In this document: positions 1 to 64,000 of the stretch, one piece after another
How positions within the stretch are numbered: position 1 is the first letter of the stretch
Layout of the letters: every line of letters begins with the position of its first letter
Source: Rubrobacter tropicus
GTDB lineage: Bacteria > Actinomycetota > Rubrobacteria > Rubrobacterales > Rubrobacteraceae
Direction: 5' to 3'
DNA length: 64,000 nucleotides
NCBI RefSeq assembly: GCF_011492945.1
Contig: NZ_CP045119.1
Coordinates: forward strand, 1,054,001-1,118,000
Program-made: the position numbers and the translations under genes
Notes under the pieces: generated by a model
Seen by the model: only the letters and a program-made list of their open reading frames with translations
Told to the model about the DNA's origin: nothing
Database searches by the model: none

Positions 1-1247
1 GTCACCTCCCCGCCGAGCAGCACGTCTCCCCTACGGTAGAGCGCGGCAACGCCGGGGTGATCCTGGTCGTCCGTCCTGTAGACGAGCCTGGCTTCGCGCC
101 CCCTGTCGTAGCGGTAGCGCTCGCGCAGGAGCATGGTGGCGACCGGTGCGCCTTCGCCGTCAACGAGCGCTACCTCCGAGTCTTCAGGGAGGTTCTTCGC
201 CCGCTCCTCGTCCACGCTCAGCGTGACGGGCAGGGTCCAGATGGTCCCGTCGGGAAGGCGCATGTCCTCTACAACCGAGTCGTAGGTCTCGCGGTCCATG
301 AAGCCTTCTAAAGGGCTGAAGACGCCGGTCGAGAGCATCTCCAGGTTGGATAACGCCCTCGCCCCGAGCGCCACCTTCGGCAACGCCCGCGCCTCCCGCA
401 GACGCTCCTGACGCTCCTCCGTCCGGACGACCCTGTCGACCAGCCGCCCCCCGTGGGGCGCTATCTGCCCATCGCCGGGGACCTTGCCGACCTCCACGGG
501 ACGGGAGGCCGCCCCGCCCGACCGCGGCCTGGCGTGGATGGCGTGGGCCGCTAGCTCGTAGTAGTAGGGGAGGCACTTCTCGTAGACCTCTTCGAGCTCC
601 TCTGGCAGTTCGGGGTCGCGGCGGGTCGCGGGCTTGATGCCCGTGCTCTGCTCCGCGGCGTCGTGCCAGCCCTCCCAACTGTCCCAGTGCTCCACGTCCC
701 GCGACTCCCACGAAAGGGAGCCGCTCCTGAACGGGATCTCCAGGTGCTCGCAGTAGGCCGCCAGAACCCCGGCGGGGTTCTCCGAGAAGGTCATCGCGTC
801 GACGACCGCCACGTCCTCGCCGCCCTCGGTGGCGTACCGGAAGAGTTTGTGGAGGTCCTCGTAGCCCGTCTCCTCGAACGTGAAGTCCGGCCACATCTTG
901 TACAGCGAGACGAGCACGTACTTCGGGTCGCGGACTATAAAGGTGTTGACGAACCGGGAGGCGAACTCGGGGCTCAGGACCTTCTTGGCCTGGTAGGCCA
1001 TGTCCTTGACGAAGACGCGCTTCTCACGGGGTTCGAGGACGTTCGCGAGGACGCTCTCGAAAGAGTACTCGGGCTTCGGCTCCGCGTCGGCGTAGCGGTC
1101 GCTCGGGCGGTCCGGACCGTAGTAGTAGGCGTCCGAAAAGGGCTCGTGCAGGACCTCGAAGTCGTCGCGCTCGACGAAGACCCGCTCGAAGGCGGTCGAG
1201 ATCGAGCGCGGCACCGCCCAGAGCGCTATTGGCTTGTTCTGGTTCAA
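1..1247 (-). CDS. Sulfotransferase-ATP sulfurylase fusion protein (3' end beyond window)
   Basis: One uninterrupted frame holds two domains. Residues 1-250 look like a PAPS-dependent sulfotransferase of the Sulfotransfer_5 type: the PAPS phosphate loop is 'PRSISTAFERVFVER' just after the start, followed by the family's 'FIVRDPKYVLVSLYKMW' region. From about residue 262 the sequence is ATP sulfurylase, with 'APHGGRLVDR' and 'LSNLEMLSTGVFSPLEGFM', typical of its PUA-like N-terminal domain. The catalytic HxxH part lies outside the window. ATP sulfurylase makes APS from sulfate and ATP, so the chain joins the start of sulfate activation to a sulfonate-transfer domain. The start is TTG at 1247, overlapping the carbonic anhydrase stop as TTGA, so the two are translationally coupled. 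The acceptor is unknown, and the role of the sulfotransferase domain is inferred. Confidence 0.85.
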   Translation of the reverse strand, partial: MNQNKPIALWAVPRSISTAFERVFVERDDFEVLHEPFSDAYYYGPDRPSDRYADAEPKPEYSFESVLANVLEPREKRVFVKDMAYQAKKVLSPEFASRFVNTFIVRDPKYVLVSLYKMWPDFTFEETGYEDLHKLFRYATEGGEDVAVVDAMTFSENPAGVLAAYCEHLEIPFRSGSLSWESRDVEHWDSWEGWHDAAEQSTGIKPATRRDPELPEELEEVYEKCLPYYYELAAHAIHARPRSGGAASRPVEVGKVPGDGQIAPHGGRLVDRVVRTEERQERLREARALPKVALGARALSNLEMLSTGVFSPLEGFMDRETYDSVVEDMRLPDGTIWTLPVTLSVDEERAKNLPEDSEVALVDGEGAPVATMLLRERYRYDRGREARLVYRTDDQDHPGVAALYRRGDVLLGGEV

Positions 1248-1741
1248 GCCGCGGAGACCTCCCTCAGACGGCCCGTCTCGACCTCATAGACGAAGCCCCG
1301 CACGGAGGCCTTGTTGGGTATGAACGGGCTCGACTTTATCCTGTCGATGGACTCGCGGACGTTCCCTTCGAGGTCCCCGAAGGACTCCAGGGAGAAGGGC
1401 GGCCTGACGCCCGTGTCGGCCTCGATCTGGTCCTTCACCTCGTCGTCGGAGAAGGTGAGCATCCCGCAGCCGGTGTGGTGGATCAGGACCACCTCCGTCG
1501 TCCCGAGCAGGCGCTGGCTGATCATGAGGGACCGGATCTCGTCGTCCGTAATGACCCCGCCGGCGTTCCGAATAACGTGCGCGTCCCCGAGCTCAAGCCC
1601 GAGCATCCCGTGCACGTCCAGCCGCGCGTCCATGCAAGCGACCACCGCGACACCTTTCGCCGGGGTCAACGGCAGATCCCCCCTATCAAAGCCCCGCGCA
1701 TACTCCTCGTTGTTCCTCAACAAATCGTCCGTAACGCCCAC
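1244..1741 (-). CDS. Beta-class carbonic anhydrase
   Basis: A 165-residue protein for CO2 hydration, cytoplasmic. The beta-class zinc site is visible as Cys36-x-Asp38-x-Arg in 'VACMDARLD' and His89-x-x-Cys92 in 'HHTGCGML'. The length fits the short bacterial and archaeal beta-CA branch. The start is GTG with an AAAGGAG ribosome site about six bases upstream. It lies between the persulfide-dioxygenase-like gene and the sulfurylase fusion, all on the minus strand, and its stop overlaps the fusion start. Some members of this branch hydrolyse COS or CS2 instead of CO2, and a sulfur role is possible given the neighbours, but nothing in the sequence decides it. Confidence 0.9.
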   Translation of the reverse strand: MGVTDDLLRNNEEYARGFDRGDLPLTPAKGVAVVACMDARLDVHGMLGLELGDAHVIRNAGGVITDDEIRSLMISQRLLGTTEVVLIHHTGCGMLTFSDDEVKDQIEADTGVRPPFSLESFGDLEGNVRESIDRIKSSPFIPNKASVRGFVYEVETGRLREVSAA

Positions 1742-1758
1742 ACACCGCTCCTTTCTTT

Positions 1759-1835
1759 AAAGGCATCAGGCTACAGGCATCAGCAAGAACCTGAAAGCCT
1801 CCGAAGGAGGCGACCTGATGCCTGATGCCTGTAAC
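1759..1835. repeat. CAGGCAT heptamer repeat, inverted arms
   Basis: Units of CAGGCAT/CAGGCTA run in one direction at the left and return as the reverse complement (CTGATGCCTGATGCCTG) at the right, around a GAAAGCCTCCGAAGGAGGC core that can itself pair. The same unit recurs at 23163-23312 and 41232-41258. It sits in the 100-base gap between two minus-strand genes and could act as a hairpin or processing site. Confidence 0.6.
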
Positions 1836-1841
1836 CTATTT

Positions 1842-2540
1842 TTACGCCATGTTCGCCTTCAAGGCGTCCGCGAGGTGGTAGACGGGCGTGAGCGTCTCCG
1901 GGTTTTCGCGCTCCATGTAACGCACGAACTCCTCCTCGCCCTCGAAGTTCATCTTGGGGTTGGTCTCCTTCTCTTCGCCAAGGACCGAGTGCTCCCTGCC
2001 TTTGTAGTCGTGGCCGGGGAAGACTAGCAGGTCGTCCGGCAGCGACCCGTAGGTGTAATAGAGCGTGTGGTACTCGCGCACCGCGTTCCCGTTCGGCAGG
2101 TCGGTCCGGCCGCAAGACCCGATCAGGAGCGCGTCCGCGGAAAGTATCCTCCCCGGCAAGAGCACGGAGACCAGATCCTTTGCGTGCCCCGGCGTGTGGA
2201 GGAACTTCATGGGCAGCCCCCCCAGATGCAGCCTGTCCCCGTCCTCGACCCTGATGTCTACGCAACTCGCCGGCGCCTCCCTGTGCATGACGAGCTTCGC
2301 GATGGTCTTGGACTTGAGCTCCCGCGCCCCGGAGTGGTGGTCGGCGTGGGTGTGGGTGTCCACGACGTAGATGACCTTGAGGCCGTGCTCGAAGACGGAG
2401 TTGAGCATCGGCTCGACCATCTCCAACTCGGGGTCCACGAGGGCCGCCCACCGCGTCTCGGGGTCGGCGACGAGGTAGCCCAGGCAGCCCCGCTCGACCC
2501 TGAATTGCTCGAAAAGGTAGTCCTGCTCGTCTTTTCCCAC
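1842..2540 (-). CDS. MBL-fold persulfide dioxygenase-like (ETHE1/GloB family)
   Basis: A 232-residue metallo-beta-lactamase-fold protein. The metal motif is 'THTHADHHSG' at 62-71, with later ligands in 'HTPGHAKD' near 115, the Asp in 'LSADALLIGSCGRTD' and His in 'VFPGHDYKG'. The GRTD segment and overall layout match ETHE1-type persulfide dioxygenases, which oxidise glutathione or low-molecular-weight persulfide to sulfite. GTG at 2540 is preferred over the longer reading from 2651 because GGAAGGAGG lies just upstream, and the upstream 37 codons do not resemble the family. No fused rhodanese domain is present. The divergent sulfite exporter fits a sulfite-producing enzyme. A glyoxalase-II-like activity is the alternative. 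Confidence 0.8.
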   Translation of the reverse strand: MGKDEQDYLFEQFRVERGCLGYLVADPETRWAALVDPELEMVEPMLNSVFEHGLKVIYVVDTHTHADHHSGARELKSKTIAKLVMHREAPASCVDIRVEDGDRLHLGGLPMKFLHTPGHAKDLVSVLLPGRILSADALLIGSCGRTDLPNGNAVREYHTLYYTYGSLPDDLLVFPGHDYKGREHSVLGEEKETNPKMNFEGEEEFVRYMERENPETLTPVYHLADALKANMA

Positions 2541-2724
2541 GGCTCTCCTCCTTCCGAAAAGAACGCCCCGGCTAACCCCGCCGGCGTCGCCGCACGGGTA
2601 TCCTAGACCATTGAAGGCCCAAACGTTCCATCCCGAAAGCCACCCTCCCAAAGCCCGTCTCCCACCCGAAACCGCACCCCGTGGCCCGTCTTTCGAGATC
2701 CGCCAAAAAATCCCTCCCGAACTC

Positions 2725-2753
2725 TTGACAGCCCCTTACTCCTGGCTTAAAGT
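2725..2753 (+). promoter_or_regulatory. Sigma-70-type promoter for the sulfite exporter
   Basis: A perfect TTGACA at 2725-2730, a 17-base spacer and TAAAGT at 2748-2753 (4 of 6 to TATAAT). The AT-rich stretch beyond it includes a short inverted repeat ACCG-TC-CGGT overlapping the start region, a possible operator. The promoter points toward the gene at 2826. The 285-base gap 2541-2825 holds nothing else I can name. Confidence 0.6.
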
Positions 2754-2825
2754 ACCGTCCGGTTTATACACCAACACTGTAGACAAAGTAATTAAAATGC
2801 GCAAAGTGAAGAAGAGGAGCGAAGG

Positions 2826-3728
2826 ATGAGGACTTTCATACTGTTGGCGCTGGCGGGGTTGGGGGCTCAGTTGGTTGACGGGTCGTTGGGGATGGCCTAC
2901 GGGGTCTCTTCGACGACGCTGTTGTTGTTCGTGGGGGTTGCGCCGGCGTTGGCGTCCGCGGCCGTTCACATCGCCGAGGTCGGGACGACGGCTGTGTCGG
3001 GGATCTCGCACGCCTCGTTCGGCAACGTCGACTGGTCCAAGATCGTCTGGATGGCGGTTCCCGGCGGCATCGGGGCGTTCGCGGGGGCTTACCTCTTGGT
3101 CTACGCCTCCACCGCCGAGGCGACGTCCGGGCTGGTCGAGCCTCTGGTGGCGATCATCCTGTTCTCGCTCGGCGTCTACGTGCTCTCCCGCTTCGCCTTC
3201 AGGCGTCACGAGCGGCCCGTCAGCGTGAGGCCCGTCAGCCGCAAGTTCCTCTCTCCCCTCGGCCTCGTGGCCGGGTTCCTGGACGCCTTCGGCGGCGGCG
3301 GGTGGGGTCCGATCTCCACGCCCACCCTGCTCTCTTCGGGCCGGATGGAGCCGCGTAAGGTCATCGGGACCGTCGACACCAGCGAGTTCGTGGTCGCCCT
3401 GTGCGCCAGCCTCGGTTTCCTCTTCAGCCTGAGCTTCGCCGAGATACCGTGGCAGGTCGTCGGGGCGCTGTTCGCCGGCGGTATCGTTGCGGCCCCGATT
3501 GCGGCCTGGATCGTCAAGAAGCTTCCGACCCGCATCCTCGGCACGGCCGTCGGCGGCGTCATCCTGCTGGTCAACATGCAGACCTTCTTCGAGGCCATCG
3601 GCCTCACCGGGGTAATGGCCAGCATCGGCTACGTCCTGATCCTGGGCGTCTGGATCGCCGCCATAGTCTTCGCCATTTCGGCCATACGCCGCGACCGGGC
3701 CATCGGCGCGGAGGGGCAGCCGGCGTAG
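2826..3728 (+). CDS. TauE/SafE-family sulfite exporter
   Basis: A 300-residue integral membrane protein with about eight hydrophobic segments and the internal two-fold repeat of the TauE/SafE family. The glycine-rich 'GSLGMAYGVSSTTLLL' in the first half is mirrored by 'LDAFGGGGWGPISTPTLL' in the second. Members carry sulfite, sulfoacetate or other sulfonates out of the cell, or take up organosulfur anions. The ATG follows a purine-rich GAAGAGGAGCGAAGG. It is divergent from the persulfide-dioxygenase-like gene, which suits removal of sulfite. Substrate is inferred from context. Confidence 0.85.
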   Translation: MRTFILLALAGLGAQLVDGSLGMAYGVSSTTLLLFVGVAPALASAAVHIAEVGTTAVSGISHASFGNVDWSKIVWMAVPGGIGAFAGAYLLVYASTAEATSGLVEPLVAIILFSLGVYVLSRFAFRRHERPVSVRPVSRKFLSPLGLVAGFLDAFGGGGWGPISTPTLLSSGRMEPRKVIGTVDTSEFVVALCASLGFLFSLSFAEIPWQVVGALFAGGIVAAPIAAWIVKKLPTRILGTAVGGVILLVNMQTFFEAIGLTGVMASIGYVLILGVWIAAIVFAISAIRRDRAIGAEGQPA

Positions 3729-3764
3729 GGAGCTTGTCAGCAAGAGCTGGATAGGATCCACACG

Positions 3765-3809
3765 AAAAGCGGCGGGATCGGGCTTTGGTCCGGCCCCGCC
3801 GCTTTTTTT
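3765..3809 (+). terminator. Rho-independent terminator
   Basis: AAAGCGGCGGG pairs with CCCGCCGCTTT across an 18-base loop that also has some internal pairing, and the 3' arm runs into seven T residues. It lies 36 bases after the sulfite exporter stop. Confidence 0.85.
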
Positions 3810-3867
3810 CGTCCGGGCGTGGGATCGGGCCTTGTTGTACCTTTCCCGTAAAGGGAGAGGAGGCCGG

Positions 3868-4473
3868 ATGAAGGCGGTCGAGTTTTACTATGACCTCGTG
3901 AGCCCGTATTCGTACCTGGCGTACGGCGAGGTGACGAGGATGTGCCGGGAGCGTGGGGCTGAGTTGGCGCTTAGGCCGATGCTGCTCGGGGCGGTCCACA
4001 ACGCCACCGGCATCCAGGCCCCGATACGGATAGAGTCCAAGGCCCGCTACCAGGCGAAGGACATCCGGCGCTGGGCCGAGCAGTACGGCCTGCCGATCGA
4101 CTTCCCGGACCCGTTCCCGTTTCGCACCCTGAAGACCATGCGCGCCGCGATGTTTTTGAAGGACCGGGGGGAGTTGGAGGCGTTTACCCGGGAGGCTTTC
4201 GTCCTGTACTGGGAAGAGGGCGGCGCGCCGAAGGGACTCGAGGAGGCGGACGAGGACGGGCCCGTCACCGAGGTGGCGCGCCGTGTGGGGGCCGATCCCG
4301 AAGAGGTCCTGGCCGGTGCCTCCACTCCCGAAGCGAAGGAGGCGCTCAAGGCCGCCACGTCGGGGGCGGTGGAGAGGGGCGTTTTCGGCGCCCCGGCGTT
4401 CTTCGTGGGGGACGAGATGTTCTGGGGCAACGACAGGCTCCACTTCGTCGAGGCGGCCCTCGGGAGGGGCTGA
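3868..4473 (+). CDS. DsbA-family protein, 2-hydroxychromene-2-carboxylate isomerase-like
   Basis: A 201-residue thioredoxin-fold protein of the DsbA/HCCA-isomerase branch. It begins 'KAVEFYYDLVSPYSYLAYG': the CxxC of true DsbA is replaced by SPYS, the serine position used by HCCA isomerase and kappa-class GST. The conserved C-terminal 'GVFGAPAFFVGDEMFWGNDR' is typical. ATG at 3868 follows GAGAGGAGG; an in-frame ATG at 3832 lacks a site. It is the first gene of a plus-strand run leading into 3-hydroxybutyrate dehydrogenase, 58 bases downstream. Thiol-dependent isomerase activity is likely, but the substrate is unknown. Confidence 0.85.
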   Translation: MKAVEFYYDLVSPYSYLAYGEVTRMCRERGAELALRPMLLGAVHNATGIQAPIRIESKARYQAKDIRRWAEQYGLPIDFPDPFPFRTLKTMRAAMFLKDRGELEAFTREAFVLYWEEGGAPKGLEEADEDGPVTEVARRVGADPEEVLAGASTPEAKEALKAATSGAVERGVFGAPAFFVGDEMFWGNDRLHFVEAALGRG

Positions 4474-4531
4474 GCGGGGGCGTTATACTGATCCTTCCAA
4501 GGGACAGGAACACAGACATCTCGGGAGGGAC

Positions 4532-5317
4532 GTGGAAAGGGATTCGACCGCGCCGGGGCACCCGGCAGTTGACCTGGACCTGAAGGAACGGAGCGCCCTG
4601 GTTACCGGCGCCGCAAGCGGCATAGGCCGGGCGGTGGCCGAGCGATTGGCCCGGGCAGGCGCCAGGGTGACGGTGCTCGACCTCGACGGCGAGGCCGCGG
4701 AGAGGGTGGCGGGGGAGGTCGGCGGCGGGGCGCTTCAGGCCGACCTGTCGGATTACGCGGCGCTCGACGCCCTGGAGTTCGAGGCGGACATCGTGGTCAA
4801 CAACGCGGGGTTGCAGCACGTCGCGGCCATCGAGGAGTTCCCGCCCGAGAGGTTCTCCACGATCTTGAGGATCATGCTGGAGGCGCCGTTTCGGATAGTA
4901 AGGAAAGCCCTGCCCGGGATGTACGAGAAAGGCTGGGGACGGGTGATAAACGTGTCGTCGGTACACGGCCTGAGGGCTTCCCCCTACAAGTCCGCCTACG
5001 TGGCGGCCAAGCACGGGCTCGAGGGGTTCTCAAAGACCGTGGCGCTCGAAGGCGGGCCGAAAGGCGTTACGAGCAACTGCGTCTGTCCGGCTTACGTGAG
5101 GACGCCGCTGGTGGAGGGCCAGATCTCGGACCAGGCGAAGCGGCACGGGATCGCCGAAGACGAGGTAATAGAGAAGATCATGCTGACGGAGACCGCGATC
5201 AAACGCCTGGTCGAGCCCGAAGAGGTGGCCGAGGTGGCCGCCTTCCTGTGCGCTCCCGAGGCCTCGTTTATAAACGGCGCCTCGCTCACGATGGACGGCG
5301 GCTGGACGGCCCGGTAG
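4532..5317 (+). CDS. 3-hydroxybutyrate dehydrogenase (SDR family)
   Basis: A classical short-chain dehydrogenase of 261 residues. It has the NAD site 'TGAASGIGRAVAERL', 'NNAG', the catalytic Ser in 'VINVSSVHG', Tyr-x-x-x-Lys in 'SAYVAAKHG', and the C-terminal 'GASLTMDGGWTAR' of HbdH proteins. The family oxidises D-3-hydroxybutyrate to acetoacetate with NAD+. The next gene, 13 bases on, is acetoacetyl-CoA synthetase, which would activate that product, so the pair forms a ketone-body or PHB-monomer pathway. The start is taken as GTG 4532 after GGGAGGG, although the spacing is short. Confidence 0.88.
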   Translation: MERDSTAPGHPAVDLDLKERSALVTGAASGIGRAVAERLARAGARVTVLDLDGEAAERVAGEVGGGALQADLSDYAALDALEFEADIVVNNAGLQHVAAIEEFPPERFSTILRIMLEAPFRIVRKALPGMYEKGWGRVINVSSVHGLRASPYKSAYVAAKHGLEGFSKTVALEGGPKGVTSNCVCPAYVRTPLVEGQISDQAKRHGIAEDEVIEKIMLTETAIKRLVEPEEVAEVAAFLCAPEASFINGASLTMDGGWTAR

Positions 5318-5330
5318 GGGAGGAGCACGT

Positions 5331-7307
5331 ATGACCGAGACGACCGAAGGTACCCTCCTCTGGGAACCCTCGCCCGGGCTGCGCGAGAACTCGACCATGA
5401 CCCACTACATGGAATGGCTCGAAAGGAAGAAGCAGCTCTCCTTCGAGGACTACGCCGCGCTCTGGGAATGGTCCGTGGCCGACATCGAAGGCTTCTGGTC
5501 GAGCCTCTGGGAGTTCTTCGACATCCAATCTTCCGGATCCTACGAAGGAGTGCTCGGACGGCGGGAGATGCCCGGAGCCGAGTGGTTCCCCGGGGCGGAG
5601 TTGAACTACGCCGAGCACGTCTTCCGCAACGCCAGAGAGGACGGTCCTGCCCTGGTTCACGCCTCCGAGCTTCGCCCGACGGGTGAGACGTCCTGGCGCG
5701 GGCTCGAAGAGGGGGCCGCCGCCGTCGCTGCGGGCCTGAAGAACATGGGCGTGGAACGAGGCGACCGGGTAGTGGCCTACCTGCCGAACATCCCCGAGGC
5801 GGTCGTCTCCTTCCTGGCGTGCGCCTCCCTTGGCGCCGTGTGGTCGAGTGCCTCGCCCGACTTCGGGGCCGGGAGCGTCGTCGACCGCTTCGCGCAGATA
5901 GAGCCGAAGGTCCTCTTCGCCTGCGACGGCTACCGCTACGGCGGCAAGGACTTCGACAGGACGGACGTCGTCGCCAGGCTGCAGGAAGAGATACCGACCC
6001 TCCAGAAGACGGTCCTCGTCCCCTACCTGAACGAAGGCGCGAACGCCGCGGACCTCGACGACGCCGTACTCTGGGACGATCTGCTGGCCTCGAACGAAGG
6101 GGCCGAACTCACCTTCGAGCGCGTCCCCTTCGACCATCCTTTGTGGGTCCTCTACTCCTCCGGGACGACCGGGCTGCCAAAGGCCATCGTCCACAGCCAG
6201 GGCGGCATCCTGCTCGAGCACCTGAAGAAGGTCTACCTTCACATAGACCTGCGTCCCGGCGACCGCTTCTTCTGGTTCACGACGACGGGCTGGATGATGT
6301 GGAACCTGCTGGTAGGAGGCCTGCTCGCCGGCGCGACCCCCGTCCTCTACGACGGCAGCCCCGCACACCCCGACATGAACGTACTCTGGAAGCTCGCAGA
6401 AGAGACGCGCATGACCCACTTCGGCACCAGCGCGGGCTACCTCACGGGTTGCATGAAGGCCGAAATAGAGCCGGGCCGGGACTTCGACCTCTCGGCGCTC
6501 AAGGGCGTCGGCTCGACGGGCTCGCCGCTCCCGCCCGAGGGCTTCGGGTGGGTCTACGAACACGTCAAGAAAGACCTCTGGCTCTACTCGACCAGCGGCG
6601 GGACGGACCTCTGCACGGCCTTCGTGGGCGGGGTGCCATTGCTGCCGGTGCGGGCCGGGGAGCTCCAGGCCCGGTCGCTCGGCGCCGCCGTCCACGCCTT
6701 CGACCCCGACGGGAAGCCCGTCGTGGGGGAGGTCGGGGAGATGGTGATAACCGGGCCGATGCCCTCGATGCCCGTGTTTCTCTGGAACGACCCCGAGGGG
6801 GAGCGGTACAGGGAAAGCTACTTCGACGTGTACCCGGGAGTGTGGCGTCACGGGGATTGGATCCTGGTAAAAGACCACGGCGGCTGCGTCATCTCCGGCC
6901 GCTCCGACTCGACCATAAACCGCGGCGGCGTCAGGATGGGCACTAGCGAGATCTACTCGGCCGTCGAAGGCGTCGATGAGGTCGCGGACAGCCTCGTCGT
7001 GGACATACCGAAAGCGGGCGGCGAGTCCTTCATGCCCCTCTTCGTCGTCCTGCAAGAAGGCGTTGAACTCGACGACGACCTCAAGAAGAAGATCAACAAG
7101 AGCATCCGCGAGCGGACCTCCCCGCGCCACGTGCCGAACGAGATCTTCGCCGTCCCGGACATCCCGAAGACCCTCAACGGCAAGAAGCTCGAGGTGCCCG
7201 TAAAGAAGATCCTCTCCGGCACCCCCCCAGACGAGGCCGCCAGCCGCGACTCTCTGGGCAACCCGGAGTCCCTGGACCGCTTCGCGGAGCTCTCGCGCAA
7301 TATCTGA
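5331..7307 (+). CDS. Acetoacetyl-CoA synthetase (acetoacetate-CoA ligase)
   Basis: A 658-residue member of the ANL adenylate-forming superfamily, the usual length for this enzyme. Visible motifs are the P-loop 'LYSSGTTGLPKAIVHSQGG', 'STSGGTDLCTAFVGG', the hinge region 'RHGDWILVKDHGGCVISGR' and the catalytic lysine in 'LNGKKLEVPVKKI'. The N-terminal ACAS_N-like 'EYWSSLWEFF'-type segment is present as 'GFWSSLWEFFDIQSSG'. It makes acetoacetyl-CoA from acetoacetate, ATP and CoA. It directly follows the 3-hydroxybutyrate dehydrogenase gene. ATG 5331 follows GGGGAGGAGC. Confidence 0.93.
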   Translation: MTETTEGTLLWEPSPGLRENSTMTHYMEWLERKKQLSFEDYAALWEWSVADIEGFWSSLWEFFDIQSSGSYEGVLGRREMPGAEWFPGAELNYAEHVFRNAREDGPALVHASELRPTGETSWRGLEEGAAAVAAGLKNMGVERGDRVVAYLPNIPEAVVSFLACASLGAVWSSASPDFGAGSVVDRFAQIEPKVLFACDGYRYGGKDFDRTDVVARLQEEIPTLQKTVLVPYLNEGANAADLDDAVLWDDLLASNEGAELTFERVPFDHPLWVLYSSGTTGLPKAIVHSQGGILLEHLKKVYLHIDLRPGDRFFWFTTTGWMMWNLLVGGLLAGATPVLYDGSPAHPDMNVLWKLAEETRMTHFGTSAGYLTGCMKAEIEPGRDFDLSALKGVGSTGSPLPPEGFGWVYEHVKKDLWLYSTSGGTDLCTAFVGGVPLLPVRAGELQARSLGAAVHAFDPDGKPVVGEVGEMVITGPMPSMPVFLWNDPEGERYRESYFDVYPGVWRHGDWILVKDHGGCVISGRSDSTINRGGVRMGTSEIYSAVEGVDEVADSLVVDIPKAGGESFMPLFVVLQEGVELDDDLKKKINKSIRERTSPRHVPNEIFAVPDIPKTLNGKKLEVPVKKILSGTPPDEAASRDSLGNPESLDRFAELSRNI

Positions 7308-7328
7308 GCCGCGACCGGATAGCACCGT

Positions 7329-7357
7329 TTGACTCAAGGTACGGGCTGCTCTAGGCT
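7329..7357 (+). promoter_or_regulatory. Candidate promoter for the MHS transporter
   Basis: TTGACT at 7329-7334 (5 of 6), a 17-base spacer and a weak TAGGCT at 7352-7357. The 160-base gap after acetoacetyl-CoA synthetase suggests independent transcription of the transporter. A loose inverted repeat (ACCGTAT N8 ATACGCGGT) follows at 7384-7407. Confidence 0.4.
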
Positions 7358-7467
7358 GCGCACCAGGTTACTTTGGGAAAGGAACCGTATAGCTCGGGAT
7401 ACGCGGTGCGTGCGCAAGGTTCGCCGGTCTGAGTGCGAGTCGGGAATAGGGATGAGGGGAGACACGT

Positions 7468-8871
7468 ATGTCTAGCGCGGGTGCGGCCACCCAGGAGGCG
7501 CCGGAGAGGTCCATCCTGAAGGTGGCCCTTACGGCTTTGGCGGGGTCGAGTATCGAGTGGTACGACTTCTTTATCTACGGGACGGCGGCGGCGCTCGTCT
7601 TCCCGAACCTCTTCTTCCCCGGCTTCGGGGACACGGGAAGTACCATCCTGTCGTACTCGACCTTCGCCGTCGGCTTCGTGGCGCGGCCCGTCGGCGGCCT
7701 GATATTCGGCCACTTCGGGGACAAGGTCGGGCGCAAAAAGGCGCTTGTTACGGCCCTGATCCTGATGGGCGTTGGGACGACCGCGATAGGCCTCATGCCT
7801 GGCTACGCGACCATCGGCATCGCGGCGCCAATCTTGCTCGTCACGCTGCGCTTCTTGCAGGGCGTCTGCATCGGCGGGCAGTGGGGCGGCGCGGTTCTAC
7901 TGGCGACGGAGAGCGCCCCGGCCGAGAAGCGCGGCTTCTACGGCAGCTTCGCCCAGATGGGCGTGCCCGTGGCCGTCCTGATCTCCAACATCATCTTCCT
8001 CGTCATAGCGGCCACTTTGGGCGACGGGGCGCTGGTCGCGTGGGCCTGGCGGATACCGTTCCTGTTGAGCGTGCTGCTGATCGCGCTCGGGCTCTACATC
8101 CAGCTCAAGCTGGAGGACACGCCGGCCTTCAGGCACCTGCAGGAGTACCGCGAGCAGCACCGGTCGGAGGAAGAGCGGCGCGAGGCCGCCGAGGCCGCGG
8201 GCTCCCCGGTGTGGGAGGTTTTGAGGACCTACCCCAAGGAGATAGCGCTCGCCGCCGGGGCCTTTATCGCCATCAACGCCAACTTCTACATCCTCATAAC
8301 CTACATCCTGGACTACGCCACGGCCGAGGTCGGGCTGCCGCAGTCGACGGTACTTACGGCCGTCCTGATCTCCTCGGTGGCGGGCCTCCTCGCCATCGCG
8401 GGCTTCGCCGCCCTCTCCGACGTGATAGGCCGCCGCATACCCTACATGGCAGGCGCCGTCCTTCTCGGCCTGTGGGGCCTCCTCGCCTTCTGGCCGCTCG
8501 TCGACAGCGGAAGTCCCGGGGCACTGGTGCTCGCGCTCGTTCTGGGCCAGATCTTCTTGAGCATGATGTACGGGCCGCAGGCGGCTTTCTACTCTGAGAT
8601 CTTCACAACCAAGGTCCGCTACTCCGGGGCCTCGATGGGGTACCAGATCGGCTCGGTCTTCGGCGGCGCCCTCGCCCCGATAGTCGCGACAGCACTCCTG
8701 GCCGCAACCGGCACCTCCTTCGCCGTAGGCGCCTACATGGCCGTTGTCTGCGCCATAACCGGCGTCTGCGCCTTTCTCCTCTCCGAAACTTACGGCCGCA
8801 GCATGGACGAGTCGGAAGAGGCCCTGCGCGAACGCGGCCCCACCGCCGGCGTGCAGGGGCCTACGACGTAA
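7468..8871 (+). CDS. MFS transporter, metabolite:H+ symporter (MHS) family
   Basis: A 467-residue permease with twelve predicted membrane segments. The MHS hallmark 'SSIEWYDFFIYGTAAAL' starts TM1, and the MFS loop motif is 'GHFGDKVGRKKAL'. The central cytoplasmic loop after TM6 carries the typical 'EDTPAF' of the ShiA/ProP/KgtP branch. Members import carboxylates such as shikimate, ketoglutarate or benzoate with protons. The location after 3-hydroxybutyrate and acetoacetate genes suggests a short hydroxy- or oxo-acid as substrate, which is inference. ATG 7468 follows GAGGGGAGA. Confidence 0.9.
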   Translation: MSSAGAATQEAPERSILKVALTALAGSSIEWYDFFIYGTAAALVFPNLFFPGFGDTGSTILSYSTFAVGFVARPVGGLIFGHFGDKVGRKKALVTALILMGVGTTAIGLMPGYATIGIAAPILLVTLRFLQGVCIGGQWGGAVLLATESAPAEKRGFYGSFAQMGVPVAVLISNIIFLVIAATLGDGALVAWAWRIPFLLSVLLIALGLYIQLKLEDTPAFRHLQEYREQHRSEEERREAAEAAGSPVWEVLRTYPKEIALAAGAFIAINANFYILITYILDYATAEVGLPQSTVLTAVLISSVAGLLAIAGFAALSDVIGRRIPYMAGAVLLGLWGLLAFWPLVDSGSPGALVLALVLGQIFLSMMYGPQAAFYSEIFTTKVRYSGASMGYQIGSVFGGALAPIVATALLAATGTSFAVGAYMAVVCAITGVCAFLLSETYGRSMDESEEALRERGPTAGVQGPTT

Positions 8872-8892
8872 CGAACCACGACACCCAACCGG

Positions 8893-8926
8893 GATGACTC
8901 CCGTGCCCGCAACGGCGGGAGTCATC
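8893..8926. terminator. Perfect 11-bp stem-loop after the transporter
   Basis: GATGACTCCCG and CGGGAGTCATC pair perfectly around a 12-base loop. There is no T run, so it may be a factor-dependent terminator or mRNA-stabilising hairpin between the transporter and the enoyl-CoA hydratase gene. Confidence 0.6.
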
Positions 8927-8949
8927 TCGCGCGACAAAGGAGCGGCCCC

Positions 8950-9735
8950 TTGTACGAAACCATTCTCTTCGAGAAGGCGGGGGGCGTTGCGAACGTCGCC
9001 CTGAACCGCCCGAAGAAGCTGAACGCCTTCGACGGCACGATGCACGAAGAACTGTACGCCGCCCTGGACGAGGCCGCGAACGACGACGAGATCAGGTGCG
9101 TCGTGCTACGCGGCGAGGGACGCGGCTTCTCGGCGGGCGCCGACCTCGCCCAGATCATAGAGGGCGCCGACGGCGACCCCGACCTCGGTGAGTACCTGCG
9201 CGGCACCTACAGCCGCCTGGTCAAACGGATGGTCTCGATGGAGAAGCCGATCGTCGCCTCGCTGCACGGCCCGGTCTACGGGGCCGGGGTCGGCATCTCG
9301 CTCGCCTGCGACCTGCGCGTCGCCGCCGAGAGCGCGAAGTTCTCCGTCGCCTTCATCAAGATAGGCCTGATGCCCGACGCCGGCGTCTCGTTCTTTCTGC
9401 CCCGCGTCGTCGGGTTGGGACGCGCCGTGGAGATGAGCATGTTGGGCGACCCGGTCGAGGCCGAAGAAGCCCTCCGCACGGGCCTCGTCAACAAAGTCGT
9501 CCCCGACGACGCCCTGGCGGAGGAGACCGCAGCACTCGCCTCGCGCCTCGCTTCGATGCCGACGGCCGCGCTCGGCAAAACGAAGCTGGCCCTCTACGCG
9601 AGCTTCGAGGGGGATCTCGATACGGTCCTGGAGCGGGAGGCCGAAGGCCAGACCTTCTGCGGCTACACCGCGGACCATAAAGAGGGCGTCAAAGCGTTCT
9701 TCGAGAAGCGGGAAGCGCGGTTCACAGGGCGGTAA
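8950..9735 (+). CDS. Enoyl-CoA hydratase/isomerase family protein
   Basis: A 261-residue crotonase-fold protein. The oxyanion-hole segments are 'RGEGRGFSAGADL' and 'GPVYGAGVGISLACDLRVA'. The position of the second catalytic glutamate of classical hydratases is occupied in 'MPDAGVSFFLPRVVG', where Asp/Ala replaces the usual Glu-Gly-Gly pattern, closer to PaaG/isomerase-like members, so hydratase activity is not certain. TTG 8950 follows AAAGGAG at good spacing. It sits between the MHS transporter and a repeat-filled convergent gap. Confidence 0.88.
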   Translation: MYETILFEKAGGVANVALNRPKKLNAFDGTMHEELYAALDEAANDDEIRCVVLRGEGRGFSAGADLAQIIEGADGDPDLGEYLRGTYSRLVKRMVSMEKPIVASLHGPVYGAGVGISLACDLRVAAESAKFSVAFIKIGLMPDAGVSFFLPRVVGLGRAVEMSMLGDPVEAEEALRTGLVNKVVPDDALAEETAALASRLASMPTAALGKTKLALYASFEGDLDTVLEREAEGQTFCGYTADHKEGVKAFFEKREARFTGR

Positions 9736-9746
9736 GTTGGCCTAGA

Positions 9747-9781
9747 GCGGTTTTCGGAAGCAATGAGCTTCCGAAAACCGC
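9747..9781. terminator. Perfect 15-bp hairpin, bidirectional terminator candidate
   Basis: GCGGTTTTCGGAAGC pairs with GCTTCCGAAAACCGC around a five-base loop, 11 bases after the enoyl-CoA hydratase stop. The arm contains TTTT/AAAA tracts but no trailing T run. It lies in a convergent gene gap. Confidence 0.65.
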
Positions 9782-9783
9782 GC

Positions 9784-9875
9784 GGTCAGCTTGTCAGCCC
9801 GCTGCGGCTTCGCCTCCGCTATCAGCCGTCAGCTTTTTGTTCTTGGCTGAAAGCTGAAAGCTGATAGCTTCCAAA
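9784..9875. repeat. TCAGC-unit (heptamer) intergenic repeat
   Basis: It contains TCAGC units in one direction (GTCAGCTTGTCAGC, TATCAGCCGTCAGC) and the complementary GCTGAAAGCTGAAAGCTGATAGC at a period of seven. The 31-base piece 9796-9826 (GCTGCGGCTTCGCCTCCGC core) is shared, nearly base for base, with repeats near 11335, 29300 and 62735. It fills the gap between two convergent genes. Confidence 0.75.
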
Positions 9876-9881
9876 ACCGCT

Positions 9882-10322
9882 TTAGCGTCCCTCTAGCTCG
9901 GCGCCGTCCCGCTTGGGAAGCGCGTAGAAAAGAGCCCCGCCGCGGCTCTCGACCGCGAGGTGGCCCCCGCCGGCGAGCTCGGAGAGCATCGCGTCCGCCT
10001 CGCGGACGGTGAGGGAGGTCTCCATCGCCGCCTCGGCGGGTGTGATGCTGCCGCCGTTGTTGCGGATGGCCGACAGGAGTTCCTTCTCCTTGTTGTTCGG
10101 GGCGGGAAGGGTGTTCCTGCCCTTCAGGATCTGGGGCACGCCCCAGCCGAGGCAGGCGGCGGCCCCGATGACGAACCCTATGCCCGCCGCGGGGACCCCC
10201 GCGGTCATGATCACGAGCACCGCGGCGACGAGCAGGGCCACGCCGACGGCGGTGGTCGTGTACGCCGTGTTCAGGTCTCCCTCGTCTCCGGTGCCCCGGT
10301 CGTGCCGCTCGAACTCGCCCAC
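9882..10322 (-). CDS. Two-TM membrane protein with C-terminal winged-helix-like domain
   Basis: I do not recognise a named family. The 146-residue product has a charged N-terminus, two adjacent hydrophobic helices at about 20-65, and a soluble C-terminal region at about 78-140. That region begins 'NNKEKELLSAIRNNGGSIT' and looks like a winged helix, with 'LTVREADAMLSELAGGGHL' resembling a recognition helix and wing. GTG 10322 follows CTGGAGG. A membrane-tethered regulator or sensor is possible. It is convergent with enoyl-CoA hydratase and divergent from comB. Confidence 0.65.
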   Translation of the reverse strand: MGEFERHDRGTGDEGDLNTAYTTTAVGVALLVAAVLVIMTAGVPAAGIGFVIGAAACLGWGVPQILKGRNTLPAPNNKEKELLSAIRNNGGSITPAEAAMETSLTVREADAMLSELAGGGHLAVESRGGALFYALPKRDGAELEGR

Positions 10323-10489
10323 CGCGCCTCCAGCCCGTCCTCGTACCCGGGGAGCATTTTAACCCGCGTCGGGCGCCGGACGCATCCGCCCTTCCACAAC
10401 GATTCGTTCCGTCTGCGGCCCCGGGGGCGCTTCTGTAAGATGGGAGCCGTTTCGCGGCCTGGAAGTAGAAGTTTGCGGAGGACCGTTCG

Positions 10490-11320
10490 TTGAAGCGGCT
10501 ACGGGTGCTCATGACGCGGGAGGAGATCGTGCCGGAGAGGCTCGCCGGCGCCACGGTCGTCGTCCTCGACGTCTTTATGGCGACGACGACGCTTCTGACC
10601 ATCCTCGAGAACGGCGCCCGCGGCGTGTACCCGGCCGAGAGCCTCGAGGAGGCCGAGGAGATCCGCGAGAAGCTGGGACCCGACGACGTCCTGCGCGGCG
10701 GCGAGCAGGACGCCGCGCGGATAGACGGCTACGACCACGGCCCCTTCCCCGAAGAGTACGCCCCCGCGATCGTGGCGGGCAAAGACGTGGTCTTCGTGAC
10801 CACAAACGGCACCCGCGCCATCGCCGACGCCGCGGGCGCCGACAGGGTGATCCTCGGCTGCCTCCGCAACGCCCCCGCCGTCGCCCGCGAGCTGGAAGAG
10901 TCGGGCGCGGACTCCATCTACCTCGTCTGCGCCGGATCTGCCGGCCGCTTCACGGTCGAGGACTTCCTCGGCGCGGCCACGATAGCCTCCCACCTCGACC
11001 TTAAGGATTGGCGCCTGAACGACGCGGCCTGGCTCGCCCTGGACTTCATGGAAAGACACGGCGAAAACATCCCCGAAGCCCTGAAAGGTGGCCGGGCGGG
11101 CCGCTGGTTCGTCGAGCACGACCGGATGGACGCCTTCCGCTTCGTGGCCGACGTCGGCGCGAGTGAACTGGTGCCGGAGGTTAAAGCCGGTCAGCTGGTC
11201 AGCACTTCAGCCGGTCAGCAGGGAAGCTGGTCAGCTAGTCAGCACGTCAGCCAGTCAGGAAAAAATACGACAAACCGAAACGATGAAAGCGGGGGCCGCA
11301 GGCCGGAGCGTACTGTCTAG
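10490..11320 (+). CDS. comB: ComB-like 2-phosphosulfolactate phosphatase with repeat-derived tail
   Basis: Residues 1 to about 230 match the ComB family: 'LDVFMATTTLLTILENGA', 'GGEQDAARIDGYDHG', 'FVTTNGTRAI', 'CAGSAGRFTVEDFLGAA'. Family members dephosphorylate 2-phosphosulfolactate; in bacteria without coenzyme M the real substrate is often unknown. TTG 10490 follows GCGGAGG. After 'ELVPEV' the frame continues for about 45 more residues through a TCAGC repeat, giving a low-complexity Ser/Gln/Gly tail. ComB proteins normally end near residue 235-245, so the tail looks like read-through of an inserted intergenic repeat. Core assignment is secure; tail function is doubtful. Confidence 0.85.
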   Translation: MKRLRVLMTREEIVPERLAGATVVVLDVFMATTTLLTILENGARGVYPAESLEEAEEIREKLGPDDVLRGGEQDAARIDGYDHGPFPEEYAPAIVAGKDVVFVTTNGTRAIADAAGADRVILGCLRNAPAVARELEESGADSIYLVCAGSAGRFTVEDFLGAATIASHLDLKDWRLNDAAWLALDFMERHGENIPEALKGGRAGRWFVEHDRMDAFRFVADVGASELVPEVKAGQLVSTSAGQQGSWSASQHVSQSGKNTTNRNDESGGRRPERTV

Positions 11321-11386
11321 CTGCAATGCTGAGAGCGGAGGCGAAGCCGGAGCGTGCTGGCAGGCTGACAAGCTGCCGACCACAGG
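11188..11386. repeat. TCAGC octamer repeat plus shared 31-base module
   Basis: At 11188-11270 TCAGC recurs about every eight bases (seven or eight copies, one 16-base gap), inside the comB reading frame. At 11332-11364 the module AGCGGAGGCGAAGCCGGAGC appears, the reverse complement of pieces at 9796 and 62725. The repeat fills the space up to the phosphotransferase ribosome site. Confidence 0.75.
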
Positions 11387-11395
11387 GAGGCGAAA

Positions 11396-12454
11396 GTGTC
11401 TGAGACGATAAAGGTCCGAAAGGGCGAGGGGTTTGACGTCGAGGCGGTCGAGCGCGTCCTGCGGGAGAAGGTGGACGAACTGCCCGGGGGGACGTTGGAA
11501 GTCGAGCAGTTCCCGTCCGGCGCCTCGAACCTTACCTATTTGTTGAGGGTCGGGGATTGGGAGGGGGTGTTACGCCGGCCGCCGATGGGGCCGGTACCAC
11601 CCAAGGCGCACGACATGGGCCGGGAGTCCGGAATACTCTCGAAGCTGAACGCGGCGTACCCGCTCGCCCCGAAGCCGTACTTTTATACGGATGATGAGGG
11701 GATAATAGGAGCGCCTTTCTACGTGATGGAGAAGAGGACGGGCATCGTGATCGACGACTCGTTTCCGGAGGGCGTGGAGCACGACGAGGAGTCGTGCAGG
11801 GGTATCTCACGAACCGTCGTCGAAACGCTAGTCGAGCTGCACGCCGTAGATCCGTGGGAGGCGGGGCTGGGCGACCTTGGCAGGCCAGAAGGGTTCCTGG
11901 GGCGGCAGACCGAAGGTTGGATCTCCCGCTACGACAAAGCGAAGACCGACGAGATCGAAGAGGTGGGACCGCTCACCGACTGGCTCGCGAAAAACGTCCC
12001 CCAGAGCCCCGATCCGACTATCATCCACAACGATTACAAGCTAAACAACCTGGTCCTCGCCCCCGACGACCTGACGGAGGTGCGGGCCGTGCTCGACTGG
12101 GAGATGGCGACCGTCGGCGACCCGCTCTTCGACCTGGCCGTCTCGCTCTCTTACTGGATCGAACCGGATGACCCGGACGACCTCAAGGCCGTCATGCCGA
12201 CGGTGACGGCGACGCCGGGCTTCATGACGCGCAAGGAGATCATCGATCTCTACGCCGAGAAGAGCGGGCGTGACCTTTCGGAGATGCACTGGTACGTGGT
12301 CTTCGGCTACTTCAAGCTAGCGGGTATCCTGCAGCAGATCTTCGCCCGCTGGAAGAACGGCCAGACGCAGGACGAACGCTTCGCCACCTTCGGCGACCGT
12401 GTCAGGACCCTCATCCTGCACGCCGAAGACCTCTCCCGCACCGGCGACGTCTAG
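11396..12454 (+). CDS. APH-family phosphotransferase, ACAD10/11- or LvaA-like
   Basis: A 352-residue aminoglycoside-phosphotransferase-fold kinase. The catalytic loop is 'IIHNDYKLNNLVLA' and the metal motif 'VLDWEMATVGDPLFDLA'; the N-terminal lobe has 'FPSGASNLTYLLRVGD' as ATP loop. This subgroup is homologous to the kinase domain of animal ACAD10/11 and to bacterial LvaA, which phosphorylate 4-hydroxyacyl-CoAs, and is not an antibiotic-resistance enzyme. GTG 11396 follows GGGAGG. Its stop overlaps the start of the 3-hydroxyacyl-CoA dehydrogenase gene by one base, consistent with a role in hydroxy-acid catabolism. No acyl-CoA dehydrogenase partner is nearby. Confidence 0.88.
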   Translation: MSETIKVRKGEGFDVEAVERVLREKVDELPGGTLEVEQFPSGASNLTYLLRVGDWEGVLRRPPMGPVPPKAHDMGRESGILSKLNAAYPLAPKPYFYTDDEGIIGAPFYVMEKRTGIVIDDSFPEGVEHDEESCRGISRTVVETLVELHAVDPWEAGLGDLGRPEGFLGRQTEGWISRYDKAKTDEIEEVGPLTDWLAKNVPQSPDPTIIHNDYKLNNLVLAPDDLTEVRAVLDWEMATVGDPLFDLAVSLSYWIEPDDPDDLKAVMPTVTATPGFMTRKEIIDLYAEKSGRDLSEMHWYVVFGYFKLAGILQQIFARWKNGQTQDERFATFGDRVRTLILHAEDLSRTGDV

Positions 12455-13308
12455 TGGAACGGGAAAACGGGATCGGCGTCCTGGGCACCGGCACGATGGG
12501 CGCCGGCATCGTCCAGCTCGCGGCCCAGTCCGGCCACGCCGTCATAGCCTGCGACTCCTCCGTCGAAGCCCTGGAGAAAGCCCAGGTCTACGTCGGCGAA
12601 GGCCTCTCCCGCCTGGTGTCGAAAGGAGCTTTCACAGAAGACGAAGCCGCCGCCCACCAGGACCGCATCCAGTGGACCACGAACACCGAAGACCTCCGTG
12701 ACGCGGGCATCGTCATAGAAGCCATAGTCGAGAAGGTCGAACCGAAAAAGAAGGCCCTCTCGGCCCTGGACGCCCTGCTCCCGCCAGAAGCGTTCATCTT
12801 CACCAACACCTCGTCCATCTCCATAACCGATCTCGCCGGCGCCACGAACCGTCCCGAGAAGGTCTGCGGCACCCACTTCTTTACTCCGCCGCCGGTCCGC
12901 GAGGCCGTAGAAGTCCCACGCGGCGAGCTCACGAGCGACGAGACCGTCGAGGCGGCGAAGGGCTTTGTCCGCTCCCTCGGCAAGGAGCCCGTCGTCGTGG
13001 ACGGCGACGTCCCCGGCTTCGTCGCCAACCGGTTCCTGATCCCCATGCTCCTCGAAGCCTGCCGCCTCCTCGAAGCCGAAGCCGCCCCAAAACAAGACAT
13101 AGACCTCCTCGTAAAAAAAGGCCTCGGCTTCCCGATAGGCCCGTTCGAGCTAGGCGACTTCATAGGTCTCGACGTCGCCTTGGACGTAACCTCCCAGGTC
13201 CACCGGGCGACCGGCGACCCCTACTACGCCCCGCCAAAGACGCTCGAAGATCTGGTACGGTCCGGCAAGCTGGGCCGAAAGACCGGAGAAGGGTTTTATA
13301 GCTATTAG
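12454..13308 (+). CDS. 3-hydroxybutyryl-CoA / 3-hydroxyacyl-CoA dehydrogenase
   Basis: A 284-residue monofunctional dehydrogenase. The Rossmann motif is 'GVLGTGTMGAGIVQLAA', the serine and histidine region is 'TNTSSISITDLA' and 'GTHFFTPPPVREAVEV', and the C-terminal domain has 'DVPGFVANRFLIPMLLEA' and 'GPFELGDFIGLDV'. It oxidises (S)-3-hydroxyacyl-CoA with NAD+. The usual HFFNP is HFFTP here, a small change in the catalytic His neighbourhood. GTG 12454 shares its G with the upstream TAG stop. Confidence 0.92.
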   Translation: MERENGIGVLGTGTMGAGIVQLAAQSGHAVIACDSSVEALEKAQVYVGEGLSRLVSKGAFTEDEAAAHQDRIQWTTNTEDLRDAGIVIEAIVEKVEPKKKALSALDALLPPEAFIFTNTSSISITDLAGATNRPEKVCGTHFFTPPPVREAVEVPRGELTSDETVEAAKGFVRSLGKEPVVVDGDVPGFVANRFLIPMLLEACRLLEAEAAPKQDIDLLVKKGLGFPIGPFELGDFIGLDVALDVTSQVHRATGDPYYAPPKTLEDLVRSGKLGRKTGEGFYSY

Positions 13309-13328
13309 CGCCGACCGAAGGGAGGCCA

Positions 13329-14090
13329 ATGGGCAGGCTCGATGGCAGGGTTGCTATGGTTACGGGGGCGGGGCGTGGGATCGGGGAGGCGATTGCCCGC
13401 CGGTTTGCCAGGGAAGGCGCCCGGGTCTGTTTGACGGACGTGGGGACGGACGGGGTTTCGGAGACGGCCCGCGGGCTCGTCGATGAGGGGATGGACGCTT
13501 TCGCGGCGAAGGTCGACGTGACGAGCCGGACGGAGGTCGAGAACGCCGTCGGGGAGACGGTGGACCGGTACGGGCGGCTTGACATCCTGGTGAACAACGC
13601 CGGGATCACGAAGGACAACCTCCTCTACAAGATGACCGACGAGGACTGGAGATCGGTCCTGAACGTCCACCTGACGGGGGCTTTCTTCTGCAGCCGGGCG
13701 GCGCAGAGGGTCATGGTGGAGCACAACTACGGCAGGATCGTCAACGTCTCGTCGACCTCGGCGCTCGGAAACCGCGGCCAGGCCAACTACTCGGCCGCGA
13801 AGGCCGGCATCCAGGGCTTCACGAAGACCCTGGCGGTCGAGCTCGGGCGCTACGGCATCACCGCGAACGCGGTGGCCCCGGGCTTTATAGAGACGGACAT
13901 GACGCGCGAGACGGCGGCCCGCCTCGGCGTGGACTTCGAAGACTTCGTCGCCGAGCGCGTGAAGACGATCCCCGTCGGCCGCGGCGGCTGGCCCGAGGAC
14001 GTGGCCGCCTCCGTCCTCTTCTTCGCCTCGGAGGAGGCCGCGTTCGTGAGCGGGCAGGTCCTGTACGTCGCCGGCGGGCCGAGGGACTAG
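13329..14090 (+). CDS. 3-oxoacyl-ACP/acetoacetyl-CoA reductase (FabG/PhaB-like SDR)
   Basis: A 253-residue short-chain dehydrogenase with 'TGAGRGIGEAIARRFAREG', 'NNAGITKDNLLYKM', Ser in 'VNVSSTSALGNRG', Tyr-x-x-x-Lys in 'YSAAKAGIQGFTK' and 'APGFIETDMT'. The NNAGITKD/L pattern is typical of FabG and PhaB, NADPH-dependent beta-ketoacyl reductases making the (R)-3-hydroxy product. ATG 13329 follows GAAGGGAGG. It is followed without a gap by two MaoC-type dehydratase genes that would act on the (R)-isomer, so these three look like one functional unit. Confidence 0.9.
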   Translation: MGRLDGRVAMVTGAGRGIGEAIARRFAREGARVCLTDVGTDGVSETARGLVDEGMDAFAAKVDVTSRTEVENAVGETVDRYGRLDILVNNAGITKDNLLYKMTDEDWRSVLNVHLTGAFFCSRAAQRVMVEHNYGRIVNVSSTSALGNRGQANYSAAKAGIQGFTKTLAVELGRYGITANAVAPGFIETDMTRETAARLGVDFEDFVAERVKTIPVGRGGWPEDVAASVLFFASEEAAFVSGQVLYVAGGPRD

Positions 14091-14542
14091 TGCTCTACGA
14101 AGAGTTCGTGGGCCGCCCCTCCGAGCCCGTGCGAAACGTCGTCGAACGGGACGCCGTGCGCCTCTTCGCCGAGGCTATCGCCGACCCGAGCCCCCTGTAC
14201 CGGGACGAGGAGGTAGCCAGGCTGAGCCGTTACGGTCGAATCCCAGCCCCGCCGACGTTCGTGCGCACCTTCGACTACGGGAAGGTGGAGGGTCTGGAGT
14301 TGCCTCCGGCGGGCCTGATCCACGGCGAGTTCCGGATCTCTTACGAGCGACCGCTCCTCGTCGGCGACGAGATCCTCTGCCGCCTGACGCTCAAGGACTC
14401 TTACGATAAGCACGGACGCCGCGGCCTCCTCGGGTTCCTCCTCTTCGAGCGGAGGGGCGAGGACCCGGAAGGAAACCTCGTCTTCACCACCAACGACACG
14501 GTCGTCGTTACGGAGGCCGTGCGGCGTGGGATCAAGCCGTGA
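14090..14542 (+). CDS. MaoC N-terminal-like (FAS1-type) dehydratase, HadA-like subunit
   Basis: A 150-residue hot-dog-fold protein like the MaoC_dehydrat_N family: 'YEEFVGRPSEPVRNVVERD' and 'ADPSPLYRDEEVARLSRYG' near the N-terminus, and 'APPTFVRTFDYG' in the middle. In mycobacteria such a subunit (HadA or HadC) supports substrate binding while a partner carries the catalytic His/Asp. GTG 14090 overlaps the FabG-like stop, and its own end overlaps the next gene. It probably forms a heterodimer with the following protein. Confidence 0.85.
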   Translation: MLYEEFVGRPSEPVRNVVERDAVRLFAEAIADPSPLYRDEEVARLSRYGRIPAPPTFVRTFDYGKVEGLELPPAGLIHGEFRISYERPLLVGDEILCRLTLKDSYDKHGRRGLLGFLLFERRGEDPEGNLVFTTNDTVVVTEAVRRGIKP

Positions 14543-14952
14543 CCTCCCCGGTCTGGAACGTGGGCGATGAACTGGAGGAACGGACGCTGTCCCCGGTTGA
14601 CCGCGCCCAACTCCGCCGGTACGCCGAGGCCTCCGGCGACCCTAACCCCATCCACCTCTCGGACGAGGCCGCCGGGGCGGCGGGCCTGCCCGGCGTCATA
14701 GCCCACGGCATGCTCACGGTCGCCACTATGGGCCTCCTGTTCTCCCCCCACCTGGAAGACGGCTACGTGAAAACGTTCCGCAGCCGCTTCTCCGGGATGG
14801 TCTTTGTGGACGACGTGCTGCGGGTCGGCGGCCGGACGGTGCGGGCCGTAGAGACGGCGGAGGGCCGTCTCTACACCTTCGAGGTGTACGCGCGGCGGGG
14901 TGAGGATACCGTCGCCTCGGGCGAGGTGGGCTTCCTGGCGTACGAAGGCTAG
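14539..14952 (+). CDS. MaoC-family (R)-hydratase/dehydratase, HadB-like catalytic subunit
   Basis: A 137-residue hot-dog protein bearing the hydratase-2 motif, Asp-x4-His in 'GDPNPIHLSDEAAGAAG' followed by 'GVIAHGMLT'. This marks the catalytic member of the pair, hydrating enoyl-CoA/ACP to (R)-3-hydroxyacyl or the reverse. GTG 14539 overlaps the upstream TGA (GTGA). Together with the FabG-like reductase it gives an (R)-specific beta-oxidation or fatty-acid elongation module. Confidence 0.9.
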   Translation: MTSPVWNVGDELEERTLSPVDRAQLRRYAEASGDPNPIHLSDEAAGAAGLPGVIAHGMLTVATMGLLFSPHLEDGYVKTFRSRFSGMVFVDDVLRVGGRTVRAVETAEGRLYTFEVYARRGEDTVASGEVGFLAYEG

Positions 14953-14989
14953 CCGGTTCACCGGGGACATACCTTCCCCGCGAACGCCG

Positions 14990-15667
14990 TCAGCTTTCGG
15001 CGGTGGATCTTTCACCCAGGGACTTTGCGGAGAAGAGGACCAGGGCGCAACCGACGGGGAAGAGCAGCTCGTTGATCCCGCGCGCCAGGAGGTCCGAAGC
15101 GGAGAAGGAGCCGGGGGCCATCCCGTAGACGAGGCCCAGGATGGAGCCGCCGAAGACCGCCCCGACGGCGAGCCCCGCCGCGACGTGGGCCGCCGCGCCG
15201 CCCCGGGTGTGGTCCCCTACCCAGCCGACGGCCAGGCCGAGGCACCCGTACTCGACGCCCTTGAGGACGGCAAGCAGGATCGTCGGGGTTCCCCCCGCAT
15301 CCGTGCCGCCGGAGAGGGCGAGGGCCTCGATGGTCCCCTTGTGGAGGGCGCGCGAGACTTCGAAAGCGGCGGGCGCCGAGAGCAGGCCGAGCAGGCCCAT
15401 AAGCGGGACGCGGGCCCTCGAGATGGCCGTCCCGACTGCGAGGCCGACGCACACGAAGACGGACCAGGTGACGCTCTTGACGAGGTCGGCGACAAAGGTC
15501 GGCGACCCTGGGCCGCCGAAGACGGAGATCGTCAACAAAACGACCTCGACGCCGAGGCCCAGCAGTATCGCCAGCCACGCCGCGCGCATCAGCCTGGGGC
15601 CCAGGTTGGGCGCCGACGATTCCGTGTTCGCGCCGATATTGTTCTGGTACGTCCGCGTCGAAGTCAT
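14990..15667 (-). CDS. Multi-pass membrane protein of unknown function
   Basis: A 225-residue product with about six hydrophobic segments separated by short loops and a polar 25-residue N-terminus. Glycine is abundant ('AAGLAVGAVFGGSILGLVYG'). No transporter signature is visible and I do not recognise a family. It is the last gene of the minus-strand operon that starts at 18609, 57 bases after the methyltransferase gene. Confidence 0.7.
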   Translation of the reverse strand: MTSTRTYQNNIGANTESSAPNLGPRLMRAAWLAILLGLGVEVVLLTISVFGGPGSPTFVADLVKSVTWSVFVCVGLAVGTAISRARVPLMGLLGLLSAPAAFEVSRALHKGTIEALALSGGTDAGGTPTILLAVLKGVEYGCLGLAVGWVGDHTRGGAAAHVAAGLAVGAVFGGSILGLVYGMAPGSFSASDLLARGINELLFPVGCALVLFSAKSLGERSTAES

Positions 15668-15724
15668 GCCCCTCCTCTCCGGTCCTCTGGTGGGGCGGCG
15701 TCGGGTGGCGCCGCCCCGCTGGGG

Positions 15725-16798
15725 TCAGGCCTTGCGGGCAATGTAGTAGTAGTTGATGAAGTCGTGGGGGAGTTGCTCGACCTCGATATCTCTGAACCCG
15801 GCCTCGCGGAGCATCTCCTCGGCCTTCTCCCTGCCCCACATCGCGCCGAGGCCCGCGCCGCCCTGCGCGAGCGAGACCGTCATGCAGTGCATCGTGGAGA
15901 TGGTGTACATGAGCGGTCCCAGCAGGTGGTCCATGTTCTTGTGGACGTGGCTGGAGCCGGCGATGTCCTGCATCAGGTAGACGCCGCCCGGGCGCAGGGC
16001 CTGCGAGATCTCCTCCAGCACCGCCGCCGGCCTGGCCTGGTCGTGGATCACGTCGAAGGTGGTTATGAGGTCGTAGTTGCCAACCTCGCCGAGGTCCGCG
16101 ATGTCCCTGACCTCGAAGCGGACGTTGGTGAGACCTTGTTCCTCGGCCTCGGCGCGGGCGCGGGCTATGGCCTCCTCGGAGATGTCGTAGCCGGTGAAGC
16201 GGCTCTTGGGGTGGGTCTTCGCCATGAGGTTGAGGGCGCGACCGCTGCCGCAGCCGAGATCCATGACGTCGATGCCGGCTTCGAGCCGACCGGTCAGGCC
16301 TGGCACGAGCGGCAGGATCGAGCCCGTCAGGGCCGCAACCACGGTCTGGGCGCTCTCTTCGGCCATCACCTCGTGGAAGCGCGGGTAGGCCGAGTAGGGG
16401 ACCCCGCCGCCCTTCTCGAAGCTCTCTATGACCCGATCCTCGACGGACCCGAGCAGCGGTATCCACTGGGCCGTGACGGCGATGTTGTCCGGCGACGCCG
16501 CCCTCGTCAACCAGGCCGCGTGCTCGACCGGGAGGCTGTACGCCCCGTTCTCCAGCTCATACTCGACGACGCCCCCGGTAACCATGGCGCCGAGCCACTC
16601 CCGGACGTAGCGCTCGTCGAGGCCGGCAGCGGCTGCTATCTCTTCGCTCGTTGACGGGTCGAGCCCGGCCATGGCGTCGAAGAGGCCGGTCCTGTGGCCG
16701 ATCGACGTCATCAGCGCAACGGACGCCTCGTTTATGGTGCCGAGCATCCGCTCCGCGAACGCCTCGGCCCTCTGCTGGTCTATCTCTCGCGTGGTCAT
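15725..16798 (-). CDS. Class I SAM-dependent methyltransferase with N-terminal wHTH
   Basis: A 357-residue protein. Residues 20-110 resemble the winged-helix dimerisation domain of O-methyltransferases ('[20 protein letters not shown]'). Residues 165-300 form the Rossmann core: motif I '[12 protein letters not shown]', then '[15 protein letters not shown]' and '[18 protein letters not shown]'. The close of the domain ends '[11 protein letters not shown]'. Bacterial proteins of this layout are usually annotated as methyltransferases of unknown substrate. ATG 16798 follows AAAGAAAGGAGC. Its neighbour upstream is the frameshifted cysteine-dioxygenase-like gene. Confidence 0.88.
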
Positions 16799-16900
16799 GC
16801 TGCTCCTTTCTTTGCGTTTTGTCGCTGAGGTCTGTATCTGTTTCGTCCGTGCTTCGCTTCCTGGTGGCCCACCTCCCCGCCGCCCGCCGTCCTACGGGGG

Positions 16901-17451
16901 TCAGTCGTCCCACCGGTCGCAGACGTGGTCGCGGGAGGGGTCGTAGTCCCGGCCGTCCGCCGCCCCCAGCCTGGGGCCGTAGAGGTGGACCGAGACGGCC
17001 GTCTCGCCGCCGGGGTTGCCGACCCGGTGGATCCCGCCGTCGTAGGGCAGCACCGTGGAGACCCCGCCCCCCTCGCGCCACCGCCTGCGCCACAGCTTCC
17101 TCAGGCGGGCGTGCTCGAAAAGCGTTCCGTCGTCCAGGCGCTCGTAGCGTTCCTCGGCCACGTGGCCGACGGCGCAGCGCAAAGCCCCCAGGAAGAATGG
17201 TCGTGGACCCTGGTCCACGAGCCGGCGGGCCACACGAAGACCTGCAGGGAGTAAGACCCGTCCGGGGCGTCGCGGCGATGGGCCACGTACCAATCCTCGG
17301 CCCCCCGCGACCCTTCCAGGATCGGCCCCAGCCACGGGTTCCGCGGATCGGCCAGCTCCCGCCGCAGGTGGGCGACGGCCTCAAGCAGCGTCAACCCCAT
17401 GGGTGGCATCGGCAGGATCTCGGTGGTCTTGTCCTTGTACGCGAGCGTCAT
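16901..17451 (-). pseudogene. Cysteine dioxygenase-like cupin, single-base frameshift
   Basis: The first frame from ATG 17451 (good GGAAAGGAGCGAAGC site) runs to 'GSWTRVHDHSSWG', the iron-binding HxH cupin motif. Just after, near 17175-17185, homology moves to the next frame: 'VGHVAEERYERLDDG' and 'GGIHRVGNPGGETAVSVHLY', which holds the third His. Restoring one base gives 183 residues, the normal length for cysteine dioxygenase-type proteins, which oxidise cysteine or 3-mercaptopropionate to sulfinic acids. Either the gene is recently broken or the base was lost in assembly. Operon position is otherwise intact. Confidence 0.78.
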
Positions 17452-17495
17452 GCTTCGCTCCTTTCCTTTCTGTGTTCGAGGTCTTTGTTGTCGGC

Positions 17496-18023
17496 TCACG
17501 CGGCCGGCCGGGACTCCCCCTCGGGTTCGGCCGGCGACCGGAGCCCCTTCAGGGGCATACGGATGTCGTAGGAGCCGTCCCTTATCGTGTACCTGGCCCC
17601 GTCAAAGACCGCCTCCACGAGGCCGAGGACGCGCCGGTTCCCACCGAGGGCAACTGCGGTAAAAACCTCGACACCTTGGTCGGAGGCCCTGAGGGCGAGA
17701 TCCGTGAGTAGCAGCTTGCCGATCCCTCGGGACTGCCACCCGTCTTCGACCACCAGGGCCACCTCCGCCTCGCCCCGGCTCTCCGGGGCGTACATGGCGT
17801 GGCCGACGATCCCGCCCGCCGCGACCGCGACGAGCGACCGGCCGTTCGTGTGGCGCGCGAGGTGGACCGCCAGGGACTCGGGGACCCTCGCGTACGGCAT
17901 GTGGAACCTCTTGTAGATGGTCTCCCGCGAGAGCCCGCGGAACATGGCCCGCAACCCCTGCTCGTCCCCCGCCGACGGCTCCCTGACGGTGACCGGACGG
18001 CTGGGTTCTTGCTTCTTTCGCAT
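17496..18023 (-). CDS. GNAT-family N-acetyltransferase
   Basis: A 175-residue acetyltransferase. The acetyl-CoA motif A is 'ALVVEDGWQSRGIGKLLLTD', with the R/QxxGxG/A pattern as QSRGIG. The N-terminal 'SRETIYKRFHMP' is like the GNAT domain of bacterial Pat-type protein acetyltransferases, here as a stand-alone domain. Substrate is not predictable. It lies between the YdhR-like and cysteine-dioxygenase-like genes in the same operon. Confidence 0.88.
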   Translation of the reverse strand: MRKKQEPSRPVTVREPSAGDEQGLRAMFRGLSRETIYKRFHMPYARVPESLAVHLARHTNGRSLVAVAAGGIVGHAMYAPESRGEAEVALVVEDGWQSRGIGKLLLTDLALRASDQGVEVFTAVALGGNRRVLGLVEAVFDGARYTIRDGSYDIRMPLKGLRSPAEPEGESRPAA

Positions 18024-18035
18024 CTCTCCATCCTT

Positions 18036-18407
18036 CTAGGGCAGGAAGACGGCGCCGCCGGGGGCGTACTGGAGGCGCGTCTCGGGTTCGTAACGGTCGG
18101 GACCGTCCAGGTTCGAGGTGACGCTCGTGGCCGCCTCGATGACGGAGAAGCTTCTCGCGTTTACCCCGACGAGGTGGGGGTTGGCGAGCATCCCCCTGTA
18201 GATGTCCGACGCCTCGTAGTTCTCCATCGCCCGCCGGTCCCGCCAGAGGTAGACGCCGCCGTAGGTGTTCGTCTCAGCGTTCGCCAGCCAGGTCTTGCCG
18301 ATCAGGCCGGGGAGCTGCGTGAAGGCCGGGGCTATAGCCTCGCAATTGGAGCGGTACTCCTCGTCGGACAGCCCCGCGAGGCCGAAGGTGATGATCTGGA
18401 CGTGCAT
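18036..18407 (-). CDS. YdhR-like putative monooxygenase (dimeric alpha-beta barrel)
   Basis: A 123-residue protein starting 'MHVQIITFGLAGLSDEEY', with 'PGLIGKTWLANAETNTYGG' and 'YLWRDRRAMENYEASD', the pattern of the YdhR/antibiotic-biosynthesis-monooxygenase-like barrel. These small proteins may be cofactorless oxygenases or simply bind hydrophobic ligands; function is rarely known. ATG 18407 follows GGAGAGAGG. It is the second gene of the minus-strand operon. Confidence 0.8.
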   Translation of the reverse strand: MHVQIITFGLAGLSDEEYRSNCEAIAPAFTQLPGLIGKTWLANAETNTYGGVYLWRDRRAMENYEASDIYRGMLANPHLVGVNARSFSVIEAATSVTSNLDGPDRYEPETRLQYAPGGAVFLP

Positions 18408-18435
18408 GCCTCTCTCCTCTCGTCGTGCGTCCCGC

Positions 18436-18609
18436 CTAGCCCGCGGCCTGAGGCGCGCCGGCGGCCCTTCCGAGCCGGCCGGCGACCCCGACCATGAACT
18501 TCGCTTTTGGCCTGGCGGCCCGCAGCCGGCGGCCCAGGCGGTTCTTCTCTATCTGGTGCGCCACTTCCTCTCGGTGCTGGCGCCACGCCTCGAACTCGAA
18601 CTGGTGCAT
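18436..18609 (-). CDS. Small basic protein, 57 residues
   Basis: ATG 18609 has a GGAAGGGAGA site. The product starts '[20 protein letters not shown]', likely an amphipathic helix, then an Arg/Lys-rich stretch and an Ala/Gly tail. I recognise no family. It is the first gene of the six-gene minus-strand operon (29 bases before the YdhR-like gene) and is divergent from the NarL-type regulator. Confidence 0.6.
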
Positions 18610-18747
18610 CCGTGTCTCCCTTCCTGGTCTGCCTGGGTTCGTACGAAAATTAAAGCCGTGGGGGCTTTCGGGGGCATCGGGCGAAAGGTGCGAAGTTGTG
18701 CGCGGCCTTCGTCGGGGGGATAATCCGGGACTAAAGTCGGAGAGAGC

Positions 18748-19401
18748 ATGACGATACGCGTCCTGATAACCGACGACCACGGCGTGGTGCGCCAGGGTCT
18801 GCGCATGTTCCTCTCGCGGGACGCCGAGATCGAGGTGGTCGGCGAGGCCAGGGACGGCGAAGAGGCTCTGCGCCTGGCCCGCGAGACGCGCCCGGACGTG
18901 GTCTTGATGGACCTCTTGATGCCCGTGATGGACGGCATAGAGGCGACGCGGGCCATAAAGTCCGGGATGGCTGACGTCGAGGTCGTCGCGCTCACGAGCG
19001 TGCTCGAGGACGCCTCCGTGGCGGGGGCCGTGAAGGCCGGGGCCATCGGCTACCTGCTCAAGGGGACCGACGCCGCCGAGCTCGGCCGCGCCATACGGGC
19101 GGCGGCGGAGGGGCGGGTGCACCTGGCCCCCGAGGCGGCCACGCGCCTGATGCGCGAGGTGAGATCCCCGGAGAGCCCGGAGCCGCTGACGGGCAGGGAA
19201 ACGGAGGTTCTGGGGCTGCTGGCGCGCGGGCGGTCCAACCGCCAGATCTCGTCCGAGCTCTTTATAGAGGAGAAGACCGTCAAGGGCCACGTATCGAGCA
19301 TCCTCAGGAAGCTCGGCGTGAAGAGCCGCACCCAGGCCGCCCTCCACGCCGTCCGGACCGGCGTGGTGGGCCTGGACGAGCTCGACGAGGAGTCGTGGTG
19401 A
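18748..19401 (+). CDS. NarL/FixJ-family response regulator
   Basis: A 217-residue regulator. The receiver domain has 'ITDDHGVV' acidic residues, the phospho-acceptor Asp in '[13 protein letters not shown]', Thr in 'VVALTS' and Lys in 'GYLLKGT'. A LuxR-type helix-turn-helix follows at about 147-205 ('[20 protein letters not shown]', '[14 protein letters not shown]'). It overlaps the following sensor kinase gene, which carries a HisKA_3-type core, the usual partner class. Target genes are unknown; the divergent operon at 18609 is a plausible candidate. Confidence 0.93.
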
Positions 19402-22400
19402 GCGCGGAGCCCCGCCACAACGGGTCCGCGAGGCTCCGCACGCTCATCGTCGAGGATTCAGAGGACGACGCGCTGCTCCTGTTGCGCGAGCTCAGGCGCG
19501 GGGGCTACGAGCCCGTTCACGAGCGGGTCGAGACACCGGAGGAGATGCGGGAGGCGCTTGCCCGCTCGGCGTGGGATCTGATCATCTCCGACTACCGCCT
19601 CCCGCGCTTCGACGCGCCCGCGGCCCTCGGGCTGGCCCGCGAGACGGGCTCGGGCGCGCCTTTCGTCGTCGTCTCCGGCAGGATGGGGGACGAGGAAGCC
19701 GTCGCGGCGATGAAGGCGGGGGCCCACGACTACGTGATGAAGGACAACCTCGCCCGCCTGTGCGCCACGGTCGAACGCGGCCTCGACGAGGCGCAAAAGC
19801 GGCGGGAGCACAGGGAGACGGCGCACGAGCTCCAGCGGCGCGACGCCATCCTCGCCGCCGTCGGGTTCGCGGCGGAGCGCCTGCTCGGCCAGACCGCCGG
19901 CTGGGAGGAAAGCGTGGGGGCCGTGCTGCGCAGGCTCGGCGAGGCCGCCGCGGTGAGCCGCGTCTACGTCTTCGAGAACTTCGCCGAAAAAGACGGCGAA
20001 CTGTGGAACGCCGAGCGCCACAAGTGGGTCGCGCCCGGCGTCAGGCCCGGCCTCCCCGCCGCCTCCGGCGGCGCGCGCTTCCCTTACAGGGACGACGGCT
20101 CGGGGAGGCGGCGGGACTTCGGGCGCTGGGAGGAGGTGCTCGGGCGCGGGGAGCCCCTGCACGGCAACGTGCGCGACTTCCCGGAGAAGGAACGGGCCTT
20201 CCTCATGGAGGAGCTCGGGATACTCTCCATGGTCCTGGTGCCCATCTTCGTCGAGGGCCGGTGGTGGGGGTTCATAGGGTTCGACGAGTGCGTGAAGGAG
20301 CGCGAGTGGTCGGGGGCCGAGATCGGGGCGCTCGGCGCCGCGGCCGGCACTTTGGGCGCCGCGATCCGGCGCAGGCAGGTCGAAGAGCAGCTCCGCGCCA
20401 GCGAAGTGCGCTACCGGGCCGTCGTCGAGCAGGCGACGGACGGCATCTACCTGCTCGACGCCGACAGCAGGCTCGTCCTCGAGACGAACCCGTCGTTTCA
20501 GGAGATGCTCGGCTACGCCGCCGGCGAGTTGCTCGGGATGCCCGTCTACGACTTCGTGGCCCACCCGCGGGAGGACGTCGACGCCACCATCGGGCACACG
20601 CTCGAGAAGAGGCGCAGGGTCGTCGGCGGCAGGAAGTACCGGCGGCGGGACGGGACCCTCGTAGACGTGGAGGTGGGGGTCAGCGTGATCTCGCTCGACG
20701 GCAGGGACGTGATCTGCACGGTCGTCCGCGACGTCACCGAGCGCAAGCGGGTCGAAGAGGCCCTCGCCCGGAGCGAGGGCCGCCTGCGCACGATCGTCGA
20801 GACGGAGCCCGAGTGCGTCAAGGTGCTCGACAAGGACGGCGTCCTGCTCGAAATGAACCCGGCGGGGCTCTCCATGATCGAGGCGGACTCGCTGGAGCAG
20901 GTGCGCGGGTTGCCGGTCTACGATTACATAGCCCCCGGGCACAGGGACGCCTTCGTGGCTTTGACGGAGAGCGTGATCCGGGGCGGCTCCGGGACCCTCG
21001 AGTTCGAACTCGTAGGTTTGAAGGGCACCCGCCGCTGGCTCGAAACCCACGCCGTCCCGCTCCGCGAGGCCGGGGGCGGCATCGCCGGCCTCCTCGCGAT
21101 AACGCGGGACGTCACGGAGCGCAAGAGGGACGAGGAGGCGCTGCAGGAGAGCGAGCGCCTGTACCGCGCGGTCGTGGAGCAGGCGACGGAGAACATCTTC
21201 CTCATAGACGTGGAGAGCAGGCGCATCGTCGAGTCGAACCAGGCCTTCCGCGAGTCGCTCGGCTACTCCGCCGAGGAGCTCCACGCCATGACGCTCTACG
21301 ACGTGGTGGCCCACGACCGAAGGAGTGTGGACGCCAACATCAGGAGCGTCACGGAGGGAAGGAACCCGTCGGTCGGCGAGAGGAAGTACCTTCGCAAGGA
21401 CGGGTCCCTGCTGGACATGGAGGTCAGCGCGATAGTGGTCCTCCGCGAGGGCCGGCGGACCATCTGCGCCGTCGCCCACGACGTCACCGAGCGGCGCCGG
21501 GCGCAGGACCTTCTGGAGGAGCGGGTGGCGACCCTCTCCCGCATCTCGGCCGGCCTGACGATGGACCTCCCCGGCGAGGCGACGCTGAACGCCCTGGCCG
21601 AGGGCGCGGTGGGCGCCAGCACGGCCGTCGCGTGCGGGGTGGTCCTGCTGGACGGGGAAGCCGGCCGGGTCGACCTTTTCGGCTCCCACGGCCTGCCCGG
21701 GGGCTACACGGAGGGCCTGCGGGAGGCCTACCGGAACGGGGTGCGTTCCCCGAGCCTGGAGGCCTTCCGCACGCGGCGGCCCGTGCTGGTCCACGGCATG
21801 CGCCAATCCATCCTGGCCGACCCCGTCTACGCGCCGGTCCACCGCTTCGTGCGCGACGCGTCCTGGGACGTCGTCTACAGCCTGCCGCTGGTCTCCCGCG
21901 GAAAGCCGCTCGGCGCCATGTTCTTCTGCTTTCTGCCCGGGGGGGAGCCGGGCGAGGACGAGAGGACCTTTCTGCGCGCCGTCGCCGACCAGGCCGCCAT
22001 CGCGGTCGAGAACGCCAACCTTCTCGTGGAGGCCCGCGAGAGGGCGGCCCTGGAAGAACGCCAGCGCCTCGCCCGCGAGTTGCACGACTCCGTCTCCCAG
22101 GCGCTCTACGGGATAGTCCTCGGCACGGAGACGGCCCGGAACATGCTCGAAGACGGCCCGTCCGAAGCAGCAGAGCCCCTCGACTACGTCCTCTCCCTGG
22201 CCGAGGCGGGGATGGCCGAGATGCGGGCCCTCATCTTCGAGCTCCGCCCGGAGTCGCTCGAGCAGGAGGGCCTGGTGGCTGCCCTCGCCAAGCAGGTATC
22301 CGCCCTGGAGGCCAGGCACGGGATCTCCGTCGAGGACGACCTCGGCGAGGAACCGCCCGCCCCGCTGCCGGTCAAAGAAGCCGTCTATCGCATCGCCCAG

Positions 22401-22658
22401 GAGGCCCTGCACAACACCGTCAGGCACGCCCGCGCCAAGAAGGTCGGCATAAGGGTGCTTCGGGATCACGAACACACCATCGTCGAGGTCGAAGACGACG
22501 GCCTCGGCTTCGACGCCGGGTCCGATTTCCCGGGCCACCTCGGCCTGCGCTCGATGCGCGAGAGGGCTGTGCGCCTCGGGGGCACGCTCGAAGTCCTGAG
22601 CGCCCCCGGCTCCGGCACGACGGTCCGCGCCCGCATACCCCTGGACCCCGGCGTGTGA
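19395..22658 (+). CDS. Multi-sensor histidine kinase: REC-GAF-PAS-PAS-PAS-GAF-HisKA_3-HATPase
   Basis: A 1087-residue soluble kinase without membrane segments. It begins with a receiver domain (about 15-130; Asp in 'WDLIISDYRLP', Lys in 'YVMKDN'), then a GAF-like domain to about 335. Three PAS/PAC repeats follow (about 340-705), each ending in an 'RDVTERKR' type PAC close. A second GAF comes next (about 715-870), then the HisKA_3 box 'RQRLARELHDSVSQALYG' and HATPase with 'DDGLGFD' and 'GLRSMRERAVRLGG'. The start is GTG 19395 or 19398; the latter overlaps the regulator stop as GTGA and has better spacing from GAGGAG. The N-terminal receiver suggests control by another kinase. Confidence 0.92.
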   Translation: MVSAEPRHNGSARLRTLIVEDSEDDALLLLRELRRGGYEPVHERVETPEEMREALARSAWDLIISDYRLPRFDAPAALGLARETGSGAPFVVVSGRMGDEEAVAAMKAGAHDYVMKDNLARLCATVERGLDEAQKRREHRETAHELQRRDAILAAVGFAAERLLGQTAGWEESVGAVLRRLGEAAAVSRVYVFENFAEKDGELWNAERHKWVAPGVRPGLPAASGGARFPYRDDGSGRRRDFGRWEEVLGRGEPLHGNVRDFPEKERAFLMEELGILSMVLVPIFVEGRWWGFIGFDECVKEREWSGAEIGALGAAAGTLGAAIRRRQVEEQLRASEVRYRAVVEQATDGIYLLDADSRLVLETNPSFQEMLGYAAGELLGMPVYDFVAHPREDVDATIGHTLEKRRRVVGGRKYRRRDGTLVDVEVGVSVISLDGRDVICTVVRDVTERKRVEEALARSEGRLRTIVETEPECVKVLDKDGVLLEMNPAGLSMIEADSLEQVRGLPVYDYIAPGHRDAFVALTESVIRGGSGTLEFELVGLKGTRRWLETHAVPLREAGGGIAGLLAITRDVTERKRDEEALQESERLYRAVVEQATENIFLIDVESRRIVESNQAFRESLGYSAEELHAMTLYDVVAHDRRSVDANIRSVTEGRNPSVGERKYLRKDGSLLDMEVSAIVVLREGRRTICAVAHDVTERRRAQDLLEERVATLSRISAGLTMDLPGEATLNALAEGAVGASTAVACGVVLLDGEAGRVDLFGSHGLPGGYTEGLREAYRNGVRSPSLEAFRTRRPVLVHGMRQSILADPVYAPVHRFVRDASWDVVYSLPLVSRGKPLGAMFFCFLPGGEPGEDERTFLRAVADQAAIAVENANLLVEARERAALEERQRLARELHDSVSQALYGIVLGTETARNMLEDGPSEAAEPLDYVLSLAEAGMAEMRALIFELRPESLEQEGLVAALAKQVSALEARHGISVEDDLGEEPPAPLPVKEAVYRIAQEALHNTVRHARAKKVGIRVLRDHEHTIVEVEDDGLGFDAGSDFPGHLGLRSMRERAVRLGGTLEVLSAPGSGTTVRARIPLDPGV

Positions 22659-22718
22659 ACCCTGCCCCCTGGTGCTCTACTCTGGGGGACGCGATAAGAG
22701 CGAGACCCCGGAGGAGAG

Positions 22719-23162
22719 ATGGAACCAAACCAACCCGTCGGCAACGACCAGCTAACCCGCCTGGCCCAGTACTTCGACGAGGCCGTAACGTTCTCCAGGC
22801 ACATAAAATCCAAGGTCGAGGAGGTGGAGCCGGGCAGGGCCGTCTGCCGCATAGACGTCGAAGACGTACACCTCAACGGCAACGGCACCCTCCACGGCGG
22901 CGTCTACGCCTCCCTCATCGACAACGCCATGGGCCTCTCGGTGGCGGCGCTGGTGGGGTTGCGCACCGCGACCATAGCCCTAGACGTCCACTTCCTCGGT
23001 GCCGTCCGCGAGGGCTCCATCCGCTGCGAAGCCGAAGTGGTGCACCGGACCCGCCGCATAGCGACCGTTGAGGCCAAGGTCCGCGATACCGAAGAGAACC
23101 TCGTGGCGATGGGAACGGGAACGTTTCGCATCTTCGAAAAGAGCGGAAACCCGATCGTCTAG
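22719..23162 (+). CDS. PaaI-family hot-dog thioesterase
   Basis: A 147-residue thioesterase of the YbgC/PaaI type. The active-site region is 'NGNGTLHGGVYASLIDNAMG' with the conserved HGG followed by Asp, and 'TIALDVHFLGAVREG' forms the central strand. It would hydrolyse acyl- or aryl-CoA thioesters. ATG 22719 follows CGGAGGAGAG. It is 60 bases after the sensor kinase and precedes a FadD-type synthetase. Confidence 0.88.
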   Translation: MEPNQPVGNDQLTRLAQYFDEAVTFSRHIKSKVEEVEPGRAVCRIDVEDVHLNGNGTLHGGVYASLIDNAMGLSVAALVGLRTATIALDVHFLGAVREGSIRCEAEVVHRTRRIATVEAKVRDTEENLVAMGTGTFRIFEKSGNPIV

Positions 23163-23312
23163 AGGCTTCAGGCTACAGGTATCAGGTTTCAGGCAGTGCC
23201 GGTGAACTTCTCGGCGCCGACGGGACATGGTTCGCGGCGAGCCGGAAACGGGACTCGTGCTGAAAAGAACCGCTGCGCGAACCTGAAGCCTGAAGCCCGA
23301 TGCCTGAAACCT
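23163..23312. repeat. CAGGCAT-type repeat with inverted arms
   Basis: The left arm GGCTTCAGGCTACAGGTATCAGG and the right arm CCTGAAGCCTGAAGCCCGATGCC flank about 80 bases of unremarkable sequence. The units are heptamers of the same kind as at 1759-1835. It begins immediately at the thioesterase stop codon. Confidence 0.65.
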
Positions 23313-23399
23313 CCAAGCGCCGAGCGCGTTTCGCCTTTATCATTCCGGTAGGGTAGGAAAATGGGAGACGGTCTTACGGTCGACCAACCAGGAGGACGC

Positions 23400-25079
23400 A
23401 TGTTCGGTACCGAGAAGCCCTGGCTAAAGGTCTACGAGGGGCACGCCGAGGCTGAGACGGAGATCTTCGACGGGTCGTTGTACGACCTGTTCAGGATGTC
23501 CGCGGAGAGGCACAGGGGCAAGACGGCGCTCACGTTCTACGGGACCACGTTCGAGTTCGAGCGGCTGCAGGCGCTCGTCGAGAAGATGGCGGGCTCTCTC
23601 GCGGCGGGCGGGGTGGGGAAGGGGGATAGGGTCGCGCTCATGCTCCCGAACTGCCCGCAGTACGTCATATCGTTCTTCGCCACCGTTCGCCTCGGCGCGA
23701 TCGTCACGCAGCTCAACCCGATGTACGTGGAGCGAGAGATCGAGCACATCCTCACCGACTCCGGCGCCGGGACCATAATCGTCTACAAGGACATGTACCC
23801 GCGGGTGCTGAACGTCCTGCCCCAAACGAGGCTGAGGGACGTGATCGTCGTGGATTTCGCCGGCGAGCCGGGGGGCCTGGAGCCGGGACACCACTCCTTC
23901 GGGGACTTTCTGGCGACCGACGCCGACCCCGCGCCCGACGTGGCCATCGATCCGGCGGAGGACGTGGCGGCGCTGCAGTACACGGGCGGGACGACGGGGG
24001 TCTCCAAGGGCGCGATGCTCACCCACCGCAACCTCGTCGCCAACGTGCAGCAGGCCCTTGACCTGTTCATAGACGACCCCGGCGCGTTCTCCAACAACCA
24101 GAAGGTGATGGGCATCTTGCCCATGTTCCACATCTTCGGGCTCACGTGCGTGATGCTCTTCGCCATCAAGCAGGGCCTGAACCAGCTCCTCCTGCCGAAG
24201 TTCGACCCGCAGGAGGTGATGAATCTCGTCAAGGAGCAGTCCCCCGTGATGTTCAGCGGGGTGCCGACGATGTACATGGCCCTCAACGCCGGCGGCGCCG
24301 ACCTGATGGAGTACGGCTTCGGCAAGGTCAGGACCTACAACTGCGGCGGCTCGGCCCTCCCCGTTCCCCTCAAGCGCGCCTTCGAGGAGAAGACGGGCCG
24401 GCCGCTGTTCGAGGGGTACGGGCTCTCCGAGGCGTCGCCCGTCACGCACTTCAACCCGCCCTTCGCCGGGGAGGGGCGCGAGGGAAGCATCGGGGTGCCT
24501 GTGCCGAGCACGGATTCGCGCGTGGTCGACGTCGAGACGGGGCTCGTCGAGATGCCCGTCGGGGAGCCGGGCGAGTTGATAGTCAAGGGGCCGCAGGTTA
24601 TGAAGGGCTACCTGAACATGCCGGAAGAGACGGCCGAGACCTTGAGGGACGGCTGGCTCTACACGGGGGACATGGCCCGCGTGGACGAGGACGGCTACTT
24701 CTACATAGTGGACCGGAAGAAGGACATGATCGTGGCGAGCGGCTACAACGTGTACCCGCGCGAGGTCGAAGAGGTCATCTTCGAGCACCCCGACGTCTCA
24801 GAGGCCGTCGCCGTCGGCGTCCCCGACGAGTACCGCGGCGAGTCGGTCAAGGCCTTCGTCGTCAAGAAACCCGGCAGCCCCGCGACGGAAGAAGAGATCC
24901 TCGCCTTCTGCAAAGAACGCCTGGCTCCCTACAAGGCCCCGAAGTCCCTGGAGTTCCGCGACGAGCTGCCAAAATCCACGGTCGGCAAGCTCCTCCGCCG
25001 CGTCCTCGCCGAAGAAGAACGCGCCAGGGCCGCCGCCACCCCTGCAACCAGCGCCCCGCCCCCTCCGCCACCGGGTTAG
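23400..25079 (+). CDS. Long-chain fatty-acid-CoA ligase (FadD-like)
   Basis: A 559-residue AMP-forming acyl-CoA synthetase. Motifs: 'YTGGTTGVSKGAMLTHRN', 'EGYGLSEASPVTHFNP', 'YTGDMARVDEDGYFYIVDRK', 'VASGYNVYPREVEEV' and the terminal catalytic Lys in 'PKSTVGKLLRRVL'. It activates medium- or long-chain fatty acids to acyl-CoA. ATG 23400 is chosen for its AGGAGGA site; an ATG at 23361 in frame lacks one. The tail is Ala/Pro-rich. It leads a pair with the SDR gene at 25145. Confidence 0.92.
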   Translation: MFGTEKPWLKVYEGHAEAETEIFDGSLYDLFRMSAERHRGKTALTFYGTTFEFERLQALVEKMAGSLAAGGVGKGDRVALMLPNCPQYVISFFATVRLGAIVTQLNPMYVEREIEHILTDSGAGTIIVYKDMYPRVLNVLPQTRLRDVIVVDFAGEPGGLEPGHHSFGDFLATDADPAPDVAIDPAEDVAALQYTGGTTGVSKGAMLTHRNLVANVQQALDLFIDDPGAFSNNQKVMGILPMFHIFGLTCVMLFAIKQGLNQLLLPKFDPQEVMNLVKEQSPVMFSGVPTMYMALNAGGADLMEYGFGKVRTYNCGGSALPVPLKRAFEEKTGRPLFEGYGLSEASPVTHFNPPFAGEGREGSIGVPVPSTDSRVVDVETGLVEMPVGEPGELIVKGPQVMKGYLNMPEETAETLRDGWLYTGDMARVDEDGYFYIVDRKKDMIVASGYNVYPREVEEVIFEHPDVSEAVAVGVPDEYRGESVKAFVVKKPGSPATEEEILAFCKERLAPYKAPKSLEFRDELPKSTVGKLLRRVLAEEERARAAATPATSAPPPPPPG

Positions 25080-25090
25080 GACCCGCCAAA

Positions 25091-25123
25091 AAGCTGACCG
25101 CTGAAAGCTGATAGCCGACAGCG
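25091..25123. repeat. Short TCAGC/GCTGA heptamer repeat
   Basis: GCTGACC-GCTGAAA-GCTGATA-GCCGACA shows the seven-base period of the same repeat family as 9784-9875. It occupies the gap between the FadD-like and SDR genes and ends just before the SDR ribosome site. Confidence 0.6.
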
Positions 25124-25144
25124 TCCGACCGAAGGGAGGACCCC

Positions 25145-25921
25145 CTGAACGCGCTCGACCTTTTTCGTCTGGACGGGAAGACGGCCGTCGTAACCGGCGG
25201 CGGCCGGGGTCTCGGCCGCTACATGGCAGAGGCCCTCGCCGACGCCGGGGCAAACGTCGTTCTCTGCTCCCGCAAAAAAGACTCTTTGGAGGAGGTGAAG
25301 GGGGAGATCGAGGCGAGGGGCGGCAAGGCCCTCGCCCTCGCGTGCGACGTGACCGACCCTGCCGACGTGGAGGACGTCGTCTCGGAGGCCGAGGGCGCCT
25401 TCGGGGGCGTCGACGTGCTCGTCAACAACTCCGGGGCCACCTGGGGGGCGCCGCCGGCGGAGATGCCGCTCGAGAAGTTCGACCAGGTCATAGCCGTGAA
25501 CGTGCGGGGGACGTTCCTGATGGCCCGGGCGGTCGGGAGGCGCATGATAGAGCGCGGGACGGGCGGCACCATCGTCAACATCTCCAGCGTGGCGGGCCTC
25601 GTGGGGGGGCACCCCGACTTCATGCAGACCGTCGGCTACAACTCCTCCAAGGGCGCCATCATCTCCATGACCCGCGACCTCGCGACCTCCTGGGCGCCGC
25701 ACGGCATAACCGTCAACGCCATAGCCCCGGGCTGGTTCCCGACCAGGATGAGCGGCGGGCTCATCGAGAAATTCGAGGAGCGGATGCTGAGCGGGATACC
25801 GCTACACCGCTTCGGAAGCGCGGAGGATCTCAAGGGCGTCGTGATCTTCCTCTCCTCGCCCGCCGCCTCCTACATAACCGGCCAGACCCTCGTGGTGGAC
25901 GGGGGCGCTACGGCCTGGTAG
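25145..25921 (+). CDS. Short-chain dehydrogenase/reductase with CTG start
   Basis: A 258-residue SDR: nucleotide site 'TGGGRGLGRYMAEALADAG', 'VNNSGATWGAP', Ser in 'VNISSVAGLVGG', Tyr-x-x-x-Lys in 'VGYNSSKGAIISMT', 'APGWFPTRM' and 'VVDGGATAW'. It resembles gluconate 5-dehydrogenase or 3-oxoacyl reductase-like SDRs. The nucleotide-binding strand lies upstream of the first ATG (25223). Between the upstream in-frame TAG at 25112 and that ATG there is no ATG, GTG or TTG, while CTG 25145 sits right after GAAGGGAGGA. CTG is therefore the likely start. Confidence 0.88.
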   Translation: MNALDLFRLDGKTAVVTGGGRGLGRYMAEALADAGANVVLCSRKKDSLEEVKGEIEARGGKALALACDVTDPADVEDVVSEAEGAFGGVDVLVNNSGATWGAPPAEMPLEKFDQVIAVNVRGTFLMARAVGRRMIERGTGGTIVNISSVAGLVGGHPDFMQTVGYNSSKGAIISMTRDLATSWAPHGITVNAIAPGWFPTRMSGGLIEKFEERMLSGIPLHRFGSAEDLKGVVIFLSSPAASYITGQTLVVDGGATAW

Positions 25922-25962
25922 CAGACGTCCGGCCGGTGGTGTGAGATCCGGGGCCGCGGCGG

Positions 25963-25968
25963 TAGAAT
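25963..25968 (+). promoter_or_regulatory. Candidate -10 box for trmFO
   Basis: TAGAAT (5 of 6) followed by CCCGCG, 56 bases before the trmFO start; no convincing -35. The same TAGAATCC string occurs before the OmpR-type regulator at 43731 and surE at 51193. Confidence 0.35.
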
Positions 25969-26024
25969 CCCGCGACCGGAGACGGCCTCCGGTAGGTGAT
26001 CTGCACTCGAAGAGGGAGCCTCCT

Positions 26025-27362
26025 TTGGCGGACGTAACGGTTATAGGCGGCGGGCTCGCAGGCAGCGAGGCCGCCTGGCAGGCGGCGGAACTCGGCTGCT
26101 CGGTGGAGCTGTGGGAGATGCGGCCCGTGAAGGAGACGCCGGCCCACAGGACGGAGCACTTCGCCGAGCTCGTCTGCTCGAACTCGCTCGGGAACAGGTC
26201 GCTCGAGACGGCTTCGGGGCTGCTCAAGGAGGAGTTGCGACGTCTCGGGTCCGTGATCCTGCTCTGCGCCGAGGCCCACTCCGTCCCGGCCGGCGGCGCC
26301 CTCGGGGTGGCCCGCGAGGACTTTCCCCGCGCCGTGACCGAGACCGTCCACGCCCACCCGAACATCGAGGTGGTTCGCGGCGAGATGAAGGAACTGCCGG
26401 ACGGCCCGACCGTGGTCGCCACGGGCCCCCTCACCTCCGACGCCCTCGTCGGCAAGATAGAGTCCCTAACCGGCGAGACGCTCTACTTCTACGATGCCGC
26501 CTCCCCGATAGTCCACCGCGACTCGTTGGACGAATCCGTTGTCTGGAGGGCTTCCCGCTACGACAAGGGCGAGGCCGCCTACCTCAACTGCCCGATGACC
26601 GAGGAGCAGTACCACGCCTTCGTCGAGGACCTCGCGACCGCCGAGTTGTCTCCCATAAAGGACTTCGAGGAGGACATGTACTTCGAGGGCTGCCTCCCCG
26701 TGGAGACCATCGCCCGCCGCGGCAGGGAGACCTTGAGCTTCGGCCCGATGAAGCCCGTGGGCCTGCCAGACCCGCGGACGGGTGAGATCCCATACGCCGT
26801 CGTCCAGCTCCGCCAGGACGACGCGGAAGGCCGCCTCTACAACATGGTCGGCTTCCAGACCCGCCTGAAGTGGGGCGAGCAGCGCCGCGTCTTCCGGACC
26901 ATCCCCGGCATGCAGAGCGCGGACTTCGCCCGCATGGGCGTCATGCACCGTAACACCTACCTCCCGGCGAACCGGATGCTCGACGCGACCATGAAGATCC
27001 GGGACAATCTGAGCGACGCGCCGCTCTTCTTCGCCGGGCAGCTAACGGGCGTGGAAGGCTACACCGAGAGCACCGCCATGGGCCACATCGCCGGCACCAA
27101 CGCCGCACGCCTCGTCCGCAACGAGGAGCCCGTAACCATGCCCCGGGGAACCATGATGGGGGCGCTCGCCCACTACATCACCACCAAGGAGGGCACCCTC
27201 CAGCCCATCAACTCCAACTGGGGCCTCGTTCCGCCCGTCCCGAAAAAGGAGAACGGGAAGCGCCTCACCAAGCCCGAGCGCCGGCGGCGGCAGGCCGCTT
27301 CGGCGCTCGCGGCGCTGGAAGGGTTCGCGGGGGCCGCCGGGGGGGGCGCGCTGACCGCCTGA
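26025..27362 (+). CDS. trmFO: Methylenetetrahydrofolate-tRNA-(uracil-54-C5)-methyltransferase TrmFO
   Basis: A 445-residue flavoprotein that makes m5U54 in tRNA using methylene-THF and FADH2. The FAD site is 'VIGGGLAGSEAAWQAAELG'; the family strings 'LWEMRPVKETPAHRTE', 'AELVCSNSL', 'GCLPVETIARRG' and 'YTESTAMGHIAGTNAARL' are all present, including the active-site Cys of CSNS. The start is TTG 26025 with AGGGAG upstream; the longer reading to 25941 does not match the family. It is a stand-alone gene between an SDR and a broken response regulator. Confidence 0.95.
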   Translation: MADVTVIGGGLAGSEAAWQAAELGCSVELWEMRPVKETPAHRTEHFAELVCSNSLGNRSLETASGLLKEELRRLGSVILLCAEAHSVPAGGALGVAREDFPRAVTETVHAHPNIEVVRGEMKELPDGPTVVATGPLTSDALVGKIESLTGETLYFYDAASPIVHRDSLDESVVWRASRYDKGEAAYLNCPMTEEQYHAFVEDLATAELSPIKDFEEDMYFEGCLPVETIARRGRETLSFGPMKPVGLPDPRTGEIPYAVVQLRQDDAEGRLYNMVGFQTRLKWGEQRRVFRTIPGMQSADFARMGVMHRNTYLPANRMLDATMKIRDNLSDAPLFFAGQLTGVEGYTESTAMGHIAGTNAARLVRNEEPVTMPRGTMMGALAHYITTKEGTLQPINSNWGLVPPVPKKENGKRLTKPERRRRQAASALAALEGFAGAAGGGALTA

Positions 27363-27393
27363 CGGCGGGTCGCGGCACGCGTGCGGCCGGAAG

Positions 27394-28034
27394 TCATAGT
27401 TCGACGATGCCGCGGCGGGCCGCGAGAAAGAGGGCGTGGCGGCGGGATTTCGCGCCAAGCTTGCCGAGCGCGGCCTCCACGAGGGCGCGTTCTTCGGGGA
27501 CGGTCAGGCCCAACCTGGCGGCGATGTCCCTGTCGTCGAGGCCTTCGGCGAGGGCGTTCAGCGTGGTGGTCTCCCGGGTGGAGAGCGCGGGGGCCGATCC
27601 GTGGCCGTTTCCGTCGTGGTGATGGGCGTAGGCGCGGAGCATCTCCGCGACCTCCCTCTGGGCGGGGAGCGCCTTGCCGGAGAGGAGATCGCGGGCGGAG
27701 CGCACGACCTCGTCGAGGCCGGTGAGCTTGTCCACCACGCCGCCAGCTACTCCCGGCCCAGGGTGACGCTCAGGACCAGGACCGTCGTCCCCGGCGAGGA
27801 CCGGCCCAGCTCCTCGACGAGCTCGACCCCACTGCCGTCGGGCAAAGCCAGGTCGGCCACGACGAGATCCACGCCCGCCTAGGAGAGCCCGCCCGCCTCG
27901 GCCAGCGTGCCCGCCTGGGCGACGATCTCGAAGATTGGATCCCCTCCCATCAAAAACGCGAGTGCCTCGCAAAACGAGTCGTGGTCCTCGACGAGCACGA
28001 CGCGCGCCGGTCTCGCGTTGCTCCCTGTTTGCAT
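27394..28034 (-). pseudogene. NarL-type response regulator, nonsense codon and frameshift
   Basis: From ATG 28034 the frame reads a receiver domain ('RVVLVEDHDSFCEALAFLM'), reaches an in-frame TAG near 27882, and continues with 'AGVDLVVADLALPDGSGVEL', the phospho-acceptor segment. Near 27750 homology passes to another frame ('VVDKLTGLDEVVRSARDLL') and on to a LuxR helix-turn-helix ('LSTRETTTLNALAEGLDDRD'). Restored length is about 213 residues, normal for the family. Two lesions make a real pseudogene more likely than an assembly slip. Confidence 0.8.
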
Positions 28035-28054
28035 CCTGAGTCCTCCGTTCGCCG

Positions 28055-28530
28055 TCACGGCGTCCCGCCCATCGTCATCGCGTGCCCTGGTCGGCGTCCC
28101 CGGCGGGGGGGCATCTGGCGCAGCAGGGCGGCGACCGGGACCCGCAGCCGCACGAGGGTGCCGCGCCCCGGCTCGCTCTCCAGCTCGAGCCTCCCGCCGA
28201 GGGCGACGGCCCTCTCCCGCATCCCCGTGAGGCCCATGCCCGGGTCCGTCCCGGGTGGGAGGCCCTGTCCGTCGTCGGAGACCTCCGCGAGTCCTAGCCC
28301 CTTACCATGCGTCGGAAGCGCTCGAAGTCCCCGTTGCGGTCCTCGAGGTGCGTGATGTCCGCGAAAGTGAGGCCGAGCAACTCCTCCCAGGGGTAACCGG
28401 CGATCCTCACCATCTCGGGATTGACCCTCAGGAAACGCCCGGTGTCCGGGTCCACGCTCGCGGCGCCCGCCCGCGCCAGCCCGAACACGACGTCGTAACC
28501 TTCCACGCCCACCGTACCACCCTCGCCCAC
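28055..28530 (-). pseudogene. Truncated sensor histidine kinase (PAS + C-terminal ATPase fragment)
   Basis: From GTG 28530 (site GAAGGAG) a PAS-like segment ('GRFLRVNPEMVRIAGYPWEE', 'DITHLEDRNGDFERF') ends at a TAG at 28294. Directly after, in another frame, comes only the end of a HisKA_3-type ATPase: 'AEVSDDGQGLPPGTDPG' and 'GLTGMRERAVALGGRLELE'. The histidine box and N box are missing, so an internal deletion plus frameshift removed the kinase core. It sits 20 bases before the broken regulator gene, and the two form one dead two-component pair. Confidence 0.75.
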
Positions 28531-28762
28531 CGCCGACTCCTTCTTCGGGCACCCGATAACACGCCGATACTACGCCACGAGCCTCCGGTCTCGCCTCGCC
28601 CATCGGCCGTATTTTCCTGGGGGCACGCCGCCAGGACTTTTACCCGCCCCCCTCACGGAGTACAATAGTAACCGTAGTATCATAAAGCGGTGCCAGAAGG
28701 ATGCTGGGACGGAAGAAGTGACCGGGTAGGCAGTCCGGTAGTCGCGCGAGGAGGTGTGGGCC

Positions 28763-29107
28763 GTGTCCCTGTACATGACGCAGTTCTCTTACACGGCGGA
28801 AGCGTGGAAAGCTCTGGTGAAGAGGCCCGAGGACCGGGCCGCCGTCTTCGCCGAGCACGCGGAGAAGCTCGGCGGGCGGATGGTCTCGCTCTACTACTGC
28901 ATGGGCGAGTTCGACGGCATGGTCATCTACGAGGCCCCCGACGAGAGGACCGCCGCGGCAATAGTCTTCACCGTAGCCTCGCCGGGCCACATCAAAGAGA
29001 CGAAGACGACCCCCCTGATGACCGTCGAAGAGACGATGGAGGCCATGGAGAAGGCGAAGGCCGAAGCCTACCCCGCCCCCAAGCTCTGGTCGCCGATGCC
29101 TAGTTAG
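28763..29107 (+). CDS. GYD domain-containing protein
   Basis: A 114-residue small alpha-beta protein beginning 'SLYMTQFSYTAEAWKALVK', with 'HAEKLGGRMVSLYYCMGEFD' and 'AIVFTVASPGHIKETKTTPL', the pattern of the GYD family (dimeric ferredoxin-like fold, function unknown). GTG 28763 is favoured over 28754 by the spacing from GAGGAGG and by the family N-terminus. A TACAAT box lies upstream at 28661. It is convergent with the Ddl-like gene across a long repeat element. Confidence 0.85.
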   Translation: MSLYMTQFSYTAEAWKALVKRPEDRAAVFAEHAEKLGGRMVSLYYCMGEFDGMVIYEAPDERTAAAIVFTVASPGHIKETKTTPLMTVEETMEAMEKAKAEAYPAPKLWSPMPS

Positions 29108-29343
29108 CACGCCGGCTTCGCCGGCTTTCAGCCCGCTCCGCCCTACGGGCTACGCTCTCAGCACGCTTCGGGCCTTCGGCCCTCGCTTTCAGCTATCAGC
29201 TTCTTGCCGTGAGTGGCCCGACTGGGCCGCGCACCACGCGGCGGCTCGGATGTCGAGAGGCGTCTCGCGCGTAGACGACCGGCTGACAGGCTGAAAGCGT
29301 AGGCGAAGCCGGAGCGGGCTGGACAGCGCCGCAGGCGCTGTCC
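29108..29343. repeat. Long structured intergenic repeat element, copy A
   Basis: It begins right after the GYD stop with TTAGCACGCCGGCTTCGCC and ends as a perfect hairpin abutting the Ddl stop. The first 45 bases match the start of the element at 62646 almost exactly. A middle core (GGCCCGAC, then a GCCGCG...CGCGGC hairpin, then GTAGACGAC) is also shared. TTTCAGC/GCTGAAA heptamers separate the modules. See the long copy at 62646-62953. Confidence 0.8.
29321..29343 (-). terminator. Perfect 10-bp hairpin abutting the Ddl-like stop codon
   Basis: GGACAGCGCC-GCA-GGCGCTGTCC: ten paired bases with a three-base loop, starting at the first base after the stop codon on the minus strand. No T run follows. 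Confidence 0.6.
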
Positions 29344-30300
29344 TCACAGCTTCGCCCGGGCCTCCGTTTGAAGGGCCGCGTCCAGAATCGTCTCTACCAG
29401 GTCCTCGAACGTGAGGCCGGAGGCCTCCGCGGCCAGGGGGAAGGTCGAGGTCTCGGTGAAGCCGGGGATCGTCTTTACGTCGATTACCTGTGGGGTGCCG
29501 CTCTCCACTATCGTGTCGACGCGGGCGTAGCCGGAGCAGCCTAAAGTGCGGTAGGCCGTAAGGGCGGTCTCGCGGAGGCGGGCGGCCGTCTCGGGCGCGA
29601 CTTCGGCTGGGATGGCGAAGTCCGTGGCGCCCGGGGTGTACTTCGCCTCGAAGTTGTAGGCCCCTTCTCTGGGCCGGATCTCGACAAGGCCCAACACCGA
29701 GGGCTCTTCGCCCGCCGGTTCCAGGATCGGGACGGAGACCTCCGTGCCGTCGACCCACCCCTCCAGCAGGATCTTGGCGTCGTACCCGAATGCCTCGTAG
29801 ACGGCGTCCAGGATGCCGTCGGGTCCCTCCACGCGGGAGAGCCCGAAGCTGGATCCCTCCCTCGCCGGTTTGACGACGAGCGGATAGCCCAACGAGTCGG
29901 CCGCCACGTCGAGCGCGGCCGAGGCGCCCATCTCGTTCATGGCGCGCCGGAGAAAGGTCCTCGACGGCGGCGTCGGTATACCCGCGGCGCGAAGCGCCCG
30001 CTTGGCGTAGTCCTTGTCCATGCACCGGATGGAGGAGAGCGGCCCGCTCCCGGTGTACGGGACGCCCAACGTTTCCAGGAGGGCCTGTACCGTGCCGTCC
30101 TCGCCGCCCGGTCCGTGCAGGCAGATAAAGGCCGCGTCGGGGGAGAGTTCCATCAGCGCGCCCGTGGTCGTCTCCTCCACGTCGAGGGGATGGACCTCGT
30201 GCCCGAGGCGTTCGAGGGCGTGCTGGACGCGCCTGCCGGTTACGAACGAGACGTCCCGCTCCATGGAGTGCCCGCCGCGCAATACGGCCACGCGCGCCAC
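29344..30300 (-). CDS. D-alanine-D-alanine ligase-like ATP-grasp protein
   Basis: A 318-residue Ddl homologue. The N-terminal 'LRGGHSMERDVS' matches the family GGxSxExxVS, then come 'HGPGGEDGTVQALLE', 'GIPTPPSRTF', 'PLVVKPAREGSSFGLSRV' and 'GYARVDTIV' (metal Asp262). The usual ExN Mg pair before 'PGFT' is changed: 'VIDVKTIPGFT' has Asp274 for Glu and Lys276 for Asn. A true Ddl joins two D-Ala for peptidoglycan; with this altered metal site another amino-acid ligase role is possible. It ends an operon with an aminotransferase and a protein of unknown function. Confidence 0.85.
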   Translation of the reverse strand: MARVAVLRGGHSMERDVSFVTGRRVQHALERLGHEVHPLDVEETTTGALMELSPDAAFICLHGPGGEDGTVQALLETLGVPYTGSGPLSSIRCMDKDYAKRALRAAGIPTPPSRTFLRRAMNEMGASAALDVAADSLGYPLVVKPAREGSSFGLSRVEGPDGILDAVYEAFGYDAKILLEGWVDGTEVSVPILEPAGEEPSVLGLVEIRPREGAYNFEAKYTPGATDFAIPAEVAPETAARLRETALTAYRTLGCSGYARVDTIVESGTPQVIDVKTIPGFTETSTFPLAAEASGLTFEDLVETILDAALQTEARAKL

Positions 30301-30306
30301 GGCGCC

Positions 30307-31626
30307 CTATCTCCCCGCGCCGGAGGCGCGGCTGCCGGAGCGGGCGGCGCCCTTCTGGCTCCGGCCCTGGCGCGAGCCGCGCTCCATGTCGCTGCGCAGC
30401 TCCATGCGTTCGCGGATGGTCTCGGCCAGGATCTCGACGCCGCGACGGATCTTGTCCGGCTCGACGAACGAGAAGTTGAGCCGCATGTGATTCTTGCCCG
30501 CCCCGCCCGCGTAGAACCCCTCGCCCGGCACGTAGGCGACGTTCTTCGCCACGGCCCGCGGCAGCATCGCCGTCGCGTCCAGGTACGAGGGGAGGGTAGC
30601 CCACACGAAGAGCCCGCCCTCCGGGTGGGTCCAGTGGACCTCCTTGGGCATGAACTCGGCCAGGGCGTCGAGCATCGCGTCGCGCCGCTCGCGGTACATG
30701 CCGTTGAGGCGTTTGACGTAGGACTTCCAGTCGGCGTTTCGGAAGTAGGAGGAGATCATCATCTGCGAGAGGTTCGAGGAGCAGAGGTCGGCCCCCTGCT
30801 TGCCGACGTTGATCTTGTGCAGGATGCCCGGCTGCGCGTGGACCCACCCGAGCCTCACCCCGGGCGCGAAGATCTTCGAGAACGTCCCCAGATAGACGAC
30901 CCGGTCCACGTCCCCTTCTTCCTGCTCCAGCGCCGCCAGCGAGGGCAGCGGCTCCCCCTCGAAGCGGAGCATCCCGTAGGGGTTGTCCTCCACGATGATG
31001 AGGTCGAACTCCCGAGCCAACCCCAGCAACTCTTTACGCCTCTCCGCGACCATCGTGACGCCCGTGGGGTTCTGGAAGTTGGGTACCGTGTAGATGAACT
31101 TCACGTGGATGCCCTGTTTGCGCGCCCGCATCAAGGTCTCGCGGGCCGCCACGGGGATTATGCCGGCCCGGTCCATCGGGGCGTGGGCTATCTTCGGGCG
31201 GTAGGCGGCGAAGGCGTTGAGGGCGCCCGCGTAGGTCGGTCCCTCGCACAGCACGGCGTCGCCCTCGTCCAGGAAGACCTTCGCTATGAGGTCGAGGCCC
31301 TGCTGGGCGCCCGTCGTGACGAAGACGTCCTCCTGGCGGGCCGGCGTGCCCTCGGCGGCCATGACCTCGACTATGACGTCCTTGATCGATTCGAGGCCGG
31401 CGGTCGGGCCGTACTGGAGGGCCTGGGCGGCGTCGGGGGCTATGGCCTGCGAGATCTCCCGGAACGCCTCCTCGCCGAAGGCCTTCGTATCCGGGAAGCC
31501 GCCCGCCAGGGAGATGATGCCGGGCCTAGAGAGCGTCGCCATGAGGTCGCGGGTGACGGCCGACTTCATGCCCTTGACGCGGGTGGCGTAGAGAAAGTCG
31601 AAGCGGTCGAGGTCTACGAGCGGCAA
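30307..31626 (-). CDS. PLP-dependent aminotransferase class I/II (LysN-like)
   Basis: A 439-residue fold-type I enzyme. It has 'GIISLAGGFPDTKAFG' at the N-terminus, 'TTGAQQGLDLIAKVFLDEGD', 'YTVPNFQNPTGVTM', the PLP Asp-x-Tyr in 'EDNPYGMLRFEG', the Schiff-base Lys in 'LGTFSKIFAPGVRLGW' and a terminal Arg in 'HMRLNFSF'. This matches 2-aminoadipate/multi-substrate aminotransferases. The last 25 residues are Arg/Gly/Ser-rich and extra. TTG 31626 follows AGAGAGG, three bases after the upstream stop. It precedes the Ddl-like gene by six bases. Confidence 0.9.
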   Translation of the reverse strand: MPLVDLDRFDFLYATRVKGMKSAVTRDLMATLSRPGIISLAGGFPDTKAFGEEAFREISQAIAPDAAQALQYGPTAGLESIKDVIVEVMAAEGTPARQEDVFVTTGAQQGLDLIAKVFLDEGDAVLCEGPTYAGALNAFAAYRPKIAHAPMDRAGIIPVAARETLMRARKQGIHVKFIYTVPNFQNPTGVTMVAERRKELLGLAREFDLIIVEDNPYGMLRFEGEPLPSLAALEQEEGDVDRVVYLGTFSKIFAPGVRLGWVHAQPGILHKINVGKQGADLCSSNLSQMMISSYFRNADWKSYVKRLNGMYRERRDAMLDALAEFMPKEVHWTHPEGGLFVWATLPSYLDATAMLPRAVAKNVAYVPGEGFYAGGAGKNHMRLNFSFVEPDKIRRGVEILAETIRERMELRSDMERGSRQGRSQKGAARSGSRASGAGR

Positions 31627-31629
31627 GGG

Positions 31630-32220
31630 CTATTCCTCTCTGTTGATGAAAGTCTCCACGTTCCGCCAGCCGAGCTCCCCGGAGAGCACCCTCCAGAGCT
31701 CGGGCGGCATCTCGAAGCGGCTGGCGCCGCACCGGCGGCCCCGAATGGAGAGGGTCTTTAGGGTATCGTTGCCGGCGGCCAAAGCGCCGTCGTCGGCGAC
31801 GGCCCCGATCAGGTACGCCTGCTCGACCGCGGCGCCCTCCTCCAGCCCGACCGCGACCCGTTCCACGAGGTCCCGCCCGACCACCGGCGCGAAGAGGTAG
31901 CCCGTGGTCGCCGCCAGGAGCCCCGAGGGTTCGAGGACGAGGTCGTACTCCAGCGCCGACCGCTCGCCCGCGCTCCTGACGCCCCTGAGGACGGTCCTGA
32001 AGGCGTGGTCGGCGGCGTACCGTTCGAGGCGGGTCCGGATCTCCCCAAGCTCGGCCAGCTCTTCGGGTGTCGGCCCTTGCGCGAAAGCGCCGTTTGCCGT
32101 GGCGCGCTCCCAGACCTCTTCGGGAAAGACGATGCTCAAAGAACCGGCGTTTGCGAAGAGGCGGACCCGGCCCTCCAGCCGCTCCAGCCCTTCGAGGCTC
32201 TCCACCCTTACCTCTTGCAT
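31630..32220 (-). CDS. Protein of unknown function, 196 residues
   Basis: I do not recognise a family. The product is soluble and mixed alpha/beta, with an acidic N-terminal half ('TPEELAELGEIRTRLERYAA') and a conserved-looking C-terminus ('FEMPPELWRVLSGELGWRNV'). ATG 32220 has no clear ribosome site; TACAGT lies seven bases upstream, so a leaderless message is possible. It is the first gene of the aminotransferase/Ddl-like operon. Confidence 0.65.
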   Translation of the reverse strand: MQEVRVESLEGLERLEGRVRLFANAGSLSIVFPEEVWERATANGAFAQGPTPEELAELGEIRTRLERYAADHAFRTVLRGVRSAGERSALEYDLVLEPSGLLAATTGYLFAPVVGRDLVERVAVGLEEGAAVEQAYLIGAVADDGALAAGNDTLKTLSIRGRRCGASRFEMPPELWRVLSGELGWRNVETFINREE

Positions 32221-32239
32221 GGCGGCGACTGTATCACAA

Positions 32240-32268
32240 TTGGCTATCAGCCTTCAGCTTTCGGCATG
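32240..32268. repeat. Short TCAGC heptamer repeat
   Basis: TATCAGCCTTCAGCTTTCGGC, three heptamers of the intergenic repeat family, in the divergent gap between the unknown-function gene and rdgB. Confidence 0.5.
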
Positions 32269-32304
32269 GGGACTCCTTTGTGTAGACTTCGCCTCGTGGG
32301 AGAC

Positions 32305-32855
32305 ATGAGGGTCATCTTCGTTACGGGCAACGAGCACAAGCGCCGGGAGGTGCGCGAGATCCTGGGCGTCGAGCTGGAGGGCGCGGACGTCGAGGTTCCC
32401 GAGGTTCAGGCCGTGGATCCGGCCGACGTCGCCGCCGCCAAGGCGCTCGCCGCCCGCGAGGCTTTGGGTTTCCCGGATGCTTGCGTGCTGGCCGAGGATT
32501 CGGGGGTCATGGTGGGGGCCTGGAACGGGTTTCCGGGGGCGCTTACCAAGTGGCTGATGGGGAGCGTCGGCAACGAGGGGTTGCTCAAGATGCTCTCGGG
32601 TTTCGAGGACCGATCCGCCCTGGCCGTCTGTGTGGCGGCCGTCGTGGCGCCGGACGGGGGGGTTGAGACCTTCAGGGGCGAGGTGCGGGGCGAGATCGCT
32701 TCGGAGGCGCGGGGGAGGGGCGGGTTCGGGTACGATCCCGTGTTCGTTCCCGAGTGGTCTGCGCTGACTTACGCGGAGTTGGGGAGGAGAAGAACCAGGA
32801 CTCGCACAGGGCGCGGGCGTTCCGGGGGGTACGGGGGTGGTTAGAAAGGGCGTAG
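32305..32855 (+). pseudogene. rdgB: RdgB/HAM1 non-canonical purine NTP pyrophosphatase, frameshifted near C-terminus
   Basis: It starts 'MRVIFVTGNEHKRREVREIL' and has 'VLAEDSGVMVGAWNGFPGA' and 'GRGGFGYDPVFVPEWSALTY', all HAM1 hallmarks. After 'TYAEL' the frame turns into Arg/Gly repeats and stops at 32844. One extra G in the run at 32781-32784 would restore 'GEEKNQDSHRARAFRG', the expected family end, stopping at 32855 with 183 residues. The enzyme clears ITP/XTP. A single G lost from a G run is a typical sequencing slip, so the gene may be intact in the cell. Confidence 0.85.
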
Positions 32856-32962
32856 CGGGGGGGTATAGAGCGGCATGGGGAAGAGCGCTGGATCTCATCC
32901 GAAACCGGCGCTTTTGGTATTCTGTCAAAGGGTTAGTACCTCGGAGAGGGAAGGGGCCGCGA

Positions 32963-34003
32963 ATGTCGGCAGAGAAAGAACACTCGGAGAACGGGGGCGC
33001 GGTAGCCACTAGCTCCGAACGCCTGGTAGACCTCTACAGGGAGATGGTCAAGATCCGGGCCTTCGAAGAGGCCTGCCAGAAGGGGTTCAGGCAGGGCAAG
33101 ATCGGGGGCTACCTCCACGTCTATATAGGCCAGGAGGCGGTCGCGACGGGCTTTCTGGACTCCTTCAAAGAAGGCGACAAGGTCATCACCGCCTACCGCG
33201 ACCACGCCCACGCCCTCCTGCTTGGCACCGACCCGAAAGAGGTAATGGCCGAGCTCTACGGCAAGGGCACCGGGATGGTCAAGGGCAAGGGCGGCTCGAT
33301 GCACCTCTTCGACGTCGAGCGGGGCCTGATGGGCGGCTACGGCATCGTCGCCGGGCACATCCCCCTGGGCGTCGGCTTCGCCTACGCCATGAAGTACCAG
33401 GGCACGGACCACATCACCCAGCTCTATTTGGGTGATGGTTCCATCTCCAACGGCGCCTTCCACGAGGCGGCCAACCTCGCCGGGCTCTGGGGCAAGGACG
33501 GCATGTGCCCGTGCCTGTTCATAGTCGAGAACAACCAGTACGGGATGGGGACGTCGGTCGAACGGACCACCGCCATGACCGACCTCGCGGCCAAGTTCGA
33601 CGCCTACGGCATCGAGAACGAGAAGGTAGACGGCATGGACATAGAGGCCGTCATCGAGTGCGCGGAGAGGCTCACCCAGCAGGTCCGAGAGACGGGCAAG
33701 CCTTACGCCGTCGAGGTGCTCACGTACCGGACGGCCCCCCACGGCGCGGCGGACTTCTTCGAGAAATACAGGGACAAGTCCGAGGTCGAGGAGTGGCGCA
33801 AGCGGGACCCGATCGGGATGCTGGAGAAGAAGCTCCTCGAAAACGACGCGGCCGACGAGGAGAAGCTGGACGAGATCCGCTCCGAGGCCAAGGAGATCGT
33901 AGACGAGGCGGTGAAGTTCGCCAACGAGAGCGATGAGCCAGAGTTGGACGAACTCTACACCGACGTCTACGCCGGGGCCGACGAGTACATGGGGGAGGAG
34001 TAG
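32963..34003 (+). CDS. pdhA: Pyruvate/2-oxoacid dehydrogenase E1 component, alpha subunit
   Basis: A 346-residue TPP-dependent decarboxylase subunit. It shows 'GFRQGKIGGYLHVYIGQEAV', 'AYRDHAHALLLG', 'KGKGGSMHLFDVERGLMGG' and the TPP motif beginning 'YLGDGSISNGAFHEAANLAG' and closing at 'VENNQYGMGT'. ATG 32963 follows a purine-rich stretch; the longer frame to 32837 is non-coding overlap with rdgB. E1beta follows with overlapping stop/start. Acetoin or branched-chain substrates cannot be ruled out, but the closest motif set is pyruvate dehydrogenase. Confidence 0.9.
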   Translation: MSAEKEHSENGGAVATSSERLVDLYREMVKIRAFEEACQKGFRQGKIGGYLHVYIGQEAVATGFLDSFKEGDKVITAYRDHAHALLLGTDPKEVMAELYGKGTGMVKGKGGSMHLFDVERGLMGGYGIVAGHIPLGVGFAYAMKYQGTDHITQLYLGDGSISNGAFHEAANLAGLWGKDGMCPCLFIVENNQYGMGTSVERTTAMTDLAAKFDAYGIENEKVDGMDIEAVIECAERLTQQVRETGKPYAVEVLTYRTAPHGAADFFEKYRDKSEVEEWRKRDPIGMLEKKLLENDAADEEKLDEIRSEAKEIVDEAVKFANESDEPELDELYTDVYAGADEYMGEE

Positions 34004-34995
34004 TGGCGGAGACCAAGACTTACCGCGAGGCGCTGCGGGAGGGCATGGTCCACGAGATGGACCAGGACGAGTCCGTCGTCCTCATGGGCGAGGACATCGG
34101 CGTCTACGGCGGCACGCACCTCATCACCGACGGCCTCATAGACGAGTACGGCCCGAAGAGGGTCATGGACACCCCGATCAGCGAGGGGGGCTTCACCGGG
34201 GCCGCCATCGGGATGGCGATGATGGGCATGAGGCCCGTCGTCGAGATGATGACCTGGAACTTCTCGTTTCTCGCGTCCGACCAGATCATCCAGAACGCGG
34301 CAAAGGTCCGCTACTTCTCGGGCGGCCAGGTCGAAGTGCCGCTGGTCATTAGAGGCCCCAACGGCGGCGGCGTCCAGCTCTCCGCGCAGCACACGCACTC
34401 CCTGGAGAACCTCTACGGGCATTTCCCCGGCCTCAAAGTCGTCAGTCCCGTGACGCCGAACGACGTGAAGGGGATGATGATCACGGCGATAAGGGACCCG
34501 AACCCCGTGATCTTCCTCGAAGCCGGCGCCCTCTACGGCACGAAGGGCGAGGTGGAAGACGGCGACAACGCCGTCGAGTTCGGCAAGGCGCGCGTCGCCC
34601 GCGAGGGCTCGGACGTAACCCTCATAGCCTACGGCCGCCAGGTAAACCTTTGCCTGCGGGCGGCTAACACGCTCGAAGAGGAAGACGGCGTCAGCGCCGA
34701 GGTCATCGACCTCCGTTCTATACGGCCTTTTGATGAGGACACGATCGTCCGGTCCGTCGAGAAGACGCACCGGGCCGTGACGGTGCAGGAGCAGTGGCGG
34801 TGGTTCGGGGTGGCGAGCGAGGTCGCTGCGATCATCCAGGAGCAGGCCTTCGATTCTTTGGACGCGCCCGTCATGCGGGTGAGCGGGGCGGAGGTGCCCG
34901 CGCCCTACGCGAGGAACCTGGAGTTGGCCGCCTTCCCGAGCGAGAAGCAGGTAACGAACGCGGCCCGTCGGGCTCTGTATATAGAGGAGAAGTAG
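34003..34995 (+). CDS. pdhB: Pyruvate/2-oxoacid dehydrogenase E1 component, beta subunit
   Basis: A 330-residue transketolase-like subunit: 'TYREALREGMVHEMDQDE', 'VVLMGEDIGVYGGTHLITDG', 'RVMDTPISEGGFTGAAIGMA', 'IRGPNGGGVQLSAQHTHSLE' and 'VIDLRSIRPFDEDTIVRSV'. It pairs with the alpha subunit to form the E1 heterotetramer. GTG 34003 shares a base with the alpha stop. No E3 (dihydrolipoyl dehydrogenase) gene is in the cluster. Confidence 0.93.
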   Translation: MAETKTYREALREGMVHEMDQDESVVLMGEDIGVYGGTHLITDGLIDEYGPKRVMDTPISEGGFTGAAIGMAMMGMRPVVEMMTWNFSFLASDQIIQNAAKVRYFSGGQVEVPLVIRGPNGGGVQLSAQHTHSLENLYGHFPGLKVVSPVTPNDVKGMMITAIRDPNPVIFLEAGALYGTKGEVEDGDNAVEFGKARVAREGSDVTLIAYGRQVNLCLRAANTLEEEDGVSAEVIDLRSIRPFDEDTIVRSVEKTHRAVTVQEQWRWFGVASEVAAIIQEQAFDSLDAPVMRVSGAEVPAPYARNLELAAFPSEKQVTNAARRALYIEEK

Positions 34996-34996
34996 G

Positions 34997-36358
34997 ATGC
35001 CCGAAGTCATAATGCCCAAGATGGGCGACGCGATGGAGGAGGGGACCCTCCTCAAGTGGCTCAAGAGCGAGGGGGACGACGTCTCCGAGGGCGACGCCAT
35101 CGCCGAGATCGAGACCGACAAGGTCACGATGGAACTCGAGGCCGAGGACGCCGGCACCCTCGCCCAGCTCATAGCCTCGGAAGGCGACGACGTCCCCGTC
35201 GGAGAGGCCATAGCCTTTATAGCCGGCGAGGGCGAGGAGGTCCCCGAACGCGGCGGTGAGGCCGGCGGCGAGGCCGAGGAGGGCGGGGACGAAGGGGGCG
35301 GAGGCGCCCAGGCGACGGCCACCGAGACCGAAGAGGAAGAGTCCGAAGACGGTGGCGGAGAAGCTCGGGCGGAGGCGCCTTCGGGCAACGGCGCCGGCGG
35401 CAACGGGCAGTTTCGGGCCTCCCCGATCGTGCGCCGCCTGGCGCGGGAGAACGACCTCGACCTCTCCAAGATAGACGGCTCGGGGCCGGCGGGCCGCATC
35501 GTCGAGCGCGACGTGAAGGCCGCCATGGAGCGCGGCGACGCAAAGGCCGACGGCGGGGCGCAGGCCGACGGCAAGGCGGACGTCGCCGCGCCCGAGCAGC
35601 CGACGGAGGGCCAGGCCCAGATGCAGGGCTTCCAGCCCGCGCGTCTGCCGGAGCCGACGGGGGCCGAGGGCACGCAGCTCGTCGAGCCGACGCGGATGAT
35701 GAAGGTCATCGGCGAGCGGATGACCGAGGCCAAGCAGCACGTCCCGCACTTCTACGCCACCGTAGAGGTCGACATGAACAACGCCATGGCCTTGCGCAAG
35801 CAGCTAAACGCCCAGCTCGAAGACGAGGGCATCAAGCTCTCCGTCAACGACTTCGTCATGAAGGCGTGCGCCGTGGCCCTGCGCAACAACCCCAACCTCA
35901 ACGCCATCTACACGACCAGGGGCGTCGAACTCCACCAGAAGGTCGACATGGCGATGGCCGTCGCGCTCGACCAGGGGCTCATCACCCCGGTCATAAAGGA
36001 CGCGGGGAGCAAGGGGCTCGCCCAGATCTCCCGCGAGTCGAAAGACCTCGCGAAGAGGGCGCGCGAGGGCGGCCTCAAACCCGAGGAGTACCAGGGGGGC
36101 ACGATCACCGTCTCCAACATGGGCATGTTCGGCATCGAGAGCTTCACCGCGATCATAAACCCGCCCCAGGCCGCGATAATCGCCGTGAGCTCCATCGTCA
36201 AGCGCCCGAAGTACGACGAGAACGGCGAACTGGTCCCCGCCAGCATGATGAAGCTTACGTTGTCGGCCGACCACCGCATAGCCAACGGCCGCGACGGCGC
36301 AATCTACATGGCCGAGGTTCAGAAGGTCCTCGAAAACCCGGTAATGCTGATGGTCTAA
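34997..36358 (+). CDS. pdhC: Dihydrolipoamide acyltransferase (E2)
   Basis: A 453-residue E2. The lipoyl domain (1-78) has lipoyl-lysine in 'EIETDKVTMELEAEDAG'. An acidic Glu/Gly/Ala linker follows, then the peripheral subunit-binding domain at about 137-175 ('ASPIVRRLARENDLDLSKID'), a second linker, and the catalytic domain from about 235. The active-site motif is 'SADHRIANGRDGAIYM': the His is present, but the usual HRxxxDG Asp is Asn. It completes the E1alpha-E1beta-E2 operon, one base after E1beta. Confidence 0.93.
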   Translation: MPEVIMPKMGDAMEEGTLLKWLKSEGDDVSEGDAIAEIETDKVTMELEAEDAGTLAQLIASEGDDVPVGEAIAFIAGEGEEVPERGGEAGGEAEEGGDEGGGGAQATATETEEEESEDGGGEARAEAPSGNGAGGNGQFRASPIVRRLARENDLDLSKIDGSGPAGRIVERDVKAAMERGDAKADGGAQADGKADVAAPEQPTEGQAQMQGFQPARLPEPTGAEGTQLVEPTRMMKVIGERMTEAKQHVPHFYATVEVDMNNAMALRKQLNAQLEDEGIKLSVNDFVMKACAVALRNNPNLNAIYTTRGVELHQKVDMAMAVALDQGLITPVIKDAGSKGLAQISRESKDLAKRAREGGLKPEEYQGGTITVSNMGMFGIESFTAIINPPQAAIIAVSSIVKRPKYDENGELVPASMMKLTLSADHRIANGRDGAIYMAEVQKVLENPVMLMV

Positions 36359-36411
36359 AGCTGTTAGCCGTCAGCGTTCAGCTTGGAGCCCCCGGATATC
36401 GCCGGGGGCTC
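36359..36411 (+). terminator. Terminator hairpin after the E2 gene, preceded by TCAGC repeat
   Basis: Repeat units (TTAGCCGTCAGCGTTCAGC) at 36362-36383 are followed by a ten-base-pair stem GAGCCCCCGG/CCGGGGGCTC (36386-36411) with a six-base loop, then TTCG. It ends the 2-oxoacid dehydrogenase operon. Confidence 0.65.
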
Positions 36412-36548
36412 TTCGCGTTGGGCGTTGTCCGCCGGGTGAGCCGTACGGGGGATCGCCGGCCCGGCGTCGCCCGGCAGGAACGGGTGCGGCGTCTGCAAGA
36501 CGCCACGGTGCTCGGGAACCGCGTAGCCTTTCGCGTTGTAGAAGGGGT

Positions 36549-37133
36549 ATGGATCTCCGAGAGGGAGGATCGGCCGTAGTCCCGGAGGAAGCATCGCTGG
36601 TCGAGAGGGCTAAGGGTGGCGACGCCGCCGCGTACGAGGAACTGGTGCGCGGGCACCAAGCCGTGGCCTTCCGGACGGCTTTTACGATCACGGGCGACGC
36701 CGCGGAGGCAGAAGACGCCGCCCAGGAGGCTTTCGTGAAAGTCTATAGAACCTTGAACCGTTTCCGCTCCGGCGCCCCTTTCAGGCCGTGGCTGCTTACC
36801 GTGGTCGCGAACGAGGCCAGGAATCGGCGCAGGGCGGCAGGGCGGAGGTTCGGCCTCACGCTCCGGGCGGCGGAGTACGGAACCCAGAGCGTACCTCCCT
36901 CCCCGGAGACGACCGTCGTGGCCGAAGAGCGGCGGGCCGAGTTGCTCGGGGCCATAGAGGGGCTTCGTGAGGAGGACCGGGAGGTGATCTCGCTCAGGTA
37001 TTTCCTTGAACTCTCCGAGGCGGAGGCCGCGTCCGTTGTGGGATGCGCGCGGGGCACCATAAAGTCGCGGCTCTCAAGGGCCGTCGGCAGGCTGAGGGAG
37101 AAGATGATGGAGGCGCAAGATGCCACCGGATAG
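36549..37133 (+). CDS. ECF-family RNA polymerase sigma factor
   Basis: A 194-residue sigma-70 family protein with sigma2 ('YEELVRGHQAVAFRTAFTIT', 'AEDAAQEAFVKVYRTLNRFR', 'PFRPWLLTVVANEARNRRR') and sigma4 ('LREEDREVISLRYFLELSEA', 'VGCARGTIKSRLSRAVGRLR'). Regions 3 and 1 are absent, as in group 4 sigmas. Its 3' end overlaps the start of a membrane protein that is probably its anti-sigma factor. The signal is unknown. Confidence 0.93.
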   Translation: MDLREGGSAVVPEEASLVERAKGGDAAAYEELVRGHQAVAFRTAFTITGDAAEAEDAAQEAFVKVYRTLNRFRSGAPFRPWLLTVVANEARNRRRAAGRRFGLTLRAAEYGTQSVPPSPETTVVAEERRAELLGAIEGLREEDREVISLRYFLELSEAEAASVVGCARGTIKSRLSRAVGRLREKMMEAQDATG

Positions 37134-37827
37134 GGACCTCGACAGGGAACTGCGGGACCTCGGCCCCCACGTCGAGTACCCCCCGGTGCCGGACCTGGCC
37201 GTGTCGGTCCGAAACCGGCTGGAAGCCGACGCCGGTTCTCCCGAATCTACTTCCCGATCCCGGCCACAGCTCTGGTGGATCGCCGCCGCCGCGCTCGCGT
37301 TGCTCGTGGCGATCCCGGTTCTCTCGCTGTCGATCCAGGGCATGGGTGGCGGGGGATCGTCCGTCGGGGGAGGTGCTGCCGGAGGCAGCGCGGTTAGAGA
37401 GAGCCGTGAGGGCGGAGGCGACGTCGCCGGGCGAGGTGCGCCGACGTCGATGGCTATGGAATCCGGAGCTTCCGCCGCTTCGGCTGAGGCAGCGTGTGCC
37501 TCGCCGGAGCCGATCCTCGAAGCCAAGCCTGCGCTGGGTGCCCCGGGGGATGAGTTCGGTATCCGTGGGAGGTACTTCGACGGCAATCTAACTGACTGCG
37601 ACGACGACCCGGCCCGCGGCGTGCGCGTCGAGTTCCTGCAGGACGGAAGGACGTGGGAGCTCGGCAGGTTGGTATCCGACAAAGACTCGCGGCTGGCCGC
37701 GAAACTGGAGGTGCCGGCCGATGTCGGTTCCGGGCGTGCGACCGTGCGCGCCACCTACGGCCAGGGGCCGCCCCAAGACCCCTACGGACGGGCTTCGGCC
37801 GAAGCTAGGTTCCTCGTGACCGAGTAG
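37120..37827 (+). CDS. Putative membrane-bound anti-sigma factor
   Basis: A 235-residue protein. The first 45 residues are cytoplasmic and charged ('LDRELRDLGPHVEYPPVPDL'), followed by one TM helix at about 50-70 ('LWWIAAAALALLVAIPVLSL'), a Gly/Ser-rich linker, and an extracytoplasmic domain at about 125-235. That domain contains a Cys pair ('EAACASPEP', 'NLTDCDDDP') and an Ig-like end. There is no zinc-binding HxxxCxxC motif. Assignment rests mainly on its overlap with the ECF sigma gene. Confidence 0.7.
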   Translation: MPPDRDLDRELRDLGPHVEYPPVPDLAVSVRNRLEADAGSPESTSRSRPQLWWIAAAALALLVAIPVLSLSIQGMGGGGSSVGGGAAGGSAVRESREGGGDVAGRGAPTSMAMESGASAASAEAACASPEPILEAKPALGAPGDEFGIRGRYFDGNLTDCDDDPARGVRVEFLQDGRTWELGRLVSDKDSRLAAKLEVPADVGSGRATVRATYGQGPPQDPYGRASAEARFLVTE

Positions 37828-37844
37828 GAGACGGTTCACACCGT

Positions 37845-38630
37845 CTACCGCCTCTTTTTCGTCCTCGTCTTCTTGCCGCCGTTCGGGCTCTCCGCGGGCG
37901 GGGGTGCCGGGTCTTCCTTGGCGCGGTAGTCGTCGTCCTCGGAACTCTCCGCCTCGACCGTCTCCGACCCTCCATTTTCGACGTTCGGCTTCGGGGCGTT
38001 GCGGTAGATGAGGAGGTTCTGGAAGATGCTGATCACGTTCGAGCTCACCCAGTAGACGAAGAGGCCGGCTGGAAATCGGAGTAGCACGATACCGAAGACG
38101 AGGGGCAAAAAGCGCATGATCCTCTTCTGCTCCGGCGCCGTGTTCTGCATGGCTATCTCCTGGGAGATCATCATGGTCGCGATGTACAGGACGGGCAGGA
38201 TGTAGAGGGGGTCGTAGACTGTCAGGTCCTGGAACCACAGGAGGCCGCCGTTTCTGAAGCTCTCCAGCCCCTCGAACTCCTTTATTGTGTAGAAGAGGAC
38301 GAGGAAGATGGGCAACTGCACGACGATGGGCAGGCAGCCGCCGAGCGGGTTTGCCCCGCGCTCGCTGTAGAGCTTCATCATCTCTTGCTGGAGCTTCTGT
38401 GGGTCATCCTTGTGTTCCTTGCGCAGCTCGTCCATCGCCGGCTTGAGCTCCTGCATCTTGCGCATGCTCTTTACCTGACGGATCGTCAGCGGGAAGAGAA
38501 TGGTGCGCACCACCACGGTGAGCATGACTATGGAGAGCCACCACGGCGCCCCCCAGCCGTGGAAGGTGGAGAGCGTGAAGCCCATGACGTTGAAGAGGGG
38601 ATCGAAGAGGTCCCTCAAGAATTGCAGCAT
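37845..38630 (-). CDS. yidC: YidC/Oxa1-family membrane protein insertase
   Basis: A 261-residue insertase that helps place proteins in the membrane, with or without Sec. It has five hydrophobic segments, the conserved groove Arg in 'LTVVVRTILFPLTIRQVKSM', the coiled-coil 'MQELKPAMDELRKEHKDDPQ', 'NPLGGCLPIVVQLPIFLVLF', and 'PAGLFVYWVSSNVISIFQNL'. The tail is Lys/Arg-rich ('GGKKTRTKKRR'), as in ribosome-binding YidC forms. ATG 38630 follows AAAGGATT. It is not next to rpmH/rnpA here, so it may be a second paralogue. Confidence 0.93.
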   Translation of the reverse strand: MLQFLRDLFDPLFNVMGFTLSTFHGWGAPWWLSIVMLTVVVRTILFPLTIRQVKSMRKMQELKPAMDELRKEHKDDPQKLQQEMMKLYSERGANPLGGCLPIVVQLPIFLVLFYTIKEFEGLESFRNGGLLWFQDLTVYDPLYILPVLYIATMMISQEIAMQNTAPEQKRIMRFLPLVFGIVLLRFPAGLFVYWVSSNVISIFQNLLIYRNAPKPNVENGGSETVEAESSEDDDYRAKEDPAPPPAESPNGGKKTRTKKRR

Positions 38631-38684
38631 GTAAAGTAATCCTTTGCCTCGCGGAAGGTGTGTGCCCTGCTCTTCGGGGCGGTG

Positions 38685-39068
38685 CTACACCCAGCCGCCG
38701 AGGCCGGAGATCAGGACGGCCAACGGCCCGAAGAGCAGGGCCACCAGCAAGGGCCACGCCTCACCGTGCGTAGAGACGCCCGGAGTTGGCGCGAAAGCGC
38801 GGACCGCGGCCGCCACCGGGCTCGTCCACGGTAGAGGGTCCAGGCTCGCCGCGAGCCTGGAGGTCAGGCACACCACGCAGCCCGTCGCGCCCAGGAAGGC
38901 GAGCAGCGAGAGGCCGTAGTCTATGCCGGCGTAGGCCTCCTCGGGACGGGCGACGTCCGCCAAAAGGCCGATCAGGACGAGCGCTAGCAGCGGTCCCGCG
39001 CCGGTCCCGGCCGCGCGTTCGGGGTGCCCGTTCTCTGGCTCGAACTTCTTGAAAGAGAAGAAATCCAT
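38685..39068 (-). CDS. Small membrane protein of unknown function
   Basis: A 127-residue product with a charged N-terminus ('MDFFSFKKFEPENGHPERAA') and three hydrophobic helices. No family is recognised. ATG 39068 has no ribosome site, but TACAAT lies 11 bases upstream, which suggests a leaderless message; an ATG at 39089 would place the start upstream of that box. It lies 54 bases before yidC on the same strand and is divergent from the EF-G-like gene. Confidence 0.6.
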   Translation of the reverse strand: MDFFSFKKFEPENGHPERAAGTGAGPLLALVLIGLLADVARPEEAYAGIDYGLSLLAFLGATGCVVCLTSRLAASLDPLPWTSPVAAAVRAFAPTPGVSTHGEAWPLLVALLFGPLAVLISGLGGWV

Positions 39069-39190
39069 ACGAGGTGTGGATTGTAGCATCCGGGGGCCCG
39101 CGGCCTGCGCGGAAAAGCGGGCTGCGTTAAGCTGGTTGCCCTACCCGTGGGGACGGGTGGAGAGGTGCAATCTCTCGGAGAGGAGGAATC

Positions 39191-41227
39191 GTGGCGGCTG
39201 AGACGCAGACGATCCGGAACGTGTGCCTTATAGGGCACAGGGGCAGCGGCAAGACGAGCATCGCCGAAGGCATGATAGGCCTGGCATCGGGCAGGGAGGG
39301 CCCCGCGAACGGCGCCCTGGACAACTCCGAAGAAGAGAAAGAACGCGCCATGACCCTCGGGATGGGCGTGGCGAGCATCGGGTGGAAGGGGCGGCAGGTA
39401 AACGTCCTCGACACCCCCGGCGACGGGGGGTTTATAGGCGACGCCTTCGTCGCCCAGAGGGCGGCGGATTGCGCGGTGCTCGTGGTCCACGCCCAGGACC
39501 CGATCCAGGTGGTAACCGAAAGGGTCTGGCGCCGGGGCGAAAAAGAAGACATCCCGCACTTCATAGTCGTCAACCACCTCGACCGCGAGCGGACGGACTT
39601 CGGGGCCGTCATAGAGCAACTGAGGGACCGCTTCGGACAATCCGTGGTGCCGCTGAACCTTCCCATCGGGCGGGAGAACGAGCTTGCGGGCGTCTACGGG
39701 CTTCTCTCCGGCATCGCGTTCGTGGGCGGGGAGCAGACCGCCGGGGTACCGGACGGCATGGAGGACGAGGTCGACGCCGCCAAGACCCAGCTCTTCGAGG
39801 CGATAGCCGAGAGCGACGACACGCTGCTGGAGAAGTACCTCGAAGGGGAGGAGATCTCGACCGAAGAAGCCTTCGAGGGCATCCGCAAAGGGATAGCCGA
39901 CGGCCTCATAATCCCGGTCCTCGCCGCGAGCGCGGAGCGCATGATCGGGGTGGACAGGCTCCTAGACGCCGTCGCCGGCAGCGCCCCCAGCCCGGCCGAC
40001 CGCTCGCGTTGGATCTCCGAGAGCGGAAAAGAAGTCCCCTGCGACCCGGACGGCCCCTTTGCCGCCTACGTCTTCAAGACGTTCGTCGACCCCTACGCCG
40101 GCCGCCTGAGCGTGCTGCGGGTCGTGAGCGGCCGGTGCCGCTCGGACGAGGCGCTCACGAACCCGCGCACGGGTTCCCAGGAGCGGCTCGGCGGCATCTC
40201 GCACCTCGTCGGCAAGGACCGCGAGGCGGTGGACGAGGCCGTGGCCGGGGACGTCATAGCGGTCGCCAAGTTGAAAGACACGGCTACGTTCGACACGCTC
40301 TGCAAGCCCGATGCGGTCGTGGCCTTCGAGCCCGTCGAGTTGCCCGAACCGACGGCGGCGTTCGCGGTCGGGGCGAAGGCGCGCGGGGAAGAGGAGAAAG
40401 TCTTCGAGGCTATCCGGCGCGTCACGGACGAAGACCCTTCGCTGAAGCTCGAACGCTCGGAGGCGACCGGGGAGGACATCCTGGCCGGCCTCACCCAGAT
40501 GCACGTCGAGCTCGCGCTGGAGAGGATAGGGCGCCGCTACGGGGTCGAGGTCGAGGCCGAGGCGCCGAAGGTCCCGTTTAAGGAGACGATCACGACGGGC
40601 GCCAGGGCCCAGGGACGCTACAAGAAGCAGACCGGCGGGCGCGGCCAGTTCGGCGACGCGAGGATCGAGGTCAGCCCCCTGCCCCGGGGCTCCGGCTTCG
40701 TCTTCGAAAACGCCATCGTCGGCGGCGCGATCCCCCGCCAGTTCATACCGGCCGTGGAGAAGGGCGTGGAGGAAGCCATGCGCAACGGAACCATCGCCGG
40801 CTACCCCGTGGTCGACGTGAAGGTCCGCCTCCACGACGGCGCCTTCCACACCGTCGATTCCTCCGAGATGGCCTTCAAGGTCGCGGGCTCCATGGCCTTC
40901 AAGAACGCCGTGGAGGACGCCAACCCCGTCCTCCTGGAACCCTACGTAAAGGTGGAGGTGTTGGTCCCCGCCGAGCACGTGGGCGACGTCATGGGCGACC
41001 TCTCGGGCCGCCGCGGGCGTCCGATGGGCGTCGAGCAGCGCGGGGAGCGCCAGATCATACAGGCCGAAGTACCCCAGATAGAGATGCTCACCTACGCCCG
41101 CGACCTCCGCTCCATAACCGGCGGCCGCGCCAACTTCCACGTGGAGCCGGGCCACTACGAAGAGGTCCCGCCGAACCTCGTAGATAAGGTGTTGGCCGCG
41201 AACGAACGCGAGAAGGCGGTGAGTTGA
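39191..41227 (+). CDS. Elongation factor G-like GTPase (FusA2-type paralogue)
   Basis: A 678-residue protein with all five EF-G domains: G domain 1-270, domain II about 290-370, III-V to the end ('GGRGQFGDARIEVSPLPRGS', 'LLEPYVKVEVLVPAEHVGDV', 'GDLSGRRGRPMGVEQ'). Nucleotide motifs are altered: G1 'GHRGSGKTS', G3 'DTPGDGGF' where EF-G has the catalytic His as DTPGHVDF, and G4 'NHLD' for NKMD. Such paralogues are common in actinobacteria and have poor or no ribosome-stimulated GTPase activity. GTG 39191 follows GGAGAGGAGG. Confidence 0.9.
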   Translation: MAAETQTIRNVCLIGHRGSGKTSIAEGMIGLASGREGPANGALDNSEEEKERAMTLGMGVASIGWKGRQVNVLDTPGDGGFIGDAFVAQRAADCAVLVVHAQDPIQVVTERVWRRGEKEDIPHFIVVNHLDRERTDFGAVIEQLRDRFGQSVVPLNLPIGRENELAGVYGLLSGIAFVGGEQTAGVPDGMEDEVDAAKTQLFEAIAESDDTLLEKYLEGEEISTEEAFEGIRKGIADGLIIPVLAASAERMIGVDRLLDAVAGSAPSPADRSRWISESGKEVPCDPDGPFAAYVFKTFVDPYAGRLSVLRVVSGRCRSDEALTNPRTGSQERLGGISHLVGKDREAVDEAVAGDVIAVAKLKDTATFDTLCKPDAVVAFEPVELPEPTAAFAVGAKARGEEEKVFEAIRRVTDEDPSLKLERSEATGEDILAGLTQMHVELALERIGRRYGVEVEAEAPKVPFKETITTGARAQGRYKKQTGGRGQFGDARIEVSPLPRGSGFVFENAIVGGAIPRQFIPAVEKGVEEAMRNGTIAGYPVVDVKVRLHDGAFHTVDSSEMAFKVAGSMAFKNAVEDANPVLLEPYVKVEVLVPAEHVGDVMGDLSGRRGRPMGVEQRGERQIIQAEVPQIEMLTYARDLRSITGGRANFHVEPGHYEEVPPNLVDKVLAANEREKAVS

Positions 41228-41231
41228 GGCA

Positions 41232-41258
41232 ACGGGCAACAGGCATCAGGCTTCAGGG
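41232..41258. repeat. Short CAGGCAT repeat
   Basis: CAACGGGCAACAGGCATCAGGCTTCAGG contains heptamer units of the type at 1759 and 23163, a few bases after the EF-G-like stop. The rest of 41259-41360 holds nothing I can identify. Confidence 0.5.
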
Positions 41259-41360
41259 AAGGAATGTCGCCCCCGGACCGTAGGGGCGGGTCTCGAACCC
41301 GACCGCGCCACCGACCCTCGCCCGAAAACCCTCGGAACGTCGCAGGATAGGGGGTAAATC

Positions 41361-41666
41361 TTGGAGATCCGGGCCCTGACGGTCGTCTTCTGGGTGACGG
41401 TCGCCATCGCCGCGGGCTGGGTGGCCGTCTCCGCGTGGGACTACGAGTTCGTCAGGGGGATGCTCGGGGAGAAAGGTTCGCGGCTCGCGACCACGCTCCT
41501 GATGGGTACCATGGCGCTACTGTCCGGCCTGCTGGTGTTGCACCACAGGCGGTCCGCCGGGGACGAGGATTACTGGACGGGGGCCGAGCTCGTTTACGCC
41601 CTGGCCCTCTTCCTGTCGCTGTTCTACGGTGTCTACGGCTTTTTCGGCTGGTTCTTCTACGCCTGA
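41361..41666 (+). CDS. Small three-TM membrane protein
   Basis: A 101-residue protein with hydrophobic segments at about 5-25, 43-62 and 75-98, and a polar loop with 'HHRRSAGDEDYWTGAEL'. I recognise no family. TTG 41361 follows a GGGGG run. It stands at the head of a short plus-strand run with a DUF2795 protein and DedA. Confidence 0.6.
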   Translation: MEIRALTVVFWVTVAIAAGWVAVSAWDYEFVRGMLGEKGSRLATTLLMGTMALLSGLLVLHHRRSAGDEDYWTGAELVYALALFLSLFYGVYGFFGWFFYA

Positions 41667-41740
41667 GCGGCGGGCGGCGTTGGACAGCCGTTGGGCGCGA
41701 CGATAGGATCTGGCCCGTACTGCAACCGTCGCGAGGAAGC

Positions 41741-41947
41741 GTGTTCGTGGATTTTTTGCGCAAGATGGTGCCCGGGGGCGTTGAACGCTACCTGGAGGGT
41801 ATCGAGTTCCCGATCGAAAAGCGGGAGCTTACGGAGCGCCTGCAGAGAAACGGGGTGCCCGGCCCTGTGGTGGACCAGGTTCGCCGGCGCCTGCCCGAGG
41901 GGCGCTTTTCCGGTCCCCAGGGCGTCCTGAAGCGTCTGCGGCGCTGA
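41741..41947 (+). CDS. DUF2795-type small protein
   Basis: A 68-residue protein with 'VERYLEGIEFPIEKRELTER' and 'VVDQVRRRLPEGRFSGPQGV', the pattern of DUF2795, a helical domain common in actinobacteria. GTG 41741 (GAGGAAGC upstream) or GTG 41747 may start it. It is short and basic at the C-terminus. Function unknown. Confidence 0.7.
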   Translation: MFVDFLRKMVPGGVERYLEGIEFPIEKRELTERLQRNGVPGPVVDQVRRRLPEGRFSGPQGVLKRLRR

Positions 41948-41983
41948 TGGTGCCGGAGAGTTCGAGGAGGGGAGCGGCCGGGC

Positions 41984-42751
41984 GTGAGTGATTGGGTCCT
42001 CGGTGTTCTGGAGACGCTCGGGTATCTTGGTCTGGTCCTCGTCCTGATCGCCGAGAACCTGTTCCCGCCTATACCCTCCGAGGTGGTACTGCCGCTCGCC
42101 GGTTTCTTTGTCGGCCAGGGGAGCTTCGGCTTCGTCGGGGCCGTGGTTGCCTCCACCCTGGGGTCCGTGCTCGGCGCCCTGGCCCTCTACGCGATGGGCC
42201 GCCACGGCGGACGCCCGCTGGTGCTCCGCTACGGCGCCTGGCTGCGCGTAACCCCCGAGCTACTGGACAGGGCCGACGGCTGGTTCGCCCGGCACGGCGA
42301 CGCCGTGGTGCTGTGGGCGAGGATGGTCCCGCTGGCCCGCAGCGTCGTCTCCGTGCCCGCCGGCATCGTCAGGATGCCGCTCGGGCGTTTCATCGCCCTC
42401 ACCACCCTCGGATCCGCGGCCTGGAACGCGCTCCTGATCGGCTGCGGCTGGGCGCTAGGCGCCAATTGGGAGCGCGTGAGCGAGGTCGCCGGCTCCTACT
42501 CGGACGCGGTGCTGGTCGTCCTCGTCCTGGGCGCCGCGGTCGTGGGCCTCTACCTCCTGCTCCGCCGCGGGTCCGCCTCCCGACCCCGGCTGTGCCGGCG
42601 CCTGGGGTGGGGCCTCGTGGGCGCGAGCCCGGCCAGCCTGGCGCTGTGCGCCCTGGCAGAGCCGCCGCTTGCCGTCGCGCTGTACCTGTTTACGCTGGTG
42701 GGCGCGCCCGTCGGCGCGACGATCGTCCGCGGCGCGCGGCAGGAAGGGTAG
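41984..42751 (+). CDS. DedA-family membrane protein
   Basis: A 255-residue SNARE-associated/DedA protein: 'GLVLVLIAENLFPPIPSEVV' with the family's conserved Glu and Pro near the first re-entrant loop, 'GAWLRVTPELLDRADGWFAR' and 'WARMVPLARSVVSVPAGIVR', where the Arg and Pro residues are typical. These proteins are implicated in undecaprenyl-phosphate or phospholipid translocation. There are two extra C-terminal TM segments after an Arg-rich link at about 195. GTG 41984 is the likely start. Confidence 0.9.
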   Translation: MSDWVLGVLETLGYLGLVLVLIAENLFPPIPSEVVLPLAGFFVGQGSFGFVGAVVASTLGSVLGALALYAMGRHGGRPLVLRYGAWLRVTPELLDRADGWFARHGDAVVLWARMVPLARSVVSVPAGIVRMPLGRFIALTTLGSAAWNALLIGCGWALGANWERVSEVAGSYSDAVLVVLVLGAAVVGLYLLLRRGSASRPRLCRRLGWGLVGASPASLALCALAEPPLAVALYLFTLVGAPVGATIVRGARQEG

Positions 42752-42773
42752 GGGTTCGCGCCGCGGGCGGGCC

Positions 42774-42851
42774 CTACGCCATGGCGAACGAGACGTAGAC
42801 CCAGACCACGGCGGCCGTCAGGACGACGACCACGATCAGCAACTCCCTCAT
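42774..42851 (-). CDS. 25-residue single-TM membrane peptide
   Basis: ATG 42851 follows a strong GGAGGAAGG. The peptide is 'MRELLIVVVVLTAAVVWVYV' plus five residues, a charged N-terminus and one membrane helix, then TAG. It overlaps no other gene. The good ribosome site, and a similar 30-residue peptide at 62953, argue that it is real. Function unknown. Confidence 0.55.
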   Translation of the reverse strand: MRELLIVVVVLTAAVVWVYVSFAMA

Positions 42852-42955
42852 CGACGGGTTCCTTCCTCCGGTTTTACGATCAGCCCCGCGTGCCGGCTCC
42901 GTCCCGCGCCGGGATCGCCTCCTCCCCCGAAACCCGGCATTCGTCCGAACCTACG

Positions 42956-43626
42956 CTACTCGTTCTGGCTCAGGAAGAGCAGGTAGAGGAACGTCAGCAG
43001 GGAGGTCAGGGCGGCGGCGAGGTACGTGCAGGCCGCGGCGGTGAGGACCCGCTTCGTGCCGCCGGCTTCGGCCTGCGAGAGGACGCCGTAGCGGGTAAGG
43101 AGGCCGTAGGCGCGGGTGGAGGCGTTGACCTCCACGGGCAGCGTGACGACGTGGAAGGCCAAGACCGCGAGGAAGAGTATCGCGGCGAGCTGGATAAAGA
43201 AGGCGCCCCCGATCCCGATGATGCCGAGAAAGAACAGCGGCATCCAGACCTGGCTGCTGATCGAGACGACGGGGAAGAGGCCGGAGCGGAGCTTCATCGG
43301 CAGGTAGCCGCCCGCGTCCTGGATGGCGTGGCCGCATTCGTGGGCCGCGACGCTCACGGCCGCCACGGAGTTCCGCCCGAAGTTGCCCTCCGAGAGCCGC
43401 ACCGTCTTCGAGCGCGGGTCGTAGTGGTCGGTCAGCGTCCCCGGCACCGGCTCGACGCGCACGCCGGACAGGTTGTTGCGGTCCAGGATCTGGCGCGCCA
43501 CCTCGGCCCCCGTCATGCCGCTGGCGCTCGCCTTCTTGGAGTATCTTGAGTAGGAGCTCTTCACCCACAACGCCGCCGCCCCGAGACGAGCATGCCCAGA
43601 ACCATCACCAGAACGTAACCGAACAC
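42956..43626 (-). pseudogene. YugP-type zinc metallopeptidase, frameshift near N-terminus
   Basis: GTG 43626 follows a perfect GAAGGAGG and gives 'VFGYVLVMVLGMLVSG', a membrane helix, then runs out of frame at the C run 43579-43582 (G on the coding strand). In the next frame the protein continues 'AALWVKSSYSRYSKKASAS', 'MTGAEVARQILDRNNLSGV', the zinc motif HECGH in 'VSVAAHECGHAIQDAGGY' and two more TM helices ending 'YLLFLSQNE'. One added G gives 223 residues, the normal family length. The lesion is at a homopolymer, so an assembly slip is possible. Confidence 0.82.
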
Positions 43627-43730
43627 CGTAGCCCTCCTTCGTGTATTCACGATTTTCTTCGGTTTCCGCCCCACATGATGACCCGCGACGGTAAGAGGGG
43701 GGTAAGCGAGGCGTCCCCGTCGGCGCGGGA

Positions 43731-43736
43731 TAGAAT
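43731..43736 (+). promoter_or_regulatory. Candidate -10 box for the OmpR/HK operon
   Basis: TAGAAT (5 of 6), 24 bases before the regulator start codon, in the context GGGATAGAATCCCG, which is itself partly palindromic. No clear -35. Confidence 0.35.
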
Positions 43737-43760
43737 CCCGTCAGGCTCCAGGGAGGTGAG

Positions 43761-44441
43761 ATGAGACCGGGAACGCGAGTTTTGATCGTCGAAGACGACC
43801 GCCCCATAGCCCGCCTCGTCCAGCTGGAGTTGGAGCACAGGGGCATGAGCGTGATGTGCGCCCACGACGGCCCGTCGGGGCTCGAAGCCGCGGAATCTTT
43901 CGGTCCGTCCGTGGTCGTGCTCGACATCATGCTGCCCGGCGTGGACGGCGTCGGGGTGTTGAGGAGCCTGCGCCGGCGGGGGGATCGGGTGCCGGTGATC
44001 ATGCTCACGGCCAGGGACACGCCGGCCGACAAGATCCACAGCCTCGACGCCGGCGCGGACGACTACCTCACGAAGCCGTTCGACACGGGGGAGCTCCTGG
44101 CGAGGATAAGGGCCCTCCTGAGGCGGGCAGAGGGAGACGAAGTATTGAGGGTGGCTGACCTCGAGGTGAACACGGCGACCCGGGAGGTCAGGCGCGGCGG
44201 GAGGGAGGTCGAGGACCTGACCGCCAGGGAGTACGAGCTTCTCGAGTTCATGGCGCGCAACCCCAGGCGGGTGCTCGGGCGGGACCTCCTGCTCTCGCGG
44301 GTCTGGGGGCAGGAGATCGGGATCGAGACGAAGGTCGTCGACGTCTACGTCGGCTACCTGCGCCGGAAGCTCGAGATGCCTGGCGAAGGGCGGCTCATCC
44401 GGACCGTGCGCGGAGCCGGTTACGCCCTGAGGGAGCCGTAA
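43761..44441 (+). CDS. OmpR-family response regulator
   Basis: A 226-residue regulator. The receiver has 'VLIVEDDRPIARLV', phospho-Asp in 'VVVLDIMLPGVDG', Thr in 'MLTARDTPADKI' and Lys in 'DYLTKPFDTGELLARI'. The C-terminal winged helix has 'LTAREYELLEFMARNPRRVL' and 'DVYVGYLRRKLE...RTVRGAGY'. ATG 43761 follows GGGAGGTGAG. It is followed one base later by its sensor kinase. Regulon unknown. Confidence 0.95.
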   Translation: MRPGTRVLIVEDDRPIARLVQLELEHRGMSVMCAHDGPSGLEAAESFGPSVVVLDIMLPGVDGVGVLRSLRRRGDRVPVIMLTARDTPADKIHSLDAGADDYLTKPFDTGELLARIRALLRRAEGDEVLRVADLEVNTATREVRRGGREVEDLTAREYELLEFMARNPRRVLGRDLLLSRVWGQEIGIETKVVDVYVGYLRRKLEMPGEGRLIRTVRGAGYALREP

Positions 44442-44442
44442 G

Positions 44443-45846
44443 GTGCCGATAAGGTGGCGCCTCACCGTCTACAACGCCCTCTCCATCGGGGCGATCCTGT
44501 TGGCCCTGGGCTTCGCCTCTTTCCTGCTCTTGCGCGACGCCGCCCTCTCGGACGTGGAGGACGACGTCAGGGGCCGGGCCCTCGCCGTCGCCAGGACTGT
44601 CGAGTCCGGCGGCGAGCTTCCCCCCGACGAGGCCGAGCGTTCCTCGCTCGGCGACGAGTTCCTGATCGTGCGCGACGGCCGGGGCCGGGTCCTGGACCCC
44701 GACTGGCTCAAAAACTCCCCGCGGATACGGATTGAAGACCCCCTCTGGGCCAGGGCGCTCGAGACGGGTGGGCCGGTAGGGGGCGAGGCCGACTACTCGC
44801 CGCAGGAGGCGCCCGACTACGTCTACGCCGTGCCCGTGGACCCGCCCGAGGGACCGGCGCGCGTGGTCGAGGTGGGCCGTTCCTACGGGTCGGTAACGGA
44901 GACCCTGAACGCCTTCGCCCTGCTCCTGGTCGGGGCCGTCCTCGTGGCGCTCGTGCTCTCGGTGGTCGGAGCGTACGTGCTCGCGCGGGCCGCGCTCGCC
45001 CCCGTGGACGCCGTCGCGCGGTCGGCGCGACAGATCGGGGCCGGCGACCTCGGCCGCCGCCTGCCCGTGGCCCGCCCCGGCGACGAGCTGGGCCGCCTGA
45101 CCACCACCATCAACGACCTCCTGGCCCGACTGGAGGCGTCGTTCGCCAGGAGGGAGGAGGCGCTCGCCCGCCAGCGGCGCTTCGCCGCGGACGCCAGCCA
45201 CGAACTCCGCACGCCCCTCACTTCCATCGCCGGATACGCCAGGATGCTCAAGAGTTGGGGGCTCGAGAACCGGGAGGCCGGGCGCGAAGGGGTGGAGGCC
45301 ATCCTGGAGGAGTCCGAACGCATGCGGGTTCTCGTGGAAGACTTGCTCGTCGTGGCCCGCGGCGACGAAGGGGGGATGCCGCTGGAGCCCGCGCCGAACG
45401 ACCTCGGGGCACTGGCCGCCGAGGCGGTCGGCGCGGCCCGGGCCGCGGCAGGAGGCAAGGTGGTGGTCCAGTACGTGCCGCCGAAGGAGCCCGTCGGGGC
45501 CGTCTTCGATGGGGCCCGCATCCGCCGGGCCGCGGACATCCTGCTCGACAACGCGGTCAAGTACACGCCGGAGGGCGGCGTCGTTACCGTTGGCGTCGCG
45601 CGGGAGGGCGGCCTGCTAAGGCTGCGGGTCTCCGACACGGGGGCCGGCATCCCGAAAGAAGACCTGCCCCGCGTCTTCGAGCGCTTCTACCGGGCCGATC
45701 CGGCGCGCTCGGAGGGCGGAACGGGCCTGGGGCTCTCCATAGCGCGTCAGATCGCCAGGGCCCACGGCGGCGAGGTCGAGGCCGCGAGCAGACCGGGCAA
45801 GGGCTCGACCTTCGTCCTGAGCCTCCCCGAAAACGGACCGGGCTAA
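44443..45846 (+). CDS. Sensor histidine kinase (TM-sensor-TM-HAMP-HisKA-HATPase)
   Basis: A 467-residue kinase. TM1 is at about 12-30 and an acidic extracytoplasmic domain at 31-150 contains 'GGEADYSPQEAPDYVYAV'. TM2 is at about 156-180, HAMP follows, then the H-box 'QRRFAADASHELRTPLTSI', N-box 'ILLDNAVKYTPEGG', 'DTGAGIPKEDLPRVFERFYR' and 'GGTGLGLSIARQIARAHGG'. It is the cognate partner of the preceding regulator. GTG 44443 is one base after its stop. Confidence 0.95.
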   Translation: MPIRWRLTVYNALSIGAILLALGFASFLLLRDAALSDVEDDVRGRALAVARTVESGGELPPDEAERSSLGDEFLIVRDGRGRVLDPDWLKNSPRIRIEDPLWARALETGGPVGGEADYSPQEAPDYVYAVPVDPPEGPARVVEVGRSYGSVTETLNAFALLLVGAVLVALVLSVVGAYVLARAALAPVDAVARSARQIGAGDLGRRLPVARPGDELGRLTTTINDLLARLEASFARREEALARQRRFAADASHELRTPLTSIAGYARMLKSWGLENREAGREGVEAILEESERMRVLVEDLLVVARGDEGGMPLEPAPNDLGALAAEAVGAARAAAGGKVVVQYVPPKEPVGAVFDGARIRRAADILLDNAVKYTPEGGVVTVGVAREGGLLRLRVSDTGAGIPKEDLPRVFERFYRADPARSEGGTGLGLSIARQIARAHGGEVEAASRPGKGSTFVLSLPENGPG

Positions 45847-46619
45847 GAGCCAGCCCCGCTCTCGTCGTCGCGCGCGTAGCGGTGGCGGAGCTCGACGGGC
45901 CGCTCCTGGGCCCGCTGCCGGCGGCGGCGGACGCGGATGTTCAGGAACTCGACGAAGACCGAGAAGCCCATGGCGAAGTAGATGTAACCCTTCGGGACGT
46001 GCTGGTCGAAGCCCTCCAAGAGCAGGGCGAGGCCGATCAGGAGCAAGAAGCTCAGGGCGAGCATCTTTATGGTGGGGTGGCGGTTCACGAAGCCGCTGAT
46101 GGCCTCCGCGGATATCAGCATGACCAAGACGGCGATGATGACGGCGGCGATCATGACGATGATCTCGTCCACCATGCCGACGGCCGTGATGACCGAGTCG
46201 AGCGAGAAGACGATGTCCAAAAGCAGGATCTGGACGAGCACCCCGGCGAAGGTTGCCCGCGCCTTCGCGCTCGAGTGCCCCTCCTCGCCCTCGAGGTTCT
46301 CGTGGATCTCGTAGGTGCTCTTGCCCAGCAGGAAGAGCCCGCCTCCGATCAGGATGAGGTCCCTGCCGGAGATCTCCTGCCCTATCACGGTGAAGAGGGG
46401 CTCCGTGAGGCGGATGACCCAGCTCAAGGAGAGGAGCAGCAGGATGCGGGTGATCAGGGCCAGGGCCAACCCCAGGCGCCGGGCGCGGGCCCTCTGGTGC
46501 TCGGGCAGCTTGTCCGCCAGGATCGAGATGAAGACCACGTTGTCGATGCCGAGCACGATCTCCAGCAGCGTCAGCGTGAGCAGCGCGACGAGGTTCTCCG
46601 GGCTAAACAAGACGTCCAA
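45843..46619 (-). CDS. TerC-family integral membrane protein
   Basis: A 258-residue protein with about seven TM segments. The TerC signature acids are present: 'TLLEIVLGIDNVVFISIL' and 'LLLDIVFSLDSVITAVGM', each with the conserved Glu/Asp-Asp/Asn-like pattern in a helix. TerC/Alx/YceF members are linked to Mn2+ export and metallation of secreted proteins. The tail is basic ('NIRVRRRRQRAQERPVELRH'). TTG 46619 follows AAAGGACC. Its stop overlaps the kinase stop tail to tail. Confidence 0.92.
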   Translation of the reverse strand: MDVLFSPENLVALLTLTLLEIVLGIDNVVFISILADKLPEHQRARARRLGLALALITRILLLLSLSWVIRLTEPLFTVIGQEISGRDLILIGGGLFLLGKSTYEIHENLEGEEGHSSAKARATFAGVLVQILLLDIVFSLDSVITAVGMVDEIIVMIAAVIIAVLVMLISAEAISGFVNRHPTIKMLALSFLLLIGLALLLEGFDQHVPKGYIYFAMGFSVFVEFLNIRVRRRRQRAQERPVELRHRYARDDESGAGS

Positions 46620-46768
46620 GCTCTAGGGTCCTTTCCTCTGCGGGTTTCTTCGGCGGGCGATCGCGCCATGCTACCCGATGATCCCCGGACTTACACGCTC
46701 TTACCGTCTTCTTAAGGTGCTGCGGAACAATGGACGCCGTGATGCACACTAGCGTTTTGGAGGAGCAG

Positions 46769-47098
46769 ATGGCGGTCGCTGAGGCCTTGATACCGGGCTC
46801 CGAAGTCCGCGTCCCGGACCATCCGGGCGCACCCATCGAGCTGCGCGGGGAGTTCGATCTCTTCGAGCTACGTTCCCTGGTGGCGGCCCTCGAAGGACCC
46901 GCGGGTTCCACTGATCCCGTCAGGATCGACCTCTCCGGCGTCACCTTCCTCGACGTGCGGTGCGCCCGCGAGCTGGTGGTCCGCTCTTTCCCGCGCGGCG
47001 ACCGGCTGACGTTGGGCAACGCCTCCCGGGAGGCCGAGAGGAGCCTCAGGGCTTGCGCGAAAGGCCTGCCCGGCGGACGCGTCTCCAGTACCAAATAA
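46769..47098 (+). CDS. STAS-domain protein
   Basis: A 109-residue single STAS domain: 'APIELRGEFDLFELRSLVAA', 'PVRIDLSGVTFLDVRCAREL'. The phosphorylatable Ser of anti-anti-sigma factors, usually just after DLS-FlDS, is not clearly present ('FLDVRCA'), so it may be a non-switching or MlaB-like form. GGAGG five bases before ATG 46769 supports this start; ATGs at 46730 and 46742 are in frame but lack a site. It precedes a Pmp3 protein by 20 bases. Confidence 0.75.
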   Translation: MAVAEALIPGSEVRVPDHPGAPIELRGEFDLFELRSLVAALEGPAGSTDPVRIDLSGVTFLDVRCARELVVRSFPRGDRLTLGNASREAERSLRACAKGLPGGRVSSTK

Positions 47099-47118
47099 AC
47101 CGAAAACGGAGGTTGAGG

Positions 47119-47280
47119 ATGGACGTAATAAGGTTGATCTTCTCGATCCTGCTGCCGCCCCTCGGGGTTTTCTTGCAGGTCGGGTTCGGGCTGCAATTCT
47201 GGCTGAACATCCTGCTCACGATACTCGGCTACGTCCCCGGGGTGATACACGCCGCCTACATCATCTTCACGAGGCGTTGA
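47119..47280 (+). CDS. YqaE/Pmp3-family membrane protein
   Basis: A 53-residue proteolipid with two TM helices: 'VIRLIFSILLPPLGVFLQVG', then 'FWLNILLTILGYVPGVIHAA', ending 'YIIFTRR'. This is the Pmp3/YqaE pattern, including the LPPLGVF turn and GxxPGxxHA. Members are stress-induced and affect membrane potential. ATG 47119 follows GGAGGTTGAGG. Confidence 0.9.
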   Translation: MDVIRLIFSILLPPLGVFLQVGFGLQFWLNILLTILGYVPGVIHAAYIIFTRR

Positions 47281-47513
47281 GCGTGACCCCGAAGATAAGG
47301 TGGATTTGATGCCGGAAGAAGATCGAGCGGACAGCCCCGCCGACGAGCAGGAAATAGGACCGTTGAACGGGGCAAACGGGGCCGTGGAAACGCTCGAAAA
47401 CAGGTTCGGCGGCAAGTGGCCCCAGCGGATGAGAAGAGGGGCGCCGTGATGCTGGTAGGCCTCGTCCGTCCGTTTCTGTGGAACGAGGGGCCGCACGCGG
47501 CCGGGGGTACGGC

Positions 47514-48827
47514 TTGGACGAGGTAGTCTCTTCTGGCGTAAGGATCTCCGCGGCCCTGATCCTGGTCCTGCTGAACGGGCTGTTCGTGGCCGCCGAGTTC
47601 GCCTTCGTCAGGATACGCTCGACGCAGGTTGACCGGCTGGTCGCGGAGCGCAAGCCTTCCGCCGGCCTCGTCAAGGTGGCCCGCCAGAAGCTCGACCAGT
47701 ACCTCGCCGTCTGCCAGCTGGGCATCACGATCTGCTCGCTCGGCATCGGCGCCCTCGCCGAGCCTGCCATAGCAGATCTCATAGAGCCGTGGCTCGGCAC
47801 CCTGGGCGTACCCGACGCCCTGCTTCACCCCATAGCCCTCACGATAGCCCTCTCCATTGCCTCGTTCTTGCACGTGGTCTTCGGGGAGCTCGCGCCCAAG
47901 ACCTTCGCCATCCAGAAGGCCGAGGGGACCTCGCTGTTCGTCGCCCCCTTCATGCGGTTCTTCTACTACCTGCTCCTGCCCTTCACCGTGGTCTTCAACG
48001 GGACCGCCAACGCCATAACGGGAGCCCTGGGGGTGGCGCCGGCCTCCGAATCCGACGAGACGCATTCGGAGCAGGAGATCCGCCAGCTCATCGCCCAGAG
48101 TACCCGGCAAGGAGTCTTGGAACACGACGAGGAGGAGATGATCGAGGGCATCTTCGAGCTCGAGGACACGCCGGTGCGTGAGATCATGGTTCCGAGGCCT
48201 GATGTCGCCGTGCTACCGGCCGGGATGGGCCTGGAGGAGCTTTTCGCCGTCGCAGCGGAGGGCCATCACACCCGCTACCCGGTCCAGGAGGATGACTCGC
48301 CGGACAGGGTACTCGGGATGGTCCACGTCAAGGACGTGCTCCGGGCCGTGAGGGCGGAAGGGCCGGGGGCGAGGGTGACGGCCCGCGACCTCGTGCGAGA
48401 GGTCTTGACGGTCCCCGAGAGCAGGCGCGTCAGCGACGTGCTCAGGGACCTGAGGCAGCGGGAGATACGGGTCGCCATCGTCATCGATGAGTGGGGCTCC
48501 TTCGAGGGCCTGGTCACCGTCGAAGACATCGTCGAGGAGATAGTCGGCGAGCTTCGCGACGAGTTCGACGAAGAAGAGCCGCTCGTCCGCGAGATCGCCG
48601 ACGGTTACCGGATGGACGGCCGCACCCCGATAGGGGTCGTCAACGAGGTTCTCGACTCCGAACTCGCCAGCGAGGAGTTCGAGACCGTGGGCGGCTTTGT
48701 CTTCGGCCAACTCGGACACGCCCCATCGGTCGGCGACGAGGTGCGCCTCGACGGCCACCTCCTGCGCGTGGAAGAGGTGGACGGGGCCCGCATCGTGAGC
48801 GTGGCCGCGCGGAGGAACCCGGGTTAA
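47514..48827 (+). CDS. CNNM/CorC-type transporter (hemolysin family)
   Basis: A 437-residue protein. The DUF21/CNNM membrane domain at about 5-190 has 'ILVLLNGLFVAAEFAFVRIR' and 'FLHVVFGELAPKTFAIQKAE'. Two CBS domains at about 205-330 include 'VREIMVPRPDVAVLPAG' and 'VAIVIDEWGSFEGLVTVEDI'. The CorC_HlyC domain makes up the end. Related proteins extrude or regulate Mg2+/Co2+. TTG 47514 after GGGGG is taken as start; GTG 47478 is also in frame. The 230 bases before it show no gene. Confidence 0.92.
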   Translation: MDEVVSSGVRISAALILVLLNGLFVAAEFAFVRIRSTQVDRLVAERKPSAGLVKVARQKLDQYLAVCQLGITICSLGIGALAEPAIADLIEPWLGTLGVPDALLHPIALTIALSIASFLHVVFGELAPKTFAIQKAEGTSLFVAPFMRFFYYLLLPFTVVFNGTANAITGALGVAPASESDETHSEQEIRQLIAQSTRQGVLEHDEEEMIEGIFELEDTPVREIMVPRPDVAVLPAGMGLEELFAVAAEGHHTRYPVQEDDSPDRVLGMVHVKDVLRAVRAEGPGARVTARDLVREVLTVPESRRVSDVLRDLRQREIRVAIVIDEWGSFEGLVTVEDIVEEIVGELRDEFDEEEPLVREIADGYRMDGRTPIGVVNEVLDSELASEEFETVGGFVFGQLGHAPSVGDEVRLDGHLLRVEEVDGARIVSVAARRNPG

Positions 48828-48866
48828 AGCCACCAACTATTATTGGCGGCCCCTACAGTCGGGCGG

Positions 48867-49490
48867 TCAACCCGCCAGGGCCGGCGTCCGGGGGACGTTC
48901 ACCCCGATCAGGCAATCCCGCGTGACGAGATCCGCCAGTCCTTCTTCGTCCAGGCCTTCCGTGCCGGGCGGACGCATCGGCAGCACCATGTAGCGGACGT
49001 CGGCGGTGCTGTCGTGGACCGCGACCCGGGTCTCCCCGGGCGGCTCGAAGCCGAACTCGCGCATGACGGCGCGGGGTTCGCGGACGGCGCGGGAACGGTA
49101 CTCGAAGCTCTTGTACCAGTCCGGCGGCCGGCCGAGCACGTTGCGGGGGTAGCAGGAGCAGAGGGTGCAGACTATGAGGTTGTGAACCTCCGGCGTGTTT
49201 TCAACGACCACGAGTTCCGGCGACGCGACCGCGTCTATGCCGAACTCGATGGCGGCCGCCTTACCGTCGGAGAGGAGGCGGGCCTTGAAGCCTTCGTCGG
49301 TCCAGGCGTGGGCGACGAGGCGCGCGCCGTTGGCGGGGGAGCGGGAGTCCATGTACCTGATGTTGTCCTGGATCTCGGCCTCCGTGACGACGCCCTTCTC
49401 GACGAGCAACGCCTCCATCGCCCGGACCCGCGCGGCGAGCGGGCTTCTGGCGCTTCCCGAACTCGTCTCGTGGTGGTGACCGTGGCTCAT
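48867..49490 (-). CDS. Nitrile hydratase alpha / thiocyanate hydrolase gamma-like subunit
   Basis: A 207-residue metal-binding subunit. It has the claw motif 'VCTLCSCYPRNVLG', with three cysteines and the serine of the Co-type (CTLCSC) active site. 'RVRAMEALLVEKGVVTEAEI' and 'LGRPPDWYKSFEYRSRAVRE' also match. Two of the cysteines are oxidised to sulfenic and sulfinic acid in the mature family. The N-terminus is His-rich ('MSHGHHHETSS'). The usual YPWP after the claw is YPRN. It is the third gene of a three-gene overlapping operon, so its partner beta chain is split in two (see 49487 and 49777). Confidence 0.9.
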   Translation of the reverse strand: MSHGHHHETSSGSARSPLAARVRAMEALLVEKGVVTEAEIQDNIRYMDSRSPANGARLVAHAWTDEGFKARLLSDGKAAAIEFGIDAVASPELVVVENTPEVHNLIVCTLCSCYPRNVLGRPPDWYKSFEYRSRAVREPRAVMREFGFEPPGETRVAVHDSTADVRYMVLPMRPPGTEGLDEEGLADLVTRDCLIGVNVPRTPALAG

Positions 49491-49780
49491 TTGCCTCCTC
49501 CAGGCTCCAGCCAGTGCTCGTAGACGTCCGCGTAGAGCGGGTCTTCCGCCGGCCCCCCATAGTCCGGCCAGAGCTCGCCCTGGGAAAATCCGACCTTGTA
49601 GAGGACCCGTTCCGGCTCTCCCGAGAGTCCGTAGGCGAGGTCTTCGGGGTTTGGGAAGGCGCCGAGGACGCGCTCGATCTTCCCGTCTTTCCCTTTCAGG
49701 TAGTCCGGCGTGCGGACGTGGCCCGGCTTGGCGCCTGGCCGCACCCTGACGGGGTCGCCGGGTGCGAAGCGGGCCGTCAC
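49487..49780 (-). CDS. Nitrile hydratase beta C-terminal-like subunit (SH3-like)
   Basis: A 97-residue protein equal to the C-terminal SH3-like half of nitrile hydratase beta: 'RFAPGDPVRVRPGAKPGHVR', 'YLKGKDGKIERVLGAFPNPE', 'YKVGFSQGELWPDYGGPAED', and 'YADVYEHWLEPG'. In thiocyanate hydrolase this half is the separate alpha subunit. ATG 49780 overlaps the upstream stop as ATGA, and the same overlap joins it to the alpha-type gene. Confidence 0.88.
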   Translation of the reverse strand: MTARFAPGDPVRVRPGAKPGHVRTPDYLKGKDGKIERVLGAFPNPEDLAYGLSGEPERVLYKVGFSQGELWPDYGGPAEDPLYADVYEHWLEPGGGK

Positions 49781-50076
49781 GCGCCGTCCCAGCGGTGGTG
49801 GATCTCGGCGGCCTTCTCGTCTATCTCGACCTTCGCGAGGATTCCCTTTTCGACGAGGAGCTTCTCCGTGGCCGAGGCCCAGCGCTCGTAGTAGGCGAGG
49901 TCGCGGTAGTTGGGGAGCGACTCTATGGCGCGGCGGTGCTCGTCCGTGGTCTGCAGGCCCTTCTTGCCGAGCGCCGCGTTTATGGCGTCCGCTATACGCT
50001 CCCAGTCCTCGGGCTCGCGGACCTCCTTGCCCACGGGCCCGGCCGGCTCGCCGCCCATGTCGTGGGGGCCAGACAC
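49777..50076 (-). CDS. Nitrile hydratase beta N-terminal-like subunit
   Basis: A 99-residue protein corresponding to the helical N-terminal half of nitrile hydratase beta: it starts 'MSGPHDMGGEPAGPVG' and continues 'AIESLPNYRDLAYYERWASA', 'EKLLVEKGILAK'. In thiocyanate hydrolase this is the separate beta subunit; short proteins of this kind are also annotated as NHase accessory proteins (metallochaperones). No other activator gene is present, so this chain may serve as subunit, chaperone or both. It is first in the three-gene operon, seven bases after gpgS. Confidence 0.82.
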   Translation of the reverse strand: MSGPHDMGGEPAGPVGKEVREPEDWERIADAINAALGKKGLQTTDEHRRAIESLPNYRDLAYYERWASATEKLLVEKGILAKVEIDEKAAEIHHRWDGA

Positions 50077-50083
50077 GGCCTTC

Positions 50084-51070
50084 CTACCTGACCCTGAGGA
50101 CTTCCTCGATGGGCGGGCGCTCGACGAGTTCCTCGACGTACTCCTGGAGCTGGAGGCCGTCCGGGGTCGCGACGGCGTGGAGGTAGTCGCTGAACTGGAA
50201 GGGGGAGACGGGGGCGTCCGGGTCGCTCGTCTGGTTCAGGCGTCCTTCCTGCCTCATGCGCCGGGCCACCGCGCGCAGGACCGCGTAGGACATGCGCGAG
50301 AGGTCGCGGAGGGGCTGGTGGCGGTTCTGGCGGGTGCCGAGGTCGACCTGGGCCATCGCGTCGAGGCCCACCTTCTTGTAGGCGTCGATCATGATGCCCG
50401 TCTCCACGGCGTAGCCGGTCAAAAACGGGATGGAGCGGAAGAGCTCCCTGTCCGCCACGAACTCGCCGGCGAGCGGCTGCACGAAGCCCGTAAGCTCTGG
50501 GTAGAACAGGTTGAAGAGCGGCTTGGTCGAGAGCTCGGTCACCCTGCCGCCGCCGTCGACCTGGAGCGCCTCCTGGCTCTTGAACGGGCGCCTGTAGGCC
50601 GCCTTGACGTAGCGAACCGTCGGGTCCTCCAGGATGGGGCCGAGGACGCCGTAGACGAGCTGGGGCTCGAAGTCCTTCGTGTCCGTGTCCATGTACATCA
50701 CGAGGTCGCCGCGGGCCACGGAGAGGGAGCGCCACATCGCGTCGCCCTTGCCGTGGGCGCCGCCGTGCTCGCGCATCAGCTCGTTCTCGGAGAAGACCTC
50801 GGCGCCCCGGTCGGCGGCGACGTCAGCCGTGCCGTCCGGGGAGTCGGCGTCGACGACCAGGATCTGGTCGACCAGCGGGTTCCCGTTCGTGCGGCGGTTT
50901 ACCGCGTGGATCTCATCGATGATGCCGCCTATCGTGTCGGCGACGTTTCGGGAGGGTAAGACCGCGCTCACGGTCAGGCCGCGCTCCCGCTTCAGGTGGC
51001 CCATCTTCTCCAGGTCGGAGAACTGGCGGAAGTCATATGACCTATGCTTGAACCAATCTCTGGCGTCCAT
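50084..51070 (-). CDS. gpgS: Glucosyl/mannosyl-3-phosphoglycerate synthase (GT81)
   Basis: A 328-residue GT-A glycosyltransferase. It has 'GLTVSAVLPSRNVADTIG', 'VDQILVVDADSPDGTADVA', 'HGKGDAMWRSLSVARGDLVM' and the metal motif in 'YMDTDTKDFEPQLVYGVLG'; 'STKPLFNLFYPELTGFVQPL' is typical of GpgS. It transfers glucose or mannose from the NDP-sugar to 3-phosphoglycerate, the first step to glucosyl- or mannosylglycerate, a compatible solute. A Rubrobacter enzyme of this family is known to use both sugars. No phosphatase partner is adjacent. Confidence 0.9.
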   Translation of the reverse strand: MDARDWFKHRSYDFRQFSDLEKMGHLKRERGLTVSAVLPSRNVADTIGGIIDEIHAVNRRTNGNPLVDQILVVDADSPDGTADVAADRGAEVFSENELMREHGGAHGKGDAMWRSLSVARGDLVMYMDTDTKDFEPQLVYGVLGPILEDPTVRYVKAAYRRPFKSQEALQVDGGGRVTELSTKPLFNLFYPELTGFVQPLAGEFVADRELFRSIPFLTGYAVETGIMIDAYKKVGLDAMAQVDLGTRQNRHQPLRDLSRMSYAVLRAVARRMRQEGRLNQTSDPDAPVSPFQFSDYLHAVATPDGLQLQEYVEELVERPPIEEVLRVR

Positions 51071-51192
51071 GTGTCACACGCCCCTCTCGTAGCATCTCCA
51101 TCACAGCCCCGGTACGCTATCGCACTATGTGCCGTTTGTCCAATACTTGCTGGGACGGTGGCGCGGACTTCTGTGCCCCGGCGCCGGGATGA

Positions 51193-51198
51193 TAGAAT
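51193..51198 (+). promoter_or_regulatory. Candidate -10 box for surE
   Basis: TAGAAT in GATGATAGAATCC, 56 bases before the surE start. No good -35. It lies in the divergent gap 51071-51253, which holds nothing else identifiable. Confidence 0.35.
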
Positions 51199-51253
51199 CC
51201 ATGCCCGTTTTGGGGAGACGTTGCAGGCGAGCCGATCGAGAGACCCAACCCAC

Positions 51254-52072
51254 GTGCGAATAGTCTTGACCAACGACGACGGAATAGACGCCCCGGGCCT
51301 CCTGGCGGCCCGCCAGGCCTTGGAGAAGGTCGCCGACGTCCTGACCGTCGCCCCCGACCAGAACCGCAGCGGCGTCGGGCGCAGCATCTCCTTCGGCCGT
51401 CCCCTGCACGTCGAGGAGCGCCGGATGGCCGACGGCGTGAAGGGCTACGCCTGCTCAGGCACCCCCGTGGACTGCGTGCGCCTCGTGGCCCTGGGCCTCA
51501 TGGACTTCGAGCCCGACATCGTCGTCGCCGGGATCAACCACGGCGAGAACCTCGGCGACGACATAACCTATTCGGGCACCGTCGCGGGCGCCATGGAGGG
51601 CATAGTAATAGGCGTTCCCGGCATCGCGGTCTCTTTGAGCATAGACCGCCCCTGGCACGAGAGCGCCGAGGAGCTCGGCCCCATGAACGGAAACCTCCAC
51701 TTCGAGGCGGCAGCCGAGTTCGTCGCCCGGCTGGCGAAGGTGGCCCTTGAGGGATTGCCCGAAGGGCGCATCCTCAACGTCAACGCCCCGAACAAGACCC
51801 GCGAGGACCTGAAAGGCGCGCGGGTTACCAGGCTCGGGCGCAGGATGTACAAGGACGAGCTCGTCGAGGTAAAAGACGAGGAGGGCAGGGTCGGGTACGA
51901 CATCTACAACAACCCGCCGGGCTACCACGAGGAGAACGGCACCGACTTCGCGGCCATAGCGGACGGTGAGATCAGCGTAACGCCGGTCCACCTGGAGCTC
52001 ACGGACGACGCGGGCCTGGAAGAGATCGGCACCTGGGACGTGGGTTCCCTGCTGAACGGCACCCTCGGCTAG
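51254..52072 (+). CDS. surE: 5'/3'-nucleotidase SurE
   Basis: A 272-residue metal-dependent nucleotidase. The N-terminal metal site 'VRIVLTNDDGIDAPGL' is diagnostic, with 'VAPDQNRSGVGRSISF', 'CSGTPVDCVRLVALG', 'VVAGINHGENLGDDITYSGT' and 'AMEGIVIGVPGIAVS'. It hydrolyses nucleoside monophosphates and short polyphosphate. GTG 51254 starts exactly at the family N-terminus; the ribosome site is weak. It overlaps the following HAD gene. Confidence 0.93.
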   Translation: MRIVLTNDDGIDAPGLLAARQALEKVADVLTVAPDQNRSGVGRSISFGRPLHVEERRMADGVKGYACSGTPVDCVRLVALGLMDFEPDIVVAGINHGENLGDDITYSGTVAGAMEGIVIGVPGIAVSLSIDRPWHESAEELGPMNGNLHFEAAAEFVARLAKVALEGLPEGRILNVNAPNKTREDLKGARVTRLGRRMYKDELVEVKDEEGRVGYDIYNNPPGYHEENGTDFAAIADGEISVTPVHLELTDDAGLEEIGTWDVGSLLNGTLG

Positions 52073-52725
52073 TGCTCACCGCCGCCCTCTTCGATTTCGA
52101 CGGCACGCTCGTGGACACGACGGAGATGATCTTCCAGTCGATGCGCCACGCCACGACCTCGGTCCTCGGCCGCGACGACATCCCCCGCGAGGAGCTTCTC
52201 GCCAACGTCGGCCAGCCCCTCCCGCGCCAGATGGAGATCCTGGACGCCGAGAAGGCCGAGCTCCTCCTCGAGTCCTACCGCGCCCACCACGAAGAAAACC
52301 ACGACGACCTGATCCGCGAGTTCCCCGGCATAGCCGAGTCTCTCCAGCGCCTCCGCGACGCGGGCGTAAAGGTCGCCGTCGTAACCTCCAAACGCCGCCG
52401 CTCCGTCGAAATGGCCCTGGAGGCGCTCCCGAGCCTCGACCTCGTGGTCGACCGCTTCGTTACCCTGGAGGACACGACGGAGCACAAACCAAACCCCGAG
52501 CCCCTCCTGAGGGGCCTGGAGCTCGTCGGAGACGTTCCGAAAGAGAACGCCGTCTACGTCGGAGACTCCCCGTTCGACGTGCAGGCGGCCAGGGCCGCGG
52601 GCCTCCGCAGCGTCGCCGTGAGCTGGGGCGCCTTCTCCGAGGACACCTTGCGCCAGGCCGAACCCGACCACCTCGTACCCGACATCGACTCTGCGGTGGA
52701 CGTGCTCCTGGGCGGCGAGCTCTAA
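52072..52725 (+). CDS. HAD-family hydrolase (phosphoglycolate phosphatase/PpaX-like)
   Basis: A 217-residue HAD phosphatase. Motif I is 'LFDFDGTLVDTTEMIFQSM', motif II 'VAVVTSKRR', motif III the Lys of 'HKPNPEPLLRGLELVG', and motif IV 'VYVGDSPFDVQAARAAG'. The helical cap is type C1. PpaX-type pyrophosphatase and Gph-type phosphatases share this pattern. GTG 52072 shares its first base with the surE stop, so the two are coupled. Confidence 0.9.
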   Translation: MLTAALFDFDGTLVDTTEMIFQSMRHATTSVLGRDDIPREELLANVGQPLPRQMEILDAEKAELLLESYRAHHEENHDDLIREFPGIAESLQRLRDAGVKVAVVTSKRRRSVEMALEALPSLDLVVDRFVTLEDTTEHKPNPEPLLRGLELVGDVPKENAVYVGDSPFDVQAARAAGLRSVAVSWGAFSEDTLRQAEPDHLVPDIDSAVDVLLGGEL

Positions 52726-52733
52726 AACGCCGG

Positions 52734-53876
52734 CTAGAGCGCTCCCACGGCCCTCGCCAACCCTTCCAACTCTTCCCCCGTGTTGAAGAGGTGCGTGCTG
52801 GCCCGGACGTACGGGACGCGGGCCGGGACGTAGCGCAGGACGAAACGTTGGCGAAGCAGGCGTTCGGCGGCCTCCTTGGCCTCCACGCCCCCGATCTCGA
52901 AGCTGACGAGACCGCTGTGCGCCGGCCTCGGCGAGCGCAGGGTGACACGCGGTAGCCCGGAGAGAAGGTCCATCAGGAGGTCCGCCTTGCGACGGATCTC
53001 CCCGAATCCCGCTTCTCCGCGCTCCCGGACGCCCCGCGCCGCCTCCGCGAAGCCGCCCGCGAGCGCGGCGCTCATGGTCGAGGCCTCGAAGCGCCTGGCG
53101 TCGGGACGAAGGTCGTAATCGCCCGCCTTGTCGAAGTCGTACGGGCTCGGGAGCGAGAGGTAGCCGACGTTGGGGCTGTGGACGGGGAGGTTCGGTCTTA
53201 CGTAGAACGCGCCCATGCCCTCGGGGCCGAGCACCCACTTGTGGCCCGTGAAGGCGTACATGTCAGCGCCCGTGGCGGGGACGTCCACGGGGATGTTCCC
53301 GACGGACTGGGCGCCGTCTACGAGGGTGAGGATGCCGCGGTCGCGGGCCAGGGCGCAGATCTCCTCCAGCGGTAGCACCTCTCCGTTTGTCCAGTCCACG
53401 TGGGAGAGCGCTATGAGGCGCGTTTGCGGGGTCAGGGCGGCCTCGACCTTCTCGGCCGTAACGGGCGGTTCAGCGAGGTGGACCTTTACGCCGAAGCGGC
53501 GGGCGGCGGCGTGTAGCGGCATGAGGCAGCCGGGGTGCTCGGTGGCGGTCGAAACTACCTCGTCGCCCTCCCGCCAGTCGATGGCGGCGACGCCGAGGTT
53601 CATGCCGTGGGTCGTGTTCTGGGTGAGGGCGACGTCGTTCGGGCCCGCGTTTACGAGGCTGGCGGCGGCCTCGCGAGCGCGGGTGTTCGCGTCGGCCTGG
53701 CGGGCGAAGAGGCCGGCGCCTTCGAGGTAGGCCGGGCCGGAGCAGAGGTCGTCGGCCCCGCGCATGGCGTCGATGACGCTTCGGGGAGGCGGGCCGCTGG
53801 CGCCGGAGTTCAGGTAGGCGAAGTCGTTGTCCGCGAGGGCCGGGAAGTCTTCTCTGGGGAGGTGTATTGCGGTGAT
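52734..53876 (-). CDS. Class V aminotransferase (cysteine desulfurase/isopenicillin-N-epimerase-like), ATC start
   Basis: A PLP enzyme of about 380 residues: 'TQNTTHGMNLGVAAIDWREG', 'STATEHPGCLMPL', 'VDGAQSVGNIPVDVP', and the Schiff-base Lys in 'MYAFTGHKWVLGPEGMG'. Conserved sequence continues upstream of the first ATG (53765): 'IHLPREDFPALADNDFAYLN' and 'SGASGPPPRSVIDAM', a genuine N-terminal arm. No ATG, GTG or TTG exists between there and the upstream stop. ATC 53876 follows AAAGGA by six bases and is the best start. The cysteine of true desulfurases is not apparent, so a lyase or epimerase role is likelier. Confidence 0.85.
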   Translation of the reverse strand: MTAIHLPREDFPALADNDFAYLNSGASGPPPRSVIDAMRGADDLCSGPAYLEGAGLFARQADANTRAREAAASLVNAGPNDVALTQNTTHGMNLGVAAIDWREGDEVVSTATEHPGCLMPLHAAARRFGVKVHLAEPPVTAEKVEAALTPQTRLIALSHVDWTNGEVLPLEEICALARDRGILTLVDGAQSVGNIPVDVPATGADMYAFTGHKWVLGPEGMGAFYVRPNLPVHSPNVGYLSLPSPYDFDKAGDYDLRPDARRFEASTMSAALAGGFAEAARGVRERGEAGFGEIRRKADLLMDLLSGLPRVTLRSPRPAHSGLVSFEIGGVEAKEAAERLLRQRFVLRYVPARVPYVRASTHLFNTGEELEGLARAVGAL

Positions 53877-53911
53877 GGGGGGTCCTTTCTCTGGTCCGAA
53901 CGGCCGTTTTG

Positions 53912-53917
53912 TATAAT
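53912..53917 (+). promoter_or_regulatory. Perfect TATAAT -10 box for a leaderless PBP message
   Basis: TATAAT ends nine bases before the ATG at 53927. Transcription starting six to eight bases downstream would begin essentially at the start codon, and there is no ribosome site. No -35 consensus is visible. Confidence 0.6.
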
Positions 53918-53926
53918 AGCGGCTTC

Positions 53927-56230
53927 ATGCAGAGCGGAGATCTGGCCAGGGTCGGCCGCCGCCGGCGCCGGGGGCGCAGGCGGGGCGGCAGCAGAATTCT
54001 TCAGAGGCTAAGGAACGTCTTCCTGCTCCTCTGCGCGGCGACGATCCTCGGTACGGTCGTCCTCTTCGTCAGCGCCGCCAACACCTACAGGGCCTTCGCC
54101 GAGGAGATGCCCGAGCTCGACAGCTACCGCTCGACGGAGCTCGCCCAGACCTCGACCGTCTACGACGCCAACGGCGAGGTCGTCGAGCAGCTCTACGGCG
54201 TGCAAAACCGCTTCGTCGTCGGCCTCGACAAGGTCGACCCCACCCTGAGGGACGCCGTCGTCGCCATAGAGGACCACCGCTTCGAGGAGCACAGGGGATT
54301 GGACTTCGAGGCGATAGGCCGCGCCGCCGTCGAGAACGTCAAGAACCTCTCCATCCAGGAGGGCGGGTCCACGATCACCCAACAGCTCATCAAGAACACC
54401 TACATCGCCCAGGAGCAACGCTACATCCCGTCTTTCCAGAGAAAATTCGTGGAAGGCTCGCTCGCCTGGCAGTACGAAAAAGAGCACTCCAAAGAGGAGA
54501 TCCTGGAGCAGTACCTGAACACCGTCTACTTCGGCGCCAACGCCTACGGGGCCGAGGCGGCGGCCAAGACCTACTTCAACAAGAAGGCCGCCGACCTCAC
54601 GCTCCCGGAGTCGGCCCTCCTGGCCGGCATCATCAACCTCCCCGGCGTCTACGACCCCTTCGCCGACCCCGAGACCTCCAAGAAACGGCGCGACGTCGTC
54701 CTCGACCGGATGCTCGAGTACGGCCACATAACCCAAAAAGAGCACGACGAGGCCGTTGAAACGGACCTGCAACTCAGCCGGGGACGCGTGGAGTACGAGA
54801 ACGACAACGAGTACTTCCTGAATGCCGTGCGCAAGGAACTCGCCAGAGAGTACGGGGACGACGCGGTCTACGAGGGAGGGTTGAAGATCTACACCACCCT
54901 CGACCCCGAGCTGCAACAGATGGCAGACGACGCGGTGGATTCCGTGGTCGACCCCTCGGTCGGCGACCCTTCGGCCTCTCTCGTCTCGGTGGACCCGGGG
55001 ACTGGCGCCGTGAGGGCGATGGTCGGCGGTTCGGACTTCAGGCAGGTCAAGTTCAACCTGGCGACGGAGGCACACCGCCAGTCCGGCAGCGCCTTCAAGC
55101 CCTTCGTCTACGCCGAGGCGGTCGACCAGGGGCTCTCGCCCGAGACCATGTACGTCTCCGAGCATCTCGAAGTGCCGATGGAGGACGAGGCACCCTACGT
55201 TGTCGACAACTACGACTTCATCGAGCGCGGGCCGATCACTTTAGACAAGGCGATGGCCGACTCGGACAACACCGTCTTCGTGCAGCTCGCCCTCGACCTC
55301 GGCCTGCAGAGGGTCGTCGACATGGCCCACGAGCTAGGTATCGAGAGCGAGATCGACGCCTACCCGTCGACCGCCATCGGGGGGCTCAGGATCGGGGTGA
55401 CGCCGCTCGAGATGGCCTCCGCCTACTCGACCTTCGCCAACGCCGGCACCCACATGGAGCCGTACCTGGTCCAGAAGGTCACGCGCGAGGAGAACGGCGA
55501 GGAGGAGACGGTCGAGGAGCACCGCCTGGTAGGGGAGGAGGCTTTGAGCCGCGACGAGGCGGCCGTCGTGACCGAGTCTTTGCGCGGCGTGGTCGAGCGG
55601 GGAACGGCCAGCTACTACCACGACCTCGACGCCGAGATAGGGCGTCCCGCCGCGGGCAAGACGGGTACGAGCAACGAGTTCATAGACGCGTGGTTCGTCG
55701 GCTACATCCCGCAGCTCTCGACGAGCGTCTGGGTCGGCTACCCGAACGAGCGGCGCCCGATGGTCGGTATAAACGGCCTCGAGGAGATCAACGGCGAAAA
55801 CTACCCGCTGGACATCTGGTCCCTCTACATGCAGAACGCGGCCCAGAAGTTCCCCGTCCAGGAGTTCGACACGCCGAGCCCCGACCTCGCCCTCGAAGTC
55901 AAGACGGACGAACAGGCCTACGTCAAACCCCCGCCACCGCCCGACCCCCCGGAAGAGGACGAGGAGCCGGCGGAAGATCCCACCGAAGATCCCGCGGACG
56001 AAACCTCCGCCACCAACGCCGAGCCAGATATCTTCGGCCAGGAAAACGGGCTCCCGTTCTCCGAAGATCCCGCACGACCTGAGACGCGACCCCGGACGCC
56101 CCGACGGCAACCCGGTGCCGCGGGCCAGGCCGCAGGGGATTCTTCGGTCCCGGCTGCGGGTCAACCGGAACAGCGGCCGGCCTCGCCTGCCCCGGCCTCC
56201 GCGTCGCCGGCGGCAGATCCCGAGCAGTAA
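53927..56230 (+). CDS. Class A penicillin-binding protein (transglycosylase/transpeptidase)
   Basis: A 767-residue cell-wall synthase. It has an Arg-rich cytoplasmic start, a TM helix at about 27-50, and a GT51 transglycosylase at about 75-250 with the catalytic Glu in 'IEDHRFEEHRGLDFEAIGRA' and 'GGSTITQQLIKNTYI'. The transpeptidase domain follows at about 330-630 with SxxK in 'RQSGSAFKPFVYAEA', SxN in 'MADSDNTVFVQLA' and KTG in 'AAGKTGTSNEFIDAWF'. The tail of about 120 residues is Pro/Glu-rich and disordered. It polymerises and cross-links peptidoglycan outside the membrane. Confidence 0.95.
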   Translation: MQSGDLARVGRRRRRGRRRGGSRILQRLRNVFLLLCAATILGTVVLFVSAANTYRAFAEEMPELDSYRSTELAQTSTVYDANGEVVEQLYGVQNRFVVGLDKVDPTLRDAVVAIEDHRFEEHRGLDFEAIGRAAVENVKNLSIQEGGSTITQQLIKNTYIAQEQRYIPSFQRKFVEGSLAWQYEKEHSKEEILEQYLNTVYFGANAYGAEAAAKTYFNKKAADLTLPESALLAGIINLPGVYDPFADPETSKKRRDVVLDRMLEYGHITQKEHDEAVETDLQLSRGRVEYENDNEYFLNAVRKELAREYGDDAVYEGGLKIYTTLDPELQQMADDAVDSVVDPSVGDPSASLVSVDPGTGAVRAMVGGSDFRQVKFNLATEAHRQSGSAFKPFVYAEAVDQGLSPETMYVSEHLEVPMEDEAPYVVDNYDFIERGPITLDKAMADSDNTVFVQLALDLGLQRVVDMAHELGIESEIDAYPSTAIGGLRIGVTPLEMASAYSTFANAGTHMEPYLVQKVTREENGEEETVEEHRLVGEEALSRDEAAVVTESLRGVVERGTASYYHDLDAEIGRPAAGKTGTSNEFIDAWFVGYIPQLSTSVWVGYPNERRPMVGINGLEEINGENYPLDIWSLYMQNAAQKFPVQEFDTPSPDLALEVKTDEQAYVKPPPPPDPPEEDEEPAEDPTEDPADETSATNAEPDIFGQENGLPFSEDPARPETRPRTPRRQPGAAGQAAGDSSVPAAGQPEQRPASPAPASASPAADPEQ

Positions 56231-56273
56231 CCTGTGGTTCCACACGGGGCGTCGAGTACATTGCCCGGTGCGT

Positions 56274-57054
56274 CTACCCCTCCAGTGCCCTCAAGACCTC
56301 GTCGTGGACGACGCCGTTGGTGGCGATGAGGCCCTGGAGTCCGCGGTCCAGGGGAGCCGTCGAGGTCGGTGGCCCGGCCCCGGCCTCGGAGACGAGGAGG
56401 ACCGTGGGAGCGTAGTCCCAGGCCGTGTTGCGGGTGCCGACGGAGACGTCGAGGTAGCCGGCGGCGAGCCAGGCCCCCTGATGCCGGCGCTTCCAGAGCG
56501 CGTAGCTGCCAGGAGTCGAAGAGGACTTTTTGCAGGCCCGGTTCTTGAGCCTTGCCCCAACCGCGCAGCGAGAGGTCGGCGCCCACGACCGCGTACTCCA
56601 GGCTCTTCGTCTCGCTGACGCGCAGGGGGATGGTCCGCCCGCCCGTCTCCCTGAAGGCCCCGCCCCCGAGGCGGGCGTGGTAGAGGTCCCCGATACGGGG
56701 GGCGGCCACGGCGGCGTGGGTTACCCGCCCGTTCTCCAGAACGGCCACGCAGGCGCAGTACATCGGGTTGGCCTTCGTATAGTTGGCCGTGCCGTCTACG
56801 GGATCGAGCAGCCACGTTCTACCCGTGTCGGAGATCTCGCCGCTCTGCTCCTCCGAGAGTATGGAATCCTCCGGGTAACGCTCGCGAATAGCCTCCACCA
56901 TCAGCCTCTCGCAGAGGAGATCCACCTCGGTAACGACGTCCTTTGGGGCCTTCTCCACTATCTCCCCGACGTTCTCCGCGCGGGAGAGCTGCAACTCCCC
57001 CGCCCGCCGGGCAATGTCGCAGGCAAACTCGTGCACTTCTCTAGAATCGCTCAT
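56274..57054 (-). pseudogene. Inositol monophosphatase-family protein, single-base frameshift
   Basis: From ATG 57054: 'KDVVTEVDLLCERLMVEA', 'SILSEEQSG', and the metal motif 'WLLDPVDGTANYTKANPMYC', all typical. Near 56509-56512 the frame is lost. In the next frame the expected end follows: 'GSYALWKRRHQGAWLAAGYL', 'TRNTAWDYAPTVLLVSEAGA' (third metal Asp) and 'GLIATNGVVHDEVLRALEG', stopping at 56274. Removing one base restores 259 residues. Family members dephosphorylate inositol-1-phosphate or histidinol-phosphate. It could be an assembly slip or recent decay. Confidence 0.83.
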
Positions 57055-57099
57055 ACGAAAGAGTCTACCCGGCTTCGCGCCCCGGTTCCCGAAAACGAA

Positions 57100-57133
57100 A
57101 GCCCCGCCCCGAAAGCGTCTCCGGGGCGGGGCT
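57100..57133 (-). terminator. GC-rich hairpin terminator downstream of sigA
   Basis: AGCCCCGCCCCG and CGGGGCGGGGCT pair over 12 bases with a ten-base loop; reading on the minus strand it is followed by TTCGTTTT. On the plus strand it is followed by CCAAAAAA. Confidence 0.6.
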
Positions 57134-57137
57134 CCAA

Positions 57138-57192
57138 AAAAGCCGAAAGCCGATAGCTAAGGGCTGACAGCGCGGTTCGCGAAGCGAACCGC
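57138..57192. repeat. GCTGA heptamer repeat ending in a stop-abutting hairpin
   Basis: AAAGCCGAAAGCCGATAGCTAAGGGCTGACAGC shows the seven-base unit, followed by GCGGTTCGC-GAA-GCGAACCGC (57172-57192), a perfect nine-base-pair hairpin with a GAA loop that touches the sigA stop codon. Confidence 0.65.
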
Positions 57193-58296
<1,104 letters not shown>

Positions 58297-58478
58297 TGAT
58301 CTCCTCTCGTAGCCGGTCTTACTACGCAGCTCTTCTCAACGTCGGAGGCACTTTTGTTAACTGCCCGTGAAAATTAACCCGCGTAGGGTAGCACACCACA
58401 TATTGAGAGTCACTGGAATTTTCGCCTATTTCGTGTGTTTTCTATTACCTCTCGCCCGCTTGTATACAACACGGGTGA

Positions 58479-58507
58479 TGTTTCGACAATGTTTCGGGGC
58501 TGTTTCG
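58479..58507 (+). promoter_or_regulatory. Three TGTTTCG direct repeats, 11-base period
   Basis: TGTTTCG occurs at 58479, 58490 and 58501, exactly 11 bases apart, so all copies face the same side of the helix. It lies 38 bases before the murE start, in the 248-base gap between sigA and murE that also has the palindrome TTGTATACAA at 58460-58469. The arrangement resembles an operator for an oligomeric regulator. Confidence 0.5.
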
Positions 58508-58544
58508 ATCTTTTTTCGGCGGATTCTGGTCGGGGAGCGTTGGC

Positions 58545-60029
58545 GTGGACGCTCTTGCTACACTATCCGGCGTGATCCTGGACCGTCCAAACCTCGCGCG
58601 GACCCTCGGGGTCGAGGTCCCCCAAAGGGTCGATTCCGTCTGTGGCGTGACCCACGATTCCCGCGCCGTAGAACCGGGCTTCGCTTTCGTGGCGATCCCC
58701 GGCTTCAAACGCGACGGAACGGCGTTCGCCGCCGATGCGCTCGGCAGGGGCGCCTCTCTCATCGTGGCCGAACGCCCCGTGCCCGGCGCTCCGACGGCCG
58801 TCGTCCCTGACGCCAGGGGTGCCCTGGCGGCCCTCGCCCGCGAGGTCTTCGGGGACCCCTCCTCGAAGCTGGAGGTCTACGGCGTTACGGGAACCAACGG
58901 CAAGACGACCACGTCGTACGTGCTCCACTCCGTCCTGGCCGGGGCGTGCGGCGGGGGGACGTGCGGCCTGATGAGCACGGCCGAGACCATCGTGGCCGGG
59001 GAGCGGAGGCCTTCGGTTCGGACGACGCCGGAGGCGACGGAGGTGCAGGGGACGCTCGCCGAGATGCTACGGGCAGGCGTCGGACGGGTGGTGATGGAGG
59101 TCTCCTCCCACGGCGTCGCGCTCAGGCGGGTAACGGGCACGCGCTTTGCCGGCGCGCTCTTCACGAACCTGACCCGAGACCACCTCGACCTGCACGGCTC
59201 CATGGAGGAGTACTTCGCGGCCAAGCGCGAGCTCTTCCTCTGGACGGAGGGGCCGAAGCTCGCCAACGCGGAGGACGCGTGGGGCCGCAGGCTCGCCTCC
59301 GAGGTCGATGGCGTGCTGACCTTCGGCGGGACGGCGGGGGCGGACTACCGGGTCGAAGGGGTCGAAACGGCCGCCGGGGGGACCCGTTTCTCCCTGCGGT
59401 ACCCCGAAGGAATACTCGACCTCGAAAGCCCGTTGCTCGGGCCGTACAACGTGCTCAACGTGGCGGGGGCCGCCGGGCTCGCGCTCGCCACGGGCGTGGA
59501 GTCCGGGGCCGTCGCGACGGCCGTGCGTGGGATGGGTCAGGTGCCGGGCCGGTTCGAGCGGGTAGTGGCCGCTGGGGAGCGTGGGTTCGAGGTGATCGTG
59601 GACTACGCCCACACCGACGTCGGGCTGGAGGCCGTGTTGCGGGTGGCCCGGGGCGTGTCCGAAGGAAGCGTCATCTGCGTCTACGGGGCCGCAGGCGACC
59701 GGGACGGGGCCAAGCGGCCTGCGATGGGGAGGGTGGCTTCGCTCTTCGCGGACCGGGGCATCGTAACCACGGACGACGCGTACACCGAGGACCCCGGTAA
59801 GATAGCCGGGGAGGTCGCGGCCGGGGCCGACCCTTCGCGGACCGAAGTCGAGTTGGACCGGCGGGCCGCGATCCGGCGCGCGCTCCTGGCCGCCCGTCCG
59901 GGGGACGTCGTTGTGGTGGCGGGCAAGGGGCACGAGACGGTGCAGCACCTCCCCTGGGGGGACGTGCCGTTCCACGACGCCAAGGTCGTCGAGGAGTTGC
60001 TGGCGGAGATGGGGCCAAACGGGAGGTAG
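58545..60029 (+). CDS. murE: UDP-N-acetylmuramyl-tripeptide synthetase (MurE)
   Basis: A 494-residue Mur ligase adding the third amino acid of the peptidoglycan stem. It has the N-terminal 'GVTHDSRAVEPGFAFVAIPG', ATP P-loop 'VYGVTGTNGKTTTSYVL', 'EVSSHGVALRRV', 'FTNLTRDHLDLHGSMEEYFA', and the carbamylated Lys in 'YFAAKRELF'. 'GRFERVV', 'VIVDYAHTDVGLEAVL' and 'VVVAGKGHETVQ' follow. The mDAP-selecting DNPR is replaced by 'TTDDAYTEDP', so meso-DAP is unlikely; L-lysine fits Rubrobacter walls. GTG 58545 follows GGGGAG. Confidence 0.93.
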   Translation: MDALATLSGVILDRPNLARTLGVEVPQRVDSVCGVTHDSRAVEPGFAFVAIPGFKRDGTAFAADALGRGASLIVAERPVPGAPTAVVPDARGALAALAREVFGDPSSKLEVYGVTGTNGKTTTSYVLHSVLAGACGGGTCGLMSTAETIVAGERRPSVRTTPEATEVQGTLAEMLRAGVGRVVMEVSSHGVALRRVTGTRFAGALFTNLTRDHLDLHGSMEEYFAAKRELFLWTEGPKLANAEDAWGRRLASEVDGVLTFGGTAGADYRVEGVETAAGGTRFSLRYPEGILDLESPLLGPYNVLNVAGAAGLALATGVESGAVATAVRGMGQVPGRFERVVAAGERGFEVIVDYAHTDVGLEAVLRVARGVSEGSVICVYGAAGDRDGAKRPAMGRVASLFADRGIVTTDDAYTEDPGKIAGEVAAGADPSRTEVELDRRAAIRRALLAARPGDVVVVAGKGHETVQHLPWGDVPFHDAKVVEELLAEMGPNGR

Positions 60030-60036
60030 GGGAGAC

Positions 60037-60297
60037 TTGCAGGAAGGGACGAGGAGCGAAGTCGTGCGGAGGCTGCGGAGCGTGGAGGGGCACGTGCGCG
60101 GGGTCGAGAAGATGGTCGAGGAGGGCGACGTCACCTACGCCGACATCGTCCAGCAGACCAGCGCCATTTTTTCGGCCATCCGGCGCATAAACACGGTGCT
60201 TCTCAAGGACTTCGTCGAGGAGCGGGCCGGCCGCGACGGGGCTTCCGCGGAGATGATCAAAGACCTCGTCAAGGCAATCGACCGGGTGACGAAGTAG
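60037..60297 (+). CDS. CsoR/RcnR-family regulator lacking metal ligands
   Basis: An 86-residue all-helical protein: 'RRLRSVEGHVRGVEKMVEEG' and 'DIVQQTSAIFSAIRRINTVL' match the DUF156 family of tetrameric repressors. The Cu(I) ligands Cys-His-Cys of CsoR align with Tyr, Phe and Arg, so it cannot bind metal in the known way. TTG 60037 follows GGGGAG, seven bases after murE. It may respond to another signal or act structurally. Confidence 0.85.
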   Translation: MQEGTRSEVVRRLRSVEGHVRGVEKMVEEGDVTYADIVQQTSAIFSAIRRINTVLLKDFVEERAGRDGASAEMIKDLVKAIDRVTK

Positions 60298-60299
60298 GC

Positions 60300-60548
60300 G
60301 TGGGAGGCGCCGGCCCCCGGACCCTGCTCCTCCTCTTTGTGGCCGTCGTCCCCGTGATCGTCGGTCTGGCGCTCGTCGCCGCCGTGCTGCTCCAGCGGGC
60401 GGGTTTCGGCCTCGTCGTGTGGGCGCTCGTGCCGTTCGCGGTCTCGATGCTGCTCATAGCAGGGCTTGGCGTCGTCCTCGGAAGGGCGGCGTCAAGGTCG
60501 TCGGACGATTCCCGTCAGGGGCGATCCCGAAATGACGATGGTGTATAG
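60300..60548 (+). CDS. Small two-TM membrane protein
   Basis: An 82-residue protein with two hydrophobic helices ('LLLLFVAVVPVIVGLALVAA', 'VVWALVPFAVSMLLIAGLGV') and a short polar tail rich in Ser, Arg and Asp. GTG 60300 lies two bases after the CsoR-like stop. No family recognised; tight coupling suggests a shared role with the CsoR-like regulator. Confidence 0.6.
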   Translation: MGGAGPRTLLLLFVAVVPVIVGLALVAAVLLQRAGFGLVVWALVPFAVSMLLIAGLGVVLGRAASRSSDDSRQGRSRNDDGV

Positions 60549-60549
60549 T
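60544..60549 (+). promoter_or_regulatory. TATAGT -10 box for a leaderless message
   Basis: TATAGT (5 of 6) ends nine bases before ATG 60559, with no ribosome site between. The spacing equals that at the PBP gene (53912). It overlaps the end of the preceding coding region. Confidence 0.5.
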
Positions 60550-60558
60550 CCCCGGCCA

Positions 60559-60855
60559 ATGGAAGAGCAGCGCAAGAGCCGGGAGATGGAGGAGCTCGAA
60601 GGCAAGGTCCGCGAGCTCGAAAAGATCGCGGGCACTCTGGGCGACGTGCCCGACGAGGAGCTGGCCGACACCCTGGCAGGCGCCGTGGAGCTTCTGGGTG
60701 AGATCAACGCCCGCATAGAGGCCCGGGTCGAGGCGGCGGGCGAGGAATCGCGCGAGGCCGACTCGCTGCTCTCCGGCGTTGACTTTGGTCCGTTCGACGA
60801 GGCGCTCGAAGACCTGGAGCGCAGGGAGAGGAGCCCCGGTGGGCCCCGCCCCTGA
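60559..60855 (+). CDS. Small acidic coiled-coil protein
   Basis: A 98-residue, highly charged, mostly helical protein: 'EEQRKSREMEELEGKVRELE' is a clear coiled-coil start, then 'DVPDEELADTLAGAVELLGE'. No family recognised. ATG 60559 rather than 60532 is suggested by the TATAGT box. Its end overlaps the pyrE start by 17 bases, so it is probably co-transcribed with pyrE. Confidence 0.65.
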   Translation: MEEQRKSREMEELEGKVRELEKIAGTLGDVPDEELADTLAGAVELLGEINARIEARVEAAGEESREADSLLSGVDFGPFDEALEDLERRERSPGGPRP

Positions 60856-61372
60856 CCTTGCGTCCAGGGTGCGCGAAGCGGCCCTCCTCGAAGGCGACTT
60901 CGTCCTCTCGAGCGGCAAGCGCAGCTCCTTCTACGTCGACAAGTACCTCTTCTCGACCGAGCCCGCCCTGTTGCGCGACATCGCCGCGGCGCTCGCCGAG
61001 AGGCTTCCGCCCGGCGTGGACCGGCTCGCAGGGGTCGAGCTCGGGGCGGTACCGCTCGTGGTGGCGACGGCGCTGCGGACGGGGCTGCCGTACGTGATCG
61101 TTCGCAAGGCCGCCAAGGAGTACGGCGCGTCCGCGGGAGAGGCCGTCGAGGGCGTGATAGAAGCCGGCGAGAAGGTGGTCCTGCTGGAGGACGTGGTCTC
61201 GACCGGAACCCAGGCCGTCAAGGCGGCCGGGGTGCTCGACGCGCTCGGCGTGGACGTGGTCGAGGTCGTGGCCGTGCTCGACCGCCGGGAGGAGCCCGGC
61301 CCAAAGCTGGGCGGATTTTCCTTTCAGAGCCTGCTTAAGATAGATGAACTGCGGGTAGGAAAAGGGGATTGA
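60839..61372 (+). CDS. pyrE: Orotate phosphoribosyltransferase
   Basis: A 177-residue type I PRTase converting orotate and PRPP to OMP. It has 'VLSSGKRSSFYVDKYLF', the hood 'GVELGAVPLVVATALRTGLP', the catalytic Lys in 'VIVRKAAKEYG' and the PRPP loop 'VVLLEDVVSTGTQAVKA'. GTG 60839 follows GGGAGAGGAG. pyrF lies 430 bases downstream with hup between, so two de novo pyrimidine genes flank the HU gene. Confidence 0.93.
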   Translation: MGPAPDLASRVREAALLEGDFVLSSGKRSSFYVDKYLFSTEPALLRDIAAALAERLPPGVDRLAGVELGAVPLVVATALRTGLPYVIVRKAAKEYGASAGEAVEGVIEAGEKVVLLEDVVSTGTQAVKAAGVLDALGVDVVEVVAVLDRREEPGPKLGGFSFQSLLKIDELRVGKGD

Positions 61373-61397
61373 GGCCACAAAAGGCCTCTGGTATAGT
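61369..61397 (+). promoter_or_regulatory. Promoter of the HU gene
   Basis: TTGAGG (61369-61374), a 17-base spacer and TATAGT (61392-61397). The -35 overlaps the pyrE stop. A 50-base leader with GGAGG follows. Confidence 0.6.
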
Positions 61398-61453
61398 CCC
61401 CCGGATAGTTTTGGGGAAGGCAGTGCAGGCAGAAAACGGAGGCAGACCGAAAG

Positions 61454-61726
61454 ATGAACAAGACGCAGCTGATCGAGAAGATCGCCGACGAGGCGAACGC
61501 CTCGAAGAGCGACGCCCAGAAGTTTTTCGAGGCCTTCCAAGAGGTGGTCCAGTCCGAGCTCAAGGCGGGCAACCAGATCCAGATCACCGGCTTCGGCAAG
61601 TTCTATGTCCAGGAGCGCGACGCCCGCCAGGGCATCAACCCCCAGACGAAGCAGCGCATAAACATCCCGGCCTCGAAGGTCCCGAAGTTCACGGCGGGCA
61701 ACGCCCTCAAAGACCACATAAAGTAA
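61454..61726 (+). CDS. hup: HU-family DNA-binding protein
   Basis: A 90-residue nucleoid protein: 'MNKTQLIEKIADEANASKSD', 'FFEAFQEVVQSELKAGNQIQ', 'ITGFGKFYVQERDARQGINP', with the DNA-contacting arm containing the INPQT motif and 'NIPASKVPKFTAGNALKD'. It lacks the Lys/Ala-rich C-terminal tail of mycobacterial HupB. Own promoter and a strong terminator make it a one-gene unit. Confidence 0.96.
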   Translation: MNKTQLIEKIADEANASKSDAQKFFEAFQEVVQSELKAGNQIQITGFGKFYVQERDARQGINPQTKQRINIPASKVPKFTAGNALKDHIK

Positions 61727-61745
61727 CCGAACGCGAACCAGCCGA

Positions 61746-61778
61746 GGGCCGCCGGGCAACCCGCCCGGCGGCCCTTTT
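61746..61778 (+). terminator. Rho-independent terminator of hup
   Basis: A perfect 12-base-pair stem GGGCCGCCGGGC/GCCCGGCGGCCC, a five-base loop and TTTT. It starts 20 bases after the hup stop. Confidence 0.88.
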
Positions 61779-61805
61779 GCATGCCCTGAGCCCCGGCGGA
61801 TCGGC

Positions 61806-62645
61806 TTGAGGGCGCTCGCCCAAGCAGCCAGGCGCAAGGAGAGCCCGCTCGTGGTGGGCCTTGACCCCGCGCCCCTGCGCTTCCCGGGGGAGCTTCGGGA
61901 TCTGGCGGAGGCACAGGCCACGCTGGAGTTCTGCCTGGGCATCCTCGAGGCCGTCGAGCCCTACGCCGCGGCCGTAAAGCCCCAGGTCGCGTTCTTCGAG
62001 CGTCTGGGCCCCGAGGGGATGAAGGTCTACGCGGCTCTCGTCTCGGCCGCCAGAGACCTCGGCCTGCCCGTGATCTCGGACGCCAAACGCGGGGACATCG
62101 GCCCCGTCGCCGCCGCTTACGCCGAGGCCCACCTACGCCTCTACGGCGCCACGTGCGTAACCGTGAACCCGTACATGGGCTCGGACGCCGTCCTCCCCTT
62201 CCTCGAAGAAGCGCGCCGCCGGGACGCGGGCGGGGGCGTCTTCGCCCTCGTCGCCACCTCCAACCCCTCGTCAGGGGAGATCCAACAGGCGACCGACCCG
62301 CCACTCCACGAAGTCGCCGCCCGCCTGGTCGCGAACCTCGGCCAGAGGGACGGCGACTACCTCGATTGCGGGGCCGTCGTCGGCGCGACCCGCCCCTCCA
62401 TCGGCCGCCGCGTGCGCGAGCTCCTCCCCGACGCGCTCTTTCTCACCCCCGGCTACGGTGCCCAGGGCGGGGGCGCCCCCGAAGTAGTTCCCCTGCTCGA
62501 CGCCCGTGGCGCCGGTGTCCTCGTCAACAGCAGCCGAGCCATCCTCTACGCCCACGAAAAGACATCAACGGACTACCGCCACGCCGCCAGCGAAGCGGCC
62601 CGCCAGGCCCGCGACGACCTCCGCCACGCCGGCGTACGTTGTTAG
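61806..62645 (+). CDS. pyrF: Orotidine 5'-phosphate decarboxylase (group 2)
   Basis: A 279-residue enzyme making UMP from OMP. It has 'PLVVGLDPAPLRFPGEL', 'YAAAVKPQVAFFERLG', the catalytic Lys/Asp in 'VISDAKRGDIGPVAAAYAEA', 'TVNPYMGSDAVLPFLE', 'VATSNPSSGEIQ', 'FLTPGYGAQGG' and 'VNSSRAILYA'. The length and NPYxG pattern belong to the long bacterial (PyrF type 2) branch common in actinobacteria. TTG 61806 lacks a strong ribosome site. The stop directly abuts a repeat element. Confidence 0.93.
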   Translation: MRALAQAARRKESPLVVGLDPAPLRFPGELRDLAEAQATLEFCLGILEAVEPYAAAVKPQVAFFERLGPEGMKVYAALVSAARDLGLPVISDAKRGDIGPVAAAYAEAHLRLYGATCVTVNPYMGSDAVLPFLEEARRRDAGGGVFALVATSNPSSGEIQQATDPPLHEVAARLVANLGQRDGDYLDCGAVVGATRPSIGRRVRELLPDALFLTPGYGAQGGGAPEVVPLLDARGAGVLVNSSRAILYAHEKTSTDYRHAASEAARQARDDLRHAGVRC

Positions 62646-62953
62646 CACGCCGGCTTCGCCGGCTTTCAGCCCGCTCCGCCCTCCGGGCTCCGCCCTCCGG
62701 GCTCCGCCCTCCGGGCTCCGCTCTCAGCACGCTCCGGCTTCGCCTCCGCTTTCAGCTTTCGCCGCGCAAGGCCCGACATGGCCGCGCATCGCGCGGCGGT
62801 CGAGGTGTCGCGGAGCGTAGCGTCCACAGACGACTTGCCGAAAGCCGCGAAGCGGCGAGCCGAAAGTCCCCGGAGGGGACGTGCTGACGAGGCGCGAAGC
62901 GCCGGGCTGAAAGCTCGCGAAGCGAGCGTGCTGCGGGCCGCTCCGCGGCCCGC
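62646..62953. repeat. Long structured intergenic repeat element, copy B
   Basis: These 308 bases without a gene are a mosaic of repeats. They start CACGCCGGCTTCGCCGGC with the same 45 bases as copy A at 29108, followed by four tandem CTCCGCCCTCCGGG-type units. The shared 31-base module (62725-62757) comes next, then a core with GGCCCGAC and a GCCGCGC-ATC-GCGCGGC hairpin. A string of short perfect palindromes completes it (CCCCGGAGGGG, GGCGC-GAA-GCGCC, GCTCGC-GAA-GCGAGC, GCGGGCCGC-TCC-GCGGCCCGC). TTTCAGC/GCTGAAA heptamers join the pieces. The last hairpin overlaps the stop of the next minus-strand gene. Confidence 0.82.
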
Positions 62954-63045
62954 TAGAACAGGTGTGCTACGGAGACTACGGTCACGAGCACCGTCGCCAG
63001 CGCGACCACCGCGCCTATTAGTTGAACCACCGTCTCTCTGGTCAT
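62953..63045 (-). CDS. 30-residue single-TM membrane peptide
   Basis: ATG 63045 follows GAAAGGACC. The peptide starts 'MTRETVVQLIGAVVALATVL' and forms one membrane helix. It is similar in design to the 25-residue peptide at 42774. It lies 19 bases after the TlpA-like gene on the same strand and is probably co-transcribed. Function unknown. Confidence 0.5.
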   Translation of the reverse strand: MTRETVVQLIGAVVALATVLVTVVSVAHLF

Positions 63046-63064
63046 GTGCGGTCCTTTCGGGTAG

Positions 63065-63616
63065 CTAGTCGTTTCGGAGGGCCGTCTGGCCGCCTTCCCC
63101 GTCTTTCTCTTCGAGGGCTGCTTCGATCTTTGTCTTGAGGGCGTCTTCGTAGCCTTCGCCGTGCTGGTCTTCCCCGAGCACCCACCAGATGACGCCGTCC
63201 CGCACCACGAAGAGCCTGGGCACGCGCTTGACGTTGTAGAGGGAGGCGAGCCTTCCGGTCGGGTCGTAGAGGCGGTCGTATGGGGCGTCCACGTCCTCCC
63301 TGGCGCCGTTGACGTAGACGACGGCGAAGGAGGCTTCGTCGCCGTACTCGCGGGCGACCTCGAGGAAACCGGGGCGGGCCCTGTTCGAGTTCTGGTTGAG
63401 CGGGCTCCAGAAGGCGAGCACGTAGACGCCTTTGTCGGAGAGCTCGAACCGGCTTCCTTCCACGTCCCTGGCCGTAAAGCTCTTGGCCGTCGAGCCCACG
63501 TTCGGCTCGGGCGCCGCGAGCGTCAGGTTGCCGGTCCCCGTCTCCGCGCCGCCAAAGGAGCGATAGAAAAGGGAAAGGGTGAGCACCAGCAGGGCCACGA
63601 GGGCCAGCCGCTTCAC
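63065..63616 (-). CDS. TlpA-like thioredoxin-fold protein without CxxC
   Basis: A 183-residue exported or membrane-anchored protein. It has an N-terminal hydrophobic helix ('LALVALLVLTLSLFYRSFG'), then a thioredoxin/TlpA fold: 'SFTARDVEGSRFELSDKGVY', 'VLAFWSPLNQNSN' and the cis-Pro region 'LYNVKRVPRLFVVRDG'. The place of the WCxxC active site reads LNQNS, so there is no redox cysteine pair. It may be a scaffold or binding protein. GTG 63616 lacks a clear ribosome site. Confidence 0.8.
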   Translation of the reverse strand: MKRLALVALLVLTLSLFYRSFGGAETGTGNLTLAAPEPNVGSTAKSFTARDVEGSRFELSDKGVYVLAFWSPLNQNSNRARPGFLEVAREYGDEASFAVVYVNGAREDVDAPYDRLYDPTGRLASLYNVKRVPRLFVVRDGVIWWVLGEDQHGEGYEDALKTKIEAALEEKDGEGGQTALRND

Positions 63617-63718
63617 GAGGAGTCCGGACCATAAAATAGGGAACGCACGACACGAGAATTGTATATGCTCGGGTCTCCCTTGTCGTGCGGCCCGAATCGT
63701 CGTAGCCTCTGTACTCCC

Positions 63719-64000
63719 GTGCCGAAACCCATAGACATCCGGCGCGCGGCCCTCACCGCCGCGCTCGCTCTCTTCGTCCTCCCGTGGACGGCGGGCGGCG
63801 CGTGGGCCCAGGACGACGCGGCGAGGGAAGTGCCGGCGCTCGAGGTGTCGGCCGGGGCCTGGGCCGTGACCGACCTCGAGAGCGGCGAGTACCTGGCGGG
63901 GAATAACGCCTCAAAAGAGGTTCCGATGGCCTCTACCACCAAGATCATGGCGGCCCTCGTCGCCCTCGAGGCGGATCTGGACGAGGAGGTGACGGTCTCG
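63719..64000 (+). CDS. D-alanyl-D-alanine carboxypeptidase, N-terminal part (runs off right edge)
   Basis: Visible sequence: a signal peptide ('RRAALTAALALFVLPWTAGG', cleavage near AWA-QD), then 'AWAVTDLESGEYLAGNNASK' and the SxxK active site in 'PMASTTKIMAALVAL'. This is the peptidase S11 (DacA/PBP5) pattern; these enzymes trim the terminal D-Ala of peptidoglycan. GTG 63719 gives a sensible signal peptide; an in-frame ATG at 63665 would add 18 polar residues. Divergent from the TlpA-like gene. Confidence 0.85.
   Translation, partial: MPKPIDIRRAALTAALALFVLPWTAGGAWAQDDAAREVPALEVSAGAWAVTDLESGEYLAGNNASKEVPMASTTKIMAALVALEADLDEEVTVS

Follow-up and report, generated by a model that had tools for sequence, protein, structure and literature searches.

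A probable new Rubrobacteraceae family of BIME/REP-like interspersed mosaic elements with palindromic arms around a conserved motif

The window analysed here, a 64,000-nucleotide stretch of the Rubrobacter tropicus genome, lies within the 4.38-Mb main contig of an assembly of 4.58 Mb in two contigs (G000; the second contig, C2, measures 205 kb). Sequence and gene calls place two of its gaps between convergent genes, the first (at 29108) between a GYD-domain gene and a D-Ala-D-Ala ligase gene and the second (at 62646) between a pyrF-like gene and a small 30-aa ORF, and each gap opens directly at a TAG stop codon. Both begin with the same stretch of about 42 identical bases (GTTAGCACGCC...CCGCCCT), where a preliminary description had given 45, and both contain the GGCCCGAC word, the local hairpin and the GACGAC box reported there. 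The GACGAC end is a hallmark of the family described below, whereas the exact GGCCCGAC word is a variant of these two copies.

The first copy is flush with the TAG stop of the GYD-domain gene (29105-29107, plus strand). Its left arm opens with a type A module (29108-29127, plus strand; sequence, module class and pairing test), a perfect hairpin GCCGGC-TTC-GCCGGC then TT, and continues on the same strand over 29128-29193 as TCAGC, a type B module (29133-29157), TCAGC, a type C module (29163-29188) and TCAGC. A further TCAGC separator (29196-29200, plus) opens the conserved core of about 79 bp (29201-29279, plus), which carries GACGAC at its end and matches our core model with 79.2 bits (G000:C1:1083196-1083289). 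The core is closed by GCTGACAGGCTGA, an inverted separator pair (29282-29294, plus). The right arm consists of a single, inverted type B module (29295-29317, minus strand, in keeping with the token orientation count given below), and an unstranded 23-bp palindrome, GGACAGCGCC...GGCGCTGTCC (29321-29343; sequence and folding), adjoins the stop codon of the downstream gene.

The second copy is likewise flush with a TAG stop, that of the pyrF-like gene (62643-62645, plus strand; stop-codon survey and gene calls). Its left arm (62646-62756, plus) reads A, TCAGC, expanded B, TCAGC, B, TCAGC; at 62671-62723 the expanded B module has grown to three tandem 14-bp units (CCGCCCTCCGGGCT), likely a slippage hot spot. 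The core follows at 62757-62834 (plus; core model match G000:C1:1116752-1116843, 71.5 bits), then a right arm of inverted modules with GCCGA/GCTGA separators (62837-62931, minus), and an unstranded terminal palindrome GCGGGCCGC...GCGGCCCGC (62933-62953; sequence and folding) abuts the stop codon of the small convergent ORF. This 30-aa ORF (MTRETVVQLIGAVVALATVLVTVVSVAHLF; 62953-63045, minus strand) has the look of a single membrane helix and is conserved in the G003 ortholog (L125), and is therefore probably a real small protein. Sequence searches also recovered modules elsewhere in the window, close to positions 9796 and 11332 where the preliminary description had noted them: an unstranded, coreless short array at 9789-9865, with one forward B module, TCAGC-spaced repeats and inverted GCTGA repeats, and a second coreless array with one inverted B module at 11328-11376 (minus strand).

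Side-by-side comparison of the copies reveals a common plan, in which forward hairpin modules separated by TCAGC are followed by a core of about 79 bp and then by the same modules inverted and separated by GCTGA. The core, TTCTTGCCGCGCAnnGCCCGACCGGGCnGCGCnTnGCGCGGCGGTTCGGGTGTCGGGAGGCGTAACGCnCACAGACGAC, is itself bounded by TCAGC and GCTGA. Oriented tokens around 71 distinct cores follow this polarity strictly: on the upstream side 204 are forward against 1 reverse, on the downstream side all 170 are reverse and 0 forward. With its modules inverted across the core, the element as a whole forms a large, imperfect palindrome centred on the core. By length and stem the modules fall into the classes A (CACGC-stem-TTC-stem-GCTT), B (GCTCCGcccTAcgggCTCCGC), C (GCTTCGGcctgcTTCgcaggCCTCGC) and D (CCGGCGCTTCGCGCCTCG). 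Some modules are nested: in the arms of L003, L017, L021 and L054, type C loops are replaced by a complete type B hairpin.

The columns of the core are very unevenly conserved, with a variance 8 times the binomial expectation. Judged by the mean identity of 66% among cores, most copies appear to be old. Core conservation displays no helical periodicity near 10-12 bp, and the spacers to the left and right of the core pair at shuffle level (4 of 33 equal). We also considered the core as a coding fossil and rejected this idea, the conserved columns being free of any codon pattern.

The copy numbers, all of them lower bounds, rest on genome searches and on a 464-kb sample made up of the window and L148-L167. 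With the first element as query, the whole genome yielded at least 40 scored loci with non-self E-values down to 5e-48, and the list for the second element was similar. The sequence-only core model found at least 86 places at its cut-off of E<=0.01, of which about 82 are strong, full-length matches; some 84 copies lie on the main chromosome. Against an expectation of 3.8 (p 0.02), contig C2 has no core among the model matches, which may mean that this replicon is younger, or else exempt. By contig strand the cores number 46 plus and 36 minus, with no clear bias relative to the replication strand. Coreless arrays amount to 74 in the 464 kb with lax tokens, against 5 in first-order Markov resamples, and to 10 with strict tokens; both counts are uncertain.

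Among 40 relatives, represented by fragmented assemblies, the core model detected at least 8 cores in G004, at least 8 in G005 and at least 13 in G003, all of the same genus, and weak full-length matches with the same ends and a different interior in G002, G006 and G014. A module pattern scan over 84,980 species gave repeated matches only in Rubrobacteraceae/Rubrobacter records and in the assembly 'Actinobacteria bacterium isolate 28', and single matches only in other taxa. The dispersed mosaic family proposed from two copies is supported, with far more than two members in the genome and further cores in its congeners.

Gene context was read with a home-made codon-usage ORF caller trained on the 464 kb. 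Seventy of the 71 tested cores lie between genes, the remaining one at a locus edge; 28 are in convergent, 40 in codirectional and 2 in divergent gaps, compared with 33, 115 and 42 among the sample gaps of at least 100 bp (chi-square p 9e-8). Arrays mostly begin within about 10 nt of a stop codon, and the adjoining stop is TAG in 70 of 90 cases versus 152 of 340 for array-free genes (Fisher p 1.5e-8). In many cases the separator (GCTAGTCAGC) itself contains the TAG, or CACGC follows it, and the last codons of array-bearing genes differ from those of array-free orthologs (L017, L058), suggesting that neighbouring genes can take their stop codon from an array. TAG is also the commonest stop in the 464-kb sample as a whole (180 of 378 by the home-made gene calls), which is unusual for a GC-rich actinobacterium and only in part explained by the repeat.

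Across species, the same loci may share the element, be empty, be cut to one module or carry an inverted core. At the 29108 site of G003 the two flanking genes are direct neighbours; the site has 95 bp of unrelated sequence and an AGCTAG stop but no element. In G002, G004, G005 and G006 another sequence lies upstream. At the 62646 site G003 has the same flanking genes and a core in the same orientation with other arms. Most cores of G003-G005 sit at loci that have a core in G000 or another congener as well. At five loci (L153/L131/L285, L012/L279, L009/L280/L289, L047/L283/L291 and L046/L290) the core, judged against its flanking genes, points in opposite directions in different species. Orthologous cores of G000 and its congeners are mostly no closer than non-orthologous ones, which fits replacement, and plain saturation too, because the flanks are only about 76-92% identical; for the closer pair G003/G005 the ortholog is the best match at two of four loci. 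In about 795 kb of G004, 13 matched G000 loci include 3 with a core and 4 without the element, the rest showing one module, remnants, or arms around another centre, counts that are not rates since these stretches were picked partly for holding cores. The absent or single-module state was found in G004 at L017, L058 and L012.

MITEs and other non-autonomous elements are short and dispersed and have fixed ends, and our family resembles them in these respects. It could be a MITE mobilised in trans by some transposase; TCAGC/GCTGA would then serve as its terminal repeats, and insertion would favour TAG or CTAG where genes end. The TAG enrichment and the empty sites are consistent with such an origin, as are conserved ends around unrelated interiors, found in relatives and also in G000 itself, where core variants combine identical ends (TCAGCTTCT..., ...AGACGACTnGCTGAAAGC) with unrelated interiors of about 100 bp and simple TCAGC-spaced arms (L337, L338, L339, L340, L342). 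Unlike with MITEs, neither a target-site duplication nor a partner transposase was detected: duplications were not seen at the pairs of filled and empty sites, where the intergenic sequence is too strongly diverged, G000 has no Y1/RAYT transposase (positive controls worked), Y1 genes occur in 3 of 39 family genomes but never beside modules, and DDE_Tnp_1 genes were found at only two loci, which do not carry the element end motifs. In the searches, which covered these two transposase families, the element ends were found only around other short interiors. Nor did a longer autonomous element with identical ends turn up, the orphan ends leading to other interiors of about 100 bp and not to genes. 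The TCAGC 5-mer, moreover, stands between all hairpin modules and is not just a terminal repeat, and the age of most copies also speaks against a MITE. The earlier suggestion of a non-autonomous mobile element is compatible with presence and absence among species, its empty sites included, but neither the duplication nor the partner was found, and we regard a MITE as unlikely, if the strongest of the alternatives.

Somewhat more doubtful is a model in which the arms provide the framework for a cassette-like exchange by recombination between the inverted hairpins. Cores that differ in their interiors but have fixed ends (TCAGCTTCT.../...AGACGACTnGCTGA) would be swapped, inverted and spread among gene 3' ends, with no transposase of their own, and the system would also supply new stop codons to adjoining genes.

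The elements might instead be bidirectional transcription terminators, multiplied by selection for termination, with the core as a passive spacer. Their hairpins start a few nt past the stop codon, an incoming transcript would meet a stem and then TT(T)C, and the convergent and 3' positions agree with this role. What termination leaves unexplained is a core of about 80 bp conserved in about 84 places, together with fixed core ends around changed interiors. A proper T tract is also missing from the modules, and neither window element contains a match in a simple scan for terminators. We thus judge this model rather improbable.

A structured RNA, either 3'-end regulatory or small, with the core as its functional fold, was the other suggestion of the preliminary description, and the position of the copies at gene 3' ends and the strong conservation of some core columns agree with it. 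The core itself does not behave as an RNA. RNAalifold predicts 0 pairs over 48 core copies, mutual information gives no pairing signal, and the hairpin named earlier (GCCGCG/CGCGGC), whose pairing is indeed kept between the 29108 and 62646 copies, fails across the family, with 73% of cells paired versus 74% in shuffles and 1 double change versus 4.0. Single cores fold about like shuffles (z -0.7 to -2.0), and at the Rfam gathering score neither the window nor seven copies gave a match for the element, the only strong match among the seven copies being an ordinary tRNA in a flank. Cores also lie in both directions with respect to transcription, and their orientation changes from one species to another. 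The proposed conserved structured core is not supported, and an RNA of this kind is very improbable.

The structured part of the element is the flanking arm modules, and the compensatory change expected in the core sits in their stems. In 22 A modules, 97.7% of stem cells are paired and both sides have changed in 23 cells versus 4.7 in shuffles, while slid controls collapse. Whole window elements, folded as single strands, reach z -5.3 and -5.5 and are thus far more stable than shuffles, since each arm pairs both internally and with the opposite arm. The stems of 113 modules contain 595 Watson-Crick and 28 G-T pairs, an excess that argues for DNA palindromes more than for selection on RNA. Uneven conservation without conserved pairing is what a bound DNA motif would present, and we infer that the core may be one.

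Chance similarity of GC-rich intergenic palindromes can be dismissed, for although high GC makes short GC hairpins common and a 17-base core word, allowing 3 mismatches, shows no enrichment in the window, tens of dispersed copies have E-values of 1e-20 to 1e-48 and the arms keep a strict polarity.

We therefore favour, with a probability of roughly 60%, a new Rubrobacteraceae family of BIME/REP-like interspersed mosaic elements, built as DNA-level palindromes around a conserved motif. In such a family, insertion or recombination at the 5-bp separators would lengthen and shorten the arrays, and copies might be spread or overwritten by transposition or by ectopic gene conversion guided by the arms. 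Recombination between arms would account for replacement, mixed orientation and module turnover with no enzyme of the element's own, although transposition by an unrecognised enzyme may be at work instead. The arms, being inverted repeats, could let the core land or flip either way round, and gene 3' ends would be the places where copies are tolerated or preferred. The element may serve as a 3'-end hairpin or as a protein-binding site. The two most likely activities would be a central protein-binding motif between the palindrome sets, as in IHF-binding BIME-1/RIB, and hairpins acting as a cap or a terminator for transcripts that come in from either direction.

Palindromic mosaic repeats have been well studied in proteobacteria, where their spread is explained by RAYT transposases. 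In the open-licence literature on Rubrobacter repeats we found no description of the present element. The closest parallel in anatomy is BIME-1/RIB of enterobacteria, two inverted REPs around an IHF-bound central motif at the 3' ends of transcription units (PMC2817692, citing Boccard and Prentki 1993). Our family shares with it several inverted palindromic units combined with a conserved central motif, a mosaic build and many extragenic copies behind genes. It differs in having four stem types, several modules per side and a TCAGC separator in place of the REP consensus, and in its core, which is about 79 bp long, unrelated in sequence and variable in orientation between species; IHF binding is a feature of BIME-1/RIB, whereas protein binding by the Rubrobacteraceae core is a prediction.

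REP and REPIN sequences, a GTAG-tagged superfamily associated with RAYT transposases (PMC3116915, PMC3733652), are likewise short, high-copy palindromes between unidirectional and convergent genes. In contrast, the module consensus of our family, TCAGCACGC-stem-GCTTTCAGC, has no GTAG tag beside the stem, and G000 encodes no RAYT. Because both the module sequence and the RAYT search speak against it, the family is not a member of the REP family and is a BIME by anatomy. The CGTC-tagged REPs, published for other phyla in a survey whose main text makes no mention of Rubrobacter or Actinobacteria, come nearer in being high-copy palindromes without a dedicated transposase (PMC3733652). We found no core of about 80 bp between units described there, and the CGTC found in the complement of our core (GTCGTC) does not stand beside a stem.

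A rich family with BIME-like anatomy thus occurs in a deep actinobacterial lineage without a RAYT; here a core can point in opposite directions at one locus in different species, and the separators contain stop codons of adjoining genes. The Rubrobacter family makes it possible to ask, in a natural setting, how such repeats propagate in the absence of RAYTs, and whether the BIME plan, with hairpins placed behind genes on either side of a binding motif, evolved more than once.

Follow-up and report, generated by a model that had tools for sequence, protein, structure and literature searches.

The ddl-like gene of Rubrobacter tropicus analysed here encodes a member of an old Actinomycetota clade of D-Ala-D-Ala ligase homologues (Ddls) that are linked to an aminotransferase and usually occur alongside another Ddl. 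The window, i.e., the whole stretch of DNA that was analysed, spans 64,000 nucleotides. Its ddl product carries an altered metal-ligand motif. The reading tentatively preferred here, which we hold to be close to evenly balanced and which is drawn from sequence comparison, is that of a functional accessory Ddl paralogue working with the adjacent aminotransferase and having a rearranged second-metal site.

The aminotransferase-ddl gene pair and its clade

Four features of the window are relevant to the pair:

29344..30300, minus strand: ddl-family ATP-grasp ligase, aminotransferase-linked paralogue with D274/K276/T286 (open reading frame, Pfam, NCBIfam, alignment, tree and structure match)
29455..29487, minus strand: altered metal-ligand motif VIDVKTIPGFT, residues 272-282 (DNA reading and DdlB alignment)
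30307..31626, minus strand: PLP-dependent aminotransferase, LysN/KAT-II-like, 439 aa, TTG start (Pfam Aminotran_1_2 and PDB relatives)
31630..32220, minus strand: 196-aa open reading frame with no Pfam or NCBIfam match, overlapping the listed 5' part of the rdgB open reading frame

The ddl open reading frame starts with GTG and encodes 318 amino acids. The protein belongs to the Ddl family by both of its Pfam domains (Dala_Dala_lig_C, 179 bits; Dala_Dala_lig_N, 72.4 bits) and by its score against the curated NCBIfam D-Ala-D-Ala ligase model PRK01372 (311.8 bits, cut-off 243). Its fold, as modelled with AlphaFold2 from 21 sequences (mean pLDDT 75.8, pTM 0.79, low confidence at residues 149-153 and 211-227), is that of a Ddl. 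All 50 matches listed in a structure search with this model were Ddl or Van-type ligases (Z 26.5-30.4), and the match to 2dln covered nearly the full length (Z 29.6, 299 residues, rmsd 2.8). A VanA- or VanC-type ligase (D-Ala-D-Lac or D-Ala-D-Ser) was rejected, as scores against Van models lay far below their cut-offs (best 25 of 35 families; VanG, 213.6 against 495). Excerpts of a paper report van-like genes in one of eight Rubrobacterales records, which has no bearing on the window ddl (PMC8698665).

The aminotransferase gene lies upstream, with six bases between its stop and the ddl start. The best of 13 solved relatives of its product were 1x0m, 3aov and 2egy. The pair resembles DdlR and other MocR regulators, in that an aminotransferase-fold protein is tied to ddl; unlike them, the aminotransferase of the window displayed only aminotransferase domains in Pfam, without a DNA-binding domain, and scored under MocR-type NCBIfam cut-offs. 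DdlR is listed, in the excerpted source, as a D-alanyl-D-alanine ligase regulator of Brevibacillus brevis (PMC6677901). PhzF-like proteins were tied to MocR regulons in a text that held no match for ddl or D-alanine (PMC5320631).

The sequence-only reading had placed ddl in an operon with an aminotransferase and an unknown protein, and had inferred from this a special amino-acid or peptide product. The link to the aminotransferase stood, and is far older than the Rubrobacteraceae, but that to the unknown protein was not conserved. The aminotransferase was found beside ddl in all 15 long Rubrobacteraceae contexts (L142-L156) and the 196-aa open reading frame in six of them, the latter being therefore probably outside the core pair. 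Over all Rubrobacteraceae contexts examined, 24 of 26 had an adjacent aminotransferase, and the two exceptions (L157 and L161) surround other Ddls. Genes around the pair in this family include trmFO, rdgB and pdh genes. Among 40 outgroup loci of 17 other families, picked from strong hits and thus not a random sample, the aminotransferase was found beside ddl in 33 (20/20 of the first loci and 13/20 of the further ones, with one intervening gene in four of the 13). In many Actinomycetota, an additional Ddl is encoded next to an aminotransferase gene.

These linked Ddls grouped together in a tree of 105 rows, where a single 67-row clade (support 100/99) encompassed the 33 linked outgroup and 34 Rubrobacteraceae rows, the latter on a long stem branch (0.95). 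The window Ddl falls into this linked clade, as defined here, both by its adjacent aminotransferase and by its position. Outside the clade were seven unlinked outgroup rows, 30 canonical rows and the third Ddl of one genome (G263). An origin from the mur cluster was rejected, since the unlinked outgroup copies, four of whose seven loci adjoin murC, fall outside the linked clade. No additional relatives turned up when viral contigs were searched. Locus L157 (G263 C127) holds a further divergent ExN Ddl on a long branch, beside which the window probe detected no aminotransferase.

Four outgroup loci from three families have a PhzF-like isomerase gene between the aminotransferase and ddl genes:

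L166:3629-4531, PhzF-like isomerase gene, PF02567 by Pfam
L167:1534-2433, PhzF-like isomerase gene, PF02567 by Pfam
L173:1530-2432, PhzF-like isomerase gene, 91% identical to that of L166
L178:1488-2492, PhzF-like isomerase gene, PF02567 by Pfam

Such loci would suit a ligase for a non-peptidoglycan metabolite with a MysD-like role, acting on an amino acid that the aminotransferase makes and that a PhzF-like protein isomerises in some lineages. We consider this explanation unlikely for the window Ddl: PhzF probes had no match at the Rubrobacteraceae loci searched, though a single PhzF gene is present at another place in the R. tropicus genome; the 25 largest neighbour clusters listed included no recognised biosynthetic gene; and the pocket for the first substrate has the residues of D-Ala enzymes. 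MysD, likened here by description only, is a Ddl homologue from the synthesis of mycosporine-like amino acids, where it links an amino acid with a different partner. Its specificity is set on the omega loop, according to an excerpted report (PMC11983340). The metabolite ligase overlaps with the preferred accessory-ligase reading, the difference between the two being the product.

Further outgroup loci displayed another setting. Within a few kilobases of the pair, parA and parB were found in nine of the 20 longer outgroup contexts, with rsmG too in seven (Pfam names of the par region were checked for one locus):

L183, L187, L190, L191, L193, L195, L196, L201 and L202: pair contexts near parA/parB

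Locus L184 was dropped from the parB-near loci, its placement by clustering not being confirmed by tblastn.

Metal-ligand motif and the residue 148/276 pairing

In the alignment to E. coli DdlB (1iov), D274 and K276 of the window Ddl stand opposite E270 and N272 (positions counted along the alignment), in place of the ExN motif that precedes PGxT. The minus strand codes the motif as GTA ATC GAC GTA AAG ACG ATC CCC GGC. Further equivalent positions, counted likewise, are D262/D257, R260/R255, K220/K215, Y221/Y216 and T286/L282 (window Ddl/DdlB). The window Ddl resembles DdlB (PRK01372, TIGR01205; 1iov/2dln) in its fold over nearly the whole length, with 37-38% identity in structural alignment, and in the compared catalytic residues, the metal motif excepted. 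It differs by E270D, N272K, L282T and Y212F (DdlB positions, counted) and by the pairing of its gene with an aminotransferase outside any mur cluster. Canonical residues kept in the window Ddl are E14, K96, K144, S150, E180, E187, K220, Y221, R260, D262, G280 and S285, of which E14, S150, Y221, R260, G280 and S285 are D-Ala pocket residues; in E. coli numbering, the set E15, K97, K144, S150, K215, Y216, R255, D257, G276 and S281 is present in full.

Two-metal phosphoryl transfer is usually regarded as a trait of ATP-grasp ligases, and Asn272 of the E. coli enzyme is taken here to be a ligand of the second Mg2+. Positions 262, 275, 277 and 287 of the Burkholderia enzyme would correspond to 262, 274, 276 and 286 in the window Ddl, as judged from the alignment. 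In the excerpted report on that enzyme, Asp262, Glu275 and Asn277 are among the conserved ATP-site residues, and two Mg2+ of E. coli Ddl touch Asp262, Glu275 and phosphates (PMC6899670). The same excerpts count Glu275 among the residues conserved in 98-100% of sequences, call residue 277 (printed as Asp) strictly conserved and give Leu287 as conserved in 90% (PMC6899670).

The altered Mg2+ site noticed by the sequence-only reading was thus borne out, and it recurs within the family. A DNA pattern for D-[AV]-K-T-[LIVMF]-P-G-F-T-E, blind to DxK before PGMT or PGLT, was found in 31 of the 39 Rubrobacteraceae genomes and in none of 357 others of the phylum. Sequencing error or chance was rejected as the source of DxK because of this recurrence. 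Among the eight family genomes without the strict motif, four displayed DxN (G034, G283, G320 and G329) and one ExN (G073); G212 and G252 had no linked match at E <= 1e-60, and the copy of G127 was truncated.

The 34 aligned Rubrobacteraceae linked rows comprised 30 DxK, three DxN and one ExN (G073), all with T286. Linked outgroup copies had Glu274 (33/33) with Asn (25) or Asp (8) at position 276, and all 37 canonical and unlinked rows had Glu274 and Asn276; Lys276 was found in none of the 70 aligned outgroup, unlinked and canonical Ddl rows. Catalytic exceptions within the family were K96 to Gly in R. taiwanensis and K220 to Arg in G073, and S151 was Gly or Ala in many Rubrobacteraceae rows. 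A second DxK motif copy in G394 (C263:1291-1320) and a second, partial linked ddl in G001 (C516:3-692) are possibly due to contamination or strain mixture.

Of the 318 columns compared, only 148 and 276 shared no residue between the 30 Lys and the four Asn rows of the Rubrobacteraceae: Glu148 came with Lys276, and Gln or Gly148 with Asn276. The seven unlinked outgroup Ddls combine Glu148 with Asn276, therefore Glu148 does not demand Lys. On the tree, at least five changes were needed at position 276 and at least ten at position 148, yielding two independent pairs on well-supported branches and three on all branches, with which the E148/K276 coupling cannot reach significance. When pairings were drawn at random 200 times, the two starred pairs agreed in direction in most of the draws.

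A bolder version of the preferred reading would have the Lys, pinned by a co-evolved Glu, replace the second Mg2+ in a one-metal ligation, within a widespread and unrecognised Actinomycetota aminotransferase-Ddl system whose dipeptide is not cell-wall D-Ala-D-Ala; this version appears doubtful. No paper among the matches listed from the open-licence literature described a function for the aminotransferase-ddl pair or a Lys at this position. The natural set of ExN, DxN and DxK in one family, together with the Gln/Glu switch at 148, would allow the part played by the second metal to be probed through changes at two residues.

Copy number and selection

The sequence-only reading hinged on the window gene not being the only ddl, and had suggested that a canonical one might lie near murF/murC. 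A second, canonical ddl does exist in the R. tropicus genome, coding for an ExN Ddl (LLNEINTIPGFT; G000 C1:3348923-3350095), but it is not near the Mur ligase genes (C1:2188204-2194559). Being neither the sole Ddl nor encoded in a mur cluster, the window Ddl does not have the features of a housekeeping Ddl in R. tropicus. The two proteins belong to the same Pfam family and share about 35% identity over their whole length (40% in the best segment), and the canonical one differs in its ExN motif, its separate clade and its weaker purifying selection. The window itself holds a Mur ligase open reading frame at 58545-60029 (Mur_ligase_M, 156.5 bits), about 1.07 Mb from the three others at the Mur locus above.

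A close relative of the canonical Ddl was found in 31 of the 39 Rubrobacteraceae genomes, and two of the eight genomes without it (G170 and G263) hold a different further Ddl. Of the first 38 genomes checked, 37 had the linked copy, each with at least one further Ddl, and G212 displayed the canonical Ddl only, with no linked copy found. Fourteen of 15 further family genomes had the linked copy, eight with a further Ddl and six, all incomplete, without. Another Ddl was thus found in 45 of the 51 linked-copy genomes checked. In six incomplete family genomes, each split into 240-640 contigs, no strong Ddl match other than the linked copy was found: G003 (94% complete), G004, G329, G338, G356 and G394 (75-82%).

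These six genomes would suit a second ordinary D-Ala-D-Ala ligase, an explanation in which the change from Glu to Asp is conservative, the enzyme tolerates Lys and its product adds to the cell-wall supply of D-Ala-D-Ala. The DdlA/DdlB pair of other bacteria adds to this supply likewise. The D-Ala pocket residues, a score above the D-Ala-D-Ala ligase cut-off and the core-gene setting near parA/parB are in line with it, but Asp and Lys in the window Ddl stand against Glu274 and Asn276 in every canonical and unlinked row, Thr replaces L282 throughout the family rows and the linked clade is separate from mur-cluster copies, which leaves an ordinary ligase somewhat unlikely.

The linked gene can be lost, since searches of G212 and G252 found no copy and its frame is broken in R. 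marinus. In the latter (L072 and L150, one assembly), the break falls around residue 270, directly ahead of the metal motif, and could reflect a genuine mutation or a fault in the assembly.

In six pairs with congeners, all of one genus, dN/dS ranged from 0.077 to 0.110 in the DxK copy and from 0.119 to 0.242 in the canonical one, the DxK copy being lower in all six; these ratios are rough because dS reaches 1.15. They argue, within that genus, against a decaying pseudogene, though the R. marinus frame is broken. Nor does the expectation that a Lys at this place should change or abolish the chemistry find support as it was put: besides the low dN/dS, the window Ddl keeps the other compared catalytic residues and Lys276 occurs only with Glu148.

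Purifying selection could equally be expected of a protein that regulates without being an enzyme, which is a point against reading the linked Ddl as a working ligase. Such a pseudoenzyme would have lost catalysis once the canonical Ddl took over, and would now regulate by binding the aminotransferase or the canonical Ddl. Lys in place of a metal ligand, the close relative of the canonical copy in most family genomes and the long family stem branch are in line with this, yet the protein retains ATP- and substrate-site residues for which a regulator might have no use, and dN/dS falls below that of the canonical copy in every pair; we regard it as decidedly unlikely.

Candidate activity of the linked Ddl

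Metal residues are swapped in the linked Ddl of the Rubrobacteraceae and yet selection on it is strong; it therefore probably still works, maybe with another job than making the main cell-wall block. Purifying selection, the kept catalytic residues and the restriction of K276 to rows with E148 suggest, as a prediction, that the site has accommodated the change and is not dead. In the preferred accessory-ligase reading, the enzyme would still bind ATP, activate a D-amino acid as an acyl phosphate and join it to a second amino acid. D262 and D274 would still bind a metal, and the change of Asn to Lys would probably weaken the second Mg2+ site, or replace it with the ammonium group of Lys, held there by E148. 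The supply of amino acids would be set by the aminotransferase. The second-substrate pocket has T286 instead of Leu, which suggests an altered acceptor choice, and the product would probably be a D-Ala-containing dipeptide, or else a conditional supply of D-Ala-D-Ala.
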